Shown here: piece by piece, positions 1 to 64,000 of the stretch
Layout: the number at the start of each line of letters is the position of its first letter
Numbering within the stretch: position 1 is the stretch's first letter
From: Providencia sp. PROV188
GTDB lineage: Bacteria > Pseudomonadota > Gammaproteobacteria > Enterobacterales > Enterobacteriaceae
Length of the DNA stretch: 64,000 nt
NCBI RefSeq assembly: GCF_027595165.1
Contig: NZ_CP097291.1
Location: forward strand, 2,790,001 to 2,854,000
Direction: 5' to 3'
The notes under the pieces: model-generated
Seen by the model: only the letters and a program-made list of their open reading frames with translations
Databases searched by the model: none
Told to the model about the DNA's origin: nothing
Program-made: the position numbers and the translations under genes

Positions 1-866
1 TTTCAACGCTCTACTCATTTAACCTATTTAATGCCGCTAAAGAATATAAAAATTACCTCTATACTGCTTTTTGGCTATCCATGATTCTAGTCGCCATCTA
101 TATTGGCGATACGCTACGCTTAGGCACTGGGTTTTATATTTATCTGGCGATATTCTCATTTATCTATTATCAGCTCTATGGCACAGATCCGATCATGGAC
201 TTAACCATGAAATTCATGATTATCATGTCCACCATTGGCACAATCTTGCCTGAAGTATCAAAAAGCCTGACCTTAGGCTTTTTAATTGGCAGTGGTGTTA
301 CCTTGCTCACCTATTATTTTCTCAGCCACAAAATGACTCGCCATTCCATTATTACGCCACTTACTGTGGAAAAAAATCTATTTACCCTACGTAAAAATAT
401 TATCCCGCGGTCAATGACCTATACCATTGGATTACTATTAACTTTGGCTATCCCTCGGATGGTAGATTTAGGGCATTTCTATTGGACATTGCTGACTTTT
501 GTTTTTGTATTACACCCAAAATCTGAAAGCATTGTACGCATTACACTGCAACGGGTGGCGGGTAGCTTAATTTCCGTGTTATTCCTATTTCTATTATTTA
601 ATACCCCGTTGATGCCTTATATTGGGTTAGTGGCGATTTTGGTTTTCGCCTTTTTGCTGCCAATGAGCTTTCATCACGGCTATACCTTTATGACTTTTGT
701 CGTCACCAGCCTAATCCTCTCCGTTCTTGAGCAAGTGGTTTATTGGCGTCATCCTGTTTATACATTATTGTTTGATCGCGTTCTTGAAACTGCATTAGGT
801 GGGGCTATCGCTATCATTACCAGTATTATCTTGAAATTATTTAGAGAAAAAAGCCCGGAAAGCTAA
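1..866 (+). CDS. FUSC/DUF2955-like inner-membrane protein, 5' end cut by window
   Basis: The reading frame is open from the left edge of the window, so the ATG at 81 is probably internal and the N-terminal part lies outside. The visible part has about eight hydrophobic segments in two blocks separated by a short polar stretch (SHKMTRHS...EKNLFTLRKN). This is the layout of the C-terminal transmembrane half of FUSC/DUF2955 proteins, the family of aromatic-acid and p-hydroxybenzoate efflux components (AaeB, YccS). The tail is short and basic (KLFREKSPES). A role as an efflux component is inferred from the fold only; no substrate can be read from the sequence. The next gene lies on the opposite strand, so this one ends its own transcript. 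Confidence 0.6.
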   Translation, partial: STLYSFNLFNAAKEYKNYLYTAFWLSMILVAIYIGDTLRLGTGFYIYLAIFSFIYYQLYGTDPIMDLTMKFMIIMSTIGTILPEVSKSLTLGFLIGSGVTLLTYYFLSHKMTRHSIITPLTVEKNLFTLRKNIIPRSMTYTIGLLLTLAIPRMVDLGHFYWTLLTFVFVLHPKSESIVRITLQRVAGSLISVLFLFLLFNTPLMPYIGLVAILVFAFLLPMSFHHGYTFMTFVVTSLILSVLEQVVYWRHPVYTLLFDRVLETALGGAIAIITSIILKLFREKSPES

Positions 867-950
867 CACTATTCGGAGGTATAGCGCTAACCATCCAGAC
901 TTTGTTTATAGATTAATTAGGTTGATATCTCGCTGAAGCTCTACCCGACT

Positions 951-1643
951 TCACCATGGTAATGACGCATTTTCCCCATTCGCGTGCTCGCCGTAATACA
1001 ATGACGGCAAGAAACGAGACAAATAGGTAAATTCGTTATAACAGTGGCGCATTAGCTCTAGTCCAATTTCATCGGACAGCTGTGTGCGCGGATCCTCAAG
1101 AGATGCGCCTAGCAAGAAACGGCTACGTAATACACAACCAAACTCAGTATCACGGGCTAGATGCATCATTTTCCCATCAATAGGATACCCCTTGGCATCT
1201 ATTTCAATATGCTCACCAAAGCCAATCGAAGAGCAAACTGCACCGGAAATATGCCCCTCTTTGATGGCTTTTTCATAAGCTGAAGCCTCAAAGAAATCCG
1301 TTGGTTCTCTAAATTTTAACTTCGCAGCAACAGGCGGGATCGCACCGAGAGATTCAACCGCATGGATGGAAGCGCCAATAAAACTTTGCCCTTTTTGCCA
1401 TTTATCATCCCAGCCGTGATGAGCAACATGGTCATGGGGATGCCACCAGCGGATATGTTGTGTGGTTTCAAAAAAGGTAAACCACCACGTTAACATTCGG
1501 CCTTTACAACCATGCAAATCGGTACGAACTGCGACTGTTAATAACCCATTTTCATCACGCTCAATACCCATTTCCATGCGTAACGGATGTGGAAGTAGCA
1601 ACTGATTTATGTCGTCAACTGCCCATGTTTGATTTGTTTTCAT
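951..1643 (-). CDS. PhlG-like (2,4-diacetylphloroglucinol hydrolase family) protein
   Basis: A 230-residue soluble protein without a signal peptide. It carries the WWHPHDHV motif near residue 66 and conserved His/Glu residues further on (GFGEHIEID, HCYNEF). These are the metal-binding residues expected for the DAPG hydrolase PhlG family, zinc enzymes that cleave a C-C bond in acylated phloroglucinols. The actual substrate here is unknown. It is divergent from a TetR regulator, with a perfect palindrome between them, so it is probably the regulator's main target. A job in detoxifying or using an aromatic or acylated metabolite is inferred. Confidence 0.72.
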   Translation of the reverse strand: MKTNQTWAVDDINQLLLPHPLRMEMGIERDENGLLTVAVRTDLHGCKGRMLTWWFTFFETTQHIRWWHPHDHVAHHGWDDKWQKGQSFIGASIHAVESLGAIPPVAAKLKFREPTDFFEASAYEKAIKEGHISGAVCSSIGFGEHIEIDAKGYPIDGKMMHLARDTEFGCVLRSRFLLGASLEDPRTQLSDEIGLELMRHCYNEFTYLSRFLPSLYYGEHANGENASLPW

Positions 1644-1665
1644 GATGACCTACCTATCTCGTTTT

Positions 1666-1692
1666 ATTAGGAAACTTATTTTGTTTCCTAAT
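1666..1692. promoter_or_regulatory. TetR-type operator between divergent genes
   Basis: A perfect inverted repeat, ATTAGGAAAC, 7-nt spacer TTATTTT, GTTTCCTAAT, sits in the 104-bp gap between the PhlG-like gene and the TetR gene. Ten-base arms in a divergent intergenic gap are the usual layout of an autoregulatory TetR operator. Confidence 0.72.
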
Positions 1693-1747
1693 TAGTTTTG
1701 AGCTAAAATGAAAAAAAGTCAAGATAGCAAAATGAGGTAAGCCATTT

Positions 1748-2383
1748 ATGTCAAACAACAGTGAGAAGAAGCCAACTCGAGGTCGCCCAAGTATTCCTGA
1801 GGCGCTTCTCAAAGAAAAAATCATGAATGCAGCGCTGAATTCACTACTTGAAGATGGATACCAACTCACCAGTATTGATAATGTGGCAAAACGTGCAGGC
1901 GTAGCTAAAAAAACCATTTATCGGTTTATGGAAAATCGTGAAGAACTCGTGGAAAGAGTCGTACTCAATTGGACGGATAGCTTTGTACCCTTGTTTGAAC
2001 ATAAAGCCACGACCCGCGATGAGCTATTTAGCCTATTGCAGAATAATTTAGAAATTGTCGCAAAAACTGTTCTTTCCCAAGAAGCTGTTGGGCTGTATCG
2101 CTTATTGCAGACAGATTTTGTGCACAAAGAATTGCTATTAGAAAAATACCAACAAAACGGTATTGAGCGCAGTCGCCAATTACTCAATCAATGGTTAACC
2201 CGCCATGCGCAAGACGAAATTATCCAACAGCATGATTTTGCCATTATCAGCGATTTGATCCTCTCTATGACGATAGCTGAACCATTACGCCAAATTTCAT
2301 TAGGGCTTTCCCCGGCTGGGCTGACACCCGAGTTTCAGCAAAGGATCACCCATGTGATTGATTTTTGTCGCTCTAGAGTTTAG
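1748..2383 (+). CDS. TetR/AcrR family transcriptional regulator
   Basis: A 211-residue protein with the N-terminal TetR helix-turn-helix at about residues 20-65 (LEDGYQLTSIDNVAKRAGVAKKTIYRFM, read in parts as TSIDNVAKRAG and AKKTIYRFMENREEL). The C-terminal two thirds form an alpha-helical ligand-binding region of the AcrR C-terminal type. The N terminus is basic (KKPTRGRPSIPEALL). The gene is divergent from the PhlG-like hydrolase gene and shares the palindrome at 1666-1692, so it probably represses both genes and is released by an aromatic ligand. The ligand is unknown. Confidence 0.87.
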   Translation: MSNNSEKKPTRGRPSIPEALLKEKIMNAALNSLLEDGYQLTSIDNVAKRAGVAKKTIYRFMENREELVERVVLNWTDSFVPLFEHKATTRDELFSLLQNNLEIVAKTVLSQEAVGLYRLLQTDFVHKELLLEKYQQNGIERSRQLLNQWLTRHAQDEIIQQHDFAIISDLILSMTIAEPLRQISLGLSPAGLTPEFQQRITHVIDFCRSRV

Positions 2384-2470
2384 AGAAAAAACAACCAAAT
2401 ACATTTTCATGCTCTATACTTTCATTAACATTCATCAAGCCTGACAAATGAAAGGCAGCTGGAGCTAAAC

Positions 2471-3112
2471 ATGAAAATATCGATCCTAGGAGCTACGGGT
2501 TTTGTCGGTAAAGCGTTGGTTTCTGAAGCCTTAATGCGTCATCATCAAGTTACTGCAATTTCTCGTCACAGCAATCAGCTCGCCCAACATGCTCATTTAA
2601 TTGCTGAATCAGGAGATATTACGGATGTGGCATGGCTAACATCCCGGCTTAAAGGTCAAGATGTGGTGCTTAGCGCATTTAATGGAGGATGGAGTAACCC
2701 TAATCTGTACCGCGATACGGTTGCAGGTAACCAAGCAATCTTAGATGCCGTAAAAAGGGCGGGTATAAAACGATTTATTGTAGTTGGTGGTGCCGGCAGT
2801 TTAGAAATCGCCCCTGGTGTTCTATTGCTCGACTCCCCCGATTTTCCAGCCAATATTTGGCCTGGAGCCCAAGCTGTCAAAGAATTTAAAACGACGTTGG
2901 AATCTATCGATAGCTTAGATTGGACATTTGTTTCTCCTGCCGCGATGCTTGAAGATGGCGCTCGGACAGAAACATTTCGCCTTGGTGGAAAACAGCTATT
3001 AATGAATGGCAATACCCCCGCAAAAATATCCGTTCAGGATTTAGCGGTAGCGATATTAGATGAGGTAGAGCGACCACAATTTATTCGTCAGCAGTTTACA
3101 GCTGCATATTAA
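2471..3112 (+). CDS. NAD(P)-binding Rossmann/NmrA-like oxidoreductase
   Basis: A 213-residue single-domain protein. It opens with the glycine-rich dinucleotide motif GATGFVGKAL (residues 7-16) and continues with LSAFNGGW, RFIVVGGAGSLEIAPG and DWTFVSPAA, typical of the NAD(H)-binding atypical SDR group that includes YwnB and NmrA-like reductases. A ribosome-binding site (GGAGCT) lies just upstream of the ATG. The family includes azo/flavin reductase-like and regulatory members, so the substrate cannot be named. It follows the TetR gene by 87 bp and may belong to the same detoxification response. Confidence 0.77.
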   Translation: MKISILGATGFVGKALVSEALMRHHQVTAISRHSNQLAQHAHLIAESGDITDVAWLTSRLKGQDVVLSAFNGGWSNPNLYRDTVAGNQAILDAVKRAGIKRFIVVGGAGSLEIAPGVLLLDSPDFPANIWPGAQAVKEFKTTLESIDSLDWTFVSPAAMLEDGARTETFRLGGKQLLMNGNTPAKISVQDLAVAILDEVERPQFIRQQFTAAY

Positions 3113-3607
3113 TAACAAATGGATTCCGAGTAAATCATGACTAAATGTATCTGTTTATTTGTTTAACATAAAAAGTAATACAATCATTAACGTTTAATGA
3201 ATATTCGTATATTCCCGTATAAAAATATGATTACTCACTTATAAATAATTAAATTAAGATTATCATCATTTAAATAAAGTTAAGTTTAGCTATCAATATA
3301 ATTTAAACTTGTGCGTTATTAATTCATATTGAGACTAGAGTTTTATTTTATTTTTAGGTGCGATGATTTTGATGAGCTTTATGAGATTATTCATAATAGG
3401 CAGTTATTGTATGCAGATATAATCTAAAAGCAGAGTATTAAGCCGGAAGAAACAACCTATAATAGTAAAACAGATAATCTCTTCCGGTCAGACGATTAAA
3501 TTCATGGAGTCCCTTTTATCAAAGCAGGGTCGAAAATAGAGAATTTTTGCTTTCCTAGTGATAGCTAACTATTAAAAACAAATAAAAAACATAACATACT
3601 GATATTT
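3113..3607. other. AT-rich gap with one long-range stem
   Basis: No gene is supported here. The stretch is strongly AT-rich. The only clear structure is CCGGAAGA (3443-3450) and its inverse complement TCTTCCGG (3480-3487), enclosing 29 nt, which could be the base of a small transcript hairpin. No terminator-like T-run follows directly. Confidence 0.4.
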
Positions 3608-3862
3608 TTAATGAAGTGTACTACGAGCGCCACTATTTATGTTCACAACACCATATAAGAATGATGCGGGTTCCAAGTTAAATAAATAGGCAAATTGAAA
3701 AAGTGAATCAACATCAATGCAGCTTTCTCCACTCTCGAAACGATTCATTTCATCTTCAGAAACACCAATTAAATCGGCCGCTTGCTGAATACTCATTTTA
3801 TGACTTTCTCTTTGCATACGGATCTTAATCCCTAGCTTTTTCGCAATTTCATTTTCATTCAT
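3608..3862 (-). CDS. small XRE-family helix-turn-helix regulator
   Basis: An 84-residue protein that is almost entirely a Cro/CI-type HTH: KKLGIKIRMQRESHKMSIQ, then QAADLIGVSEDEMNRFESGE, then a short helical C-terminal extension. I place the start at 3862 because AAGGAG sits 5-6 nt upstream of that ATG; a longer frame to 3895 lacks such a site. The size and the LIGVSEDEMNRFESGE motif resemble MrpJ-like regulators of Proteus and Providencia, which often control fimbriae and motility. No fimbrial gene is next to it. It is flanked on both sides by long AT-rich gaps. Confidence 0.77.
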   Translation of the reverse strand: MNENEIAKKLGIKIRMQRESHKMSIQQAADLIGVSEDEMNRFESGESCIDVDSLFQFAYLFNLEPASFLYGVVNINSGARSTLH

Positions 3863-4833
3863 AAATGCTCCTTTTACTATTAGATTGAATACCAATTATG
3901 AGGGCAGCTAAATTATCATCACACCAAGTTTAATTAATTGACTTATGTTAATAAAATACGACATACATCACATCATTTAGTGACATTCATAAATAGATAT
4001 TTTTCACTTAAAACTGTAATTGGTTGATTTAAATTACAAATAAAACCAATAATCCATGTAATATAAAAATAAAAGCGTGATAGCAATCACATAAAATTCA
4101 GATTAATACCTGTGTATATTTACTTATTATGCCCATCAAATAATGATGCAAAAATTTAATTACTCATTTAATGATGATCTGCAGCATATGGCTATATTAC
4201 AAAATCACAAAAACAATGATCAAGGATTATCTTAACTTTTTTCAAATAATGATAGCTTACGTTTATATACTTAAATTTATTCTTATATTTTAAATCATCT
4301 ACTAATGACATATTCACTTAAACAACATGCAATATCATAATAATAACTGACTAAATCATCTATCACTATCAGAATAATTTTTTATCATTTATTTAACTTT
4401 TCTCAAATAACTTATTTTGTCATACAAAATATGAATATTAATGAATGATGATTGAATTATATTCACACCAACTGAATCGAGTAACCTATTGAATATTTGC
4501 TTTAATTCGATTCATTTGTTAAACGCTTTAATTCTATTTATATGAATAGCATTTTCTTTGCATAAAGACTGAGTTAACAAAAAATGCGTTGTAGACTATC
4601 AAAAAATTCAGCGTATTCCTAATACGTTACCTCTGTTTAATAGCCTAACCAACCATCATTTCGAGTGTAAAAACCCAATTAAAACTTACCTAACTTCACA
4701 TTGCATATAAAAAAATTGCCAGTAGACATGCTATCCTATGTTCAATTACGATGAGTTTTATCTAACTTTAATGCTCAGATTTGGCGCTTACTTAAAAATA
4801 ACGCCTGTTGTAAAAGTAACTGGAAAGGTAACC
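3863..4833. other. long AT-rich intergenic region
   Basis: About 970 bp without a convincing gene. The base composition is extremely AT-rich, with many ATTTAA/TTAAAT words. It separates a leftward XRE gene from a rightward AraC gene, so it must hold both promoters, and H-NS-type silencing is plausible from composition alone. A frame upstream of the AraC start (4738-4833) is open but has no ribosome-binding site. Confidence 0.4.
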
Positions 4834-5718
4834 ATGCTACAAGAAAGTGTTATCAGGGAAATTATTCTCTGGATCGAACAAAATTTAGAGTCACGGCTCT
4901 CCCTTGATACCGTGGCTGATAAATCTGGATACACTAAATGGCACTTTCAACGATTATTTAAAGCCCAAACAGGTCTTGCGTTAGGTGCTTATATTCGCGC
5001 TCGTCGTTTATCCTGCTCTGCGGTTGCTTTACGCTTGACGAGTGATAGCATCATGGATATTTCACTACGCTATCGATTTGATTCACAACAAACTTTTTGC
5101 CGTGCATTCAAGAAACAATTTGGTGTAACGCCTTCAGAATATCGTAAACGCTCAGGCTGGCATATTGAAGGGTTCTGCCTTCCTCTGCGTGAAAGTAAAG
5201 AGCTCGAAGCTCATGTGGAATTAGTTGAGTTGAAAGAGATCCACTTAGTAGGAATGACTCATCGCTACACACAAGGCATTAACGAGTGGAACTTAAAAAC
5301 TGAAGAGTTACGACGCCAGTATTGGAAAAGCTTTTTAGATAAAAACAAGATTGTTGCCAAAAACTTATATGCTATCCACGGGGTTGATAAAAGCTCCGAT
5401 GAAGAAGGCCGCTTCCTCTATTCCACTGCATTTGATGAAAACGATCTTGATGTTATGCCACCATTTACTAAAAAATTGATGGTGCCTGCCGGCAATTATT
5501 TGCAAATTAAATTTATCGGTAACTTACAAGGTACTGACTATAACGACATTATTTATACCGTTTATGGAAAGGTGCTCGCCGAGATGGATATTGCTCGCGG
5601 CTTAGGCGCTGATATAGAACATTATGTTTTAAAATCAACGCCAACTTATGAGGATTTTACTAGTCACCCTCATACTTACATCCAAGAGCTGAATTACTAT
5701 ATTCCTGTGATTACATAA
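4834..5718 (+). CDS. Rob/MarA-like AraC regulator with GyrI-like effector domain
   Basis: Read from the ATG at 4834 (AAAGG 5 nt upstream), the product is 294 residues, close to the length of Rob. The N-terminal part has two AraC-type HTH motifs: LSLDTVADKSGYTKWHFQRL and MDISLRYRFDSQQTFCRAF, with the family signature FGVTPSEYRKR. The C-terminal half (from about residue 115) contains EIHLVGMTHRYTQG and YYIPV, matching the GyrI-like small-molecule-binding domain found in Rob. Such proteins activate efflux and stress genes in response to toxic ligands. It is convergent with the TonB receptor gene and separated from it by a strong hairpin. Whether this is the genome's true rob or a paralogue cannot be told here. 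Confidence 0.8.
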   Translation: MLQESVIREIILWIEQNLESRLSLDTVADKSGYTKWHFQRLFKAQTGLALGAYIRARRLSCSAVALRLTSDSIMDISLRYRFDSQQTFCRAFKKQFGVTPSEYRKRSGWHIEGFCLPLRESKELEAHVELVELKEIHLVGMTHRYTQGINEWNLKTEELRRQYWKSFLDKNKIVAKNLYAIHGVDKSSDEEGRFLYSTAFDENDLDVMPPFTKKLMVPAGNYLQIKFIGNLQGTDYNDIIYTVYGKVLAEMDIARGLGADIEHYVLKSTPTYEDFTSHPHTYIQELNYYIPVIT

Positions 5719-5721
5719 AAA

Positions 5722-5751
5722 CTAACAACCCGCTTTTACACGGGTTGTTAG
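5722..5751 (-). terminator. intrinsic terminator between convergent genes
   Basis: A perfect 11-bp stem, CTAACAACCCG paired with CGGGTTGTTAG, with an 8-nt loop. It is followed on the minus strand by TTTTTATG, so it best ends leftward transcription of the copper receptor gene, but it lies where both convergent genes end. Confidence 0.8.
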
Positions 5752-5772
5752 CTTCATTCAGTACTGAATAAA

Positions 5773-7815
5773 TTAGAACGTGACGTTCAGTTTACCCCAG
5801 AATGTTCGACCTGGCTCATTTACAGGGCTATTGGACGAATAACCAAATCCACTGTTACCCGCTAAGTTCAAGTGCTCACTGTAAGTTTTATCAAACAAGT
5901 TATCAACACCCGCACTCAGTTTTACACTTTCATTAATACGGTATGCAGTATTCATCGAAAATACCGTAAAACCTGCACTTTCGCTGAAGTCTTTTCCAAC
6001 CACGTTACCTTCGTTGATTGCTACGCGATCTTGACGACTCACCATGCGCACCAACCCCGTCGTTGTCCAATCGCCTTTTTCCCACGTTAAACCTAAACGG
6101 CTTTCCAATGGCGGCATTTGAGGCAGTGCACGTCCATCAGTTCTATTTTTCCCCCAAGAATACGCAAGGCTTGCATCGGCTTTCCACTCATCGCTGAGTT
6201 GATAAGCGACGCCCATTTCACCGCCCATGATCATCGCATTGACGTTTTCAACTTGGCTCATTCTGGCGTTAGTTGGGCTATAGCGGAATAAAATAAAATC
6301 ATCAACGCGCCCTACATAAGCAGAAATCCATGCATTGGCTTTATCATCATTGTATTTCGCACCAATATCTAACTGTGTCGTTTTCTCGGTTTTCACATTG
6401 TCGAAAACATTTTTGCTGCCATTCGGACCCATTTTTGGCGAGAATAACTCCCAATAATCTGGGAATCTTTCTGTATACCCTACCCCTGCGTATAACATCA
6501 CTGGCGTTTCAGGTAATGCATGTTCATAGCGAACGAATCCTGCTGGCATGACTGTGTTACGACCGGATGACCCTACATCGGTGTAATTATCCACCAATAC
6601 GCGGTCTAAACGTCCACCACCAATCACCTTACCTTGCTCGCTCGCAGTCCAAGTGACCTCACTGAATACGCCATAATCTTGAAATTCTGCATCTTTTTTC
6701 CAGCTATTATTGCTGTTTTTACGGTGCTTATTGGTCTGCATATCTGCACCAGTACGCAGCTCATAATCACTCCATAACCACGTCCCCATGACTCGACCGC
6801 CCATCGTCTCGCGGTCAACACGCATTTTCATTGGCATATTCATCATCATACCGTGCCCGCCATGGCCACCGCCCATATGCCCACCGCCAGATCCCATTGT
6901 GCTCGTTGGGCTACGCAGTGAATAGTTATCCATAATATGGTCGGCGTAGTTGTAGTAAACATTCCCTTCGATTTTATCGAATACCTCACCGATATTGCTT
7001 TTCTCGAAACGTAATCCTAAGCTTTCACGCTTGAATTGAGAGCCATCCATTCCTCGCCCTGCATATCGCGCTTCACCATCACCTTTCCCTGCGGAAAGCT
7101 CGAGTAATGTGTATTCATCCGGCGTCCAGCCCACTGCAACATCCGCATTCCATTTATCCCATTTAGACGGTACTTTGTTCCCGTTTCCATCTTTATAGTC
7201 ATTAGAGTGAGATTTATTGCCAGTCAGGCGTACATAGCCTTTCTCATTGCCCAAGCTCACATCCGCATTAGCATCCCAACGCTGGTTCGATGCCGTCAAT
7301 GCACTCGCATTACCTTGAATGCCCCCCTCCGTAAAGACAGTTTTTTCACGCTCAAAACGCACCGTTCCCGCCGAGTTTCCAGGTCCCCATAATACGGTTT
7401 GAGGACCTTTCACCATGGTGAGCAAGTCAAAGTTTTCCGGTGAAATATAGGATGTCGGCGCATCCATACGGGAAGGACACGCTCCCAACATTTCACTGTC
7501 ATTCGTCATGATCTTAAGACGAGAACCAAACATGCCACGAAAAACAGGGTCGCCATTTGTTCCACCGTTACGGATTTGGGAAAAACCGGGGATCGTTTTC
7601 AAGTAATCAGAGCCATCACTCGCAGGTACTGGCTGTCTTGGGGTTTTAAGCGATGTTGAAATAGTTAACGGCGAGTCCACTGGCGCGGTGACAATCATCA
7701 CTGAGCTATCGGTGATTGAGCTTTGATTTTCTTCTTTGGCGAAAGTGGATGTTGACGCGATAGCCGAAATCACCAGCGCAGTCATAGGTGCAAATTTAAA
7801 ATTAATTGAGTTCAT
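5773..7815 (-). CDS. oprC: TonB-dependent copper receptor (OprC/NosA-like)
   Basis: A 680-residue outer-membrane receptor. It has a signal peptide ending near STSTFA, a plug domain (VMIVTAPVDSPL, SDYLKTIPGFSQIRNGGTN, FRGMFGSRLKIM), a beta-barrel, and a C-terminal aromatic residue (KLNVTF). The plug and barrel features match the TonB-dependent copper receptor family of OprC/NosA. A striking extracellular-loop candidate near residue 310 is almost all Gly, His and Met (GGGHMGGGHGGHGMMMNMPM), suiting Cu(I)/Cu(II) capture. The gene lies 181 bp downstream of a DUF2946 gene on the same strand, the usual partner of such receptors. The function is well supported by family; metal specificity is inferred. 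Confidence 0.85.
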   Translation of the reverse strand: MNSINFKFAPMTALVISAIASTSTFAKEENQSSITDSSVMIVTAPVDSPLTISTSLKTPRQPVPASDGSDYLKTIPGFSQIRNGGTNGDPVFRGMFGSRLKIMTNDSEMLGACPSRMDAPTSYISPENFDLLTMVKGPQTVLWGPGNSAGTVRFEREKTVFTEGGIQGNASALTASNQRWDANADVSLGNEKGYVRLTGNKSHSNDYKDGNGNKVPSKWDKWNADVAVGWTPDEYTLLELSAGKGDGEARYAGRGMDGSQFKRESLGLRFEKSNIGEVFDKIEGNVYYNYADHIMDNYSLRSPTSTMGSGGGHMGGGHGGHGMMMNMPMKMRVDRETMGGRVMGTWLWSDYELRTGADMQTNKHRKNSNNSWKKDAEFQDYGVFSEVTWTASEQGKVIGGGRLDRVLVDNYTDVGSSGRNTVMPAGFVRYEHALPETPVMLYAGVGYTERFPDYWELFSPKMGPNGSKNVFDNVKTEKTTQLDIGAKYNDDKANAWISAYVGRVDDFILFRYSPTNARMSQVENVNAMIMGGEMGVAYQLSDEWKADASLAYSWGKNRTDGRALPQMPPLESRLGLTWEKGDWTTTGLVRMVSRQDRVAINEGNVVGKDFSESAGFTVFSMNTAYRINESVKLSAGVDNLFDKTYSEHLNLAGNSGFGYSSNSPVNEPGRTFWGKLNVTF

Positions 7816-7996
7816 TTTTAGCCTATTTTTATCTGTTTCTTACTGCTATTAACTCAAGGAGTTAATGACCACTCAGCTTCTTTTGAAAAACAGCCTAGCC
7901 TCCTGAAAATGAAGCTAAATTTCAGGATAAGCGAAGTGGTTTTGTCCATTGAAGACAAAATGCAGTTTTAAATTACGTTAAATAAAGAAATAAGAA

Positions 7997-8425
7997 TCAA
8001 TAGGATGTCGGTGGTGCTCGAGCTAGCTGTAATGACCAAGGACGGAAAATTCGTAATTGAATACAACGTTCGAAAGGAACAAAGATAGCGAGGGTTGCTA
8101 ATTGGCGGATCACCGCAGCAACAAATAAAATCAAAAATGGGAAGTGAACAAGTAGTTGGCAGTAACCACACGCGATGTCTTCCATCGGTGATTGCCCGAT
8201 TCCCGTCATCAGCATATGGTTCATCGCACCGCCATCTTCGCAATGTTCAGACAATGGCATTTCTTGATGCTGCTGCATCGAATGCTCCGCCATTTCCCCA
8301 TGCCCCATCGAGCAGTTGTTCATATGTGACATTGATTTTGAAATCAATGGCGCAACGAACAGCATCGCAACAGCGAGTAAGGCAAGGTAAGCGGCAAATT
8401 GTCGAATCGCGTGACGTAAATGCAA
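7997..8425 (-). CDS. DUF2946 family membrane-anchored Met/His-rich protein
   Basis: A 142-residue protein. An N-terminal hydrophobic segment (about residues 10-30, FAAYLALLAVAMLFVAPLIS) is followed by a periplasmic-type stretch rich in Met, His and Cys (SMSHMNNCSMGHGEMAEHSM, then EHCEDGGAMNHM and IACGYCQLL), and a second hydrophobic segment. DUF2946 proteins are commonly encoded beside copper receptors. The Met/His clusters are typical copper ligands, so a copper-handling role with the adjacent receptor is inferred. No biochemical role is established for this family that I can name. Confidence 0.75.
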   Translation of the reverse strand: MHLRHAIRQFAAYLALLAVAMLFVAPLISKSMSHMNNCSMGHGEMAEHSMQQHQEMPLSEHCEDGGAMNHMLMTGIGQSPMEDIACGYCQLLVHFPFLILFVAAVIRQLATLAIFVPFERCIQLRIFRPWSLQLARAPPTSY

Positions 8426-8604
8426 CGGTTTTCCGGTGTTTCATAGCCTATAGATGGGCGCAGATTGTATCTTAATAAGAGGCTTAATGTTATTGTTTTT
8501 TGGCATTATTGTTAAGGCAAAATGCAGCTCGCAAGCCTGACAAAAAAACTAACTAACTTGGGTTAAGCAATACAGAGTTAATTAATATTGGTAAAATGTA
8601 CCCG

Positions 8605-9483
8605 TTAGTTTTTCTTCTTCAAAAAGACTAAAGCGACACTAGTAAAAATCAAAACCATTCCAATCAACATATTCACGTTTATTGCTTCACCTAAGTAGTA
8701 ATACGAAATAAGCACACTCATCATCGGTGAAATAAGAATCGAATAAGACGATAGTTCAGCCCCGCCATTATCAATCATGTAAAACCATAAAATGTAAACT
8801 AATACCCCATTTGCTACACCGATAAAAATCACGGGAATCAGCAATTCCATCATCAATCTATGGTAACTCAATCCATAGCTTGTCAGATCTAAATTGACAG
8901 ATAGAAACATCGTAAAAATCAATATAATCAAAAATGAAGTGATATTTTGATAAAGCACCTTTGAAAAAACATCAACGCTGACGGCAACGTGTCCTGATAG
9001 AAAGGTTCCTAGCGCCCATGCAAATGCACTCAACAATATAATCACTTCACCATAGCTCATCGCATCAAATGAGGTAAAAAACAGAATTCCAAGCCCACAA
9101 AGTACCGAGACAACCAACGAGTTCAAGATTATCTTCCGCTGGCTTATCATCACAAAGCAAGACGTTATCGCTGGCATGGTATAGACCAATACCGATGCCT
9201 TAACGGAGTCCGTAAATTGGAGCGCAATGTTGTTTAATATTGGCACGAGGAACATATTTAAAATGCCAAGAGGAATGCAACGAATAAAATGACTCACTAT
9301 AAATTGCTTTTTGTATATAAAGAAAAATACAAATAACAGCACCAGCAAAGCTATCAATGCGGAATAGAATCGGAATACCCATGCCCCAACAATTCCAATA
9401 CCGATTTTCGAGATCGGAAACCCCATCCCCCACAGTATAGATATTATCGCTGCAAATATAATGACCGTATTTTTATGCGTCAT
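8605..9483 (-). CDS. EamA-family transporter, PaaC-like exporter/self-resistance of the RiPP cluster
   Basis: A 292-residue membrane protein with about ten hydrophobic helices in two homologous halves, the EamA (DMT superfamily) layout. I start it at the ATG at 9483, inside the end of the upstream oxygenase gene (11-nt overlap); the longer open frame to 9522 would begin deep inside that gene. It is the last gene of the four-gene cluster. In pantocin A biosynthesis a membrane protein at this place is thought to export the product and protect the producer, which I infer here. Like its cluster neighbours it is visibly more AT-rich than the nap/ccm genes. Confidence 0.78.
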   Translation of the reverse strand: MTHKNTVIIFAAIISILWGMGFPISKIGIGIVGAWVFRFYSALIALLVLLFVFFFIYKKQFIVSHFIRCIPLGILNMFLVPILNNIALQFTDSVKASVLVYTMPAITSCFVMISQRKIILNSLVVSVLCGLGILFFTSFDAMSYGEVIILLSAFAWALGTFLSGHVAVSVDVFSKVLYQNITSFLIILIFTMFLSVNLDLTSYGLSYHRLMMELLIPVIFIGVANGVLVYILWFYMIDNGGAELSSYSILISPMMSVLISYYYLGEAINVNMLIGMVLIFTSVALVFLKKKN

Positions 9484-10156
9484 ATCGAGCAACCACCGCC
9501 ATTCTTTTAGAGCCTCTAACACCTACCGAACTCACCATTGAGACAAAATGGGGAATGCTTTTTTCTCCCGTATCAATAATTAATGTACTCAAATACGTTG
9601 GTACTAATGCTTCTATGATGTTTTCTTTCTGTTTATCCAAAATAAAAGTCAAGCCACCATGGTTATGTTCCCAACCTTTCGTAAAGTTAATGACAATATT
9701 AATGCAGGAACCTGAATCGCAGTGTGTGGTTAGGAAATCCCCTAAATCAAACCAGCTTAAATAACATAGCGATAATGTATTGATACTTTTTTTCGTTATT
9801 TCAGACAGAAAGGATTTGAATTCTGTGCTATCTAAAAAGGTCTTAATCGCTAAAAAAGATGACACTGACTTTCTTTGTTGGTTATCAGTTATTCGCCTAA
9901 ATGAATAGCAAAAATTCCCTTGGTGATATTCTTGTAGTGCTTTTTCTCTTTCTTGTTCTATCTCAAGCTTAGAGTGCTTATTTTTATAGTAATCCACTGG
10001 AGCAAATTTATTTTTTATAATAAATGACCATTCAGCATCATTAATATCAAGAAAATCATCATAAAATTTATCTAACTCTGAAAAGTATTGTTCCATAGGA
10101 AACTGAACATATCCTTTGTTATTAAAACTATTAGTTAACTTATGAATTTCCCTCAC
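9473..10156 (-). CDS. 2OG-Fe(II) oxygenase, PaaB-like RiPP tailoring enzyme
   Basis: A 227-residue protein carrying the facial triad of 2-oxoglutarate/Fe(II) oxygenases: H145 and D147 in TTHCDSG, and H203 in SIPHFVSMVSSV. H166-GGL follows the HxD motif as in prolyl-hydroxylase-type enzymes, and R218 is placed to bind the 2OG carboxylate. The start is a GTG overlapping the stop of the adenylation gene (GTGA), with GGAG 6 nt upstream, so the two are translationally coupled. Its expected role is oxidation of the peptide-derived bicycle, as proposed for the matching enzyme in the pantocin A pathway. The exact reaction is inference. Confidence 0.78.
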   Translation of the reverse strand: MREIHKLTNSFNNKGYVQFPMEQYFSELDKFYDDFLDINDAEWSFIIKNKFAPVDYYKNKHSKLEIEQEREKALQEYHQGNFCYSFRRITDNQQRKSVSSFLAIKTFLDSTEFKSFLSEITKKSINTLSLCYLSWFDLGDFLTTHCDSGSCINIVINFTKGWEHNHGGLTFILDKQKENIIEALVPTYLSTLIIDTGEKSIPHFVSMVSSVGVRGSKRMAVVARYDA

Positions 10157-11268
10157 AAAAGCTCCTCAGTCATTTTAAAGTCTCTTAGCGAAAAGAATAT
10201 TTTCCTATTTTTCAATACCACATCATCATAGCCAGTAATTAACTTAACAATTTGGTCTGTTACTAATCCTGACATGACCGCAAGAGATGGCGTACTTTGC
10301 CAAGCGTTTACTTTTCTCTTGCCATTTAAAAACTGGTGTTTCATTCTTGCTAATTGAAATTTTTCAACTTCATGATTCTGGCTATAGAATTTATTTCTAA
10401 TATTATTTTTTACCGCATGATAGCCTGAATTGTACCCATCATTTAAATAAATAGGTCCAACTGAAATGTCTAAAGGATCTCCCCCCAATTCAATTATCGA
10501 TATTTCTTTTTCATGGGCGATATCATGAATAACACCTTCAACTGTATTTTTTCTAAAATAACCTAAACTAGCCCATGCAATTAAAATGACATCTACGCCA
10601 TCTAAAACTTCCATCAACCGATCTCTATCTATCGTTGCAAACTCATTGTACTTCTCAACCTTGGTATATCTATTATGCCGTTTAATACCTATTTCAGCAG
10701 CTTCAACTTTTGCGCTTCCAATATCATCAAAAGTATAAAGAACTTGTCTATTTAAGTTAGAAAGCTCAACCACATCACCGTCTACCAACCTCAATGTGCC
10801 TATACCTAACATAGCTAACTGCATTGCGCACCACGTACCCCATCCTCCCATACCTAGAATCAAAACTCGGCTATTTTTGAGCTTTTCTTGGTACTTTAAA
10901 CCACCTACTTTTTGGCTATCAATTAACGAAAATTGTAATAACTGCCTATCATATAAATTTATTTCTTGTTGACTAAGAATATCCGAATAAGTATCTGAAA
11001 TTTCAATGACGCCTAACTGATTAAGCTTATTAATAAACTCAATAATACATTCTTTATCAACGTTAAATCCTAAAGATTTCAATTCCTTTACTATTCTGGG
11101 AATAGTATGCTCTCCATCAAGTTTGGGTAATAACGATAGCACCCACCCTTCCGGACTTTTAATAATACAACCCTTTTGAGGTATTTCCCCTATGCAAATA
11201 TCGCCATCATCAGATATTAAAATATGATGTGAGCATTTAATTAATGGTTTTAGTAGCGAAAAATCCAT
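10153..11268 (-). CDS. ThiF/MccB-like peptide-adenylating enzyme, PaaA-like
   Basis: A 371-residue E1-like enzyme. Residues about 1-95 form a small winged-helix-like domain of the type that recognises RiPP leader peptides. The ThiF domain follows, with the nucleotide loop GMGGWG (139-144), the strand VDGDVVELSNLNRQ (162-175) and the conserved GSAK lysine (K187). No CxxC zinc tetrad and no obvious transfer cysteine are seen, which fits activation of a peptide carboxylate rather than sulfur transfer. No YcaO partner is present. In pantocin A biosynthesis PaaA activates and cyclises two adjacent glutamates of its precursor; the adjacent precursor here has such a Glu-Glu-Asn. GGAGG lies 7 nt before the ATG. 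Confidence 0.83.
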   Translation of the reverse strand: MDFSLLKPLIKCSHHILISDDGDICIGEIPQKGCIIKSPEGWVLSLLPKLDGEHTIPRIVKELKSLGFNVDKECIIEFINKLNQLGVIEISDTYSDILSQQEINLYDRQLLQFSLIDSQKVGGLKYQEKLKNSRVLILGMGGWGTWCAMQLAMLGIGTLRLVDGDVVELSNLNRQVLYTFDDIGSAKVEAAEIGIKRHNRYTKVEKYNEFATIDRDRLMEVLDGVDVILIAWASLGYFRKNTVEGVIHDIAHEKEISIIELGGDPLDISVGPIYLNDGYNSGYHAVKNNIRNKFYSQNHEVEKFQLARMKHQFLNGKRKVNAWQSTPSLAVMSGLVTDQIVKLITGYDDVVLKNRKIFFSLRDFKMTEELL

Positions 11269-11282
11269 ATTTAGCCTCCATT

Positions 11283-11312
11283 AAGAAAAGCCGCAATTAG
11301 CGGCTATTCAAT
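11283..11312 (-). terminator. attenuator-like hairpin between precursor and adenylation genes
   Basis: On the minus strand the sequence AGCCGC-TAATT-GCGGCT forms a GC-rich stem followed by TTTTC. It lies between the 29-codon precursor gene and the adenylating enzyme gene. Such a weak terminator would make precursor mRNA more abundant than enzyme mRNA, a common arrangement in RiPP operons. Confidence 0.55.
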
Positions 11313-11320
11313 ATAACTTA

Positions 11321-11410
11321 TTATTCTAATTCGATAGATTCATCTTCGTTGTACATCGCATTTTCTTCATTAATAGCAGAAACACGTTCATTAAGAATGA
11401 CAAATTCCAT
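11321..11410 (-). CDS. 29-residue RiPP precursor peptide with Glu-Glu-Asn core (PaaP-like)
   Basis: A short gene below usual calling limits. AGGTGA sits 5 nt before its ATG (11410), and it ends with TAA at 11321. The product is 29 residues: it begins MEFVILNERVS, has the core AINEENAMY with Glu15-Glu16-Asn17, and ends ESIELE. It is highly acidic after residue 14 and contains no Cys. The pantocin A precursor PaaP is a peptide of about 30 residues whose central Glu-Glu-Asn becomes the bicyclic antibiotic. Length, core position and downstream gene order agree, so I call it the precursor of a pantocin A-like compound. It has its own promoter and is followed by an attenuator-like hairpin. Confidence 0.82.
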   Translation of the reverse strand: MEFVILNERVSAINEENAMYNEDESIELE

Positions 11411-11464
11411 AAAGATCACCTCATGTGTTATTTAAGATAAAGTTTCAACAAACTACGCATTAAA

Positions 11465-11492
11465 ATTAATTAACAAAATAGCATGCTGTCAA
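11465..11492 (-). promoter_or_regulatory. candidate sigma-70 promoter of the RiPP cluster
   Basis: On the minus strand a perfect -35 TTGACA (11492-11487) is followed after 16 nt by ATTAAT (11470-11465, four of six matches to TATAAT). Transcription would start about 48 nt before the precursor ATG. No regulator gene lies beside the cluster. Confidence 0.45.
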
Positions 11493-11731
11493 CATTTATT
11501 TAAGAAATGAAAAACATAGATATATAAACATCTATTTATATATAGAATCATTTATATCAGTCACTCTAGTAAATTACTTAATGCTTTGATAATAAATAGA
11601 TTTAAATAACAATCATAATAAATCAATAAAATACAGACGCTTTTTTATAATAGAACATCTAAATAATATAATTTTAAAAAACCATTTAGTTTTAAAAGAA
11701 CGCCAATACTACATTGCATCCTTATATCAAA
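11493..11731. other. AT-rich gap upstream of the RiPP cluster
   Basis: Apart from the promoter at 11465-11492 nothing gene-like is seen between the precursor and the ccm terminator. The DNA is very AT-rich and contains TATATA-type repeats (around 11520-11550). Confidence 0.35.
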
Positions 11732-11759
11732 AATAAAGGGAGCCTAAGCTCCCTTTATT
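11732..11759 (-). terminator. intrinsic terminator of the ccm operon
   Basis: A 12-bp stem, AATAAAGGGAGC with GCTCCCTTTATT, and a 4-nt loop. On the minus strand it is followed by TTTTTGAT. It lies just after ccmH and ends leftward ccm transcription. Confidence 0.85.
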
Positions 11760-11792
11760 CAATCACATTAATGCCAGATGCCCCGAAAAGCG

Positions 11793-12866
11793 TTATTTAC
11801 CTTCCGGTGTCTCTTTCTTCTCATGCAGCATCATCAGCGATTGCTCGACACTGCGCTCAATAATAGCTCTACGCTGATCATTCTCAGGTAACAGCTTTAA
11901 CATCATCTGCCAAGCCGAAATTGCTTCGGGATAACGCCCTTGTTCGAACGCATTAAACGCAAATATACTGAGCGCTTTAACGTTAGTTCGGTTCTTCGCA
12001 ATCAGCTTTTTGAGTAGCTCATTACCTTCTTGGTTATCACTTGGGTCTGACGAACGGGTTAATACTTCCGCATAGCCTAATGCGACCGCATCATCGTCAG
12101 GGGATAAGCGGTAAGCACGACCATAAGCATCGGTTGCCATGGTGGCGTTCCCTAATACCATCCCAATGCGACCAAGCATCACCCAGCCATCAATATTCTG
12201 TGGATCCTCTTGAAGGCGAGTACGTAAACCTAAAGCCAAGTTCTCCATCTCTTCATTATTCAGTGGAAGCTCATTGGCATTCAGCGCTCTATCTAACAAT
12301 GCTGGCGCTTGCTGATAAGCCACATTCCAATCTTTCACTTTGCTGTAGCTACCCACTTCATAATACGCAGCACCTGCGACACCCAACGCTATCACAATGC
12401 CAGGAACATACACCCAAGCACTCACACGGCTCGCTTCAGGCAACGGCTCGTCATCATCGTTTTGAGCGACTTGGCTGGCTCTGACACGTTTTTTAGAACG
12501 GGCGTAAATCAACCATCCCCCAACGGCGATAGCCACAAATGGCATCCCCCATAACATTACGGTCAGCGGCGTTAATGGCGGGTTATACGTCACGAAATAA
12601 CCATATCTCGCCACCATATAATCGACGATTTCATCGCGGCTTTTTCCCTCTTGCATCAGCTCATACACTTTCTGGCGCAAATCGAGAGCGATCATCGAGT
12701 TGGAATCAGCAATACTGTTGTTTTGGCATTTCGGGCAACGTAACTCTTCCGTTAATTTACGAAATTGCTGCTCTTGCTGTTCATTTTCGAACGTGAAAAC
12801 TTCCGTGGAAGCCAAGCTTACACCTGCACTGAGCGCCCACATCATCAAGGCAATCACATATTTCAT
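11793..12866 (-). CDS. ccmH: cytochrome c maturation protein CcmH (CcmH-CcmI fusion)
   Basis: A 357-residue protein that joins two modules, as in E. coli. The N-terminal module has a signal peptide and the thiol pair LRCPKCQNNS (CcmH, which reduces apocytochrome and CcmG). A transmembrane segment near residue 105 and a TPR-rich C-terminal CcmI-like module (NIDGWVMLGRIGMVLGNATM, YRLSPDDDAVALGYAEVL) follow and bind apocytochrome c. The ATG overlaps the ccmG stop by 4 nt. This is the last gene of the operon and is followed by a strong terminator. Confidence 0.93.
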   Translation of the reverse strand: MKYVIALMMWALSAGVSLASTEVFTFENEQQEQQFRKLTEELRCPKCQNNSIADSNSMIALDLRQKVYELMQEGKSRDEIVDYMVARYGYFVTYNPPLTPLTVMLWGMPFVAIAVGGWLIYARSKKRVRASQVAQNDDDEPLPEASRVSAWVYVPGIVIALGVAGAAYYEVGSYSKVKDWNVAYQQAPALLDRALNANELPLNNEEMENLALGLRTRLQEDPQNIDGWVMLGRIGMVLGNATMATDAYGRAYRLSPDDDAVALGYAEVLTRSSDPSDNQEGNELLKKLIAKNRTNVKALSIFAFNAFEQGRYPEAISAWQMMLKLLPENDQRRAIIERSVEQSLMMLHEKKETPEGK

Positions 12867-13420
12867 TGATTGGCCTCCTTGCTATAACGATCCCACAGCG
12901 GCTTCAGCTCGTTTTGCCAAACTCGCTCATCAACCGCACCGGCGTGGCGATAACGAATAATCCCTTGCCCATCAATTAAGAAGGTTTCAGGCGCGCCATA
13001 CACACCGAGATCAAGTCCCAGCATGCCTTGTCCATCGAATAAACTTAATGCGTATGGATTACCCAATTCGCGCAGCCAGCCGATCGCTTTTTGGCGATCA
13101 TCTTTATAGTTCATTCCCACAACGCGGATCCCTTGCGATGCTAACTGATTCAAATATTGGTGCTCAGCACGGCAAGTCGGGCACCATGTCGCCCAGACAT
13201 TCAATAAAATTGGCTGCCCTTGGATCAGTACCTTGGTGTCATATTCCTGCCCCGGATTTTCCAAGGATTCCAAACGGAAAACAGGCACTGGCTTACCAAT
13301 CAAGGCAGACTCTAGCAAGCGGGGATCATCCCCTTCCGCATTACGTACCAATTGCCATAACAGCACGGCAGCAATCGCCGCAAAGATAACAAAAGGAATT
13401 AAAAAGACTTTGCGATTCAT
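12863..13420 (-). CDS. ccmG: thiol:disulfide interchange protein CcmG/DsbE
   Basis: A 185-residue membrane-anchored thioredoxin. One N-terminal transmembrane helix (FLIPFVIFAAIAAVLLWQLV) is followed by a thioredoxin fold with the active site WATWCPTC at about residue 77 and the cis-Pro region GAPETFLIDG. It passes reducing equivalents from DsbD to CcmH so that haem-binding cysteines are kept reduced. It overlaps ccmF upstream and ccmH downstream by 4 nt each, so the three are coupled. Confidence 0.94.
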   Translation of the reverse strand: MNRKVFLIPFVIFAAIAAVLLWQLVRNAEGDDPRLLESALIGKPVPVFRLESLENPGQEYDTKVLIQGQPILLNVWATWCPTCRAEHQYLNQLASQGIRVVGMNYKDDRQKAIGWLRELGNPYALSLFDGQGMLGLDLGVYGAPETFLIDGQGIIRYRHAGAVDERVWQNELKPLWDRYSKEANQ

Positions 13421-15348
13421 ACAGCTTCCCCTTGTAGCTTGCGACGACGATAACGCGAATCAAACAAGCAGCATAACGCGCCTACTGCCATAAATACGCC
13501 ACCCGCCCATATCCAGCGGACAAACGGTTTATAGTACAAACGCAGTGTCCACACATTTGGGGAAATCTCCTCACCCAGAGCCGCGTATAAATCACGGGTG
13601 ATCCCGCCATCAATAGCGGCTTCTGTCATCACTGCACGGCTGGTGCTATAAAAACGTTTTTCTGGATGCAACGTGGTGAGCACCTTGTCATTCTCTTTCA
13701 CCGTGATAGTACCAATCACCCCTTGATAGTTTGGACCATCCGCTTCATGTACCCCATTAAATACAAAGGTATATCCACGAATAGCAATGCTATCATCCGG
13801 CTTCATTTTCACATCACGTTCAATACTGTAATTCTGGCTAAAGGCGATCCCCACGATAGTCACCGCCAAACCAAGGTGAGCCAGTACCATTCCCCAATAG
13901 CTTGAGGTCAGTTTGATTTTTTTACTGATGCGCACCTTCATTTCAGCGAAGGCCAAAATAACAATCCAGCACGCCATCATTAAGCCCAGCACTGTCAGCG
14001 CTTCAACTCGGTCTTGCATTAGCCAAGGCAGCAAGAAAGAGAGAATGAGTGTCAGCACTAACGCCATCAGCAGCAATTTGCGGATAGCCGCAGGACGATC
14101 ACGTCCCCAGCGCACTAGCGGTCCAATACCTAGTAACAGCGCAAAAGGTACCATCAAGGCGATAAACATAGTGTTGAAGAACGGCTCACCAATCGAAATC
14201 GTTCCCAAACCAATTTGTTTATGGATAAGCGGCAGCAATGTGCCTAACAACACCACCAACATGGCGGCGGTTAAAATCACGTTATTCCCTAATAGCAGGG
14301 ATTCCCGTGACCATAATGCGTTGTTCACCTTAGAACGTACTTTATGGCCACGTATCGCAAAGACAAGCAGCGAGCCGCCGATCACCAACACCATAAAGGC
14401 AAGAATAAATAGCCCTCGAGCGGGGTCAGAAGCAAAGGCGTGCACCGAAACCAATACGCCTGAACGGACTAAGAATGTACCCAATAAGCACAATGAGAAG
14501 GCAAATATCGACAATAATAGCGACCATGCTTTGAAGGTGGCGCGCTGCTCAGTGACTGATAATGAGTGGATTAAGGCAGTTCCCACTAACCACGGCATAA
14601 AGGAGGCATTTTCTACCGGATCCCAGAACCACCAGCCCCCCCAGCCTAATTCGTAGTATGCCCACGCCGACCCTAACATAATTCCCAGTGTTAAGAAGAA
14701 CCATGCTGCTAGCGTCCAAGGGCGTGCAAAACGGGTAAAGGAGCTATCTAAGCGCCCACTGAGTAATGCAGCGATGGCGAAGGCGAAGGCCACCGAGAAG
14801 CCCACATAGCCCATGTACAGTAATGGCGGGTGGAAAATCAGTCCTGGGTCTTGCAGCAGTGGGTTTAAGTCACGACCTTCAATCGGGAAGGAGGGCAAGG
14901 TGCGAGAGAATGGGTTTGAGGTAAAAATGATAAACAGCAAAAAACCGACGCTCACCATACCCATTACCGCGAGCACTCGCGCCACAATATCCAGAGGCAT
15001 ACGATAACTAAATAACGCCACCGCAAATGTCCAGCCGCTCATGAGCAGTACCCACAGCAATAGAGACCCTTCATGAGCGCCCCATGTTGCCGCCACACGG
15101 TACCAAATCGGTAATTGCGTGTTGGAGTTATTTGCCACGTAAGTGACGGAGAAATCATTTACCACAAAGGCATTAATTAAGACTAAAAATGCCCCTGCAA
15201 TAAACAGGAAAAGCAGCCAAGCTAGTGGTCTAGATGCCGCCATCAGGCGGGCATCATTACGTGCCACACCCCACAGAGGATAAAAAGAGAGTAATACAGA
15301 GACCCCTAATGCTAAACACAGAAGGATATTACCAATCTCAGGGATCAT
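13417..15348 (-). CDS. ccmF: haem lyase subunit CcmF
   Basis: A 643-residue polytopic membrane protein. It carries the tryptophan-rich haem-handling motif [20 protein letters not shown] near residue 232 and conserved His residues, with about 15 hydrophobic segments and a large periplasmic domain near the C terminus. CcmF takes haem from CcmE and, with CcmH, attaches it to apocytochrome c. It is a homologue of NrfE encoded in the divergent nrf operon. It overlaps ccmE and ccmG by 4 nt. Confidence 0.95.
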
Positions 15349-15824
15349 GATGCATTGTCCTTATACATTGCAGCAGGACGTTTATGGTTTTCTTGCATCG
15401 CTTGCTCAATTTCTGGTGGCGTGTAGTTTTCATCATGTTTGGCTAACACTTCTTTCGCCATCACATGGTTATTTGGTTCTAATTCCCCTTGCACCACCAC
15501 ACCCTGCCCCTCTTTGAATAAATCAGGCAAGATACCGTCATAGCTCACGTCAATTTCGGCTTCCGCATCATAAACGGTAAAAGTCACTTTCAGCGAGTCT
15601 GGGTCGCGCACAACGGAGCCAGGCATCACCATGCCACCCACGCGTAAACGCTGCCCGACTTCAGGTACTTTTTGCGTTTCTCGCTTCCCGTAAATCACTT
15701 CACCGGGGGTATAAAACAGGTCGATACTGGAACTTAAGGCGTATAGCACCAATGAAAAAGTCAGCCCAACACCTAAAATAATGGATGAAACCAACCACAG
15801 TCGGTTACGGCGACGAATATTCAC
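15345..15824 (-). CDS. ccmE: haem chaperone CcmE
   Basis: A 159-residue periplasmic haem chaperone anchored by one N-terminal helix ([20 protein letters not shown]). The haem-binding histidine lies in [13 protein letters not shown] near residue 130. The beta-barrel portion contains GMVMPGSV and [10 protein letters not shown]. It takes haem exported with CcmC/CcmD and hands it to CcmF. Length equals that of the E. coli protein. It overlaps ccmD and ccmF by 4 nt. Confidence 0.95.
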
Positions 15825-16033
15825 ATCCCCTCCCTGCGCGCTCTAGCGGCTTTTTGTCTTGCTTCTCGCGCTTGTTGCTGAACAATCGCGCTAAAAATCA
15901 TTTTTCGTTGAATATAGGTATGGATACACAATGCTGCTAATGGCAAAAGGGTTAGCGCAACCGCTAACCAAACATAAAATCCATATCCACCCATGGCGAT
16001 GAAGTCACTCCAAGAGGCAAATGCACTATTCAT
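15821..16033 (-). CDS. ccmD: haem exporter protein CcmD
   Basis: A 70-residue protein with one transmembrane helix ([20 protein letters not shown]) and a basic cytoplasmic tail (RKMIF...[13 protein letters not shown]). CcmD joins CcmC and CcmE and, in the standard model, the CcmAB ATPase that frees holo-CcmE. CcmA and CcmB are not encoded beside it. Its ATG begins where ccmC ends, so the genes are coupled. Confidence 0.9.
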
Positions 16034-16785
16034 TATGATTTCCTCTCATGGCTATTTTCTCGCTTAGTCATCAGTTCCAGTACCCAAGGTCGGTTACGCT
16101 CTAACATTAACAGTTGGTTACGCAGACGAATTAGTGTCAACGAAATAAACAGGAATAAATACCCCAAAATAGCTAAACGTAATGGTGTACGCATCGCTGG
16201 GTTAATGCTTTCTTGCATACGTGTTGATGGTTGATGCAGAGTTTGCCACCACTCAACTGAGTAGTGAATAATCGGCAAATTGATCACCCCAATTAACACT
16301 AAAATGGCAGCCGCTTTTCCTGCTGTACGGCGGTCATCAAATGCGTGCCACAGGGCAATGATCCCAACATATAAGAATAACAGGATCAATTCAGATGTCA
16401 GGCGCGCATCCCATACCCACCAAGCTCCCCACATTGGTTTACCCCATGTGGCGCCGGTGACAAGCGCGATAAAGGTGAATACAGCGCCGACGGGTGCCAT
16501 TGCAGCAATAGCTAACTCAGAAATTTTCATCTGCCACACAAGACCGATGAACGCCGTGATAGCCATAGTGGCATAAATCCCCATCGACCACATGGCCGCG
16601 GGGACGTGAATATAAATGATCCGGTAGCTATCACTCTGTGTTTTATCGGTTGGTGCAAAACCAAAGCCCCAAACCCAGCCCACCGCCAGAAAGATCACAC
16701 TTAACACAATGAACCATGGAGCCAGTCGCCCACATATTCTATATAAGTTCATTGGAATTGCTAATTGGTGAAGCTTTTTCCACAT
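16033..16785 (-). CDS. ccmC: haem exporter protein CcmC
   Basis: A 250-residue protein with six hydrophobic helices and the WWD haem-binding motif WGAWWVWDARLTSELIL near residue 130. CcmC loads haem onto CcmE. It is the first ccm gene here: the 136 bp before it contain only a promoter region and the nap-end hairpin, so ccmA and ccmB, which precede it in E. coli, are missing from this locus. Confidence 0.94.
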   Translation of the reverse strand: MWKKLHQLAIPMNLYRICGRLAPWFIVLSVIFLAVGWVWGFGFAPTDKTQSDSYRIIYIHVPAAMWSMGIYATMAITAFIGLVWQMKISELAIAAMAPVGAVFTFIALVTGATWGKPMWGAWWVWDARLTSELILLFLYVGIIALWHAFDDRRTAGKAAAILVLIGVINLPIIHYSVEWWQTLHQPSTRMQESINPAMRTPLRLAILGYLFLFISLTLIRLRNQLLMLERNRPWVLELMTKRENSHERKS

Positions 16786-16884
16786 AGTTAATAGCCCCGA
16801 TTTATCTCACAAAATGCTGTGCATTAATAATAGCTACAATACACAAAAACCACGTAATTTTATTGATTTATCACAAATACAACT

Positions 16885-16917
16885 TAGGCTAGCTGACTCA
16901 ATTAGCCAGCTAGCCTA
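16885..16917 (-). terminator. hairpin after napC
   Basis: A perfect 11-bp stem, TAGGCTAGCTG with CAGCTAGCCTA, 11-nt loop, 5 bp after the napC stop. The following T-run is weak, so it may stop, slow or only protect the nap mRNA end before ccmC. Confidence 0.65.
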
Positions 16918-16921
16918 TTTC

Positions 16922-17524
16922 TTAGAAGCCTGGTTCCACTTCTCGCATATCTGGTAACTTATGCGCAATACCTTTATGGCAATCAATACAGGTTTTTCCG
17001 TCTTTTAACGCTTGGTCATGCATTTTTGCAGCGACACTTTTTTGAGCGGTAAAATCCATATATTCGAAGTTGTGGCAGTTACGACACTCTTGGGAGTTAT
17101 TATCCTTCATCCGCCGCCACTCGTTCTGCGCCATTTCTAGACGATGAGCTTCAAATTTTTGTGGTGTATCAATCACGCCAAAAATCTTACCGTATAACTC
17201 TTTACTGGCTTTGATTTTTCTCACCATTTTTGGCACAAACTCATGAGGTACGTGGCAATCAGGGCATGTCGCTCTCACCCCACTACGGTTAGTATAGTGA
17301 ATGGTATCCATATACTCTTCGTAGACGTTTTCACGCATTTCATGGCAGCTAATACAGAACTCTTCCGTGTTCGCTTTTTCCATTCCGGTATTGAAACCGC
17401 CCCAGAAAATAACACCGCCAACGAAACCGATAATCAACAACGTTCCCAACGCTAAACGGCTTGGGCGCCACCACCACTGCCAAACTCGGCGAATGATCCC
17501 CGGTTTATCACTTTTATTAGTCAT
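16922..17524 (-). CDS. napC: tetrahaem cytochrome c quinol dehydrogenase NapC
   Basis: A 200-residue NapC/NirT family protein. One N-terminal helix ([20 protein letters not shown]) anchors it in the inner membrane, and four CxxCH motifs bind haem: CISCHE, CPDCHV, CRNCHN and CIDCHK. It oxidises menaquinol or ubiquinol and passes electrons to NapB-NapA. It is the last gene of the nap operon, 9 bp after napB, and its length matches E. coli NapC. Confidence 0.96.
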
Positions 17525-17533
17525 ATCCGCCCC

Positions 17534-17983
17534 TTATTTCCCGAAGCCTTTAGATGGGGTAAAGGTATTATCGATAATCGGCGCAGTATCAGATTGAGGA
17601 ACATGACACTGTAAGCAGAAATAACGATTTGGTGCCACTTCACCTAATACTTTACCAGTTGCATCCATAAAGTGTGTTGGGCTAATACGTGGTGCGCCAG
17701 TGGTACGATAATTTTCCACACCATGGCACTGCAAACAACGGTTTGTGTTCGTGGTAATTTGATACCCTTCAACACTGTGAGGGATCATCGGTGGCTGGTT
17801 AACGTAGTTCAGTGCCATTTTTTCCTGCTCTTTAGGAATATGAATGCCACTTTCTGGTGTGCCTGACACTTCTGGTGATTGAGCCAGATCGACGCCATTC
17901 GCCGACCATGCAAAACTGCTCACGACAACGGCCATACCCGCTATCCAACGGCTTAAAGTTCTTTTCAGGACAGGGTTTTTCAT
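17534..17983 (-). CDS. napB: periplasmic nitrate reductase small subunit NapB (dihaem)
   Basis: A 149-residue secreted cytochrome. It has a signal peptide ending near SSFAWSA and two haem sites, CLQCHG and CLQCHV. It relays electrons from NapC to NapA in the periplasm. It overlaps napH by 4 nt. The length equals that of E. coli NapB. Confidence 0.95.
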   Translation of the reverse strand: MKNPVLKRTLSRWIAGMAVVVSSFAWSANGVDLAQSPEVSGTPESGIHIPKEQEKMALNYVNQPPMIPHSVEGYQITTNTNRCLQCHGVENYRTTGAPRISPTHFMDATGKVLGEVAPNRYFCLQCHVPQSDTAPIIDNTFTPSKGFGK

Positions 17984-18843
17984 GATTTAGCTCCCGAACT
18001 CCATTTTAGTGTTATTTTAAAAACGTCCTCAGAACAGACATCAATACAGCGACCACACGTCGTGCAATCTTTCGCCGTGATCTGTGCTGGGGCTTGTTTA
18101 TCAAGAACCGGAACGCGCAAAACTTGCGGCTCAGGACAAACGTGGAAACAATCCATACAGCGATTACACTGCTCTTTTTTATGGGCGGTCACGACTAAAG
18201 CCCCTTTACACCCCGCGACACCATACAGTGCGCCGAGTGGGCATAAGTGACCACACCAACCATGTTCCACGACCAATAAATCGAATAAAAAAAGTGCAAC
18301 TAAAACTAAAGCGCCGCTACCAAAACCAAAAATCAAGCTACGTCCCATCAGAGAAACGGGGTTAATCCATTCCCAAAGCAACGTACCTGTTAATGCCGAT
18401 CCCAACAAAATGACACCCAGCAAAACATAGCGGATGTAACGTGGGATCGTGGCGGATTGATTGAATTCGAATTTTCGACGTAGCCATGCCGCCGCATCCG
18501 TGACCGGATTAACAGGGCACACCCAACTACAGAAAACCCGTTTTCCTAACAGGGCATACACCCCCAAAACAATCCCGGCACCGATTAACGCGGAGATCCC
18601 CGGTAAGTAACCACTTGCTAAGCTTTCAAGAGTAATTAGCGGATCCGTCAATGGGATCGTATCCAGCAATAAACTGCTACTGTAATTACCATGTAAGATC
18701 CACACGCCTAACCATGGACCACTCAAAAACATGGCTAACACTAACAACTGACTGGTACGTCTTAATACCAACCATTTATGGCTTCCCCACCACCCTTTTT
18801 TCGCCAGAGCCTCACGTCCGGCATCGTGCTTACGATTTGCCAT
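17980..18843 (-). CDS. napH: quinol dehydrogenase membrane component NapH
   Basis: A 287-residue protein read from the ATG at 18843 ([13 protein letters not shown], the family's usual start); the longer frame to 18864 runs into napG. Four transmembrane helices are followed by two 4Fe-4S clusters in the C-terminal part ([15 protein letters not shown] and [15 protein letters not shown]). NapH with NapG forms a second route for electrons from quinol to NapA. It overlaps napG by 14 nt and napB by 4 nt. Confidence 0.94.
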
Positions 18844-19531
18844 TGTTTCCCTCCAGCCAACCAAAACGGTAATGGTGACCTAATTCCCCTTTCGCCAGCG
18901 AACGTGGCAATACTTTAATTGCTGATTCCTCAAGCACACACGCTTGTTCGCATTTACCGCACCCCGTACAGTAATTACTGTTCACAGTCGGCAAGAAACG
19001 CGCGTGTTTACCGGTTCGATGGTTTTGTTCAAGTTCCAGTGTGATAGCTTCGTCAATCACAGGGCAAACTCGGTAGCACACATCGCATCGTAACCCTTGA
19101 AAGTTCAAGCAGTTCTCTTGGTCGAGTAACACTGCTAGCCCCATACGAGCATCATTGATAGAAGCAATATCCTTATCCAACGCACCACTTGGGCACACTT
19201 TGGCGCAAGGAATGTCTTCACACATTTCGCACGGGTTTTCGCGAGCAATAAAATACGGTGTACCGGCTGCCATGCCAGACGCCAATGTAGCAAGCTTCAA
19301 CATGTCGTAAGGACACGCTTGCACACATTGACCACAGCGTACACAGGCACTTGCAAAGGCACTTTCGTCTAAGGCACCCGGCGGGCGAAGATGCACTCCG
19401 CTCGCTCGGGAGGTTTGTTGCTGAAGCCCCAGTACCACACCAACAGCCGCCAGTCCACCCGCTGCGCGAGCAACATCACGCAAAAAACGGCGGCGACTAT
19501 TCTGGGAACTCGGTTTCTGGGACATACGCAA
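18830..19531 (-). CDS. napG: ferredoxin-type protein NapG
   Basis: A 233-residue periplasmic iron-sulfur protein. A twin-arginine signal is present ([20 protein letters not shown]). Four cysteine clusters bind 4Fe-4S centres: [39 protein letters not shown] and [12 protein letters not shown]. It works with NapH. It directly follows napA. Confidence 0.94.
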
Positions 19532-22018
19532 TTACACCTTTTCCAATTTAACTGCACATTTCTTGTAATCCGTCTCTTTCGATAGCGGATCCGTTGCATC
19601 CAGAGTGAGGTTATTCACTAACTGAGATGCATCGAAGAATGCCATATAAATCAAACCTTTTGGTGGGCGGTTACGACCACGAGTTTCCACGGTTGAGAGC
19701 ACTTCACCACGGCGAGAAAGCACTTTCACTTTATCCCCACGGCGCAAGTCTTTCGCTTTTGCATCCAGCGGGTTCATAAACACCACGGACTCAGGGAATG
19801 CACGGTGCAACTCAGGCACGCGACGAGTCATACTGCCAGTATGCCAATGTTCAAGAACGCGTCCGGTGGATAACCATAAATCGTATTCAGCATCTGGCGC
19901 TTCTGCGGCTGGTTCAAATGGCAGTGCGAAAATCACCGCTTTACCATCTGGCTTGCCGTAGAATTGGAAACCTTGCCCAGCTTTTACGTAAGGGTCATTA
20001 CCTTCGCTGTAGCGCCATTGGGTCTCTTTGCCATCCACAACTGGCCAGCGGATACCGCGAGCTTTGTGGTATGCATCGAAATCCGCTAAGTCATGACCAT
20101 GACCACGACCGAAACTTGCGTACTCCTCAAACAGCCCTTTTTGCAGGTAGAAGCCGAGTTCACGAGATTCATCATTCAGCTGGTCAGCCGCCAGTTCTGT
20201 AATTGGGAATTTGGTCACTGATTCGTTAGCAAACAGAATGTCGTATAACGTTTTTCCGCGATATTCTGGTTTCTTCGCTAATAACTCTTCCGGCCAAACG
20301 TCTTCCGCTTTGAAGCGACGAGAGAACAACACCATCTGCATTAAGTCAGATTTTGCTTCGCCCGGTGCTGGCACTTGTTGACGCCAGAATTGTGTACGAC
20401 GCTCTGCGTTACCGTATGCCCCTTCTTTTTCTACCCACATCGCTGTCGGTAAAATCAGGTCAGCAGACAGTGCGCTGACAGTTGGGTATGGGTCTGAAAC
20501 CACAATAAAGTTGCGTGGGTCGCGCCAACCTGGCATACGCTCTTCATTAATATTTGGACCCGCCTGCATATTGTTATTGCACATCACCCAATAGAAATTG
20601 AGCTTGCCATCTTTTAATGCGCGGTCTTGAGCAACAGCGTGTAATCCCACTTTTTCTGGGATAGTTCCCGCTGGTAATTTCCACACGTTTTCCACTTTTT
20701 CACGGTGTTTTTCGTTGGTGACCACCATGTCGGCTGGTAAACGGTGAGAGAACGTCCCCACTTCACGCGCAGTACCACAGGCTGACGGTTGACCTGTTAA
20801 GGAGAACGGTCCACAACCTGGTTGAGAAATTTTACCGGTCAATAAGTGCAGGTTGTATGCCAAGTTATTCGCCCAGACGCCACGCGTGTGCTGGTTGAAG
20901 CCCATTGTCCAGTAGGAAACGACTTTCACGTTAGGATCTGCATACAGCTTAGCTAGCGCTTCTAACTGATCTTTCGGAACACCCGTCATTTCAGCGGTTT
21001 TGTCGAGGGTATATTCCGCAACAAACGCTTTGTAATCTTCGAATGTCATTGGCTCAGAGGCATCCGAACCTGGGTTTTTCGCCTTTTGCTCTAAAGGATG
21101 CGTTGGACGTAAACCATAACCAATATCAGTAACCCCACGACGTAAATTAACGTGTTTATCAAGGAAGTCCTGATTCACCGCATTGTTTTGAATAATGTAG
21201 TTAGCGATGTAGTTGAGGATCACTAAGTCTGATTGCGGCGTAAAGACAATGCCGTTATCCGCTAATTCGAAGCTACGGTGTTTAAATGTAGACAGTACAG
21301 CGACACGAACATCAGGGTTAGATAGACGACGGTTGGTGATACGCGACCATAAAATTGGGTGCATTTCCGCCATGTTCGAACCCCACAGCACGAAAGCATC
21401 TGCATGTTCGATATCATCGTAACAGCCCATCGGTTCATCCATACCAAAAGTACGCATAAAGCCTACAACCGCTGATGCCATACAGTGACGTGCATTTGGG
21501 TCTAAGTTATTTGAACGGAAGCCACCTTTAAATAGTTTGGATGCAGCATAACCTTCCCAAACCGTCCACTGACCGGAACCAAACATTCCGATACCTTCAG
21601 GACCTTTCTCTTTGAGGGTGGTTTTGACTTTCTCTTCCATCACATCAAAGGCTTTTTCCCATGTAATTGGGGTAAATTCACCGTTTTTATCGTACTCACC
21701 GTCTTTCATACGCAAAAGCGGTTGAGTTAAACGGTCTTTTCCGTACATGATTTTTGGTAGGAAATAGCCTTTGATGCAGTTCAGACCACGGTTTACAGGA
21801 GCTTCAGGGTCACCTTGGCTCGCAACGATACGTCCGTTTTGCGTTCCAACTAAAACCCCACAGCCTGTACCGCAGAAACGGCAAGGTGCTTTATCCCATT
21901 TAATGCTTTCTTGCTGACCAACCACTGCTTTCGCAATACTTGGTACGCCAACGCCTGCCGCCGCAGCAGCGGCCGCTATCGCATTGGCTTTCATAAAGCT
22001 ACGACGACTGAGTTTCAT
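19532..22018 (-). CDS. napA: periplasmic nitrate reductase catalytic subunit NapA
   Basis: An 828-residue molybdenum enzyme, the same length as E. coli NapA. It has a Tat signal ([20 protein letters not shown]), 4Fe-4S ligands C46, C49, C53 and C81, and the molybdenum ligand C179 in [13 protein letters not shown]. It reduces nitrate to nitrite in the periplasm. Its ATG overlaps the napD stop (ATGA). The chaperone NapD binds its signal peptide. Confidence 0.97.
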
Positions 22019-22278
22019 ACTTTTTCCTCACATTGCTCATCCTGCTGGTGATAAACCAGTGAAACATCCAATACACCATCGATATCACGGATAAAATCGA
22101 TAGTATCTAAAAGCGTTTTGCTGTCTTCCCCTTCCACAACCACAATTAACTTGCCATTTTCAGGGGAGGAAATAGCCACTTCGCAGTTGGGTTCTTGATG
22201 TAATTCATCTGTCACAGCTGGAATGCGTTCACTTTTGACTTGAACAATCAAACTGCAAACTTGCCAGTTATTGTGCAT
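22015..22278 (-). CDS. napD: NapA signal-peptide-binding chaperone NapD
   Basis: An 87-residue protein. I use the ATG at 22278 ([13 protein letters not shown]), which gives the family's length and start; the frame continues upstream into napF to 22356 without support. The ferredoxin-like fold motifs [16 protein letters not shown] and [10 protein letters not shown] are present. NapD binds the NapA twin-arginine signal and holds export until cofactor insertion. It overlaps the napF end by 11 nt and napA by 4 nt. Confidence 0.93.
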
Positions 22279-22759
22279 CTTCATGCTCCATGGTAATGGC
22301 TGATACAGGACATCCTGCGACACATGCGCCACAACCTGTACAACCCTGCATATCAATGTTTGGCTGGTAAATACCGGCCAGTGATGGACGAAAGGCGATC
22401 ACTTGAGGCTCACAACTGTCTTCACAACGACGACATTCAATCGATTTGTACGCCAGACAGTGTTGCCCAATGGCAATCTTGATATTCCAAGGCTGGGTAT
22501 TTTGAGGAAGGAATATAGGCTCAGGACAGGCCTCTGCACATGCATAACAGAATGTGCATTCACCACGCTGAAAATCGACCATGGGATAGCCACCAGGACC
22601 TGGTTGCAAAATTGCCGTTTCACAACTCTTGATACACTGGTTACAACGAGTGCACTGTTCAATAAAACGTGCTTCGCTACCACTCCATGGTGGTCGAATT
22701 ACGGGTGCAGCATTACGCCAAGCCCCCGTTAAAACTCCCCTACGGGTGATATCAACCAT
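22268..22759 (-). CDS. napF: ferredoxin-type protein NapF
   Basis: A 163-residue cytoplasmic iron-sulfur protein, first gene of the nap operon. The start at 22759 (MVDITRRGVLTG) has AAGGA 8 nt upstream and matches the family, so the frame up to 22783 is not used. Three 4Fe-4S clusters are visible: CTRCNQCIKSCETAI, CTFCYACAEACPEPI and CTGCGACVAGCPVSA. NapF interacts with NapA during maturation. Confidence 0.93.
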   Translation of the reverse strand: MVDITRRGVLTGAWRNAAPVIRPPWSGSEARFIEQCTRCNQCIKSCETAILQPGPGGYPMVDFQRGECTFCYACAEACPEPIFLPQNTQPWNIKIAIGQHCLAYKSIECRRCEDSCEPQVIAFRPSLAGIYQPNIDMQGCTGCGACVAGCPVSAITMEHEDAQ

Positions 22760-22870
22760 GTTTATTTCCTTTACATTGCCCAACCAAAAACTGCTAAAAG
22801 AGACTGATAAACCGTACTTTTTATATGATTATTTATTGTGAATATTAATTAGCTAACTATCAAAAATACA

Positions 22871-22886
22871 TACTACCTAGTAGGTA
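22871..22886. promoter_or_regulatory. candidate NarP/NarL 7-2-7 site upstream of napF
   Basis: TACTACC-TA-GTAGGTA is two inverted heptamers with a 2-bp spacer, close to the TACYYMT consensus in both arms. It lies about 112 bp before the napF start. NarP is the known activator of nap in enterobacteria. Confidence 0.55.
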
Positions 22887-23374
22887 AACTAACTTTTGGC
22901 GTTATTATGAAGAAAATAGTCATTCTTTGACGTTTCACATCGAAGACACTGTACAAATATCGAGAAAGGCAGATTTGAGGTCGTTTTATAATTATTCATT
23001 AACATTTAATAAATATGATTTGCGAATTTAAACCTTATTTTTAATAGTCAAATTTATAATTAATGAAAATATATACCACTAAAGTAGTATATCATGAGCA
23101 CTTTTACAAAAAACTATATTTACTTTTTTTGATTTTACGCACGTTTTAATTCAAAAATTAACCAACTTATTAATCCATTGTATTAGTAAAAATATAATTA
23201 ATTATAAATATCAGCATGATAATGAAAAACTCAAAGTGTAAATAACAATCATTATTATTTAATGATTTAATCCATACTCTGCGTTAAAAAATAAAATTTA
23301 ATATTTTTTTATTTATTCAATTTTCTCCATTTTTATTATTTTTCATCGATTAAAAAGTAAACTCATTTTAATTA

Positions 23375-23388
23375 TTGATCAAAGACAA
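23375..23388. promoter_or_regulatory. candidate FNR site upstream of nrfA
   Basis: TTGAT-CAAA-GACAA matches eight of the ten defined bases of the FNR box TTGATnnnnATCAA. A TATATAAG -10-like element follows at 23415-23422, placing the box about 41-46 bp before the expected start, as in class II FNR-activated promoters. Confidence 0.6.
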
Positions 23389-23517
23389 TATTTTTTGTGT
23401 GGTTTTTTGCTAATTATATAAGTTGGCAATTGTCTGATAGCAATAGTGCGATTGTTATCAAATATAAAAATAAATACAGCTAATGGGATGGCTGGCTTAA
23501 AAACACTCGAGGCCCTT

Positions 23518-24951
23518 ATGGCAAAGATAAGAAATAATGCACTGTACCTACTGAGTGTGCTTGCAGGGATATTTCTATTTACCTCTGTACAGGCACAAAC
23601 TCCAACAAAAGATTCCACATCAACCATCAACGCTCGAAACGAAACGTTTGAAGCGGCACACCCTGATCAATACCATTCATGGCGAGCAACTTCAGAACAA
23701 TCACAACGAGAAGATGCACTGGCTGAAGATCCTCGCCTCGTCATCTTATGGGCAGGTTATCCTTTCTCTCGTGACTACAATAAACCTCGTGGTCACGCCT
23801 ATGCGATTATCGATGTTCGTGAAACACTGCGGACTGGCGCGCCAAAAAATGCTGAAGATGGTCCTCTTCCTATGGCATGTTGGAGCTGTAAAAGCCCTGA
23901 CGTTGCTCGATTAATTCAGGAACATGGGGAAGATGGCTACTTCAAAGGCAAATGGGCAAAAGGAGGCCCTGAAGTCGTCAACGTATTGGGCTGTGCAGAT
24001 TGCCACAAAACAGACTCACCTGAGTTTGCCAAAGGTAAGCCTGAACTCACTCTTTCTCGCCCATACGCAGAACGTGCCATGGAAGCTATCGGTAAACCAT
24101 TCGATAAAGCGAGCCGCTTCGACCAACAATCTATGGTATGCGGTCAATGCCACGTTGAATACTATTTCTCTGGCGAAACTAAAGCCGTGAAATTCCCTTG
24201 GGATAACGGCACCAAAGTCGAAGACATGGAAGTGTACTACGACAACATTGCCTTCTCTGATTGGACAAACTCCCTGTCTAAAGCCCCAATGCTCAAAGCC
24301 CAACACCCTGAGTATGAAACTTGGAGCGCAGGTATCCACGGCAAAAACAATGTGACCTGTATTGACTGCCACATGCCAAAACTGCAAAACGAAAAAGGGG
24401 AACTGTATACCAGCCATAAAATCGGTAATCCATTCGATAACTTTGAACAAACCTGTAGTAGCTGTCATACCCAAAGCAAAGAGCAACTTCAAAGTATCGT
24501 TGCTGAGCGTAAAAAAGCTATCCAAGAGATGAAAATCAAAGTGGAAGATCAGTTAGTACGCGCTCACTTTGAAGCTAAAGCAGCTTGGGATGCAGGCGCA
24601 ACCGATGCTGAAATGAAAGATATCCTTGCTGATATCCGTCATGCGCAGTGGCGTTGGGATTTAGCTATCGCGTCACACGGTATCCACATGCATGCACCAG
24701 ATGAAGGGTTACGTATGCTTGGTGGGGCAATGGATAAAGCCGCAGATGCCCGAGCCAAACTGGCGCGTTTACTGGGTTCAAAAGGCATTACTCATGAAAT
24801 CGCGATCCCAGATATCTCCACCAAAGATAAAGCGCAACAAGCCATCGGCTTGGATATGCAGAAAATTAATGCCGAAAAACAAGAGTTTTTAAAGACTGTG
24901 GTACCTGAATGGGATGCACAAGCTCGTAAAAACGACCTGTTAGCCAAATAA
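23518..24951 (+). CDS. nrfA: ammonia-forming cytochrome c nitrite reductase NrfA
   Basis: A 477-residue pentahaem enzyme that reduces nitrite to ammonium in the periplasm. GAGG lies 5 nt before the ATG at 23518, which gives a normal signal peptide ([19 protein letters not shown]). Haem 1 is bound by the diagnostic lysine-ligated CWSCK motif; four further sites are CADCH, CGQCH, CIDCH and CSSCH. Length matches E. coli NrfA. It is the first gene of the nrf operon, behind an FNR-like site, divergent from nap. Confidence 0.97.
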
Positions 24952-24996
24952 CCACTCACCCCAGTTCGCTGGGGTGCGATAACCAATGGAGTGAAT

Positions 24997-25569
24997 ATGA
25001 GCGTACTACGTTCGTTATTAACTGCTGGGGTGCTGGCGTCAGGCTTGTTATGGGCGATATCCGCGTCGGCAACACCACAAATGGCTGAAGAAGCTAACAA
25101 AGACGGTCGTTGGCAAGTTACGCAGCAGCGTAATCCAGACAATGCTTGCCTTGATTGCCATAAACCCGATAAAGAAGGGATGCATGGCACTCATGCTGAG
25201 GTCATTAACCCGAATAATAATTTGCCGGTGACGTGCACCAATTGTCACGGCAAACCGGGTCCCAATCACCGTGAAGGCGTCAAAGACGTCATGCGGTTTA
25301 ATGATCCAATGTACAGCGTGGAACAACAAAATAGCGTCTGTTTATCTTGCCACTTACCTGAACAACTGCAAAAAGCGTTTTGGCCCCACGATGTTCACGT
25401 GACCAAAGTGGCTTGCGCGAGTTGTCATGACCTCCATCCTAAGCAAGACACCATGAAAGTGCTGAACGATAAAGGTAAGGTCAAAATCTGCGTGGATTGT
25501 CACTCAGATCAGCGAGATAACCCGAACTTTAACCCCGCTGCGGTGAATGTTCTTAAGGAGCAGCCATGA
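24997..25569 (+). CDS. nrfB: pentahaem cytochrome NrfB
   Basis: A 190-residue periplasmic cytochrome. A signal peptide ([19 protein letters not shown]) is followed by five haem sites: CLDCHK, CTNCHG, CLSCHL, CASCHD and CVDCHS. It carries electrons from NrfCD to NrfA. The start at the ATG 24997 is favoured over the GTG at 24991 because GGAG lies 6 nt before it. It overlaps nrfC by 4 nt. Confidence 0.95.
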
Positions 25570-26237
25570 GTTGTTCTCGTCGTCAATTCATAATCTATTC
25601 AGGCACACTGGCGGCGGTAGGCGGTGTGGCGGGGCATTCTCTCGCCAATACCATGAAAGTTGACGGGGTGCGATATGGCATGATCCACGATGAAACACTG
25701 TGTATCGGCTGTACCGCCTGTATGGATGCATGTCGGGAAGTCAACCAAGTTCCAGAAGGCGTATCACGCCTAACGATTATTCGTAGTGAACCCATCGGCC
25801 AATTTCCTGACGTCAAATATCGGTTCTTCCGCCACTCTTGCCAACATTGCGAACATGCCCCTTGTGTCGATGTCTGTCCTACAGGGGCTTCATTCATCGA
25901 TAAAACCACGGGGATTGTGGACGTAAACCCTGACCTATGTGTTGGTTGTCAATACTGTATTGCCGCCTGCCCTTACCGCGTCAGATTTATTCATCCCATC
26001 AGCAAAACCGCCGATAAATGCGATTTTTGCCGTAAAACCAATCTCAAAAAAGGGAAGCAACCAGCTTGTGTCGAAGCCTGCCCAACCAAAGCGTTGGTGT
26101 TTGGTAATTTAGATGATCCAAACAGTGCGGTATCACTAATGCTCCATGAAAAACCGACCTATCGATTCAAAATTGCACTGGGAACGAAACCCAAAATGTA
26201 CCGAGTTCCCTTTAAATATGGGGAGGTTAGCCAATGA
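25566..26237 (+). CDS. nrfC: NrfC, 4Fe-4S electron-transfer subunit
   Basis: A 223-residue iron-sulfur protein with a twin-arginine-like signal ([19 protein letters not shown]). Cysteine clusters follow: [40 protein letters not shown] and CDFCRKTN...CVEACP, for four 4Fe-4S centres. It partners the membrane subunit NrfD in passing electrons from menaquinol to NrfB. The start codon overlaps the nrfB stop and the end overlaps nrfD. Confidence 0.95.
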
Positions 26238-27190
26238 CAACCACTTCAGCTTTTCATTTTGAGTCGTTAGTCTGGGACTGGCCTATCGCCGTTTACCTGT
26301 TTTTGATTGGTATCTCTGCGGGGTTAGTGGTTCTGGCAGTATTGATGCGCCAATATGTACCCAATGCTGCCACCAGCAATAGTACTATCATGCGTACAAC
26401 GCTAATTTTAGCGCCGACCACCATTATTCTTGGTCTACTGATCCTCATTTTCCACTTAACCCGTCCATGGACGTTCTGGAAATTGATGTTTCACTACAGC
26501 CCAACTTCTGTGATGTCCATGGGGGTAATGCTGTTCCAAGTTTACATGGCGGTGTTAGTGGTTTGGCTGGCTAAAATTTATGAGCAAGAACTCGTTGGGC
26601 TACAACAAAAATGGCTACCTAAGCTAACGATAGTGCCTCGCGTTTTAGGCTGGCTAAGTCGCATCATGCGCGGGTTAGATATTGCTATGCTAGTCTTAGC
26701 CGTATTACTGGGCGCTTATACGGGATTCTTGTTATCAGCCCTCAAATCCTATCCGTTCTTAAACAACCCAATATTACCGGCTCTATTTCTCTTTTCGGGA
26801 ATTTCGTCGGGACTGGCGGTGAGTTTACTGGCAATTGCCCTACGCTATCGCAAGAATGTTCATAACCCTGAAACGGTCTTTTTACACCGCGTAGAAAGCT
26901 TCGTTGTCTGGTTAGAGATATTTTTGCTAGCGGCCTTCTTTGTGGGGCTAGCGCTCGGTGATGATGGCAAACTGCGTTCATTAATTGCGGCATTAGGCGG
27001 AGGTTTCTGGACGTGGTGGTTCTGGCTTGGCGTCGTGGGGATTGGTTTTGTTATTCCCCTCCTGTTGAAAAAATGGCAACAACAAGGTAGCCAAGCTTTT
27101 CGGGTTATTGTGGTCAGTGGCGCAAGCTTAATTGGCGTGTTTTTCCTGCGTTTTTTCGTCCTGTACGCAGGGCAACTGACAGTCGCATAA
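26234..27190 (+). CDS. nrfD: NrfD, membrane quinol-oxidising subunit
   Basis: A 318-residue protein with about eight transmembrane helices of the NrfD/PsrC family. Early motifs VWDWPIAVYLFLIGISAG and the later LKSYPFLNNP are typical. It oxidises menaquinol at the periplasmic side and passes electrons to NrfC. It overlaps nrfC by 4 nt and is the same length as E. coli NrfD. Confidence 0.94.
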   Translation: MTTTSAFHFESLVWDWPIAVYLFLIGISAGLVVLAVLMRQYVPNAATSNSTIMRTTLILAPTTIILGLLILIFHLTRPWTFWKLMFHYSPTSVMSMGVMLFQVYMAVLVVWLAKIYEQELVGLQQKWLPKLTIVPRVLGWLSRIMRGLDIAMLVLAVLLGAYTGFLLSALKSYPFLNNPILPALFLFSGISSGLAVSLLAIALRYRKNVHNPETVFLHRVESFVVWLEIFLLAAFFVGLALGDDGKLRSLIAALGGGFWTWWFWLGVVGIGFVIPLLLKKWQQQGSQAFRVIVVSGASLIGVFFLRFFVLYAGQLTVA

Positions 27191-27213
27191 CCGACTTAAA
27201 ATAAAGGTGATAC

Positions 27214-28998
27214 TTGGAAATTTTCCTTCCCGAAATAGGGTTTATCAGCTTGCTACTGGCGCTGTGTATCACCGGCTATCATACCCTATTGGGGTTTATC
27301 GGCGTTTTCAGGCACGTCCCGAGGCAAATGTCTCAGGGCGTGCTCTGGACGTCTTTGCAATTCACTTTTTTATTAACTGCGTTTCTCTGTTTAACCGCCA
27401 GCTTTGTATTCAGTGATTTTTCCGTTATTTATGTGGCTCAGCATAGCCACAGTTTATCCCCCCTAGTGATTAAAATTGCTGCCGTTTGGGGAGGGCACGA
27501 AGGTTCGCTGCTGCTGTGGGTTCTGTTTTTCTCTGGCTGGACTACCTTATTTGCATGGCGTTATCGCCGCCAAAATAGCCCATTTTTCCCTTTAACGTTG
27601 TGTGTACTGGCTGCTATATGCACGGCGTTATTGCTGTTTGTTGTGTTCTATTCCAACCCATTTGAACGCCTGTTTCCGCCTGCAATTGAAGGTCGCGACC
27701 TCAACCCGATGCTGCAACATTGGGGACTAATTTTACACCCGCCGCTACTTTACCTTGGTTACAGCGGATTGATGCTAGTGGCAGCGTTAGTGCTCGCATC
27801 ATTAATGGCGACACCTACCCTACTTCCCGAAAATTCCAGCCAGACTATTGCTCAGTTGTGTTGGCGATTTGCGGTACCAAGTTGGTGCATACTCACTAGC
27901 GGTATCATCCTCGGTTCTTGGTGGGCATACAGTGAATTAGGCTGGGGAGGATGGTGGTTTTGGGACCCTGTTGAAAACGCCTCTTTACTTCCTTGGCTTT
28001 CTGCCACGGCATTACTACACAGCTTATCTATCACTCGCCGAACAGGGCTATATCGCCACTGGAGCCTGTTGCTGGCGATTATCACATTAATTTTAGCGCT
28101 GCTCGGTACACTGATTGTCCGCTCTGGGATCTTAGTGTCCGTTCATGCATTTGCCTTAGATAACGTGCGTGCCGTTCCGCTATTTTTACTCTTTAGCGTT
28201 TTAAGCCTTGGTGCTCTGTTTATTTATGGTTGGAAGGCGAAATTTCCCCCTCAAGAGCCTCGGCGCAAAACATCGCGAGAAATCTATTTATTACTGACTT
28301 TGATTTTGTTTACCGCGGTTTTATGTATCGTACTGACTGGCACCTTATACCCGATGCTCTATGGTTTATTAGGGTTAGGTAAGATCTCGGTGGGGGCTCC
28401 CTATTTCAATCAGACATTACTGCCATTTGGCCTGTTGATGCTGGTGGTAATAGCGCTTGCCACGCTCAAATATCGCGATATTGCCAAGAACGGAAATCAC
28501 AAACTACATCAGCGACTGTCGATGATTGTTCAGCAAAAATTCCCTGCTATTGTCGCCCACGCTGGGGTTGTGATGTTCGCTATGGGAATTGCCCTTTCCT
28601 CAACACAGAAATCAGAAATCAGCCAAAATATCGCCGTCGGGCAATCAATCTCAGTTGGCGGATATCAATTCCAATTTCAACAATTACAACTGGCAGCTGA
28701 ATCTAACTACACCACCGAGAAAGCGCTGATCCACGTCAGTCAAAATGCAGGTCAAAATGGCTTTGATCTTATCACTGAACGCCGCCTGTATATGGCTCGC
28801 CAGCAACTGATGATAGAACCGGGGATCCACTGGGGATGGTTGCGATCTTGGTATGTGGTGCTGGGAGAAAAAACGGGCACTGAGCGCTATGCGATGCGTT
28901 TTTATGTACAAGAAGGCATTCAATGGATTTGGGGTGGTGGATTTGTGATGTGCTTAGGTGCGCTGATGAGTTGGTTTAGGGGGCGGAAGCATGATTAA
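27214..28998 (+). CDS. nrfE: haem lyase subunit NrfE
   Basis: A 594-residue CcmF homologue dedicated to attaching haem to the CxxCK site of NrfA. It carries the haem-handling motif [20 protein letters not shown] and about 14 hydrophobic segments. The start codon is TTG at 27214, supported by AAGGTGA 3-4 nt upstream and by the family's usual N-terminus (MEIFLPEIGFISLLLAL). It overlaps the next gene by 8 nt. Confidence 0.93.
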   Translation: MEIFLPEIGFISLLLALCITGYHTLLGFIGVFRHVPRQMSQGVLWTSLQFTFLLTAFLCLTASFVFSDFSVIYVAQHSHSLSPLVIKIAAVWGGHEGSLLLWVLFFSGWTTLFAWRYRRQNSPFFPLTLCVLAAICTALLLFVVFYSNPFERLFPPAIEGRDLNPMLQHWGLILHPPLLYLGYSGLMLVAALVLASLMATPTLLPENSSQTIAQLCWRFAVPSWCILTSGIILGSWWAYSELGWGGWWFWDPVENASLLPWLSATALLHSLSITRRTGLYRHWSLLLAIITLILALLGTLIVRSGILVSVHAFALDNVRAVPLFLLFSVLSLGALFIYGWKAKFPPQEPRRKTSREIYLLLTLILFTAVLCIVLTGTLYPMLYGLLGLGKISVGAPYFNQTLLPFGLLMLVVIALATLKYRDIAKNGNHKLHQRLSMIVQQKFPAIVAHAGVVMFAMGIALSSTQKSEISQNIAVGQSISVGGYQFQFQQLQLAAESNYTTEKALIHVSQNAGQNGFDLITERRLYMARQQLMIEPGIHWGWLRSWYVVLGEKTGTERYAMRFYVQEGIQWIWGGGFVMCLGALMSWFRGRKHD

Positions 28999-30085
28999 AA
29001 AAATCGTTATGCTGTTTCTGCTCTTGTGCTCCTTGAATGTTCACGCCCAAATAGTGGATACATGGGCATTTAATTCCAATGAGGAGCAGGAATTATCCTT
29101 GCAGATTGCTTCACAACTACGTTGCCCGCAATGCCAAAACCAAAATTTATTAGAATCTAATGCACCTACCGCGGTCAGCATGCGCCATCAAGTCTTTAAA
29201 ATGGTTTCTGAAGGAAAAAGTGAATCTCAGATTAAACGCTATATGACCGAGCGTTATGGTGACTTTGTTTTATATAATCCCCCATTAACGCTTAGTACCC
29301 TACTATTATGGTTACTTCCCGTATTTGCTGTTCTTTGTATTATCTTTATTTTATGGAAAACATTAAAAGTAAAAAATAAAATTAATCAGCCCATTATTTT
29401 ATTAGATAATGCGATTCCATTAATAGAAAAATACAACCAGACTCACTCTGACATACAGTTATTACCGGCTATCAATAATGAAAAAACACTTCAGCATTCT
29501 CATTGGAATAAGATAAGTAACACCCTTATTCTCATCATAATCTGCATTATGATAGCGGGATATTTTTTATTACCGCGATTCCATTCAACACTTGATTTAT
29601 ATCAAAGACAAAATGACCCTATCTTGCTATTCACACCATTGGAGCGTGAAACGCAGGATCTACAACGTTTACAAGCAGATATTCGACAATCCCCTGAAAA
29701 CAGTGAGCTTTGGGCTGTTTTAGGTGAATACTATCTTTATCAAAATAGCTATGAAAATGCCTTAATTGCCTATGGCTACGCACTCAAATATCGCGGAGAG
29801 AATGCCCAACTCTATGCCGCAATTGCCACGGTGATGTATTACCAAGCCGGACAAGTGGTTACAAATGACACACAAAAAATGATAGACAAAGCATTAAGTC
29901 TAGATAAGAATGAAGTCACCGCATTGATGTTATTAGCCTCAGATGCCTTTATCAATGCCAATTACACAACGGCGATTAATATCTGGCAAAACCTACTTGA
30001 TAGTAATAATCCTAGAGTCAATCGCGCTCAAATTATTGAAGCCATTCACATGGCTAAATTAATGGAAAATAGTGGGAAACAGTGA
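28991..30085 (+). CDS. nrfF: NrfF-NrfG fusion, haem lyase thiol/TPR subunit
   Basis: A 364-residue protein joining two functions that are separate genes (nrfF, nrfG) in E. coli. Residues 1-100 are NrfF-like: a signal peptide, the redox pair LRCPQCQNQN, and RYGDFVLYNPPL. A transmembrane helix near residue 100 and another near 180 lead to a C-terminal TPR domain like NrfG (SPENSELWAVLGEYYLYQNS, YENALIAYGYALKYRG) that holds the NrfA C-terminus. The layout mirrors the CcmH-CcmI fusion at 11793-12866. It ends the nrf operon and is followed by a hairpin. Confidence 0.9.
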   Translation: MIKKIVMLFLLLCSLNVHAQIVDTWAFNSNEEQELSLQIASQLRCPQCQNQNLLESNAPTAVSMRHQVFKMVSEGKSESQIKRYMTERYGDFVLYNPPLTLSTLLLWLLPVFAVLCIIFILWKTLKVKNKINQPIILLDNAIPLIEKYNQTHSDIQLLPAINNEKTLQHSHWNKISNTLILIIICIMIAGYFLLPRFHSTLDLYQRQNDPILLFTPLERETQDLQRLQADIRQSPENSELWAVLGEYYLYQNSYENALIAYGYALKYRGENAQLYAAIATVMYYQAGQVVTNDTQKMIDKALSLDKNEVTALMLLASDAFINANYTTAINIWQNLLDSNNPRVNRAQIIEAIHMAKLMENSGKQ

Positions 30086-30092
30086 ATACAAA

Positions 30093-30118
30093 TAATAAAG
30101 GCTCCTGAACCTTTATTA
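30093..30118 (+). terminator. hairpin after the nrf operon
   Basis: TAATAAAGG paired with CCTTTATTA over an 8-nt loop, 7 bp after the stop of the NrfFG gene. No T-run follows, so it may be a weak terminator or an mRNA-end stabiliser. Confidence 0.55.
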
Positions 30119-30191
30119 CCTCGCGGTATCCATAATTGATAAAAAATAATAATAAGTTTATTTATTAAATATAATAATCTAGAAAAATATC

Positions 30192-30593
30192 ATGACGAAT
30201 AAGATGCTTTCTATCTTAGTGATTATTCTTATCGCAGGAGGATCATTTCTTGCAGGAGTAATGGCTAACTACACACCTGATTTAGATGTTATCAAGAAAT
30301 CAGAGCGGGCTGTGGAAGACCTGCTGAGTTTCCCTAAAACCGTCGAATTTAAAGATGTGAAATACCATGTCATCAGAGAGACCTCTGATCGCGGTATGCT
30401 AGGCTATGTTTGTGGTCAAGTTCTGATATTTGATGCAAAAAATAGCTATAGCTACAAACGTTTTATGGTGAAAACGTATCTAAATGAAGATGGTAGAAAT
30501 GTCGTTTCTATTCCACTATTGGATAGAGACGAAATGGAGTTTCCGATCGAGGAATTTAATTATTTGTGGCGTAAAAATTGTCAGAATAGATAA
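30192..30593 (+). CDS. hypothetical signal-anchored protein
   Basis: A 133-residue protein I do not recognise. It has one N-terminal hydrophobic helix (ILVIILIAGGSFLAGVMANY), so it is either secreted or anchored. The rest reads as a small mixed alpha/beta domain with one or two cysteines (GYVCGQVLIFDAK and WRKNCQNR). The pattern VEFKDVKYHVI...CGQVLIFDAKNSY resembles small uncharacterised periplasmic proteins of Enterobacterales. The flanking DNA is AT-rich. Confidence 0.6.
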   Translation: MTNKMLSILVIILIAGGSFLAGVMANYTPDLDVIKKSERAVEDLLSFPKTVEFKDVKYHVIRETSDRGMLGYVCGQVLIFDAKNSYSYKRFMVKTYLNEDGRNVVSIPLLDRDEMEFPIEEFNYLWRKNCQNR

Positions 30594-30650
30594 TTATACT
30601 TAATTGAATATTATCTATCCCCTACGAAATTAATGATTTTTCTCGGTACT

Positions 30651-30887
30651 TTATTTACAGCAACATGAAGGCTTGCCTGTTAATTCTGCTTCTTGGATTG
30701 GCGGGCATTTCACTGTGCCATAAGAACAAAATACGCAGCAATCCCCTTCTAATGGCTTTAATAAGACGCCGCAACCTGTACATTCATAAAACCACTGACA
30801 AGCATTGGTTGGCATCTCTTCCATTTTCAAACACCCACATTCTGGGCATGTAATTTCAGACATCAATTCAATTTTGGCTTGACTCAT
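30651..30887 (-). CDS. GDCCVxC-domain small zinc-ribbon-like protein
   Basis: A 78-residue cysteine-rich protein. CPECGCLKMEEMP and CTGCGVLL form a zinc-ribbon-like pair, followed by the family signature GDCCVFCSYGTVKCPPIQ and a terminal CCCK. This family often sits with mercury- or redox-related genes. I start at the ATG at 30887; a GTG at 30911 gives eight more residues and cannot be ruled out. No mer genes are near. The function is not established; metal binding is inferred. Confidence 0.72.
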   Translation of the reverse strand: MSQAKIELMSEITCPECGCLKMEEMPTNACQWFYECTGCGVLLKPLEGDCCVFCSYGTVKCPPIQEAELTGKPSCCCK

Positions 30888-31071
30888 TTGATACTCGATA
30901 GGGTCTTTCACAATAAATAATACTATTTATCTTACAAAATCATGTTGCTCTTATCCTTGCGCCAAATTAGGTTTCCCACACAAAATAAAAATGCAGTTCC
31001 AATAGCATTTCCCGCAAGGTTGATATACAGTTTTCCACTTTTTTCAAAGCACCCTAGATTTTGGAGGCGAA

Positions 31072-32424
31072 ATGTTTATTGGTTTTGACTACGGAACATC
31101 TAACTGCTCCGTCGCAATCATGAAAGATGGTAAACCGCAATTGTTACCCCTTGAAGGCAGCAATTTTTATATTCCATCAACCTTGTGTGCGCCGACAAGA
31201 GAATCGGTTTCAGAGCACTTATTTCGCCATCTGAATATTTCTCCGACAGACTCAGTTGGTCAGCAAATCCTCCGACGCTCTATTGCGTTTAATCAGGATG
31301 AAGGCATTGAACTGGAGCCGGAAGATATTGTTTTCGGGCAAGCTGCGCTGGACTTATATTTAAGCGATCCTCGTGATGTCTACTATGTAAAATCACCTAA
31401 GTCTTTTTTAGGTGCATCAGGCTTACACGAAACCCAAGTCAGTTTCTTCGAAGATTTAGTGTGCGCCATGATGGCAAATATCAAGCATACTGCCGAAGCA
31501 AGTACCCAACAAACCATCACTGACACCGTGATTGGTCGCCCAATTAACTTCCATGGACGTGGTGGCGAGCTAGCGAATCAGCAAGCGGAAGCTATCTTAT
31601 TAAAAGCCGCTAAACGTGCTGGATTTCAGAATATTGCGTTCCAGTTTGAGCCCGTTGCCGCAGGGTTAGAGTATGAATCCACCCTCACCAAAGATCAGAC
31701 CATTTTAGTGGTGGATATTGGTGGGGGAACCACCGACTGCTCACTGATCCAAATGGGGCCTAGTTACAAAGATAGCCACGATCGTACAAGTTCTTTGCTA
31801 GCACATACAGGTCAACGTGTTGGCGGAAACGATCTGGATATTTTCATTGCCTTAAAACAGTTAATGCAGCTTTTTGGTATGGAAAGCCAATATCAATCGG
31901 GAATCAAAATGCCTCTATTGCAGTTTTGGAACCCGATTGCCATTAATAATGTGGAAGCGCAAAAAGAGTTTTATTCTCGCGCGAACCTCAATGCATTAAC
32001 CCGCTTACAACAAGATGCTCAAGAGCCAGCCTTGCTGGCACGTTTGCTCGAGGTTTATCACCAAACGCTGGGTTACAGCATAGTACGCAAAGCGGAAGAG
32101 GCGAAAATCGCACTCTCTGATGAGCAAAATTACTTGGCGAAAATTGCATTATCAAAAGAGCTGCTTGAAGTGAATATTGGACGTGATCAGTTAATTGATG
32201 CGATTGAATCACCAAAAAGCAAAATGATTGAGTTGGTGAAAGAAGCCGTTGTACAAGGAGGCGTTCAACCGGACGCTATTTTTGTCACCGGGGGTAGCGC
32301 TCGCTCGCCTATCTTACATCAAGCGATTCAAGAACAACTGCCGAACATTCCCATTGTTCGTGGTGATGACTTTGGCTCGGTTACCGCTGGGTTAGCCCGT
32401 TGGGCGCAAACCTGCTTTAAATAA
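31072..32424 (+). CDS. yegD: Hsp70-like chaperone YegD
   Basis: A 450-residue actin-fold ATPase of the YegD branch of Hsp70. The phosphate 1 loop is FIGFDYGTSNCSVAIM, phosphate 2 is VVDIGGGTTDCSLIQMG, and the adenosine motif is IFVTGGSARSPILHQ. It lacks the substrate-binding domain of DnaK, as expected for YegD. GGAGGCGAA precedes the ATG. The client is unknown. A strong terminator follows. Confidence 0.92.
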   Translation: MFIGFDYGTSNCSVAIMKDGKPQLLPLEGSNFYIPSTLCAPTRESVSEHLFRHLNISPTDSVGQQILRRSIAFNQDEGIELEPEDIVFGQAALDLYLSDPRDVYYVKSPKSFLGASGLHETQVSFFEDLVCAMMANIKHTAEASTQQTITDTVIGRPINFHGRGGELANQQAEAILLKAAKRAGFQNIAFQFEPVAAGLEYESTLTKDQTILVVDIGGGTTDCSLIQMGPSYKDSHDRTSSLLAHTGQRVGGNDLDIFIALKQLMQLFGMESQYQSGIKMPLLQFWNPIAINNVEAQKEFYSRANLNALTRLQQDAQEPALLARLLEVYHQTLGYSIVRKAEEAKIALSDEQNYLAKIALSKELLEVNIGRDQLIDAIESPKSKMIELVKEAVVQGGVQPDAIFVTGGSARSPILHQAIQEQLPNIPIVRGDDFGSVTAGLARWAQTCFK

Positions 32425-32431
32425 TCGACTT

Positions 32432-32460
32432 CCCAATGCCGTTTGTGCGGCATTGGGTTT
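32432..32460 (+). terminator. intrinsic terminator after yegD
   Basis: A perfect 10-bp stem, CCCAATGCCG with CGGCATTGGG, 6-nt loop, followed by TTTT. It lies between the convergent yegD and sfuC genes. Confidence 0.88.
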
Positions 32461-32473
32461 TCACGATCCTCAA

Positions 32474-33154
32474 CTATTCCTCGAGTAAACGCCCCTCTTT
32501 TAAGTAGCTGATTTTATTTGCCATTAACTGAGCTTCATCTTCACTATGAGTTACCAACAGTGCTGTTTGCCCCGCCGCACGTAAAATATCCCGCACTTCT
32601 TGCCCTAAGCGTTTTCGGCTATCTGGATCAAGGCTAGAAAGCGGTTCATCCAGCAACAGTACCGCTGGCTGTGGCGCTAACGCTCGTGCTAATGCAATAC
32701 GCTGCTGCTGACCACCCGACATTTCGTGAGGATAGCGTTCCGCTAAACCGCTCAATTCAACCAAGGTTAATAGTTGTTGAACGCGAGCGTGTTGCTGCTC
32801 TTTAGGCTGTTTTCTTAGCCCAAATGCCACGTTCTGCGCCGCCGTTAAATGAGGAAACAAGGCATAATCTTGGAAAACCATCCCAACATTACGCTGCTCA
32901 GGCGGCAAATGAAGGTTTGGACCCGCAACACAGCGCCCACCCACGTAGATGGTTCCTTGCTCTACCTGCTCAAACCCAGCAATCGCTCTCAAGGCAGTGG
33001 TTTTTCCGCATCCTGAAGCCCCAAGTAAACAGCCAATTTCCCCAGCATCAATATGCAAAGAGAAACCATTAAGTACATGGTTACGTTGATGTTTGCTGCC
33101 ATAAGAAACATGGACATTGTCAAGAACTAAGGTTGAATCAGACACCGAAGACAT
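32474..33154 (-). CDS. sfuC: ferric iron ABC transporter ATPase (SfuC/FbpC-like)
   Basis: A 226-residue ABC ATPase with Walker A GASGCGKTT, Q-loop GMVFQDYALFPHL, signature MSGGQQQR, Walker B VLLLDEPLSSLD and switch His in LLVTHSEDEA. It is shorter than most FbpC proteins (about 350 residues) and seems to lack the C-terminal regulatory domain. It energises the SfuB permease encoded 18 bp upstream. Iron specificity is inferred from the operon. Confidence 0.88.
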   Translation of the reverse strand: MSSVSDSTLVLDNVHVSYGSKHQRNHVLNGFSLHIDAGEIGCLLGASGCGKTTALRAIAGFEQVEQGTIYVGGRCVAGPNLHLPPEQRNVGMVFQDYALFPHLTAAQNVAFGLRKQPKEQQHARVQQLLTLVELSGLAERYPHEMSGGQQQRIALARALAPQPAVLLLDEPLSSLDPDSRKRLGQEVRDILRAAGQTALLVTHSEDEAQLMANKISYLKEGRLLEE

Positions 33155-33172
33155 TCCTTAACATAATCATTT

Positions 33173-34879
33173 TTATTGAGACGACCGTTTTGATTGAGAT
33201 GATGTCAGCTGACTGCGCGCTAGGAGGATCACAGGCAATGTCCCTGCCAGCACAATTAATAGTGCCGCAATCGCGCCCTCTTCATAGGTTCCTCGCGCTG
33301 CCTCCGCATATAGCGAGGTTGCCAACGTCTCAAAATTCACCGGACGTAAAAGTAATGTGGTCGGCAACTCTTTCATCGCATCCGCAAAAACCAATAAAGC
33401 ACTGGTGACAAGTGCCGGACGTAATAGCGGAAGGTGCACTCGAAAGAACGTTCGCAGCTCGCTTTCCCCTAACAGCCTTGAGGCTTGTTCCATACTCGGC
33501 GGAATACGGGTTAACCCAGCATCAATCGCCCCAATGGAGATCGCCATAAATCGAATTGAGCAGCAGATAACCAATAAAATTCCCGTAGATAACAGCGGTA
33601 ATCCTCGAAAATCCAATAGCTCCGCCAGAAAATTATCCAGCGCCATACCCGGTGTTAACAAACCAATCGCTAATACCGTTCCTGGTACTGCATAACCCAG
33701 CGACGCAATTTTCATTAAGGCTCGTCGCCATTCTTGAGATGAACCAGAAATTGCACTCGCTCTGGCATACCACGCTACCACAATGCTCACCAACGTCACC
33801 ACGACGGTGACACCCGCCGCTAGCAATAATGAGTTTTGTAGTGATTGCAACAGGCTGCTTGAGATTGTCATGCTGTCACTGATGCGTTTAAGGCTTTCCC
33901 ATCCCAAAAAAAGTGCCGGTGCTAAAAAGCCTAACACCACCGGTAGCGCGGTGACACACGTGGCTAATATAGCTCGCCATCCAGTTAAACGCGATGGCAA
34001 GATCCCACGCATTTGCCGCCCAGTACTGTAACGCTGATTTTTTCGACCGTAATATTCTAACGCTAACAGCAAGATAATCACTGTTAACATCGAGCAGGCA
34101 ATTTGCGCCGCAGCGGGTAGATCAGAGCGAGTCACCCATGTGGTGTACACCGTCACGGTCAATGTATTCACACCTAAAAATTCCGATGCGCCGATATCAT
34201 TGAGGGTTTCCAGCAGAGCGAGGCTAGTACCCACTACTAAAGCAGGGCGCGCCATGGGTAACGCCACTCGGAAAAATGTTCCCGTGGAACTGAGCCCAAG
34301 GGTTCGAGCCGCTTCCAGCAAATGGGCTGGCTGGCTCATAAACATGGCTCGCATGGTCAAGTAAACATAGGGATAAAGCACCAGTCCAAGCAACAAAATG
34401 GCGCCCGTCATTGAACGAAGATCAGGGAGGCGGAATTGGCGCGGCGAGTCGTACCCTAACACGCTACGAATAAATTCTTGAATCGGTCCAATAGGATGCA
34501 GTAAATCTAACCATGCAAACGCCACAATATAGGTTGGCATCGCAAGGGGCAGTAGCAGCGCCCAGCTAAACAGCTTTCGACCAGGAAAATCAAACGCGGT
34601 CACCAGCCAGGCACACCCCGCCCCAATGGTCATCACCATGGCACCAACACCCAGCAGTAAAATTAAGGTATTTAAGATGGCATCGGGAAGCACATAGCGC
34701 ATCAAATGTTCCCAATGGCTGAATCCAGAGCTTGCGGCCAGACCCAATAAAAACAACAAAGGGGTCAGAACGCCAAGCGTAATGACCACCACGGAAAGAG
34801 TTAATGGCGAGAAACCGACGCGCGGCAGCCCGAAAGCCCCGCGCGTAGAGGTTAAGCCAGTTTTATTGATCGAATCCAA
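33173..34879 (-). CDS. sfuB: ferric iron ABC transporter permease (SfuB-like)
   Basis: A 568-residue permease made of two fused copies of the binding-protein-dependent transport domain, about twelve hydrophobic helices in total. Each half has the EAA-type loop that meets the ATPase (EAARTLGLSSTGTFFRVALP and EQASRLLGESELRTFFRVHL). This doubled form is typical of SfuB/FbpB iron transporters. It overlaps the sfuA end by 17 nt. Confidence 0.92.
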   Translation of the reverse strand: MDSINKTGLTSTRGAFGLPRVGFSPLTLSVVVITLGVLTPLLFLLGLAASSGFSHWEHLMRYVLPDAILNTLILLLGVGAMVMTIGAGCAWLVTAFDFPGRKLFSWALLLPLAMPTYIVAFAWLDLLHPIGPIQEFIRSVLGYDSPRQFRLPDLRSMTGAILLLGLVLYPYVYLTMRAMFMSQPAHLLEAARTLGLSSTGTFFRVALPMARPALVVGTSLALLETLNDIGASEFLGVNTLTVTVYTTWVTRSDLPAAAQIACSMLTVIILLLALEYYGRKNQRYSTGRQMRGILPSRLTGWRAILATCVTALPVVLGFLAPALFLGWESLKRISDSMTISSSLLQSLQNSLLLAAGVTVVVTLVSIVVAWYARASAISGSSQEWRRALMKIASLGYAVPGTVLAIGLLTPGMALDNFLAELLDFRGLPLLSTGILLVICCSIRFMAISIGAIDAGLTRIPPSMEQASRLLGESELRTFFRVHLPLLRPALVTSALLVFADAMKELPTTLLLRPVNFETLATSLYAEAARGTYEEGAIAALLIVLAGTLPVILLARSQLTSSQSKRSSQ

Positions 34880-35909
34880 CTTTATCTACCAACTGACTCG
34901 CTTGTTTACGGTATTTCACAATTTCAGTAAGTGGGAGGGTATCCACATTGATTTCCCCAATTGCGTTATTGATAGTGGCATCCAGTGGAACGCCTTTGCG
35001 AATTGGGTATTCATAGTTTGCTTGCGCGTACAGCTGTTGTGCAGGAACAGAAACCAGATATTCCATCAACTTAACCGCTTCTGCTTTATGAGGAGCATGG
35101 CGCGCAACGGCTGCACCAGTGATGTTGACGTGCGTACCGCCATCGGTAAAGGTTGGCTGAACCACTTTGATAGCATCTCCCCATTTACGTGCGTCAGTGC
35201 CCTCTTTGGCATTTTTCATGTGACCCACATAGTAAGAGTTCGCTAAACCGACATCGCAGATACCGCCAAGGATATCACGAGCGACATCACGGTCTCCGCC
35301 CGTTGCTTTACGTGCTAAGTTAGCTTTCACACCGCGTAACCACGCTTCCGTTTTCGCTTCACCGTCGTGGGCAATCATTGCTGCCACTAACGCTGTGTTA
35401 TACGGGTGCTGGCCTGCGCGGATACAAATTTTGTCTTTCCATTTAGGGTCGGCTAAATCTTCATACGTGATGCTAGTTAACGGTAAATCTTTTTCCGCAT
35501 ACAGCACTCGAGCACGCATCGATAAACCAAACCATTGGTTATCTTTGTCGCGTAATGAAGCTGGAATAGCATCAGTTAATACTTTTGAATCAACAGGCTG
35601 CGTAACACCTGCTTCAACTAAATCGATGAGGTTACCCGCATCCACCGTCATTAATAAGTCTGCGGGAGAGTTTTTACCTTCCGCTTTGACGCGCTCTAAC
35701 ATGCCGTCTTTGACATAGACAGTGTTGACGTCAATGGCAGTTTCTTTAGTAAAGGCATCCAGCAGTGGCTGGATCAGCCCCGGCTCACGAGTGGTATATA
35801 ACGTTAGGGAATCTTTTGCCATGGCAGGCAATGCGCAGGTAACAATAAGCGATGAGGCCAACGTAATTAAACGCGTTTTATTACGTAAAAAATACATTTT
35901 TTTCAACAT
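34863..35909 (-). CDS. sfuA: ferric iron periplasmic binding protein (SfuA/FbpA-like)
   Basis: A 348-residue protein. A signal peptide ends near CALPAMA, followed by the class I extracellular solute-binding fold LTLYTTREPGLIQPLLDAF. The adjacent tyrosines in GLANSYYVGHM are in the place where SfuA and FbpA proteins bind Fe3+. It carries iron from the periplasm to SfuBC and is the first gene of the operon. A Fur-like box lies about 95 bp upstream, so iron repression is likely. Confidence 0.92.
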   Translation of the reverse strand: MLKKMYFLRNKTRLITLASSLIVTCALPAMAKDSLTLYTTREPGLIQPLLDAFTKETAIDVNTVYVKDGMLERVKAEGKNSPADLLMTVDAGNLIDLVEAGVTQPVDSKVLTDAIPASLRDKDNQWFGLSMRARVLYAEKDLPLTSITYEDLADPKWKDKICIRAGQHPYNTALVAAMIAHDGEAKTEAWLRGVKANLARKATGGDRDVARDILGGICDVGLANSYYVGHMKNAKEGTDARKWGDAIKVVQPTFTDGGTHVNITGAAVARHAPHKAEAVKLMEYLVSVPAQQLYAQANYEYPIRKGVPLDATINNAIGEINVDTLPLTEIVKYRKQASQLVDKVGFDQ

Positions 35910-36002
35910 GTTGCTATCTTCTCCAAGGTGAAGTGATGCTTAAACTAGTATATTGAGTATTTTTAACTGGTCGAAAAAAGTATATTGATAACCAATCTCG
36001 TT

Positions 36003-36017
36003 TGCAAATTATTTTCA
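36003..36017 (-). promoter_or_regulatory. candidate Fur box upstream of sfuA
   Basis: On the minus strand TGAAAAT-A-ATTTGCA matches 11 of the 14 defined bases of the Fur core TGATAATnATTATCA. It lies upstream of the iron-transport operon, where Fur control would be expected. Confidence 0.45.
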
Positions 36018-36300
36018 TCGGTTAATAATACGTATTAATGATTATTAAAATTTATTTATAATTTATTATTTGGCATTTATTCTTTTTTGAAGGATTTTTT
36101 GTGGGTGGTCTGCGGTCTGTATTCAGAGTTTGTAAAATAAAACCCAAGATTACCAAAACGATAATAATGACCATATTCTACAATAATATTAATAGGTTGA
36201 GGTCTCTGTGATGGGAAAATGATAAAAGATCTACTGCTCCCCTATCACAACGGATCATCCGAATTTCTGCTGAGCATATGAATCTTTATTTAACGCAAAA

Positions 36301-36327
36301 AGGCTCAAGATATTTCTTCTTGAGCCT
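36301..36327. terminator. bidirectional terminator between fimH and the sfu promoter region
   Basis: A perfect 10-bp stem, AGGCTCAAGA with TCTTGAGCCT, 7-nt loop, with AAAA on the left and TTTT on the right. It lies 24 bp after the fimH stop and serves leftward fim transcription. The rest of the 36018-36300 gap shows no gene. Confidence 0.87.
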
Positions 36328-36350
36328 TTTCATCTATCTAATTCAATTCA

Positions 36351-37292
36351 CTAATCGTACATAAATGTCACGCCAATCACCGACTGCACTTTCCCTGCCG
36401 TCACCTGACCTTGGGTTCTTGAATATCGCGCGCTTAGTCCTAAGTTCACCGCTGAACTTCCTACTCGACCTAACTGAACGTTTTGGTTTGCTGGAATTGC
36501 ATTACCATTGCGAACCATTTGGATCCCTACTCCTTTTGCGGCATTAGCACCAGACAGTGTATTAGCAAAAATATTGCTGCTCGTATCGGTTGTTCCCGTT
36601 AAATAGTAGGAGATATTTTGGCTCGAAGCACAATAGATAGATAACGGTACCGGCTGAGCGCTTCCTGGATATTCCGGTAAGTTAACGACCACATTACGCG
36701 AAGAAACATCACAACCACCAATAGGCACCACAACATCATTGTTGGCATACAAATTCCATGTAAAGGTCGATGTATTGACGTTACCGCCCCCTACTATGTT
36801 AGAACCAACTTGGTACATTACCAATGTCGCAAAGTGGGTTCCTCGGTTAACCACTACACCTCCCGCCGCAGAAATTGGAGTTAAATACAATTGGGTATTC
36901 CATGCTGTGTAATTGCCCGATGGAAAATCTTGCTGGTGAGTTGGGTTAGTCAAAGGGAACGTATAGCTTGAGCCATAATACCGTAATGAGCCTCGAAAGT
37001 TATTCAATACTCCACCATAAGCGGAACCACGGATCATGTTCACTTGGTCACGTCGCGCTGATGGGTCATCGTTCTTACAAAATATTGAATTCGATAAATC
37101 GACCACTAAGTTTTGACCAGCTTGAACACTTGGCTGCAAGTTAACATACGCATTGGCAGTCACTGGGCTTTGTGTGTAGCTTAAAACGTTTCCTGTTGAG
37201 TCGTAACAGGTAAAAGCATACACCGAAGAAACACCGGCAAAATAGATAAATGCGTTAATAAAGATTAATTTAACTAGCTGTTTTATATTCAT
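36351..37292 (-). CDS. fimH: type 1 fimbrial tip adhesin FimH-like
   Basis: A two-domain adhesin of 313 residues from the ATG at 37292; a GTG at 37304 overlapping the fimG stop is an alternative. The signal peptide ends at SSVYA, leaving the mature N-terminal Phe that lines the mannose pocket in FimH. The lectin domain keeps QNLVVDLSNSIFCKNDDP and RGSAYGGVLNNF. The pilin domain has WNLYANNDVVVPIGGCDVSS and ends GKVQSVIGVTFMYD. Pocket residues equivalent to F1, N46, D47, D54 and Q133 are kept, but the loop after Q133 is longer and lacks the equivalents of N135 and D140, and the Tyr48 gate is Asp. Sugar specificity may therefore differ. Confidence 0.9.
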   Translation of the reverse strand: MNIKQLVKLIFINAFIYFAGVSSVYAFTCYDSTGNVLSYTQSPVTANAYVNLQPSVQAGQNLVVDLSNSIFCKNDDPSARRDQVNMIRGSAYGGVLNNFRGSLRYYGSSYTFPLTNPTHQQDFPSGNYTAWNTQLYLTPISAAGGVVVNRGTHFATLVMYQVGSNIVGGGNVNTSTFTWNLYANNDVVVPIGGCDVSSRNVVVNLPEYPGSAQPVPLSIYCASSQNISYYLTGTTDTSSNIFANTLSGANAAKGVGIQMVRNGNAIPANQNVQLGRVGSSAVNLGLSARYSRTQGQVTAGKVQSVIGVTFMYD

Positions 37293-37300
37293 AATATTGC

Positions 37301-37810
37301 TCACAGATACGTGTAGGTGACATCAATTGCCGCTTGGATGGTGCCTTGTGTCGCCCCGCCTCTCACCGATATTGCCCTTACCTGTAAAGGAAAACTGGTT
37401 GAAAGCGTTGCATCGCTGACTGGCATGCGTTTTTGTGCGCCGTTATTTAAGTTATTACCCGATGAATCTTGAAGTTGCAGCTGGATATTGCCTGCCGTAC
37501 CTTGGTTTTTGTAGTATCCCACCGAATCAGCGACACCTTTAAAGGTCGCCATAACCACTGATGTACCAACAGGGCAATTGGTCAAATCCAACGACACCGT
37601 ATGCCAATCCGATGCTGATCCCGGAGAGGTTAAATTGAACGTGTAAAGATCACCCAAATCCACATTGGCCGTCTTAGTTGATACCGTACAAGGCTTTGCA
37701 ACAACGCTCCCATTGACCGTCACAGTTACGTCAGCCGCGTGTGTGGAGGTTATTGATGAAGATAACAGCCCCAAAAATAAAGCTGTCATCATTGTTGATT
37801 TATACGTCAT
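37301..37810 (-). CDS. fimG: type 1 fimbrial minor subunit FimG
   Basis: A 169-residue pilin with a signal peptide ending STHA and the donor strand ADVTVTVNGSVV. The two pilin cysteines are in KPCTVST and LTNCPVG, and the C-terminal beta-zipper is VTYTYL. By similarity and gene order it is FimG, the tip fibrillum adaptor next to FimH. GAGG lies before the ATG. Confidence 0.9.
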   Translation of the reverse strand: MTYKSTMMTALFLGLLSSSITSTHAADVTVTVNGSVVAKPCTVSTKTANVDLGDLYTFNLTSPGSASDWHTVSLDLTNCPVGTSVVMATFKGVADSVGYYKNQGTAGNIQLQLQDSSGNNLNNGAQKRMPVSDATLSTSFPLQVRAISVRGGATQGTIQAAIDVTYTYL

Positions 37811-37826
37811 TCATCGCATCCTCTAT

Positions 37827-38363
37827 TTACTGGAATTCAAGCGTAAATGTGGCGGTTGCTCGAATATGCCCTGCCGTAACGGGCAATTTTGACGCCATTA
37901 AACGTGCATTGAAATTGAGCGTATTGGCTTTTCCTGCCACTAAAGGCGTCCATGCAATATTATTTGAGTCCGCATTGAGGACTAATGGATTTTTAGCACT
38001 GTCTAAAATCTGAATACCAGCCCCTGTTGCATTTGCGCTGCCGGGTTCTAATGCCAACAAGGTTTTGTTACTCGAGTCTGCAATACCGACAAACCCAACT
38101 TTGACTGCCGTTACCGCAGAACCGCAAGGTGTTAGCTCAATACGAAACGGCACTGTTGGCGTCACTTCCCCCACTGAGTGCAGCTGTTTCACCGCATTCA
38201 GGAGCAAATCCACCACTTGATTTTGTGAACCAGGAGCCACGGCACAAGTGTTATCTCGTACATTGCCTGTAATGTTAATGGTGCTATCCGCCGCCAATGC
38301 ATTGGAACACAAGCACAAAGAGGTCAACATTGAGGCAAAGAAAATATTCGATTTATCAAACAC
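37827..38363 (-). CDS. fimF: type 1 fimbrial minor subunit FimF
   Basis: A 178-residue pilin read from a GTG at 38363, which has AGGAG 6 nt upstream and gives a normal 24-residue signal peptide. The frame to 38465 would start inside the usher gene and is rejected. The mature protein starts [18 protein letters not shown] and ends [10 protein letters not shown], both FimF-like. It links FimG to the FimA rod. Confidence 0.9.
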
Positions 38364-38373
38364 TATGGGCTCC

Positions 38374-41010
38374 TTAGAGGCACTCGGCACTATACTTACT
38401 GAGGATTTCATATTGGCTTTCTGCTGGCAGTGTGTAATTGACCTTACACTGAGCATCCGCCCCATCTCCCCAACGTGCGATTAATTGTCCGGTTAACGGC
38501 AAACCAGTTAAGTAAACTTGCCCATCTTCCGCCACAATATTGCCACCACTATTTTCACCAGAAGAAACAACCGAGCCGAATGGCACCGGTTTTCCATGGC
38601 GAGTTAATGTCATCAGCACTTTGATCCCAACTTTCGGTTGGAAATCAGCGCGAACGACAGCGCCACGAGTTGGCACCACATTCAGAACGGGATCATCCAG
38701 ATCCACGTTATTCGCTAACGTATTGGTATTCAAAGCAATACGGTTTTCACGATATTCAGTGGCATAAGGTAATACCGCATAGCCCCGCCAGTCAGTCTCA
38801 ACCCCCGTTTGGTTTTCGACTTTCACATGTCCCGCACCTGGCGCTTTCACTAATACCACGGTATCGTTCATTGGCTGGCTCAGCGTTAATCCATTTTCAT
38901 GAGCTAAGACGCCCCCACTCAAACCGTAGTAAACTTGGCGAATGTTATCGGCATAGCTATAACCGACGTTGGCATTTCCATAAGCCCCGCGATAGTTCAG
39001 TGACGTATAGCCTGTCCCCGAAGAGTTACCTTGTCCACCGCCTGCATACCCAGCTTGAACGCTATAACTTAAGTTATTGTCTTCCAATAACGTTCCGTAT
39101 AAACCGGCGGTGTTGTTTACGCGACCTTTGAGATCGTGAGAAACGTTGTAACTTGCGCTGGCATTACGCCAGATAGACTGACTGTCTGAACGTAACCAAT
39201 GGCTAAAGGGAATGTTGACGTTCAATGCCAGCATTTGGTCGTTGCCATCCTGCCATGAGTTTTTGGACAGACTGTAACTTAATCCCCAACTAATCCCTTT
39301 AATCAGGGTGTTAATCCCTACCTGTAATTGCTTATCCGCTTTACTGGTATTCCAATACGTTTCATGACTTCCCGTCACATACATAGTGGATTGCTCACCC
39401 AACTGCTGGGTTAGAGTTAACTGAATTTTTTCGCGCTTGTTATAAGCTAAGTTGTAATAGTCAGAAAACTTAGGTGTCACTTGGATAATGCCGTCTTGCG
39501 TCGCAAGGTTATACCCTGACATCCGTTTGTACGTCGTATCCGCAAATGAGTAGTAACCCTTTGTTGAATACCGATAACCCGCCAGCTGAATAATCGTGCC
39601 CGTTTCATTCAGAGATTTGTTATATAAGAAACGAATTGACTGACCTTGATGGTTGCTATCATCCGGTAATTTGGCATTGGCATGGGTAATATCGATAGAT
39701 AGCGCCCCAAAGACACCGATATTTTTACCTATCCCTGCGTTAAAAGCTTGGTAACGATTGGCTAACTGAGTTCCACCATAGAGCGTCCAGCCATATGACA
39801 AACCGTGCAGTAACGTGGTTTGTAAGAATGTCGGTTTTTCCTGATTGCCGCTTCCCGAACGGTAATCCCCTACAGTGACGGCATATTGTGTATGCCCTTC
39901 ACGTTGGAGCAACGGAACGGATGAATATGGCACGGTGAAGCTCTGTACGGATCCATCCGCTTCCGTGATAGTCACATGCAAATCACCACTATTTCCCGCA
40001 GAATAGAGATCGTTAATCACAAACGGTCCCGGTGGGAATGTGTTGCGATAGATCTCATAGCCATTTTGCTTAACAGAGACATCCGCTGTACCGCGAGCGA
40101 TCCCTCGGATCACGGGCGCAAATCCTTTTTGGCTTTCAGGCAGCATATTATCGTCCGAGGCTAATTGAATGCCTCGGAAGTTAACACTGTCGAAAATTTC
40201 TCCCGGAGTGTAGCTATCACCCAGTGTCAAACGAGAGCGGATCACATTGATGCCACGCTCTAAATAGGTATTGATATGCTCCCAGCGAGTTTCGCTATTT
40301 GCTGTGCCTGTGCTGTGGCTCCATGTGGAGTTATCCCGTAAGCGCCACGCACCAAAGTTTAAACCACTTTGTAGATTCAAATAGTTATAGCTACTGTGCT
40401 TTCCGTCTTGATTACGTGCGCTGCTTCCCGTCAGGCTATAGTTTAAAATCCCTGCCGTGATCCCTGAATCCCAAAGTTCTGGAGGAATAAAACCTCGCGC
40501 TTTGTCTTTCATAAACAGTTGTGGAACGGTGATATATAACCGTTGCAAGCCCACATCAAATCTCGCCGTTGAATCCTTCACGGTGGATGATAATGGTTCA
40601 CAGGTATCTTTGGGCTTCGTCTGTAATTCTGGCAGCGCTAATGTATTGATCCCCATCTTGGCCAATTCATTAGGCGTCAAACAAGGGGACAGCTGTTTAT
40701 CATTTTTATCCAGAACAAAATTCACATCCCGGGTGAGTAAATAGCCATCATTAAGATAAACATCAACACGATAAGTCCCTTCAGGAACTTCTTGCCCTTG
40801 TTCAAACGCAGATAAATCTGCGACTGCTGAAGGATCATCCGCTAAGAAACGAGGGTTAAAATATAACTCTGCCGTCGCCCATGTTGGATAAAGGCATGCG
40901 CCTATCAAGAATGCCAGCGGAACCAAAGGAAAATGGCGTTCGAATCTGCATCCCAAAAATGATCCTTTTTTTGAAATTAATAGCCCTTTTTCAGATGTCA
41001 GATGTGACAT
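38374..41010 (-). CDS. fimD: fimbrial outer-membrane usher FimD
   Basis: An 878-residue usher, the length of E. coli FimD when read from the ATG at 41010, which has GGAGG 4 nt upstream; a TTG 18 nt earlier is less likely. Signal peptide, N-terminal chaperone-binding domain ([13 protein letters not shown]), a 24-strand barrel with plug ([20 protein letters not shown]), and C-terminal domains ending in YSAECL are all seen. It secretes and orders the pilins. No frameshift is visible. Confidence 0.94.
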
Positions 41011-41095
41011 GTCCCCTCCGCTCAACAATGTTGCTCAGCAAATTTCCAATTTGGAATGATGTTTAATTATTTTCGAGAAATAAAAACGTAAGTTT

Positions 41096-41794
41096 TTACT
41101 GCATTTTTCCTGTCATTTTCGGCGTTAGTGCGCCGTAATCATTAATGGTTTGGTAGCTAATAGCACCATTTCCATTGGAAGGAACATTCACTGACGCATC
41201 ACCAAATGGAGGAACAAGCACGTTATCCAATTTTGCTGCACCGATTTTTAAATCTGTAACTGTGGCAAAATAAGGCGTTGGGTTAACCACAATCAGTGAG
41301 CTACCTTGGCGCTTAAAGCGTAATTCTTCAGCCACTTTATCCGGCGCAATAGAGAGACCTGTAGGACGGTAATACAATTTAATGCGGCTAATAATCGCTA
41401 ACTGCAACGTATTCTCGCTCATGTTCGCTTTGTCCATTGCTGGAATCGCTTTCACATTCAGCCAAAACAGCGTTTCTCTATCTTTCGGTAATTGGTTATT
41501 GGTCGCATCAATAATGCGCAATGTATTTTCTTTAACGCCTTTCATCGTAAAAAGAGGCGGAGTGATCGCAAATTGGCTATCTTTTTGACCATTGGCATTT
41601 TCAACCCACGATTGGATCAGAAAAACGCCCTTTTCATCATTATTGGTCACGGCAAGTTGAACCTGCTTTTGATCCGCAGGATAAATCACTCGCGTTGCAC
41701 CTAATGCAACACCTGCATAAACCTGAGTGGATACGGTCGAACAGAGTAAAAGTAATAAGGCGGTAATGAACTTATATGTTTTTCTGGTTTTCAT
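41096..41794 (-). CDS. fimC: periplasmic fimbrial chaperone FimC
   Basis: A 232-residue chaperone starting at the ATG at 41794 with a normal signal peptide (FITALLLLLCSTVSTQVYA); the frame to 41866 would overlap fimI. The mature start GVALGATRVIYPADQ, the conserved RETLFWLNVKAIP and LAIISRIKLYYRP motifs and the end TINDYGALTPKMTG match FimC closely. It folds and caps pilins by donor-strand complementation. Confidence 0.93.
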   Translation of the reverse strand: MKTRKTYKFITALLLLLCSTVSTQVYAGVALGATRVIYPADQKQVQLAVTNNDEKGVFLIQSWVENANGQKDSQFAITPPLFTMKGVKENTLRIIDATNNQLPKDRETLFWLNVKAIPAMDKANMSENTLQLAIISRIKLYYRPTGLSIAPDKVAEELRFKRQGSSLIVVNPTPYFATVTDLKIGAAKLDNVLVPPFGDASVNVPSNGNGAISYQTINDYGALTPKMTGKMQ

Positions 41795-41858
41795 GTTTAC
41801 ATCTGTCCTTTTTTTACTAAAAAATGAAATAAATATGTCACTGTCTTTTTCGATATTT

Positions 41859-42395
41859 TTATTCATAAGTCAGTGAGAATAGTGCTTGAGCATTCGCTTT
41901 TCCGCCCATGATGTTCTCGCTTGTCGAGCGATACTTAGCAACAAAGTGCAATGTCATATCCCCATCACGCAGATTCGCCACTTTGAGTGGAGCACTATTC
42001 ACCGGAATTAAGGTATTTTTTGAATCAAAAATGGCAACTCCCACACCTTTCGCGGTGTTAGGCCCATCACCGATGGAAAAAATATCTGGGTTCCTTTCAT
42101 TAGCCACACCGTTGAAGGTAATGGATACATACTCGCTAACTGCATTGCTACACTCTCGGAGGTGAAGATCAAACGCCGTCGGTGCTGAATCTTGACCTGG
42201 AGCCTTGAATGCATTGGTGCGCACTTGTCCCATATTCACTACCAAATTACGGTCTGAAGTTTCAACAGTGCAGCCTTCTGCAATTAATTCCCCTTGAAAG
42301 CGCATCCCACCACCAGGAAGTTGAACTTTCCATTTATTCCCAGCTTGCAAAAATGGAGAAAACAGAAGGAGTGAAACTGCCAGCAGCTCTCTCAT
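41859..42395 (-). CDS. fimI: fimbrial protein FimI-like
   Basis: A 178-residue pilin-like protein with a short signal peptide (LLAVSLLLFSPFLQA) and pilin cysteines in AEGCTVETS and LRECSNAV. It ends NAQALFSLTYE. By place between fimA and fimC and by similarity it is FimI, proposed to end rod growth at the usher. AAGGTGG precedes the ATG. Confidence 0.88.
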   Translation of the reverse strand: MRELLAVSLLLFSPFLQAGNKWKVQLPGGGMRFQGELIAEGCTVETSDRNLVVNMGQVRTNAFKAPGQDSAPTAFDLHLRECSNAVSEYVSITFNGVANERNPDIFSIGDGPNTAKGVGVAIFDSKNTLIPVNSAPLKVANLRDGDMTLHFVAKYRSTSENIMGGKANAQALFSLTYE

Positions 42396-42423
42396 AAACT
42401 TCCACCTTTTGGTTCGTGAATAA

Positions 42424-42439
42424 AAGCCATCCTTGGCTT
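42424..42439 (-). terminator. attenuator hairpin between fimA and fimI
   Basis: On the minus strand AAGCCA-AGGA-TGGCTT is followed by TTATTC. It would let fimA mRNA outnumber the rest of the operon, as expected for the major subunit. Confidence 0.5.
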
Positions 42440-42472
42440 ATCAAATGGGATATCCCTAATCCTTTTTAGTGA

Positions 42473-43021
42473 TTACTCGTATTGAACAGCGAAGGTTGCA
42501 TCTGCGTTAGCAACACCAGCAGTTGTTGCACCCAGTGCGAAGTAACGAGCTTGGAATGGCAGAACGTTTGCACCGTCATTCAGAGTGATAGGGTTACTGA
42601 ATGTTGCACCATCCAGACCCAGAGGCGCGCTCTTACCATCTAAAATTTGGATACCAACGTTAGTCGCTGCACCTGAAGCTGAAGAAGCTACAGATAAAAC
42701 AGTTGGGTTAGTTGCATCTGCAGCAACACCGGTAAAGGCAACTTTTGCAGAAGTAGCAACTGTTGTATCACAGTCGTTTAATTGGATGTTGAAACCAACA
42801 GAACCACTGGTATCGCCCAATTTAGCTAATTTAGCTGTACGAACTTGACCTAAACGAACAGTTTGCTCTACAGAACCAGCATCAACAGCACACGCTGCAT
42901 TCACTAGCTCACCTTTAAAGTGTACCTGGCCGCCGTTTACGGTTGTTGTTGCAGCCATTGCAGCGACTGAACCTAAAGATAAAGCTGAAATAACAACAAG
43001 TGCTAGTGATTTAACTTTCAT
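42473..43021 (-). CDS. fimA: type 1 fimbrial major subunit FimA
   Basis: A 182-residue pilin with a signal peptide ending AAMA and the mature start [20 protein letters not shown]. It has the two cysteines of the pilin fold ([15 protein letters not shown]) and the end [11 protein letters not shown]. It is strongly similar to E. coli FimA along its length. Codon use is richer in GC than the surrounding intergenic DNA, as in highly expressed genes. It is the first structural gene of fimAICDFGH. Confidence 0.95.
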
Positions 43022-43106
43022 AATATTTCCTTATGTATATTTATTAAGTACAACTTGATAGAAAAAAACAAATACAGACTTCATGACACCATAATTAAAA
43101 CGACCG

Positions 43107-43143
43107 AATTTAATTAAATTGCCTAAAACAATTTAATTAAATT
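43107..43143. promoter_or_regulatory. 15-bp AT-rich inverted repeat upstream of fimA
   Basis: AATTTAATTAAATTG, 7-nt spacer CCTAAAA, CAATTTAATTAAATT. Each arm is itself a palindrome, so the site is both a direct and an inverted repeat. It lies in the gap between the XRE gene and fimA, about 86 bp before the fimA start, a likely operator or silencer site. Confidence 0.6.
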
Positions 43144-43170
43144 TGAATGATTTTAAAAAATAAGGGTCTG

Positions 43171-43446
43171 TCACTCTATTTTCGAGTGTTTGTATACACT
43201 AGAATCAAACAGATACTTCATTTTTTCGAAGAAAACATCAATATCTCGACTACTCATCTCAAGTGCATTAAATAGTATGATAAGCTTGTCAAATGATATA
43301 TTATTCACACCGTTTTCATATCGAGATATTTGCTGTTGGCTTACATTAATACGCTTTGCCAATTCACTTCCTGTTAATCCTGTGCGCCTACGGTAGTCTT
43401 TTAACATCCTGCCAATATTATTTGATAATGGTTCATAGTCTCGCAT
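43171..43446 (-). CDS. MrpJ-like XRE regulator upstream of fim
   Basis: A 91-residue HTH protein: NIGRMLKDYRRRTGLTGSEL, then AKRINVSQQQISRYENGVNN, with a helical tail. This is the MrpJ family of fimbria-linked regulators of Proteus, which repress flagella when fimbriae are made. It is transcribed in the same direction as fimA, 149 bp upstream, so it may control the fim operon or be expressed with it. Confidence 0.83.
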   Translation of the reverse strand: MRDYEPLSNNIGRMLKDYRRRTGLTGSELAKRINVSQQQISRYENGVNNISFDKLIILFNALEMSSRDIDVFFEKMKYLFDSSVYKHSKIE

Positions 43447-44366
43447 TTCAAACCTCTCAGATCATATTTCGCTGATTATTTTTTTATATTATCGATATAG
43501 GAAAATACGCTTCAGCTGTTATTAAGTTATAGAATTAAAACTGTAGTTAAAAATTGTTTTTTTCGATCGAAAAAGAGCTATTTGATATACGCAGGCTATC
43601 AATCATAAATATTAATTCATTTAAATCAATAAATAATCAAATATGAGTAAAATAATAAAACATAAAAATCAATACTTTATGAGCATCTAAAAATACCAAA
43701 ATAAATAATTGAAGATATTTCTTTAAATGAAATAAGGCGCGCATAACACGATATACATGTTAAATAGACACAATAATTTACAATAAGGACCATTATATAA
43801 AAATAAAACCGTTAATTAATGAAAAGCAATAACCACAAAATTACAATTAATTCGCAAAGATAAAAATAAAAACAAATCAAAAAAAAGATAATCAATATTA
43901 GAATATCAAATGATTTATAATAAAACAGCATAAAATACCAATAACCCCAAGACCCCAATTACGAGTTGAAAACAACTTTCAATAAAAACAAAAAACTAAA
44001 TTCATTATAGCCGCATATAAGAATAATCCTAGTAAGAGTTGAATAAATATGTAAGTAATTATTACACCCAATATTTCACCTTTATTTCGTGTTTTTTATT
44101 ATATTATTTAAATTAAATTTAATAATTTTATAACCTTGTGTGTTAAATAACCAAGAACACATAAAAAACATCAAAAAAACCTATTCATTAATTAAAAACT
44201 CTTTATTTAATGATTTATTTCACTCGAGTCATTGAACTAAACGAACAAGATACACATTAAAGATAGTTTAGAAATAGTAATACAATTGATCAGTATAAAT
44301 ACTAGGTAATATTGAATGAATTATTTATAGAGCTCCTAGGAACGCTGGCTCGCCAATGTTGTGTGA
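43447..44366. other. very AT-rich gap upstream of the fim regulator
   Basis: About 920 bp of strongly AT-rich DNA without a supported gene. No fimB/fimE recombinase and no TTGGGGCCA-type fimS inverted repeat was found here. It must contain the promoter of the XRE-fim transcript. Confidence 0.45.
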
Positions 44367-44510
44367 GTTGAGCCGATAGGATTAGAAAATGATTGGATAA
44401 GAAAAGCAGTAAAGATACTTGGAATAACAGAAGGGAAATCGGTGTTATTTAGAAATGTCGTTGATATGCCTTTAGAGGATCAAATAAACCACCCACATAG
44501 GGGTGGTTAG
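44367..44510 (+). pseudogene. possible 3' remnant of a lost gene
   Basis: An uninterrupted frame of 47 codons, with no start codon and a stop on its left border, ends at TAG 44510. It reads as protein-like (IGLENDWIRKAVKILGITEG, VLFRNVVDMPLEDQ) and its composition is less AT-rich than its surroundings. It looks like the end of a decayed gene whose terminator hairpin remains. I do not recognise the parent family. Confidence 0.3.
44487..44508 (-). terminator. hairpin after the YdeP-like gene
   Basis: AACCACCC with GGGTGGTT, 6-nt loop, just past the stop of the leftward YdeP-like gene. The T-run is short (TTTATTTG). Confidence 0.55.
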
Positions 44511-44522
44511 AATTTAAAACAA

Positions 44523-46817
44523 TTAGGATACTGCACTTACCTTCTCTAAAATTACTGGAATATTTTTATACGCAGGAATACCACATTGAGGGTCAAAGTT
44601 ATCAAGTGCTATCAAATTATTTGCTTCAGGAAAATAAGTGGCAACACAGCGATCAGCCATATCATAGATAACCACTTTTAGGTTATCTAAACGACGTTTA
44701 GTCCTATTTTGCCGATTATCTAAGGCAATAACATTGACTCTATCACCAGCAGATAATTTTTGTTTTTTTGCCTGAGCTTCACTGATAAAAATGACGTCTC
44801 TCTGTCCAAAAACACCACGATAGCGGTCATTCATTCCATAAATAGTTGTATTGTACTGGTCATGACTACGTATAGTTGCCAAAACTAATTCGCTATGTGT
44901 CGCAGACTCTGGATCTTCAATGACACCTTCAGTTGTTATAAAGTTTGCTTTACCTGATTGAGTTAACCACTTACGCTGAGCCGCTGCATTTGTTAAATGA
45001 AAACCTCCAGGAATTCGGATTCTTTTATTGTAATCTTCAAAACCTGGTAATACAGCTTCCATTGCATCACGAATTTTATCGTAATCATCAATGAAATCAT
45101 CCCATTCAACTTTTGAGTTAGGAATCGTCGCTTTGGCAAGACCAGCAACAATTGCACATTCCGATTTTAAATATGGGCTAGCAGGTTTTAGCTTGCCATG
45201 TGAAGCATGTACCATTGACATAGAATCCTCAACAGTAATGCTTTGCGGACCTGATTTTTGAATATCTACTTCTGTACGACCTAATACAGGAAATAAAAAT
45301 GTATTCTTTGCCGTCAACAAATGTGATCGATTAAGTTTGGTCCCAATATGAACAGCCATATCAAGTTTTTTCATTCCGCTGTAGCATGCATCTTTATCTG
45401 GCATAGCAACTGCAAGGTTTCCCCCCATACAAATCAATGCGTTTACTTTGCCTTCAGAGATTGCTTGCATGCTAGCCACGGCTGCATGACCAAAAGCGAT
45501 AGGAGGCTTAAAACCAAAGCGTTGCTCAATTTTGTCGATAAAAGATTGGCTTGGTTTTTCGGTTATTCCAACAGTACGATCGCCTTGCACATTAGAATGC
45601 CCTCTCAATGGGCAAATTCCCGCACCATCTCGACCAATATTACCTTTCAATAATAAAAGATTGATTAGTTGCTGAATATTTTGAGTACCATGCTGGTGCT
45701 GCGTAATTCCCATGCCATAACAGATAATGGTATTTTTTGCCTCGATATAAAGTTGAGCAATTTGTTCTATTTCATCACGAGTCATGCCACTCACCGATAA
45801 AAGATCATCCCAAGAAGTAGTGAGCACATCTTGCTTAAGGTTATCAAAACCAACGGTATGAGTGCTTATAAATTCACTATCTAATATAGGCGCTTGACCT
45901 CTTGCTATAGCCGCATCGTGGTACTCAATAATAATGCGAATGACACCTTTAATTAATGCAGTATCTCCACCGATTCTAACTTTATAGTAATATCCTGCGA
46001 GAGGCGTGGACTCTAGCGTCAACATTTCAATTGGATCTTGCGGATAAGCAAATCGTTCTAATCCTCTTTCTTTTAAAGGGTTAATTGCGATAATTTTGGC
46101 ACCTCGTTTTGATACTTCACGAAGTGAGCTGAGCATTCGAGGATGATTAGTTCCTGGATTATGTCCAATACAAATTACTAAATCAGCCTTGTCAAAATCA
46201 TCAAGTAATACCGTACCTTTACCCACACCTATTGAGGCTGCGAGACCGACACTTGTCGGCTCATGGCACATATTTGAACAATCCGGAAAATTGTTAGTTC
46301 CATACTCTCTGGCAAAAAGCTGATATAAAAACGCAGCTTCATTTGAAGTTCGACCTGAAGTATAAAATTCAACCGAATTAGGATCTGAGTAATTTGATAA
46401 CCGCTGACCTATTTGAGCAAAAGCATCGTTCCATTCAATTTTTTCATAGCGATCTGTTTGCTCATTATATTTCATTGGATGAGTTAGACGACCTTCATTT
46501 TCCAAGTCATAGTCATCCCACGTTAACAATTCACTAACGGTATGTTTCGCAAAGAACTCAAGTGTTGCTCTCTTTGCTGTGGCTTCCCATGCCATCGCTT
46601 TTGCACCATTTTCACAGACATCAAACGATGCACTATGTTTAGGGTCAGGCCATGCACAACCGGGGCAGTCAAAACCTTGAGGCTTATTCATTTCAAACAT
46701 AGTAATAATATCGGGTACAATATCCATCTGCTCGCGTATAGCTTCAGCGACAGCTTTAACTGCTCCCCAGCCTGCCGCAGGTCCAGTGTAATTTTCGATT
46801 TTTTCTTTCATTTTCAT
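44523..46817 (-). CDS. ydeP: YdeP-like FdhF-family molybdopterin oxidoreductase
   Basis: A 764-residue protein of the FdhF/YdeP family. Near the N-terminus it has [19 protein letters not shown], then [20 protein letters not shown] and [13 protein letters not shown], and binding motifs for molybdopterin guanine dinucleotide ([43 protein letters not shown]). In E. coli YdeP supports acid resistance; its substrate is unknown. The canonical 4Fe-4S CxxCxxxC motif of formate dehydrogenases is not obvious. It is monocistronic here, flanked by AT-rich DNA. Confidence 0.9.
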
Positions 46818-47686
46818 TACTCTTTTAAATTTAAATGTAACAAGAAATAAACGTTATTTTATTACAGTGTAATTATGATTAATGTGGAGTGACGAATACC
46901 GACTTATCTTTTTTTGAATATAATTCAAAAATAAAATGTTATTTCATAGATAACATATCAAATAGGATTATTAATAATAAGGAATTATCTTCCATTAATA
47001 ACTTTTATTTTATTGGCTATAGATTAAAACTCTAATGAATTAAAAAAACATAACATTATCAAATGAATACGGGATTTTATATACATAATTTTGCTCTATT
47101 TTAAACAAAAATGACGTTTTTCAATATAATATAATTCAATTAATGAAGTGTTAAATAACAAAATTAACAGTTAAATATTATATGGTTTAGTTTGAGCAGA
47201 AAGCACCATATTCATCACCTAACAAGGATATCAACATCCAAAACCCACAACTATTTTAGGTATTAATGATGAATTACCTTATAGTTGAATAGGTAGACGT
47301 TAATTGAACGAAGAAAGGCTAAAATCAGCTGATTCAATGAATTTCAGGCATAAAAAAAGACATCCTGTGATGTCTATTGATATACGCTTGCTTGAGAATG
47401 GCCCCTACAGGATTCAATATAAAGCCATACCATATTGATTATAAAGACCTTAAATTCATTCAATTTCGCATCATGCCCCCAATTATGCCCCCTTTTTATT
47501 TTGTGACTCAAAAATTAAGAGGTTTAGATATCGATTTTATTTGAATGATATTATTGCAAAAATATCATCAATCGTTAGTTATGTTGCAAAATTTGGCATA
47601 CAAACAAGTTTATAGGCATTGAACCATTAGAAGTAAAATTAGAATATTTAAGCGAGCAAAGCGAAACAAATACAAAGAAATATGAT
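46818..47686. other. AT-rich junction between chromosome and mobile element
   Basis: About 870 bp without a gene. The left part is very AT-rich and contains the YdeP promoter region. At 47473-47492 the word ATGCCCCC occurs twice with a 12-bp period, resembling integrase arm-type sites. The segment at 47403-47418 (ATGGCCCCTACAGGATTC region) faintly resembles the 3' end of a tRNA gene. The left end of the element is placed here. Confidence 0.4.
47358..47375 (-). terminator. intrinsic terminator at the left end of the element
   Basis: A perfect 7-bp stem, AGACATC with GATGTCT, 4-nt loop, followed on the minus strand by TTTTTTTA. It ends leftward transcription from the mobile element. Confidence 0.75.
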
Positions 47687-48154
47687 TTAATCTATCTGAG
47701 GTGGGTTTTCTTCAAGTTTTTGGAGATCTCCTTCTTGATCTTTTCTCAATGCTGTCATTGAAGCCTTTGATAATAAAATATCATCTTGCATAGCAATCAG
47801 TAACTCATTTTCTAGCATTTCTTTAACTCTCGGAGGAAGGTTTTTATCCTTTAATCTATTTTTAATTCTTTTAATCGTTTTGTCACTTTCTGACAAAATC
47901 CCTCTTTGTGACGCCCCAACCTTTTTGATCAACCACAATTTTCTTATTCCATAAGATAAAGACAGAGCAAAAACAGGGAGTGAAGCAAACGCAAGAGGCT
48001 TAAGTGAAGAAAAATCTATACCGTAAATTATAAAACTCCATTCAGCCAAAAACACCGAAGCCGCACCAGATATGAGAGTTGCAGATAAATTGGGTAACGT
48101 TTTCTCCATTTTTGAAGTGGCGTTATCAATGGAATCAGAGGAGCTAGTCACCAT
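47687..48154 (-). CDS. unknown membrane protein of the left cassette
   Basis: A 155-residue protein with two hydrophobic segments (about residues 23-45 and 52-70) and a charged, probably coiled cytoplasmic tail (IKRIKNRLKDKNLPPRVKEM, MLENELLIAMQDDILL). I do not recognise a family. Its ATG overlaps the stop of the 79-residue gene by 11 nt, so the two are translationally coupled and may form one complex. It is the last gene before the element's left terminator. Confidence 0.6.
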   Translation of the reverse strand: MVTSSSDSIDNATSKMEKTLPNLSATLISGAASVFLAEWSFIIYGIDFSSLKPLAFASLPVFALSLSYGIRKLWLIKKVGASQRGILSESDKTIKRIKNRLKDKNLPPRVKEMLENELLIAMQDDILLSKASMTALRKDQEGDLQKLEENPPQID

Positions 48155-48383
48155 TATTAGCGCTCTTACTTCTTACAGCCTTAGCTGCTTTTTCATATAA
48201 TTCTTTTTGTGTTTTACCAGTAATAACGAATCGCTCTATTTCACCATTAGAGCTTTCAAATTCAACTAACACTTCTTTCTTAGGTAAAAGCTGGTACGCG
48301 ATCCAATCAAATGAAACTCTAAATATTAGATAAGACAAGGGAAGACAGCCAAAAAATAACAGCCAAATAGCAAGTGATTGCAT
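48144..48383 (-). CDS. unknown small membrane protein of the left cassette
   Basis: A 79-residue protein with an N-terminal hydrophobic helix (LAIWLLFFGCLPLSYLIF) and a short hydrophilic domain (EVLVEFESSNGEIERFVITG) ending in a helix. AGGGAGGAG precedes the ATG, a strong translation signal. It is coupled to the following two-helix protein and lies 30 bp after the 282-residue gene. No family assignment. Confidence 0.6.
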   Translation of the reverse strand: MQSLAIWLLFFGCLPLSYLIFRVSFDWIAYQLLPKKEVLVEFESSNGEIERFVITGKTQKELYEKAAKAVRSKSANNGD

Positions 48384-48413
48384 TTTCTCCTCCCTTATTT
48401 CACCTAAATTAAC

Positions 48414-49262
48414 TTAGTTATAGACCTTTTCTATAACATATGATTTTTCGCCGGTATTTAATTCTTCCAGTATTTTCAGCTTGACTAAGTAAGTAGAGCT
48501 AAAAACTAAGGACTCAATACCTTTGATCATTCTAGTATAAAACTCATCATCATTCATAGTAATAGTTACTGCAGAGCCATCATATTCTGCCCTCCAGTTG
48601 GTATTCTTGTCTCGATGAACGGTAAGAAATGTAATGGCAGCGTCATCGATAACTAATTCATTTATCAATGGATCTATTACTTTACTTCTATTGTTAAATT
48701 TAAATGCCGAGCTATCTTCTTTGGTATACTCAATGATGCTATTCCCTTCATTATCATTTATTTTTATCAAGTCATAACCATCATGCTGGAGTGGTGTATA
48801 AATCACTTTATCTAAACTTTTTCTAATTGTTTTGCTAGTGAGTAACTTACCGAAAAATGATGGAGTTATAATTGATTCGTCATCATCAAGGATGATCTTA
48901 CAATCCCCTTCTTGAGTAAATGACATTCTTCTTATTGGTCTGTTATTGATTTCTTTGACATAATTTATCAAGGTATCCTTCAAGGCTATGCCTGAAGTTA
49001 CTGTTAAGCCAATCACTGCTAATACATCTAAGTATTCTGATGGATGCTGAATTACGTCTAATATATATTCAAATGACCCCTCTTGAAATGGCTTAACCTT
49101 CACGTCAATTTTATCATTAGTCCCATTAATTATTAGGTTAACCTCACTTATTAATAATTGGAGACCTGTTAATGATTCAGCTAGAACACCAAGATCAATT
49201 CTATGGTCTACTAATGCTTCTCCATCGTACTTAATAGTTAGTAATTCACTTCTCTCATCCAT
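48414..49262 (-). CDS. unknown 282-residue protein of the left cassette
   Basis: A mostly soluble protein with one moderately hydrophobic segment near residue 80 (EYLDVLAVIGLTVTSGIALK). The N-terminus (LLTIKYDGEALVDHRIDLGV) and the C-terminal part (ITMNDDEFYTRMIKGIESLV) look like beta-rich domains. No catalytic motif was seen. GGAGGAG lies directly before the ATG. It heads a three-gene operon with two small membrane proteins at the border of a mobile element, a place where defence or exclusion genes are often found. That role is inference only. Confidence 0.62.
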   Translation of the reverse strand: MDERSELLTIKYDGEALVDHRIDLGVLAESLTGLQLLISEVNLIINGTNDKIDVKVKPFQEGSFEYILDVIQHPSEYLDVLAVIGLTVTSGIALKDTLINYVKEINNRPIRRMSFTQEGDCKIILDDDESIITPSFFGKLLTSKTIRKSLDKVIYTPLQHDGYDLIKINDNEGNSIIEYTKEDSSAFKFNNRSKVIDPLINELVIDDAAITFLTVHRDKNTNWRAEYDGSAVTITMNDDEFYTRMIKGIESLVFSSTYLVKLKILEELNTGEKSYVIEKVYN

Positions 49263-49445
49263 TACTCCTCCTTACTAAATATATTTATATCTGGTAGTAA
49301 AATAGAAATTTTTTATCAATGTTGCTCACTAACACGATACCTAAGCTAAATACTTGAAATATTTTATCAAGATAAATGAAACTTAGAGAGCTGGTTATTT
49401 AACCAGTCAATGTATACATGTTAAAGTAATCATCATATAAAGACA

Positions 49446-49745
49446 TTATTGCTTCTTTCTCCCTGCTAATCGGCGTTCAAACTCTATCTCAGCGTCAACT
49501 TGTGACATTAAAGTATTAAAACTTCGGCTAGTTGATTTATTGCTTTTAATTCTAGAGCCTATTGATGAACAAACGTCATCCTGAAACAGTGCTTGTTCAA
49601 ACCGTTTCAAGCTTTCTTTACTAGCGCGCCATGACCTGCCAACACGGAACATATGATACTTAGCTGGGTTTCTATAAACAGTGGACTCAGACAGCTTAAG
49701 CAACGCAGCATATTCCTTTACTGTGAAAAGTGAATCATCTTCCAT
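49446..49745 (-). CDS. AlpA/excisionase-like HTH protein
   Basis: A 99-residue protein whose first 55 residues are a MerR/excisionase-type winged helix: SLFTVKEYAALLKLSESTVY, then RVGRSWRASKESLKRFEQAL. Such proteins regulate integrase expression or excision in prophages and satellites. The C-terminal third is basic and unstructured-looking. AGAGGATA precedes the ATG. No integrase gene is next to it. Confidence 0.72.
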   Translation of the reverse strand: MEDDSLFTVKEYAALLKLSESTVYRNPAKYHMFRVGRSWRASKESLKRFEQALFQDDVCSSIGSRIKSNKSTSRSFNTLMSQVDAEIEFERRLAGRKKQ

Positions 49746-49875
49746 AGCTATCCTCTGAATATGTAAGAGTTACTTTTAATTTTCAGGATAGCTTAGCTGG
49801 ATTATTAATTCTGGGATAGCGATTCAAACTACGTTCATTTATTTTGAGCTTTATTTTTATCATAGTGCTCATTTA

Positions 49876-50148
49876 CTAACAGGTAACTATCTGCGCCCCT
49901 GTTAGCTGATAACCATTAAACCATTCATAGCGACCCGTAGCAGTTACTTTGTTTCCTTTCTGGCAGGTCATAAGCTCCAGCGCATTAATATCGAATGCCA
50001 CTATCTTTAATGGGTACGGGCTACGCTTGTCACTCTCAGCCTGAATAGTCATTGTGGCCATAACTTTACCTGTGGCTGTTTTAACTCGCTCAGGAGCTTT
50101 TATTACCGTTCCTGATGTGGTGATCTTGATTGATTTTGCTTTTCTCAT
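49876..50148 (-). CDS. small OB-fold (SSB-like) protein
   Basis: A 90-residue protein with the beta-strand pattern of a compact OB fold: ITTSGTVIKAPERVKTATGK, ATMTIQAESDK, PYPLKIVAFDINALEL, KGNKVTATGRYEWFNGYQLT. The closing ATGRYEWFNGYQLTG is like plasmid and phage single-strand-binding proteins. It probably protects or handles single-stranded DNA in the element's replication. GGTGA lies 6 nt before the ATG. Confidence 0.62.
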   Translation of the reverse strand: MRKAKSIKITTSGTVIKAPERVKTATGKVMATMTIQAESDKRSPYPLKIVAFDINALELMTCQKGNKVTATGRYEWFNGYQLTGAQIVTC

Positions 50149-50341
50149 TTACTCACCTTCATACCATGATAGTAAATACTGTATACCTGCCTTAATTTAA
50201 AGATACTAGTGTACCTAATGCATACGCACTACATACCCGCACTGATATTCATAAAACATGAATGATAACAAGGATATTAATCAATCCAGTGTAATTTTTG
50301 GTAGTACCAAGCATTAGGTTTTATATAGTCCAATCAATAGT

Positions 50342-50423
50342 GCCACCGTGGTTTACCTACATGCCATTTTGGTACGTTATTATATCCAGTCATTTTGACA
50401 TCAAAATAATTACACCGTGATTT
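50342..50423 (+). repeat. 82-bp imperfect direct repeat, copy 1
   Basis: Aligns without gaps to 51510-51591 at 61 of 82 positions. Conserved blocks include CCACCG, GGTACGTTA, and the inverted repeat TTTTGA-CA/TA-TCAAAA followed by ACACCGTGATTT. Copy 1 contains ATTTTGACATCAAAAT at 50392-50407. Confidence 0.8.
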
Positions 50424-50437
50424 CTATTATGACTAGC

Positions 50438-50746
50438 ATTGCGAGGCGCAATTTTGGGCTTTGGTTATTCATGTTCAGAGTAGATAAGCTATTGATTTAC
50501 TCGGTAACGCATATTTGCGTCATGGTAACTCATTGATATTTATTCAGAGGACAAAATTGTCCTGTGGGTATCGCAATGCTTATTTGCATTGTGGTTACTT
50601 TTGGTGGTTACCAAAGTGGTTACTTTTATCTCGTGGACATTATTGGAATATTGCCAGCCAGTGACGAGCCTCCGATTTCAGAGCCTCATGACTCCTTAAT
50701 ATCAAGGAGTCCTATTCAGTCGCCTTAAGTGCCCTTGATTTCAAGG
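50438..50746. repeat. cluster of seven small hairpins
   Basis: Short inverted repeats with AT or purine loops follow one another: ATTGCG/CGCAAT (50438-50452), ACGCA/TGCGT (50507-50520), AGGACAA/TTGTCCT (50548-50563), CAATGC/GCATTG (50574-50591), TTTGGT/ACCAAA (50600-50615), GACTCCTT/AAGGAGTC (50690-50711) and CCTTGA/TCAAGG (50733-50746). No gene is seen from 50149 to 50819. The word GTGGTTAC also occurs directly three times at 50591-50623. Confidence 0.75.
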
Positions 50747-50819
50747 CAACCTATAGCCTGTATACCGTCGCACTTTTTCTTGCATCGCTCAATATTTGAC
50801 CATTGCGATTATCTTCGCA

Positions 50820-51008
50820 TCACCGTTTCGGTGCTGGCTTCGTCCATTGGTAGGTAGGTGCTGTCATTCTTCGTCTGTGACGCTCTTTACCCTGCATTGT
50901 CTGGGCTACACCCGTTCTAATCGCCAGCCTATCGAGTCCATTGAGTGATTGTCCTTGCTGGTGGGCTAATTCCATCATAACGGCTTGTATTGCTTCACGT
51001 TGTAACAT
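50820..51008 (-). CDS. small hypothetical protein inside the repeat region
   Basis: A 62-residue basic protein (EAIQAVMMELAHQQGQSLNG, LDRLAIRTGVAQTMQGKERH, ending KPAPKR). GAGG lies 8 nt before the ATG, which supports translation. No family is recognised; the Met/Gln-rich helix and basic tail could bind nucleic acid. It sits alone between two repeat-rich, gene-free stretches. Confidence 0.5.
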   Translation of the reverse strand: MLQREAIQAVMMELAHQQGQSLNGLDRLAIRTGVAQTMQGKERHRRRMTAPTYQWTKPAPKR

Positions 51009-51111
51009 GGCTATACCTCAAAAGGCGTTGTGATTATCGCTATACCTTGATTGTGCCAAAATGGAACAATCAAAGCCCATCATTCCACTAGCATAAAACA
51101 TGCTGTTTTGC

Positions 51112-51487
51112 TGGCAACCAGAGTGGCAACCGTCAAAATGGCAACCAAGTTAAATCCGTCAAGACTAGTCAAAACTTATTACCCTTGTTTTGCTGCGTAC
51201 CATTCTGCGTACTTTTACACAACATCATGATTTTATTTGATTATAGCGAAATGCGAGAATTAAGCACATACCTACTGCGTACCTATTTAATTTTGGACGG
51301 GGCTTATAAATTTACTTGGTGTGATGACAAGTTTTGACAAGTTTTCTACCACAACAACTAGCAACATTTACTTTGTTCTCATGTCTGGTTTTGTCTGGTT
51401 CTGATGTCAACAATTGTCAACATTCAGCGGATAGAGTATCCAGTAAAATATAGCCTTTTCGGTGGATACCAAAACGGATACCTTACA
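51112..51487 (+). repeat. array of tandem short-word duplications
   Basis: A series of different words, each repeated directly at a 10-15 bp period: TGGCAACC three times (51112, 51124, 51139), GTCAARACTW twice (51158, 51168), CTGCGTAC twice (51193, 51205) plus a third at 51275, GACAAGTTTT twice exactly (51326, 51336), GTCTGGTTYT twice (51383, 51393), TGTCAACAWT twice (51405, 51415) and GGATACC twice (51464, 51476). No coding frame explains it. Confidence 0.8.
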
Positions 51488-51509
51488 ATCATCATGGCAA
51501 CATCATAGT

Positions 51510-51591
51510 ACCACCGCGGTTTATTACAGTGCTATTTCGGTACGTTACTACCGAGATTCTTTTTGATATCAAAATAACCACACCGTGATTT
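51510..51591 (+). repeat. 82-bp imperfect direct repeat, copy 2
   Basis: Second copy of the element at 50342-50423. The inverted repeat is the perfect palindrome TTTTGATATCAAAA here. Another hairpin, GGCTCA-AAAA-TGAGCC, lies further right at 51724-51739. The rest of 51592-51969 shows no gene. Confidence 0.8.
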
Positions 51592-51969
51592 TTGAGTGGT
51601 TGGCTGTACTGGCTAATATTTATCTGCTTTGGCTAAAGGTACTAATTTGTGGTTTTGGTGTATGGGGTAGCATTTCAACTGTCCCCCCTTCCGACTGTCA
51701 CGATAACCATGGCGGTTGATACAGGCTCAAAAATGAGCCGATTGATTCTATTAGTAAAATTAGACTGTGATCAAATTTGAGCTTTGCCATGTATTCAGCC
51801 AGTTACAAAGCGCAATAATACGGTTTGCTTGTTTTACAGTAAGTTACTCTAACTTTAAGTTATAGAATTAATCATTAAATTCACCAGCAATTTTACATTT
51901 CCTAATCTGTATAACACTGTTATACGCTGATATAATAAGCACTCATTGAGTTAATAACGGACTATTATC

Positions 51970-52389
51970 ATGAGTAAATCTAATCTTATTGCCTTTCGTT
52001 TACCTGCTGAACTGCAAACCCTGTTTAATGATGCTGTATCGAACTCTGGTACTGATAAAACAGCGTGGATAGTCTCAGCTATCAAAGAGAAACTAAATCG
52101 ACCAGACAGCAATCCTGACGCTCGTATGTTATCGCTGGTGGAACGCCTAGAATCGTCTGTGGCATCTTTGATTGCTGGCAAGGCGGATATCCCACCTTAT
52201 ACCTATAATGAGTCTGCTGTCGTTTCTGTGGTTAATTTGGTGCTATCAGAGGGTATAGATAACGGGCGCATTATCGCTGAACGGATTAACGAGGCTGGCT
52301 ACCAGACGAAAGGTGGTAAAGCGTGGGATAAGGATATTTATTCAGCATGGAAGCGGCACAAAGATATCCTAGCTAAATTACGAGCATAA
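51970..52389 (+). CDS. ribbon-helix-helix-type DNA-binding protein
   Basis: A 139-residue protein. The N-terminus (NLIAFRLPAELQTLFNDAVS, then GTDKTAWIVSAIKEKL) has the strand-helix-helix pattern of RHH regulators. The middle is a linker, and the C-terminal 60 residues (SEGIDNGRIIAERINEAGYQ, TKGGKAWDKDIYSAWKRHKD) resemble the recombinase-like module seen with some phage and plasmid regulators. It is transcribed opposite to most genes of the element. Target sites could lie in the repeat region just upstream; that is inference. Confidence 0.6.
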   Translation: MSKSNLIAFRLPAELQTLFNDAVSNSGTDKTAWIVSAIKEKLNRPDSNPDARMLSLVERLESSVASLIAGKADIPPYTYNESAVVSVVNLVLSEGIDNGRIIAERINEAGYQTKGGKAWDKDIYSAWKRHKDILAKLRA

Positions 52390-52463
52390 GATCTAGTATA
52401 TTGCGTTGAATAATTATTTCATTACACATAAACGGGATGGTAAAATTCCTAAATGAGGGTCAC

Positions 52464-53156
52464 GTGAAAAAAATAGCACTTTGTATATCTCTATTATTTC
52501 CGCTTATTGCTTGGTCTAATACTTGTGAGATTCAAGAAGTTGCGTTGTGCAAGGCTGCCGATCAGGGGAATGAGGATGCTCTGATAATGTTAGGAACATT
52601 GTATTATGAGGGGAAAGGAGTAAAGCAAGACTTTAAAAAAACTGCTCAATTAATCTCCCAAGCAGCTTTAAAAGGCAACGCAAGAGCACAGACTTTATTA
52701 GGCGCAATGTATTATGAAGGTAAAGGCGTAGGACAGGATTACGCGGAAGCAGCTAAGTGGTATAAATTAGCGGCAGATCAAGGTTACTCTATGGCTCAAG
52801 GGCAATTAGCCACCCTGTACTACATGGGTAAAGGGGTTCCTCTTGATTACCAAATAGCATCAAAATGGTTTATGGAGGCCGCGGAGCAAGGAGATTCATA
52901 TAGCCAAGCCTTACTGGGTGTCATGTACTATGAAGGTAAAGGTGTAGATAAAGACTCTAAAATCGCAGCAAAATGGTTAAAAAAAGCATCAGAACAAAAT
53001 AACCCTAAAGCGCATTTTATTTTAGGCTTCTTATTCTTAACAGGAGATGGAGTTAGAAAAAATGAAGCCTTAGCAAGTAAATATTTTAGAAAAGCTTGCG
53101 ATTCAGGTCTTCAAGATGGCTGCCATGCCTATAGTAAATTATCTAAAAAAAATTAA
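52464..53156 (+). CDS. secreted Sel1-like repeat protein
   Basis: A 230-residue protein read from a GTG at 52464 (GAGGG upstream), which places a signal peptide (KKIALCISLLFPLIAWS) at the N-terminus; the ATG at 52437 would bury it. Five Sel1-type repeats of about 36 residues follow, each with the pattern LGxxYYEGKGVxxDxxxAxKW. A cysteine pair lies near the start (CEIQEVALCKA) and more cysteines near the end (KACDSGLQDGC), as in secreted Sel1 proteins. Sel1 repeats bind proteins. Partner and role are unknown. Confidence 0.72.
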   Translation: MKKIALCISLLFPLIAWSNTCEIQEVALCKAADQGNEDALIMLGTLYYEGKGVKQDFKKTAQLISQAALKGNARAQTLLGAMYYEGKGVGQDYAEAAKWYKLAADQGYSMAQGQLATLYYMGKGVPLDYQIASKWFMEAAEQGDSYSQALLGVMYYEGKGVDKDSKIAAKWLKKASEQNNPKAHFILGFLFLTGDGVRKNEALASKYFRKACDSGLQDGCHAYSKLSKKN

Positions 53157-53192
53157 TAGAATGAGTAAGGTAGTATTATTATCTATTGATAT

Positions 53193-53585
53193 TTAATCAA
53201 AAATATCCTTGATTGAGCGTGTCTCTACTTTCACATTGGCACTTAAATCAACCAGAACCTTATCCAGCCCTGTCAATCTGGCTTTCCCCATCGTTGCCGC
53301 TACTGCTGCCGATGCTTGAGGCGTGTCAGCATTCAGGGCTTTCAATCTAGCCGCTTCCAGCTCATCCAATAACATCATAACGGTAATATCGTGCTTTGTT
53401 CTAATATCTTGCTGTAGCTCGTTCACCCTTGCCGTAATCTTGCCGTTGTCCAATAGCTCTTTAGCTTTCCTGTTGATTGATTCAGGCTTCATTTTTGCCG
53501 TGTCGTATGCCGTTCTATAGGCTTCGCTTGCGTTGCCCGTCTCAATATAGGCAAGGCAGAAATTTTCTTGTTTAGTTGTTAGCAT
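53193..53585 (-). CDS. terS: phage small terminase subunit (Terminase_2 family)
   Basis: A 130-residue protein. The N-terminal HTH region reads LTTKQENFCLAYIETGNASE, AYRTAYDTAKMKPESINRKA, KELLDNGKITARVNELQ, the classic form of small terminases that recognise packaging sites. The C-terminal part is helical and would build the ring and contact the large subunit. No large terminase gene is in the window. Satellites of the PICI type also carry a small terminase alone to redirect packaging. Confidence 0.85.
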   Translation of the reverse strand: MLTTKQENFCLAYIETGNASEAYRTAYDTAKMKPESINRKAKELLDNGKITARVNELQQDIRTKHDITVMMLLDELEAARLKALNADTPQASAAVAATMGKARLTGLDKVLVDLSANVKVETRSIKDIFD

Positions 53586-53640
53586 CTAGCCCCCTCATTT
53601 AATGTCTATATTTGTCGCTAATTCAGCCCTTTTTTATGGA

Positions 53641-53789
53641 CTCCATTAATCATCAAAGTTACTTTTTACGATACGAATAAATAACCGCTAACGTGCCCGA
53701 AAATCATCATTCCCTCGCGCGCGCGTACTGGTCTCGAAAGTCTGGATTTTCTCGCGCGTGCGCGTACTTCTCCATTAATCATCAAAGTT
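53641..53789. repeat. 20-bp direct repeats flanking GC-rich motifs, candidate packaging site
   Basis: CTCCATTAATCATCAAAGTT occurs identically at 53641-53660 and 53770-53789. Between them are two GC-rich relatives, CTCGCGCGCGCGTACT (53714-53729) and CTCGCGCGTGCGCGTACT (53751-53768). The unit is directly upstream of the small terminase gene, where cos sites lie in lambda-like phages. Confidence 0.6.
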
Positions 53790-53973
53790 CACGCTGTAAC
53801 TTCTCAATTATCGCCTGTCTCACGAACTCTGCACGATTGCCAGCCCTGATATAGTTTATCAATATATGCTCGTCTACTGCGTCAATAACGGATTGCTCAC
53901 ACGTTACGATTAGGCGCGTTGTTGGCGTACCGTTAAAGTAGCGATTGCGTTTTTTCTTAATACTTTGCTGCAT
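53782..53973 (-). CDS. small DNA-binding-like protein
   Basis: A 63-residue protein from the ATG at 53973 (MQQSIKKKRNRYFNGTPTT). The end, ANDAVDEHI-like then GNRAEFVRQAIIEKLQREL, is a helix-turn-helix tail of the ribbon-helix-helix type: RLIVTCEQSVIDAVDEHI followed by RAGNRAEFVRQAIIEKL. The longer frame to 54102 lies inside the upstream gene and is not used. It precedes the small terminase gene. Confidence 0.6.
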   Translation of the reverse strand: MQQSIKKKRNRYFNGTPTTRLIVTCEQSVIDAVDEHILINYIRAGNRAEFVRQAIIEKLQREL

Positions 53974-53998
53974 GTGCTCAATCTCTATAACGTTATAT

Positions 53999-54364
53999 TT
54001 ACTGTGGGTCTGCTGGGGCTGGTTCTTCCTGATTTCGGAGTAAGTTACACCCGCCAAGCAAAACGCTAAGTTCATTCCCTTTGCGCTTATCCTGGATAGC
54101 AATTAGCGCCCCATCTTCCGCGTTAAGAATATACATCATTGTAAAAGTGCTGTTTTTCTTTCCATAGATAGTTCCTGATGATCCCTTTTCCAGCAATGGC
54201 AATAAAGGCGTATTAAGTTCTTTACCATTATTTAGACTTACAAAAACATGCTTTCCCGTTCCGCCTTCTTGGTTTTCAACAACTACATTCGCCTGTCCAA
54301 TAACTTTATCTGTATATTCTGACCAATTAGTTATGTCATTTGGCATTGGGTATATATTGCACAT
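53999..54364 (-). CDS. hypothetical phage-element protein
   Basis: A 121-residue soluble protein with no recognised family. Internal parts look like a beta-rich domain (NVVVENQEGGTGKHVFVSLN, SGTIYGKKNSTFTMMYILNA, EDGALIAIQDKRKGNELSVL). It has no signal peptide. It lies between the secreted mini-peptide and the small DNA-binding gene, all in the same direction. Confidence 0.5.
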   Translation of the reverse strand: MCNIYPMPNDITNWSEYTDKVIGQANVVVENQEGGTGKHVFVSLNNGKELNTPLLPLLEKGSSGTIYGKKNSTFTMMYILNAEDGALIAIQDKRKGNELSVLLGGCNLLRNQEEPAPADPQ

Positions 54365-54384
54365 ATACGCCCCTTGATATGAAT

Positions 54385-54483
54385 TCAGTTAAAGTTTTCA
54401 TCTCGATATAACCCACTACCAGCGTTCGCAATTGTTGATGTTGTAATGCTGAATACTATCCCAATGAACAATCGTTTAAACAT
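54385..54483 (-). CDS. 32-residue secreted mini-peptide
   Basis: A short frame with start ATG at 54483 and TGA at 54385. It encodes a basic start (MFKRL), a hydrophobic helix (FIGIVFSITTSTIANA) with an ANA signal-peptidase site, and a very short mature tail (GSGLYRDENFN). The leader-only layout is like entericidin- or lysis-type peptides, but no lipobox is seen. It lies 20 nt before the 121-residue gene. Confidence 0.4.
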   Translation of the reverse strand: MFKRLFIGIVFSITTSTIANAGSGLYRDENFN

Positions 54484-54547
54484 TTTACATTCTCTCTGAA
54501 TTTGGTTTAATTAATTGTGCCATTGGGTATAGGTTATTTAAAGTTAA

Positions 54548-56941
54548 TTAGTTCATTGTTGGAACTAGTTGATAAACTCTCCGCGTAGCTTCTTCAGCTG
54601 CCGATTCATTAACCCCTGATAATGTTGAAGCAGTGGTGTGTACTGTTATTCCCCCTACGTTAACATCCGTTTTGTTATTTGTGATTGTTTGGGCTTGTGA
54701 TTTAAGCGCATTTGATTGATCTAAAAACCCCTTAGCCAAACCACTCACACCCGCTGCAAAAGGCGTTGATATCTGTTTGTTGAATGATTGGATATTGCTA
54801 ATAGCGTTCTGAATAGGATCGCCAGTACCTTGAATGGCAGCCATTGATAGAGCATCCGAATATGGATATTTATTGCTATTTTCTACTTTCGACATCTCTT
54901 TGATCAAGGAATGCATGACAGTCGGATTATTCAAGTCTAAAACAGAGTCCACACCAACCCCCATTCTATCAGCGACAATTTTTGAATATCCAGCAGGGTC
55001 ATTATCACCGTGACCTTTTGGTGCCCATTGATGGATAATATCCCAGACAGTTTGTAACTTTTTATATTCCGCTGCTGCTGATGTTCCATTGTAGTACATC
55101 ATTAGCTGTCTAGAACTGGCTCTTATTCCATCATAAGGACTATCAAATTTAGCCCATCCGTTACCGTCATTTGATGCGCCTTTCTGTTTTGCATAGGCTA
55201 GGTTTAATGGACTGTTATACCTTAATCCTCTATCCTTATATTTTGATGAAACGTTTATATCATCACTCTTGCCACCAACTAACTTTTCATTAGCCTGATC
55301 TAATGAAAGTTCTCCTCTAGTAACTCTGGCAGCTAAAGAATCCCTTGTTACATCTCCTGTTGGTATATCCAATGTATCACTAGATAATAACTGACCGTTT
55401 CCTTTACCTCTGTTATCAATCCACTTGCCATCTTTCCAGTAAGCATCTCCGCCACCTCCTGAAAATGAATCCCAGAAATACCCCCACGTTGGCGCGGTTC
55501 TGGCACGCTGATATGCGTCATATTTGCCAAACAGTTTATTCAGCCCTTCATCTACTAACTCAGCACCAATATATGTCGCGCCTATCATTCCAGCGCCTTT
55601 TGCGAGCTTTGATGCGTTACCTGCCGCAACCCCAACGCCTTTAATGCCTTTGGTTACTTTACCTAGCGTTGCTAATAGGCTAGCAGCCCATTTAGTTCCG
55701 AACCACAAAGCAAACCCGCCTAGCGCCACTTTCCAAGTATCAAGATTTCCCTCTTGGTCGGTAAACCACTTGCCAATCTCCGTTTTTTTGAACCATTTTT
55801 CGAACTCTTCCAGTTTTTTCAGTATTGGGGTGATCGTGCTATCCCACTTTTTCCAATACTCACCAAGTAATGATTCGCCGCCTTCTTTCCACTTCTTGAA
55901 GTCATCATAGAGCAGCCATAGCCCCCCAGCCAACAGAAGTAGTGCTGCTGGCATAAGTCCGATAGCCCCAAACATGCCTAGGAACGCTGTCGCGGCTTTT
56001 AATACCAAGGGTATGAGGGTGATGCCTATCACTGCCCCCATAGCTTTAAACACCATGACGGCGGTATCTCGGTTCTTATTCAGGTAATTCAGGAAGCCAG
56101 ACACTAGCTCAGAGAATTTCAGCGCATAAGGGATAACATAATTAGCCAGTAGCGTCTTTAATCCCTCCCATTGCTGACCTACTAGCGCATTTTGCTTATT
56201 CAGTTGCCGGCTAATCTCTAGCTCTTGTTCAGACGAAACCACGATGTCTTTTTGTAAGGCTAGATATTCCTCTACCTCTTTCCGCCCCTGTAGCAACATA
56301 TTTATCGTGCCTTCGTCAAAGCCCATATTCTTAGCGAAGTTATAGGCTTGAGGTCTGGACATCTGAGACAGGCTATCGGCGACATCCAGCAAGATATCAT
56401 CGAGGTTTCTTAGCTCTCCGCTATTTTTCATCACCCCCACATTCAGCGCGTTAAAGTACGGAAGGATTGAAGTATCCCCCATTGTAGCCAAATCCCACAA
56501 TGATTTGCTTAATCCGCCCATACTGGCAGCCATGCCCTCTGCGCTGCCTCCTGCCATTTCTGCCGCACCTTGCCAGCGTTTAACAGTCGTCGCATTAACG
56601 CCTAGATTTTTACTCATGAAATTAAGCTGATCGTTAGCTTTGGCGGTATCGTCGATGAGTTTTTGTAGCCCTGATGAAACTAAGATTGTGCTAAATAGTG
56701 TAGCGAGGGCTTTAATTCCGTTATTGACTGACTTGGCGAACTCGTCTGTTTGCTCTTTCGCTTTTTTCTGCTGCTCTTTTGTACCCTTGAGCGTTTCGTT
56801 AACGTCGCCTAGTACGTCGTTTAATGAATCGATAGATTTCGATAACCGATCATTCTCATTCGTCGCATTCTTCGCATCGGCGGCAAAACTCGCCGAATCC
56901 AGTTTCAGCGATACCAGCAATGTATCTATTAACGTTGCCAT
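54548..56941 (-). CDS. phage tail tape-measure protein with C-terminal hydrolase-like domain
   Basis: A 797-residue protein. The N-terminal part is helical (SLKLDSASFAADAKNATNEN, with many Lys, Asp and Gln coiled stretches) as in tape measures. Hydrophobic segments lie near residues 305-350 (GITLIPLVLKAATAFLGMFG, LMPAALLLLAGGLWLLYDDF). The region about 570-700 (RGLRYNSPLNLAYAKQKGAS, TVWDIIHQWAPKG, DRMGVGVDSVLDLNNPTVMH) matches the structural/lysozyme-like module found at the end of some tape measures. Its ATG abuts the stop of the preceding RHH gene (TAAATG). No other tail gene is seen. Confidence 0.85.
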   Translation of the reverse strand: MATLIDTLLVSLKLDSASFAADAKNATNENDRLSKSIDSLNDVLGDVNETLKGTKEQQKKAKEQTDEFAKSVNNGIKALATLFSTILVSSGLQKLIDDTAKANDQLNFMSKNLGVNATTVKRWQGAAEMAGGSAEGMAASMGGLSKSLWDLATMGDTSILPYFNALNVGVMKNSGELRNLDDILLDVADSLSQMSRPQAYNFAKNMGFDEGTINMLLQGRKEVEEYLALQKDIVVSSEQELEISRQLNKQNALVGQQWEGLKTLLANYVIPYALKFSELVSGFLNYLNKNRDTAVMVFKAMGAVIGITLIPLVLKAATAFLGMFGAIGLMPAALLLLAGGLWLLYDDFKKWKEGGESLLGEYWKKWDSTITPILKKLEEFEKWFKKTEIGKWFTDQEGNLDTWKVALGGFALWFGTKWAASLLATLGKVTKGIKGVGVAAGNASKLAKGAGMIGATYIGAELVDEGLNKLFGKYDAYQRARTAPTWGYFWDSFSGGGGDAYWKDGKWIDNRGKGNGQLLSSDTLDIPTGDVTRDSLAARVTRGELSLDQANEKLVGGKSDDINVSSKYKDRGLRYNSPLNLAYAKQKGASNDGNGWAKFDSPYDGIRASSRQLMMYYNGTSAAAEYKKLQTVWDIIHQWAPKGHGDNDPAGYSKIVADRMGVGVDSVLDLNNPTVMHSLIKEMSKVENSNKYPYSDALSMAAIQGTGDPIQNAISNIQSFNKQISTPFAAGVSGLAKGFLDQSNALKSQAQTITNNKTDVNVGGITVHTTASTLSGVNESAAEEATRRVYQLVPTMN

Positions 56942-57115
56942 TTATACCCCCTCACGGCGTAAAGCCTCATTGAGTAGCCCTCTAATTAGTTGCGTCATCG
57001 GAGCTTCATTAATTAAATAGTCCTTTTCCGCACGTTGTTGGCGAAACTTCTCTATACGCTCCAAAATCTCGCTATCAATTGATACAGCTTTGAACGTTCT
57101 TTTTTGCTTGCTCAT
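56942..57115 (-). CDS. small RHH-like protein before the tape-measure gene
   Basis: A 57-residue protein, too short for most callers. It reads MSKQKRTFKAVSIDSEILER, then IEKFRQQRAEKDYLINEAPM, TQLIRGLLNEALRREGV, which fits the strand-helix-helix pattern of small RHH regulators. Its stop touches the ATG of the tape-measure gene, so the two are co-translated. It may be a tail-gene regulator; this is inferred. Confidence 0.65.
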   Translation of the reverse strand: MSKQKRTFKAVSIDSEILERIEKFRQQRAEKDYLINEAPMTQLIRGLLNEALRREGV

Positions 57116-57253
57116 GGTTATTTATCCACCCTGTTTTTATATACACTGCAATTTTAATTCAGATTAAAAAATAAACAATAAATTATTGCTATAACTGGAC
57201 GTATAAATAGAAATATTTTCTACTCGCGCTCAATATTATGGAAATAAGACAAC

Positions 57254-57280
57254 AAAAAAACCGACTATTTGAGTCGGCTT
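57254..57280 (-). terminator. intrinsic terminator after the ProQ/FinO gene
   Basis: On the minus strand CCGACT-CAAAT-AGTCGG is followed by TTTTTTTG. It separates the replication operon (ProQ, primase and upstream genes) from the tail/packaging genes. Confidence 0.83.
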
Positions 57281-57317
57281 TTGTCTTGTATGTGATGATT
57301 GATTTTGAATTGCGGTA

Positions 57318-57770
57318 TTACTTTCCGTTCCATTCCGCCAGCGTTTGTTCTGCTATGGCTTGCTGTTCTGGTGTGATTTCTCCGTTAGGTTGCCCGTGCA
57401 TATCAAACCGATTGCCGCCCAGAGTAAGGGCTTTCAAATACGCCTTGCGACTGATGTATGAGCGTAATCCCTGTTTAATGTGGCACTCTGGGATATCCAG
57501 CCCTTTATCTTTAATCTCAGCAATCATAGCTTCCTTGATGCCAATCATTAGCGGCTTGGCTTCTGGCTCACTGAATAGCGTCCAGTGCTGCGCTATGCGG
57601 TCGATACGGTGCTGTTTCTTCCTCGCATGAACATCTACCTTATTTTTCTTTTTCGCTTGCTGTGGGGCTTCCTGTGGCATTTTAGCTTGTATGCTTTTTG
57701 GTGTGTTCGTCGCTGGTGGATTTGTTACGTTATTGTTATCTTTTCTTAATGATAAAGTCGCTCGGCTCAT
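57318..57770 (-). CDS. ProQ/FinO family RNA chaperone
   Basis: A 150-residue protein. A Pro/Lys-rich N-terminal tail (TNPPATNTPKSIQAKMPQEA) is followed by the ProQ/FinO fold: HWTLFSEPEAKPLMIGIKEA, IPECHIKQGLRSYISRKAYL, NRFDMHGQPNGEITPEQQAI. ProQ-type proteins bind structured RNAs and control plasmid copy number and conjugation (FinO) or sRNA networks. Here it is the last gene of the replication operon, downstream of the iteron array. Confidence 0.85.
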   Translation of the reverse strand: MSRATLSLRKDNNNVTNPPATNTPKSIQAKMPQEAPQQAKKKNKVDVHARKKQHRIDRIAQHWTLFSEPEAKPLMIGIKEAMIAEIKDKGLDIPECHIKQGLRSYISRKAYLKALTLGGNRFDMHGQPNGEITPEQQAIAEQTLAEWNGK

Positions 57771-57821
57771 TCTCTCTTTTTCCTCAAAAAAACTTTTCTA
57801 TTAAATACGCGATCAGGTGTT

Positions 57822-58107
57822 GGTTCAGTCGGTTCAGTTGGTTCAATTTGTAAAGATGATTGTTTTTAAAGTGTTTATTTAAAAATACTGAACCAACATT
57901 ACCCTTGTTTGAACCAACATTTTTAACGGATGAACCAACATCAAACCTAAACATGCCAACCAGTGAAGAAATTCTCCAACCTTGAGTGTCGGTTCAAAAT
58001 GTCACTTTGTCGGTTCAAAACAGCCCTTTGTTGGTTCAGTGTTGGTTCAAAAAATGGTGTTTTTTCCTTATAAATCAGTAAAACTTATCTACTGAACCAA
58101 CTGAACC
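57822..58107. repeat. twelve GGTTCA iterons with dyad symmetry, candidate replication origin
   Basis: Seven GGTTCA and five TGAACC words, mostly inside TTGGTTCA/TGAACCAA. Order: three direct at 57822, 57831, 57840 (9-bp steps); three inverted at 57889, 57910, 57931 (21-bp steps); four direct at 57991, 58012, 58033 (21-bp steps) and 58044; two inverted at 58093 and 58102 (9 bp). The pattern is symmetric about 57964. It lies directly after the primase/helicase gene. P4 alpha protein binds comparable decamer iterons at ori and crr. No gene overlaps 57771-58178. Confidence 0.85.
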
Positions 58108-58178
58108 AACACTAAAACGATAAAATCACGCACATGAAAAAAATATCATGGGATTTTCATCCCTCCGCTAGTTGTTAC

Positions 58179-60914
58179 TCAATTGTTATCTTCTTCGGTG
58201 CTGTCTGGTGCGAATTGCAAAACGTAAACATTAAATTGCCGTCCGTCTATGCGTGGGCTTTTTCGTTGATAACCTCTCCCACTGGTGGGCGGTGTTAACA
58301 TGCCAGCCATTTTTAACGCCTCAGCAAATTGCTTGTAGTTAAACCCTGCCGCGATTTCTTTCTCAAAGGCGGATGGGAAGGTATAAAAGATTATCGGGTC
58401 ATCCTCGTTACTGCCTTTCTTCCTATATCCTGCAAGGTCTCTAATCGGCAGATCCCGAACGTCATAAGGAATGGGGGCAAAACGGCTTAATCCATGAGCA
58501 TTTAAAAACGCTTCGGCTTGCTCTTTGATTTGCTCAAACTCTTTGTTGCCTGTACCGAATTCTGCAACCCACACGTTGAAGATAGCTTGAACCACATCCC
58601 GACAATCCTGCTCATTCCAGCCTGTGATAACACTCCCCATTAACAAGGCAGCTTCCAGCGTAGCAAATCGGTCACTCGCTCGGTGTACTTGCTCCCCGTA
58701 ACTGCTAGGGATTAACTTACTCCAGCGTTGCTGCGCGGCTCGGTAGGTTTCTTTGGCTTCGTCTTTATGGCTTGATAGATATTCAATCCAGTAACGCCCT
58801 GCTGCCCCGTAGCTATCACGACAATTCACCTTGATTAAATCCGCGTGGGCTTTCCCTGTTTCACAACCGTGTAATTCAGTGGCGCGTTCCATTGGAATAT
58901 TGAGTAATCGCACTAATTGCCCTGCGTTGACCTTAATCCCTGCCATCGATAAAAAGGTTTCAATATCCTTCTCGCCAGTGCTAATCGCTACCGTTTTCCA
59001 GTTCTGAACCTGACGATTGCCACCCTCTTTCGCGCCTTGTATCTTGCCTTTGCCATTAAACAGGGTGTAAGCCGATTTGTAGACGTGTTTAGGGTCAGCC
59101 CCTTGTCCGACTTCATCTAAATATAAAAGCCCGTCATTGTGCGCTACCGCTTCGTTGGTCATGCCGTATTCAGTGCCATACCACGTTAAACGCTGTAAAT
59201 CGGGTTCGCCATATAAACTCACTGCCATATCTGCGGCGGTGGTTTTCCCCGCGGTAGACTGTGCGTATAAGTGAAGCCCAAAACTGTCAGCCCCGACAAT
59301 GCTTGTCATCGGCGCGGCGAGTGCTGCCCCAATCGCTATCATCATAAAACTGTTTCCGTTAGCTAATCGCGCTACGCCATTCCGCCAGCTTTCTACTGTT
59401 CCGCTTGTCTGGTAGGCGGTAGCGGCTGCGCTTTGTCCGTTAAAAAATATGGGTTGCTCGGGCGTGCCAATAATTGAGCCGTCTGGCATGATGTACGCGC
59501 CTTTGTGCCAACCTGATTTATTAGTGATACTCCAATTCTCTTTGAATGGCTGCCGCAATAGCCAATCAGAAAACGACTGCCTTAGCCCTGACTTGGTTGT
59601 GACAAATAACCCTGCGTTTTTCAATGTGCGCCATCCCTCACGCTCTCCAATGTCGCCTGTCGGTATTGCCTGCACGTTGTTATTCCCCCATTCAATAATC
59701 AAATACTCATGCCCCAAATCATTAACGCCTTTTGTAATGCGTTTTATGGCATTTGATAGCCATTGTTCATGATTGATGATTTCCCCTGTTTCCTTGTCCG
59801 CTTTAGGTGTAACTAGAAATACACCATCGTCACGTGACTCAATACGGGTTTTCATTGGATCGGTTGGTTTTACTGTTTCAGTAACGTTTTCCTTTGCCGT
59901 TTCAGTCAATGTCATCTCACTCATTGCCTCGTCTCCTTGTGGCTGATATATTCCCTCGCTGAAAGCAGAGGCAGTAGCTTTCCTCTCTCTGGATTGCAGG
60001 TAATCGTTCCAATCTCCCTGACAAGGTGGAATTGAAACATAGCCACTCACTTCTCTCGCTGCGGCTTCTGCTTTCACCTTCCCCGTATTGACCTCATTTT
60101 TACTGTCATTATCTCCAGCAATGATAATTTGGCTCTCTGGGTACTTCGTCCGCATCACCTTAGCCACATGAGTTAAGTTACCCGCATCAATTGCCGCGAC
60201 TGTGTGCGCTTCTGGTTGGATTAACTGGCACGTCATGGCGGTTGCCAATCCCTCGGCAATAATCACCGTAGAAACGTTTACAGGCTCATTGATAGGGTAA
60301 TAGCTGCCATTCTTCGTACTATCGAGTAATAGCCGTTTCTCGCCATTGGGTTTAATGGTCTGTGCGGCGGTTATTGTGCCGTCAGTGTCTATCAATGGAA
60401 TAATCAGCGAACCATCGGCTAATAGGGTCACGGTGGTACTCTCAAAACCTTTCGCTTTCAGGTATTCAGATTCGCCCTTTTTAGCGTTGGCAATAGTGCG
60501 GCTGTATCGCGCTGTAAAGCGTTTATGCTTCTCTATCTGCTCGTTAGCTTGGTTCTGGGCTTGCTGCGCTTTCAATGCGTCCTGTTGCGCCTTTACCTCA
60601 TGGCTACGGTAGGCTGGTGGATTATCTGAACGGGTATCAATACCAATCATGCCAGCCACCTCATAAGCGGCTTCTGTCACGCTACCACCCAGAACACGCT
60701 GAACTAAGTCCAACCCATCACCCGAGCCGCACTGACTACAAATAAACGTGCCGTTGCCGTCTTTGTCATCAAATCTAAAACGGTCTTTACCGCCACAATG
60801 AGGACAAGCCGTGTGCGTGTTTAGGGGCACTTCCGCCCCAAGGTTAGATAATATGTTTTGCCATTGCCCGTTGGCTTTCAGCTTCACATCACGGATAACA
60901 TCAATCGGCTTCAT
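58179..60914 (-). CDS. P4-alpha-like primase/helicase (zinc finger, toprim, DUF927)
   Basis: A 911-residue replication protein. The N-terminal primase zinc finger has C37, C40, C59 and C62 (ACPHCGGKDRFRF, FICSQCG). A toprim-like domain follows near residues 215-270 (VIIAEGLATAM, IIAGDNDS). The DUF927 helicase region carries the P-loop AQSTAGKTTAAD and Walker B LLYLDEVGQ. Proteins of this build, like P4 alpha, bind iterons, unwind and prime. It ends just before the twelve-iteron array. Its ATG overlaps the stop of the 114-residue gene. Confidence 0.93.
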   Translation of the reverse strand: MKPIDVIRDVKLKANGQWQNILSNLGAEVPLNTHTACPHCGGKDRFRFDDKDGNGTFICSQCGSGDGLDLVQRVLGGSVTEAAYEVAGMIGIDTRSDNPPAYRSHEVKAQQDALKAQQAQNQANEQIEKHKRFTARYSRTIANAKKGESEYLKAKGFESTTVTLLADGSLIIPLIDTDGTITAAQTIKPNGEKRLLLDSTKNGSYYPINEPVNVSTVIIAEGLATAMTCQLIQPEAHTVAAIDAGNLTHVAKVMRTKYPESQIIIAGDNDSKNEVNTGKVKAEAAAREVSGYVSIPPCQGDWNDYLQSRERKATASAFSEGIYQPQGDEAMSEMTLTETAKENVTETVKPTDPMKTRIESRDDGVFLVTPKADKETGEIINHEQWLSNAIKRITKGVNDLGHEYLIIEWGNNNVQAIPTGDIGEREGWRTLKNAGLFVTTKSGLRQSFSDWLLRQPFKENWSITNKSGWHKGAYIMPDGSIIGTPEQPIFFNGQSAAATAYQTSGTVESWRNGVARLANGNSFMMIAIGAALAAPMTSIVGADSFGLHLYAQSTAGKTTAADMAVSLYGEPDLQRLTWYGTEYGMTNEAVAHNDGLLYLDEVGQGADPKHVYKSAYTLFNGKGKIQGAKEGGNRQVQNWKTVAISTGEKDIETFLSMAGIKVNAGQLVRLLNIPMERATELHGCETGKAHADLIKVNCRDSYGAAGRYWIEYLSSHKDEAKETYRAAQQRWSKLIPSSYGEQVHRASDRFATLEAALLMGSVITGWNEQDCRDVVQAIFNVWVAEFGTGNKEFEQIKEQAEAFLNAHGLSRFAPIPYDVRDLPIRDLAGYRKKGSNEDDPIIFYTFPSAFEKEIAAGFNYKQFAEALKMAGMLTPPTSGRGYQRKSPRIDGRQFNVYVLQFAPDSTEEDNN

Positions 60915-61255
60915 TGAAACTCTCCTTGTTCGGCTAAAGTATTACCCATGTCATTAATCATGCTTTTCCATATTTCGCGCCCGTAGCCTGTAATAACGCC
61001 ATTTATCACACAAACTTTTAAGACTTGTACGGCGGCTTTTTTCCATGCTTTTTTTTCTTGTTTCAAGGCGTTCAATAAGTAACTGTCTACCAGCAAGCGA
61101 ACACTTTTCGCACCGTCGCTAATGGCGACCTCAATCACTTTATTACCCACGTTCATTGTGAAGTAATCGCCACCATTACGGGCTTTAATATCCTGATAGA
61201 TTGCCTCTGCGTACCGGTTTGCCAGTGAATTAACTTTAAAGGTTGTGATTATCAT
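60911..61255 (-). CDS. unknown 114-residue protein coupled to the primase gene
   Basis: A mixed alpha/beta protein without a recognised family (FKVNSLANRYAEAIYQDIKA, SDGAKSVRLLVDSYLLNALK, ending in helices). The stop overlaps the primase ATG by 4 nt. GGGAG precedes the start. The constant coupling to the primase suggests a role in replication or its control; this is inference. Confidence 0.6.
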   Translation of the reverse strand: MIITTFKVNSLANRYAEAIYQDIKARNGGDYFTMNVGNKVIEVAISDGAKSVRLLVDSYLLNALKQEKKAWKKAAVQVLKVCVINGVITGYGREIWKSMINDMGNTLAEQGEFQ

Positions 61256-61267
61256 GTCATTGGCTCC

Positions 61268-61864
61268 CTAGTGAACGGTGACGGTGTCTTTAAAGTCACC
61301 ATCTTCTATCATTCGAATGAGATCATCGTGAAGCATCGATAGCCCCTCTCGACCTCTATCTGATAGCCGACAGCCTTGTTTTGGCTCAAGATTGATAAAA
61401 TCACGATACATACGTAAAGCCATTGCAGGAGCATACTTAGGCTCATAATGTTCATAAGCAATACTCTCAACATGATTTGCTAATAACATTCGCTCACTGG
61501 AGGCATAAATAGTTAAAGCGGCGTGCTCATTGCGATACACTGCGGCGGTAACCACTCCGCCTTTCCCATCGTCAGCATAATGAAACCCGTTATGATCGGC
61601 TTGTTCCATAACAAATGAGGCTGCGACAATCCAACGCCAAAGAATGACCGTTTGCTCAATCGTAGATTTAAAGAAGCCGTTAACCTCTCCCTTACTAATA
61701 GCGAGAACTAACTCAAAACCCAAAATCAAATTGCCATCAAAGATGCCATTATTCAGTGCGTCCAATGCTTCGCTGTAGCTGATCGCCTCTTGATTCGCTG
61801 CGGTAGTAATGAGAATTACGCCCTGTTCGCTGTGCTCAAATGCGTTAATGTTTGTAATATTCAT
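61268..61864 (-). CDS. unknown 198-residue protein
   Basis: A soluble protein of the phage-element operon without a clear family. It begins with a beta-rich domain (NAFEHSEQGVILITTAANQE), then a helical part (SKGEVNGFFKSTIEQTVILW, RMLLANHVESIAYEHYEPKY). The C-terminus (RGREGLSMLHDDLIRMIEDG) is helical. It is coupled to the upstream 73-residue gene by an ATGA overlap and lies 12 bp before the 114-residue gene. Confidence 0.6.
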   Translation of the reverse strand: MNITNINAFEHSEQGVILITTAANQEAISYSEALDALNNGIFDGNLILGFELVLAISKGEVNGFFKSTIEQTVILWRWIVAASFVMEQADHNGFHYADDGKGGVVTAAVYRNEHAALTIYASSERMLLANHVESIAYEHYEPKYAPAMALRMYRDFINLEPKQGCRLSDRGREGLSMLHDDLIRMIEDGDFKDTVTVH

Positions 61865-62082
61865 CGGTTCGCCTCCGCTACTGCTACCTTGTAAGCTCTC
61901 AACACATGCGAGGACTTACCTGTAATCACTGTTTTAATCACTAACCCGCGCTTTGTGCTGGCTGTTACATGGGTTTTAAGTAGTGCCGTTTCCACAACGC
62001 GACGATGTTTTTTATATTGAAATAGATTGCTGGTTACGGTGATTTTGGCGACTGCGCCACTGTCAAAATAATTAAGTTTCAT
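61861..62082 (-). CDS. unknown basic 73-residue protein
   Basis: A small basic, beta-rich protein (SGAVAKITVTSNLFQYKKHR, RVVETALLKTHVTASTKRGL, ending VLRAYKVAVAEANR). The many Lys/Arg residues suggest nucleic-acid contact, but no family is recognised. Start and stop overlap its neighbours by 1 and 4 nt. Confidence 0.6.
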   Translation of the reverse strand: MKLNYFDSGAVAKITVTSNLFQYKKHRRVVETALLKTHVTASTKRGLVIKTVITGKSSHVLRAYKVAVAEANR

Positions 62083-62276
62083 TATTTTCCCTCTGCCGCT
62101 TCGTTCATTTCATCCCTAATCGAATAAACAACGGTCAATACCGCCCAGATCATGTTTCTGGTTTCTTCGCATCCCTCTGCTTCCAGCCACGTAGAAAGTA
62201 AAGTAATCAGCATTAATACTTTTGCTTGGTGCGGCTCTAGTAACATTTCTACTTCACGCTTTTGTTCCTGAGTCAT
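62082..62276 (-). CDS. unknown 64-residue helical protein
   Basis: A short, mostly helical protein (EQKREVEMLLEPHQAKVLML, ITLLSTWLEAEGCEETRNMI). No family is recognised. It is linked to the genes on both sides by TAATG overlaps, which supports it being real. Confidence 0.55.
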   Translation of the reverse strand: MTQEQKREVEMLLEPHQAKVLMLITLLSTWLEAEGCEETRNMIWAVLTVVYSIRDEMNEAAEGK

Positions 62277-62449
62277 TACTTCACCTCACGCACATAGTTA
62301 ATTCGGATATCGGTTAAACCGTCACGTTGCGCTTCTCGCATCACTTGCGATTGTGCGTCTTTCTGGGTGGCAGATATCACCTGCTTACAAATACCTAGCG
62401 TTAACCCTTTCGGTGTTGTGCCATACCCTGCTATTTGAAACGTTCTCAT
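62276..62449 (-). CDS. unknown 57-residue protein
   Basis: A short gene (MRTFQIAGYGTTPKGLTLGI at the start, DGLTDIRINYVREVK at the end). It looks like a small alpha/beta fold. Its ATG overlaps the stop of the ORF6N gene (ATGA), and its stop overlaps the next ATG (TAATG), so it is almost certainly translated. Confidence 0.6.
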   Translation of the reverse strand: MRTFQIAGYGTTPKGLTLGICKQVISATQKDAQSQVMREAQRDGLTDIRINYVREVK

Positions 62450-63030
62450 GAGCGGTAATCCCCCATATCCTGAATGTGTAGCTGTGAGGCTTGTTCAATG
62501 GCTATTACCATTGGTTTAAGTGCTTTCTTCTCCTTGCGGCGTAGGTTCATGGCATAACTGCCGCGCCTACCGTGACCTTGATAAGAGTCAGCTTCTAAAC
62601 TGCTAATCAAGTTTTGAGCCTCACTAATTGGCATGGCTTCAAGTTCCGCCAGCGTGGGGATTTGAATGTGCTTAATTTCGGGGAACTCAGACAAACGAAA
62701 GTAGCTGTTAACCATTGAGCGTTGAACCTGCCACGACAAATCATCGGTAAATGGCTTGGCAACCATCAAATAACCTGACTCAGTGATAAGCATTAACTCT
62801 TTTGCCTTACCGCCTATCTCTAGTTCGGGTAACTCGGTACGTATTACGTACTTAGTGAGCAAAAAGTAATCTACCCCATCAATGAAGTGCTTTTTATGTG
62901 TGTTGAATGTGCGCTTTGCTGTACCTTTCGGGCGTTGGTGTACCTCGTCAATCATGGCAAAGGTCACAACTCGCTTACCTTGATACATGAATGGGCTTAG
63001 GCTGGTGGCATTGATAGTGACCAGTCTCAT
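62446..63030 (-). CDS. ORF6N-domain phage DNA-binding protein
   Basis: A 194-residue protein. The N-terminal ORF6N domain is clear (QGKRVVTFAMIDEVHQRPKG, TAKRTFNTHKKHFIDGVDYF, LLTKYVI). The centre (LMLITESGYLMVAKPFTDDL, SWQVQRSMVNSYFRLSEF) continues the Bro/KilA-N-like antirepressor fold. The C-terminal part is charged and helical. Such proteins act as antirepressors or regulators in phages and satellites. It overlaps its neighbours by 4 nt. Confidence 0.82.
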   Translation of the reverse strand: MRLVTINATSLSPFMYQGKRVVTFAMIDEVHQRPKGTAKRTFNTHKKHFIDGVDYFLLTKYVIRTELPELEIGGKAKELMLITESGYLMVAKPFTDDLSWQVQRSMVNSYFRLSEFPEIKHIQIPTLAELEAMPISEAQNLISSLEADSYQGHGRRGSYAMNLRRKEKKALKPMVIAIEQASQLHIQDMGDYRS

Positions 63031-63236
63031 TTCATCACCTCCGCTAACCTAGTGATTTCTTTCCCTTGAGCACATACAAGGCGATTAACTGCTCTTAGTA
63101 GAAAATGTGTATCTGTATCAGCTTCATTCTCTACAGCCGTTAATAATGGGATTAATAATGCTTGGAGTTCTTCGTTGATGTGTTCGACTTCTTCTAAGGT
63201 AGATAAGTGACCAACTTTTAATTTGATTGTTTTCAT
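63027..63236 (-). CDS. unknown acidic 69-residue helical protein
   Basis: A short acidic helical protein (HLSTLEEVEHINEELQALLI, PLLTAVENEADTDTHFLLRA, VNRLVCAQGKEITRL). Its pattern suggests a small helical bundle or coiled coil. Both ends overlap neighbours by ATGA, so it is coupled. Confidence 0.58.
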   Translation of the reverse strand: MKTIKLKVGHLSTLEEVEHINEELQALLIPLLTAVENEADTDTHFLLRAVNRLVCAQGKEITRLAEVMK

Positions 63237-63412
63237 TTGGTCGCCTCCTCGAGGGATTCGGATATTTCACAGCTTAAATCGCAAGCAATAGAAATGAGAT
63301 CCACCAACTCACTCGAACAGTTCCCTTGAGCCTGTTCTAATATCGTTGTGATTAATGAATTGGCTTGCTGTGCCTTGTATGCGGCTACATCTAAAGAAAT
63401 TGGTTTGCTCAT
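63233..63412 (-). CDS. unknown 59-residue protein
   Basis: A gene below usual length cutoffs: MSKPISLDVAAYKAQQANSL, then ITTILEQAQGNCSSELVDLI, then SIACDLSCEISESLEEATK. It is helical with three cysteines. Start and stop overlap the genes on either side by ATGA, which supports expression. It resembles its 64- and 69-residue neighbours in size and helical content, perhaps an old duplication. Confidence 0.55.
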   Translation of the reverse strand: MSKPISLDVAAYKAQQANSLITTILEQAQGNCSSELVDLISIACDLSCEISESLEEATK

Positions 63413-63603
63413 TCCTTACACTCCTGTGCTGCCACATCGTTCAAGAATGCCGCTACATCACCGGATAATTCCGTCATAAGTGAGGAAATAGCGACGATAT
63501 CGCTTGGTGTAAAATTGCGAGGATAATTAGGAAGCATCAGGCTAATCAGTTCTAGCTGTTGTGCTTTTTCAGCTGCTTGATGGATAGTGATATCTGCGCT
63601 CAT
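63409..63603 (-). CDS. unknown 64-residue helical protein
   Basis: A small acidic helical protein (ADITIHQAAEKAQQLELISL, MLPNYPRNFTPSDIVAISSL, MTELSGDVAAFLNDVAAQEC). No family is recognised. It is coupled by ATGA to the Ash/Icd-like gene before it and to the 59-residue gene after it. Confidence 0.55.
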   Translation of the reverse strand: MSADITIHQAAEKAQQLELISLMLPNYPRNFTPSDIVAISSLMTELSGDVAAFLNDVAAQECKE

Positions 63604-64000
63604 GCTGTCACCTCCTGAGCGGGTAAGCGCCCAGCGAATGACAGAATGTAATCACGTACAAGCATGAGTCTTGCATCGTGTTCGTTCGATGCTGTAACAG
63701 CAATGCGACAAGGTTTAGCGGTAGTATCTGAGCGTTTAATGCTCAAAAACAGGAATTTAAATTGAGTTTGGGTAGGGGTTGCCATCATAACGATGATCTC
63801 CAGTAACTTTGTTAAGGAGTCACCACTAGAAACGCCAATTTCGGGGGTGGTGACGACAGTAGAGTTGGCGTTACTGGAGTTACTGGAATCCAGCCAACCT
63901 TGCGGTTGCTCTGCTGCCGCCACCATAGATTCAGCGCGATATAATACCGCATTTAATGGGTGTGCGTAGGCATGGACACAAAAAAAGACGCAAGGCGCGT
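63600..64000 (-). CDS. Ash/Icd-like phage protein, 5' end cut by window
   Basis: The reading frame stays open through the right edge, so the ATG at 63926 is not necessarily the start. Upstream codons read CVFFCVHAYAHPLNAVLYRA, then MVAAAEQPQGWLDSSNSSNA, as in Ash proteins of P4-type elements. The C-terminal part (MATPTQTQFKFLFLSIKRSD, SNEHDARLMLVRDYILSFAG) matches Icd-like host cell division inhibitors, which may begin at an internal ATG near 63785. Two overlapping products are therefore possible. It heads the coupled operon that ends in the primase. Confidence 0.75.
   Translation of the reverse strand, partial: APCVFFCVHAYAHPLNAVLYRAESMVAAAEQPQGWLDSSNSSNANSTVVTTPEIGVSSGDSLTKLLEIIVMMATPTQTQFKFLFLSIKRSDTTAKPCRIAVTASNEHDARLMLVRDYILSFAGRLPAQEVTA

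Follow-up and report, generated by a model that had tools for sequence, protein, structure and literature searches.

A 29-residue open frame with three genes behind it in the chromosome of Providencia sp. PROV188 raised the question of whether this bacterium carries an intact pantocin A cluster, and of what that cluster would make. Judged by its sequence, the locus is a genuine pantocin A-family cluster, of a gene set that is itself already known. We predict with high confidence that it is complete, intact, and horizontally acquired and that its product is pantocin A; the compound is very probably pantocin A or something nearly identical, which would add Providencia to the hosts of a biocontrol antibiotic known from Pantoea. 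For pantocin A, a blastn survey of 2024 names Pantoea, Dickeya, Edwardsiella, and Pectobacteriaceae; Providencia does not appear in passages outside its supplements (PMC11350110), and a literature search found nothing on a pantocin of Providencia or Photorhabdus. The main scientific interest lies in the comparison across clusters, more than in the window itself, by which we mean the whole 64,000-nucleotide stretch that was analyzed.

Cluster organization

Four open genes lie in the order paaP-paaA-paaB-paaC on the minus strand, from 11410 to 8605 (Table 1), so that the precursor, PaaA-like enzyme, 2OG oxygenase, and EamA exporter named in the first-pass annotation are each present. The strong ribosome-binding site claimed for the precursor gene was also found. 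The same four-gene order, sought elsewhere as that annotation had proposed, occurs in Pantoea, Enterobacter, Edwardsiella, Shewanella, Sinorhizobium, and Vibrio records. An alternative in-frame GTG start for paaC is possible at 9522.

Table 1. Features of the pantocin A-family cluster, in coordinates of the window.
Feature	Position	Strand	Description
paaP	11321..11410	-	29-residue precursor, ATG start; TIGR04310 pantocin_A_pre 49.5 bits, cut-off 35
RBS GAGGTGA of paaP	11416..11422	-	5 nt upstream of the start; read from sequence
Candidate -35 TTGACA (weak evidence)	11487..11492	-	82 nt upstream of the paaP start
Terminator-like hairpin, candidate attenuator	11289..11305	-	between paaP and paaA; region scan
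paaA	10153..11268	-	371 aa, RRE-containing ThiF-like adenylating enzyme; PF21475 and PF00899
paaB	9473..10156	-	227 aa, 2OG-Fe(II) oxygenase; GTG start overlaps the paaA stop as GTGA
paaC	8605..9483	-	292 aa, EamA-family exporter; ATG start (computed); overlaps the paaB end
Low-GC insert	8517..11728	.	holds the entire cluster; between ccmH and a DUF2946 gene

Sixteen clusters were compared: the window, L009-L011, L013-L017, L049-L051, L060, L061, L068, and L070. Not counted were L012, which repeats L050, L018 and L052, which repeat L015, and L105, which has an Asn core and a precursor identical to that of L061; G901 (L069, PaaA-like at 39%) was excluded because it has no recognizable precursor. 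In 14 of the 16, a -35-like TTGAC with A, T, or G as the next base occurs in the 130 nt preceding paaP, at varying distances and as a count made without a control. A promoter scan of the region in the window gave 18 sites where 16.8 were expected, which is no excess, and the TTGACA of Table 1 was not among them.

Precursor, enzymes, and predicted product

The precursor, MEFVILNERVSAINEENAMYNEDESIELE, comprises a leader (residues 1-14), the core Glu15-Glu16-Asn17, and a follower (18-29), in agreement with the claimed 29 residues and Glu-Glu-Asn at positions 15-17. It matches the NCBIfam pantocin A family model over 29 of 29 model positions (E 1.7e-13). The leader carries a candidate PaaA-binding motif, FxxLxxRV, at F3, L6, R9, and V10, in which Val replaces the Ile of FxxLxxRI. 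The label "pantocin A family RiPP" is attached to related precursors in one Sinorhizobium and one Vibrio plasmid record; a second Sinorhizobium record, whose feature table is incomplete, has no such row.

The window enzyme contains a PaaA-like_N domain (E 2.7e-23) together with the ThiF domain PF00899, and it aligns with the solved PaaA structure 5ff5 over 367 residues, 3 to 369 in both (E 1.2e-133). The homology therefore goes beyond the generic fold, the point on which the pantocin assignment had been thought vulnerable. R174 and K187 of PaaA, whose loss is described in passages of PMC12250964 as impairing or abolishing activity, are kept at identical numbers.

The oxygenase PaaB was more divergent, its window version scoring 22.9 against a Pfam 2OG oxygenase cut-off of 27. 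The intact HxD...H triad read by the first-pass annotation corresponds to the Fe ligands H145, D147, and H203, which are invariant in all 21 aligned PaaB sequences, the window included, and 19 of these 21 match PF13661 at E <=0.001. The predicted structure (mean pLDDT 91.7) is folded like 2OG oxygenases, with OGFOD1 and PolD among the matches. PaaC matches PF00892 (EamA; E 3.2e-30).

These features resemble those of paaPABC of Pantoea agglomerans Eh318 (5ff5, TIGR04310, PF21475) in gene order, Glu-Glu-Asn core, recognition motif, full-length PaaA homology with R174 and K187, 2OG oxygenase, and EamA exporter. Unlike the Pantoea genes, the cluster sits at a different site, in a Providencia chromosome, its PaaA belongs to a separate Morganellaceae clade, and its follower is the acidic AMYNEDESIELE instead of AMYTKGQVIVLS. 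Identity to Pantoea brenneri is about 54% for PaaA and about 33% for PaaB and PaaC.

In the proposed pathway, the N-terminal recognition domain of PaaA would bind the FxxLxxR(V) leader, and the enzyme would adenylate Glu15 and then Glu16 to give a decarboxylated bicyclic core, a step carried over here from the Pantoea enzyme. PaaB would dehydrogenate the bicyclic core to a conjugated olefin, host proteases would remove leader and follower, and PaaC would export the product and protect the host. The predicted product, pantocin A, blocks histidine biosynthesis in competitors. The passages of PMC12250964 that treat the known system describe PaaA as modifying E16 first and E17 next, with decarboxylation, and as requiring both the leader motif FxxLxxRI and the follower; they presume PaaB to be a dehydrogenase and report that PaaC confers resistance in E. 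coli.

Pantocin A is the predicted product because the residues named for PaaP and PaaA are present, apart from the Ile-to-Val replacement in the leader motif. It had been suggested that the residues flanking the core leave room for a distinct product or target range. Only the core tripeptide should reach the product, since in pantocin A leader and follower leave no trace in the compound; the suggestion is thus not supported, and the prediction becomes pantocin A itself.

It is improbable that drifted enzymes turn Glu-Glu-Asn into a different pantocin-like molecule, for example by another PaaB oxidation or another trimming of the ends. Such drift would fit a PaaB that shares just about 33% identity with its Pantoea brenneri counterpart, the long branch of the window's PaaA, and a cluster in which no leader or follower protease was found; yet the core is identical and the catalytic residues are kept. 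PaaB identity to the window's protein ranges from 31 to 88% across the family, the nearest named relative outside the window's own cluster being that of P. alcalifaciens (88%), and since PaaB varies so strongly family-wide its divergence is not particular to the window.

Genomic site, origin, and distribution

The three closest relatives without the cluster (G022, G002, and G023) have 94-96 bp at the site where the window has 3212. They align to the window up to 8515/8516 and again from 11729, in long flank alignments that are 92.5-95.1% identical. GC content is 33.2% in the insert and 33.9% in paaA against 47.3% in ccmH, which bears out the lower GC noted relative to the neighboring ccm genes. 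The transfer proposed on that basis is strengthened by the sharp edges of the 3.2-kb insert and by the empty site in the closest relatives: low GC together with these empty sites argues for gain by transfer, and acquisition of the cluster by horizontal transfer into the Providencia chromosome is thus supported by the sequence comparison. Among seven relatives in which the site was examined (L053-L059) the cluster is absent there in all seven, two of which (G007 and G018) have a different gene set at the same spot.

How the cluster arrived was pursued through its edges and possible carriers. Neither non-coding flank of the insert has a second copy in its own genome, where the search gave nothing better than 16-37-base matches with E >=0.09; the search thus revealed no repeat family or transposon end. 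PaaA relatives were not found in phages at E <=1e-20 or in viral contigs, the latter by a scan sensitive to close relatives only, and carriage by a phage or virus was rejected on the basis of the phages and viral contigs searched. The E. coli genomes gave no DNA match to the cluster.

Of the 24 Providencia genomes, 4 encode PaaA and 5 the precursor; the precursor search covered 197 genomes, these 24 among them, and found it in no other Providencia genome. The Providencia clusters sit at three different sites. Farther out the PaaA domain is rare: counts that each include the window's genome were 2/392 sampled genomes in the family, 1/394 in the order, and 2/369 in the class, and the family to which the Photobacterium genome belongs gave 2/296.

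This rarity within the genus (PaaA in 4/24 genomes) and the broken clusters in two of the five Providencia genomes with the precursor (G008 and G012; in G008 the paaP stop adjoins the interior of paaA) might suggest that the window too holds an unproductive relic, silent or in decay. We consider this highly improbable, as in the sister genome G003 the cluster occupies the same position (93.4% over 10 kb), and all four frames are open there and in the window, unlike the decayed copies, with protein identities between the two of 97% for PaaP, 97% for PaaA, 90% for PaaB, and 96% for PaaC.

A recurrent hairpin behind the precursor gene

The description of the four genes as "all coupled" holds for paaA, paaB, and paaC, which overlap, but not for paaP, which lies 52 nt away from paaA across a gap that contains a terminator-like hairpin. 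A scan of the region for such sites found three where 1.7 were expected. The stability of the whole gap was matched by 6 of 200 shuffles (z -2.30), and a 30-nt piece cut around the hairpin gave z -3.86; in further controls, 5/300 shuffles and 4/264 same-length segments were as stable as the window hairpin.

A stable hairpin was found between paaP and paaA in 15 of the 16 clusters, including that of Pantoea brenneri (L013), with stem sequences that differ between lineages; the exception is G008. For 13 of the 15, fewer than 10 of 264 same-length segments of their own cluster were as stable, the weaker two being those of V. maritimus (14/264) and Photobacterium (27/95); the clusters counted are not independent, three being from Photorhabdus and two from Sinorhizobium, for example. 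The terminator T-run was scored in the window only; by eye it varies elsewhere, and G012 is without a clear one.

A hairpin 3' of paaP would end many transcripts, and because of it we infer that PaaP would be made in excess. According to passages of PMC6495379, microcin C of E. coli has a terminator in the equivalent position, where it is linked to an excess of precursor, and by analogy the paaP hairpin appears to parallel it. The recurrent hairpin is thus a lead, as it could set precursor dosage.

The likeness to mccA-mccB, in which a short precursor and a terminator precede a ThiF-like enzyme with a recognition domain (a precursor-hairpin-enzyme layout found in passages of PMC6495379), and the match to MccB chains (6om4, 9.6e-15) would favor the idea that the window's ThiF-like protein is an MccB adding AMP to a C-terminal Asn, but we give it next to no credence, since PaaA 5ff5 scores 1.2e-133, the PaaA-like N-terminal domain is present, and the 29-residue precursor has its Asn internal at 17 and is not a heptapeptide ending, as passages of PMC12250964 say of mccA, in Asn. 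Microcin C differs from the window's predicted pantocin A cluster in its chemistry and heptapeptide precursor, with much weaker sequence similarity.

Variation of the third core residue

Whether relatives conserve Glu-Glu-Asn had been put forward as decisive for the assignment. Glu-Glu is invariant in 16 of the 16 clusters, but Asn is not: the third core residue is N in 7, K in 5, I in 2, and D in 2. A review has already described Lys, Ile, or Asp in place of Asn in clusters of this type (passages of PMC12250964). Providencia alone shows N, K, and I cores, three of the four types, and in the Providencia and Photorhabdus clusters the third core codon is AAT for Asn, AAA for Lys, and ATT for Ile.

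The PaaA tree places the window inside a Morganellaceae clade (support 100/99) with the Lys and Ile types, on a long branch of 0.65 changes per site and apart from the Pantoea/Vibrio/Shewanella Asn clade. On this tree the Asn core label needs two changes. A topology that unites the rest of the Morganellaceae to the exclusion of the window was not rejected (AU test, p 0.082). A second tree omitted P0074, P0116, P0083, P0037, P0050, and P0008, all among nine long-branch rows. The Asn core of the window may have been regained or may be an ancestral retention; its leader keeps the SAI motif of the outside lineages.

The window's PaaA departs from otherwise fixed residues at 5/121 positions, compared with 8/125 for Morganella P0016 and 4/120 for Shewanella. 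At the 15 columns fixed differently in the 8 Asn-clade rows and the 19 Morganellaceae rows, it agrees with the former at 2 and with the latter at 13. Convergent PaaA residues as a specificity code were rejected, siding with the Asn clade at 2/15 columns not being striking. Column 311 has His with an Asn core, Gln with Lys or Ile, and Asn with Asp across the 15 clusters where both are known; because very few independent lineages are involved, we keep it only as a lead. The PaaA of P0008 also has His at this column.

A fifth gene in Lys-core clusters

The Lys-core clusters of Photorhabdus and P. burhodogranariea are among the closest in PaaA (65%) after the 97% sister and have a similar leader and follower; unlike the window, they have Glu-Glu-Lys and an additional gene for an M32 carboxypeptidase. 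This gene lies 3' of paaC in P. burhodogranariea and three Photorhabdus species, that is, in 4/4 Lys-core clusters with downstream DNA available, and is absent from the fetched stretches of 11 other clusters with downstream DNA, the window included. The fifth Lys-core cluster (Photobacterium, L017) ends at a contig end and is uninformative on this point. The Providencia protein matches PF02074 at 1.1e-115, and an HExGH motif is found in each of the four. Of the 24 Providencia genomes only one, that with the Lys core, has the M32 gene.

Because the four cases represent two genera of one clade, the tie between M32 and Lys may reflect common descent. The carboxypeptidase may remove the follower or serve in self-protection, and its tie to Lys-core clusters is a lead on a gap in the pathway. 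In the literature on pantocin and M32 carboxypeptidases, passages of PMC10885120 do not link the two, which does not prove the link unreported.

One tentative scenario, which we consider possible but probably wrong, would make the Morganellaceae pantocin family a one-residue product switch, made between adjacent codons and paired with fitting accessory parts, in which Lys clusters recruited the M32 carboxypeptidase, for follower trimming or for immunity by clipping Lys, and in which the lineage of the window went from Lys-type to Asn, lost the peptidase, and regained His311 in a PaaA loop. The M32 gene starts in an ATGA overlap with paaC in Photorhabdus and two bases after paaC in P. burhodogranariea.

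Genomic context and variation of the pantocin-type clusters

The gap between ccmH and the DUF2946 gene is a variable spot across Providencia genomes. The pantocin cluster occupies it in PROV188 and its sister genome G003, two other relatives (G007 and G018) carry a phosphotriesterase-like, ribokinase-like and transporter gene set (names assigned by eye), and in the closest relatives the gap is only about 95 bp.

Coordinates of the cluster-associated features and of the variable site
Feature	Locus	Position	Strand	Gap content
ccmH-DUF2946 gap	window	8517-11728		pantocin cluster
ccmH-DUF2946 gap	L058 (G007)	about 2400-7160		other gene set
ccmH-DUF2946 gap	L059 (G018)	about 3600-8800		other gene set
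M32 (Taq) carboxypeptidase, fifth cluster gene	L050	7441..6017	minus	
M32 (Taq) carboxypeptidase, fifth cluster gene	L009, L010, L011	8657..10093 (each)		
Broken Ile-core Providencia cluster	L068 (G008)	about 9534..7179		
Broken Ile-core Providencia cluster	L049 (G012)	about 10217..7445		
Distant PaaA-like enzyme	L069	7914..9754	+	

All four Lys-core clusters with downstream DNA to compare, one from Providencia burhodogranariea and three from Photorhabdus, encode an M32 (Taq) carboxypeptidase as a fifth gene, a candidate protease of the follower (residues 18-29 in the window's PaaP) or immunity enzyme. This gene was not found in the 11 other clusters compared and was missing from 23 of 24 Providencia genomes.

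Among the 15 clusters for which PaaA residue 311 and the core are both available, the residue varied with the core: His with Asn, Gln with Lys or Ile, and Asn with Asp. These clusters represent few independent lineages. In the window PaaA this residue falls between segments 100-281 and 321-371, which a review (PMC12250964) assigns to the adenylation domain.

Both Ile-core Providencia clusters are disrupted, with one site common to both: in G008 the paaA match begins only at residue 129 and paaC is split over two frames, and in G012 paaB is spread over several frames.

A distant PaaA-like enzyme (39% identity) was observed in a host from a different gammaproteobacterial family. No recognisable pantocin precursor was found at this locus, where a LuxR-like gene (named by eye) lies upstream of the enzyme gene and a 210-residue gene of no assigned family downstream.
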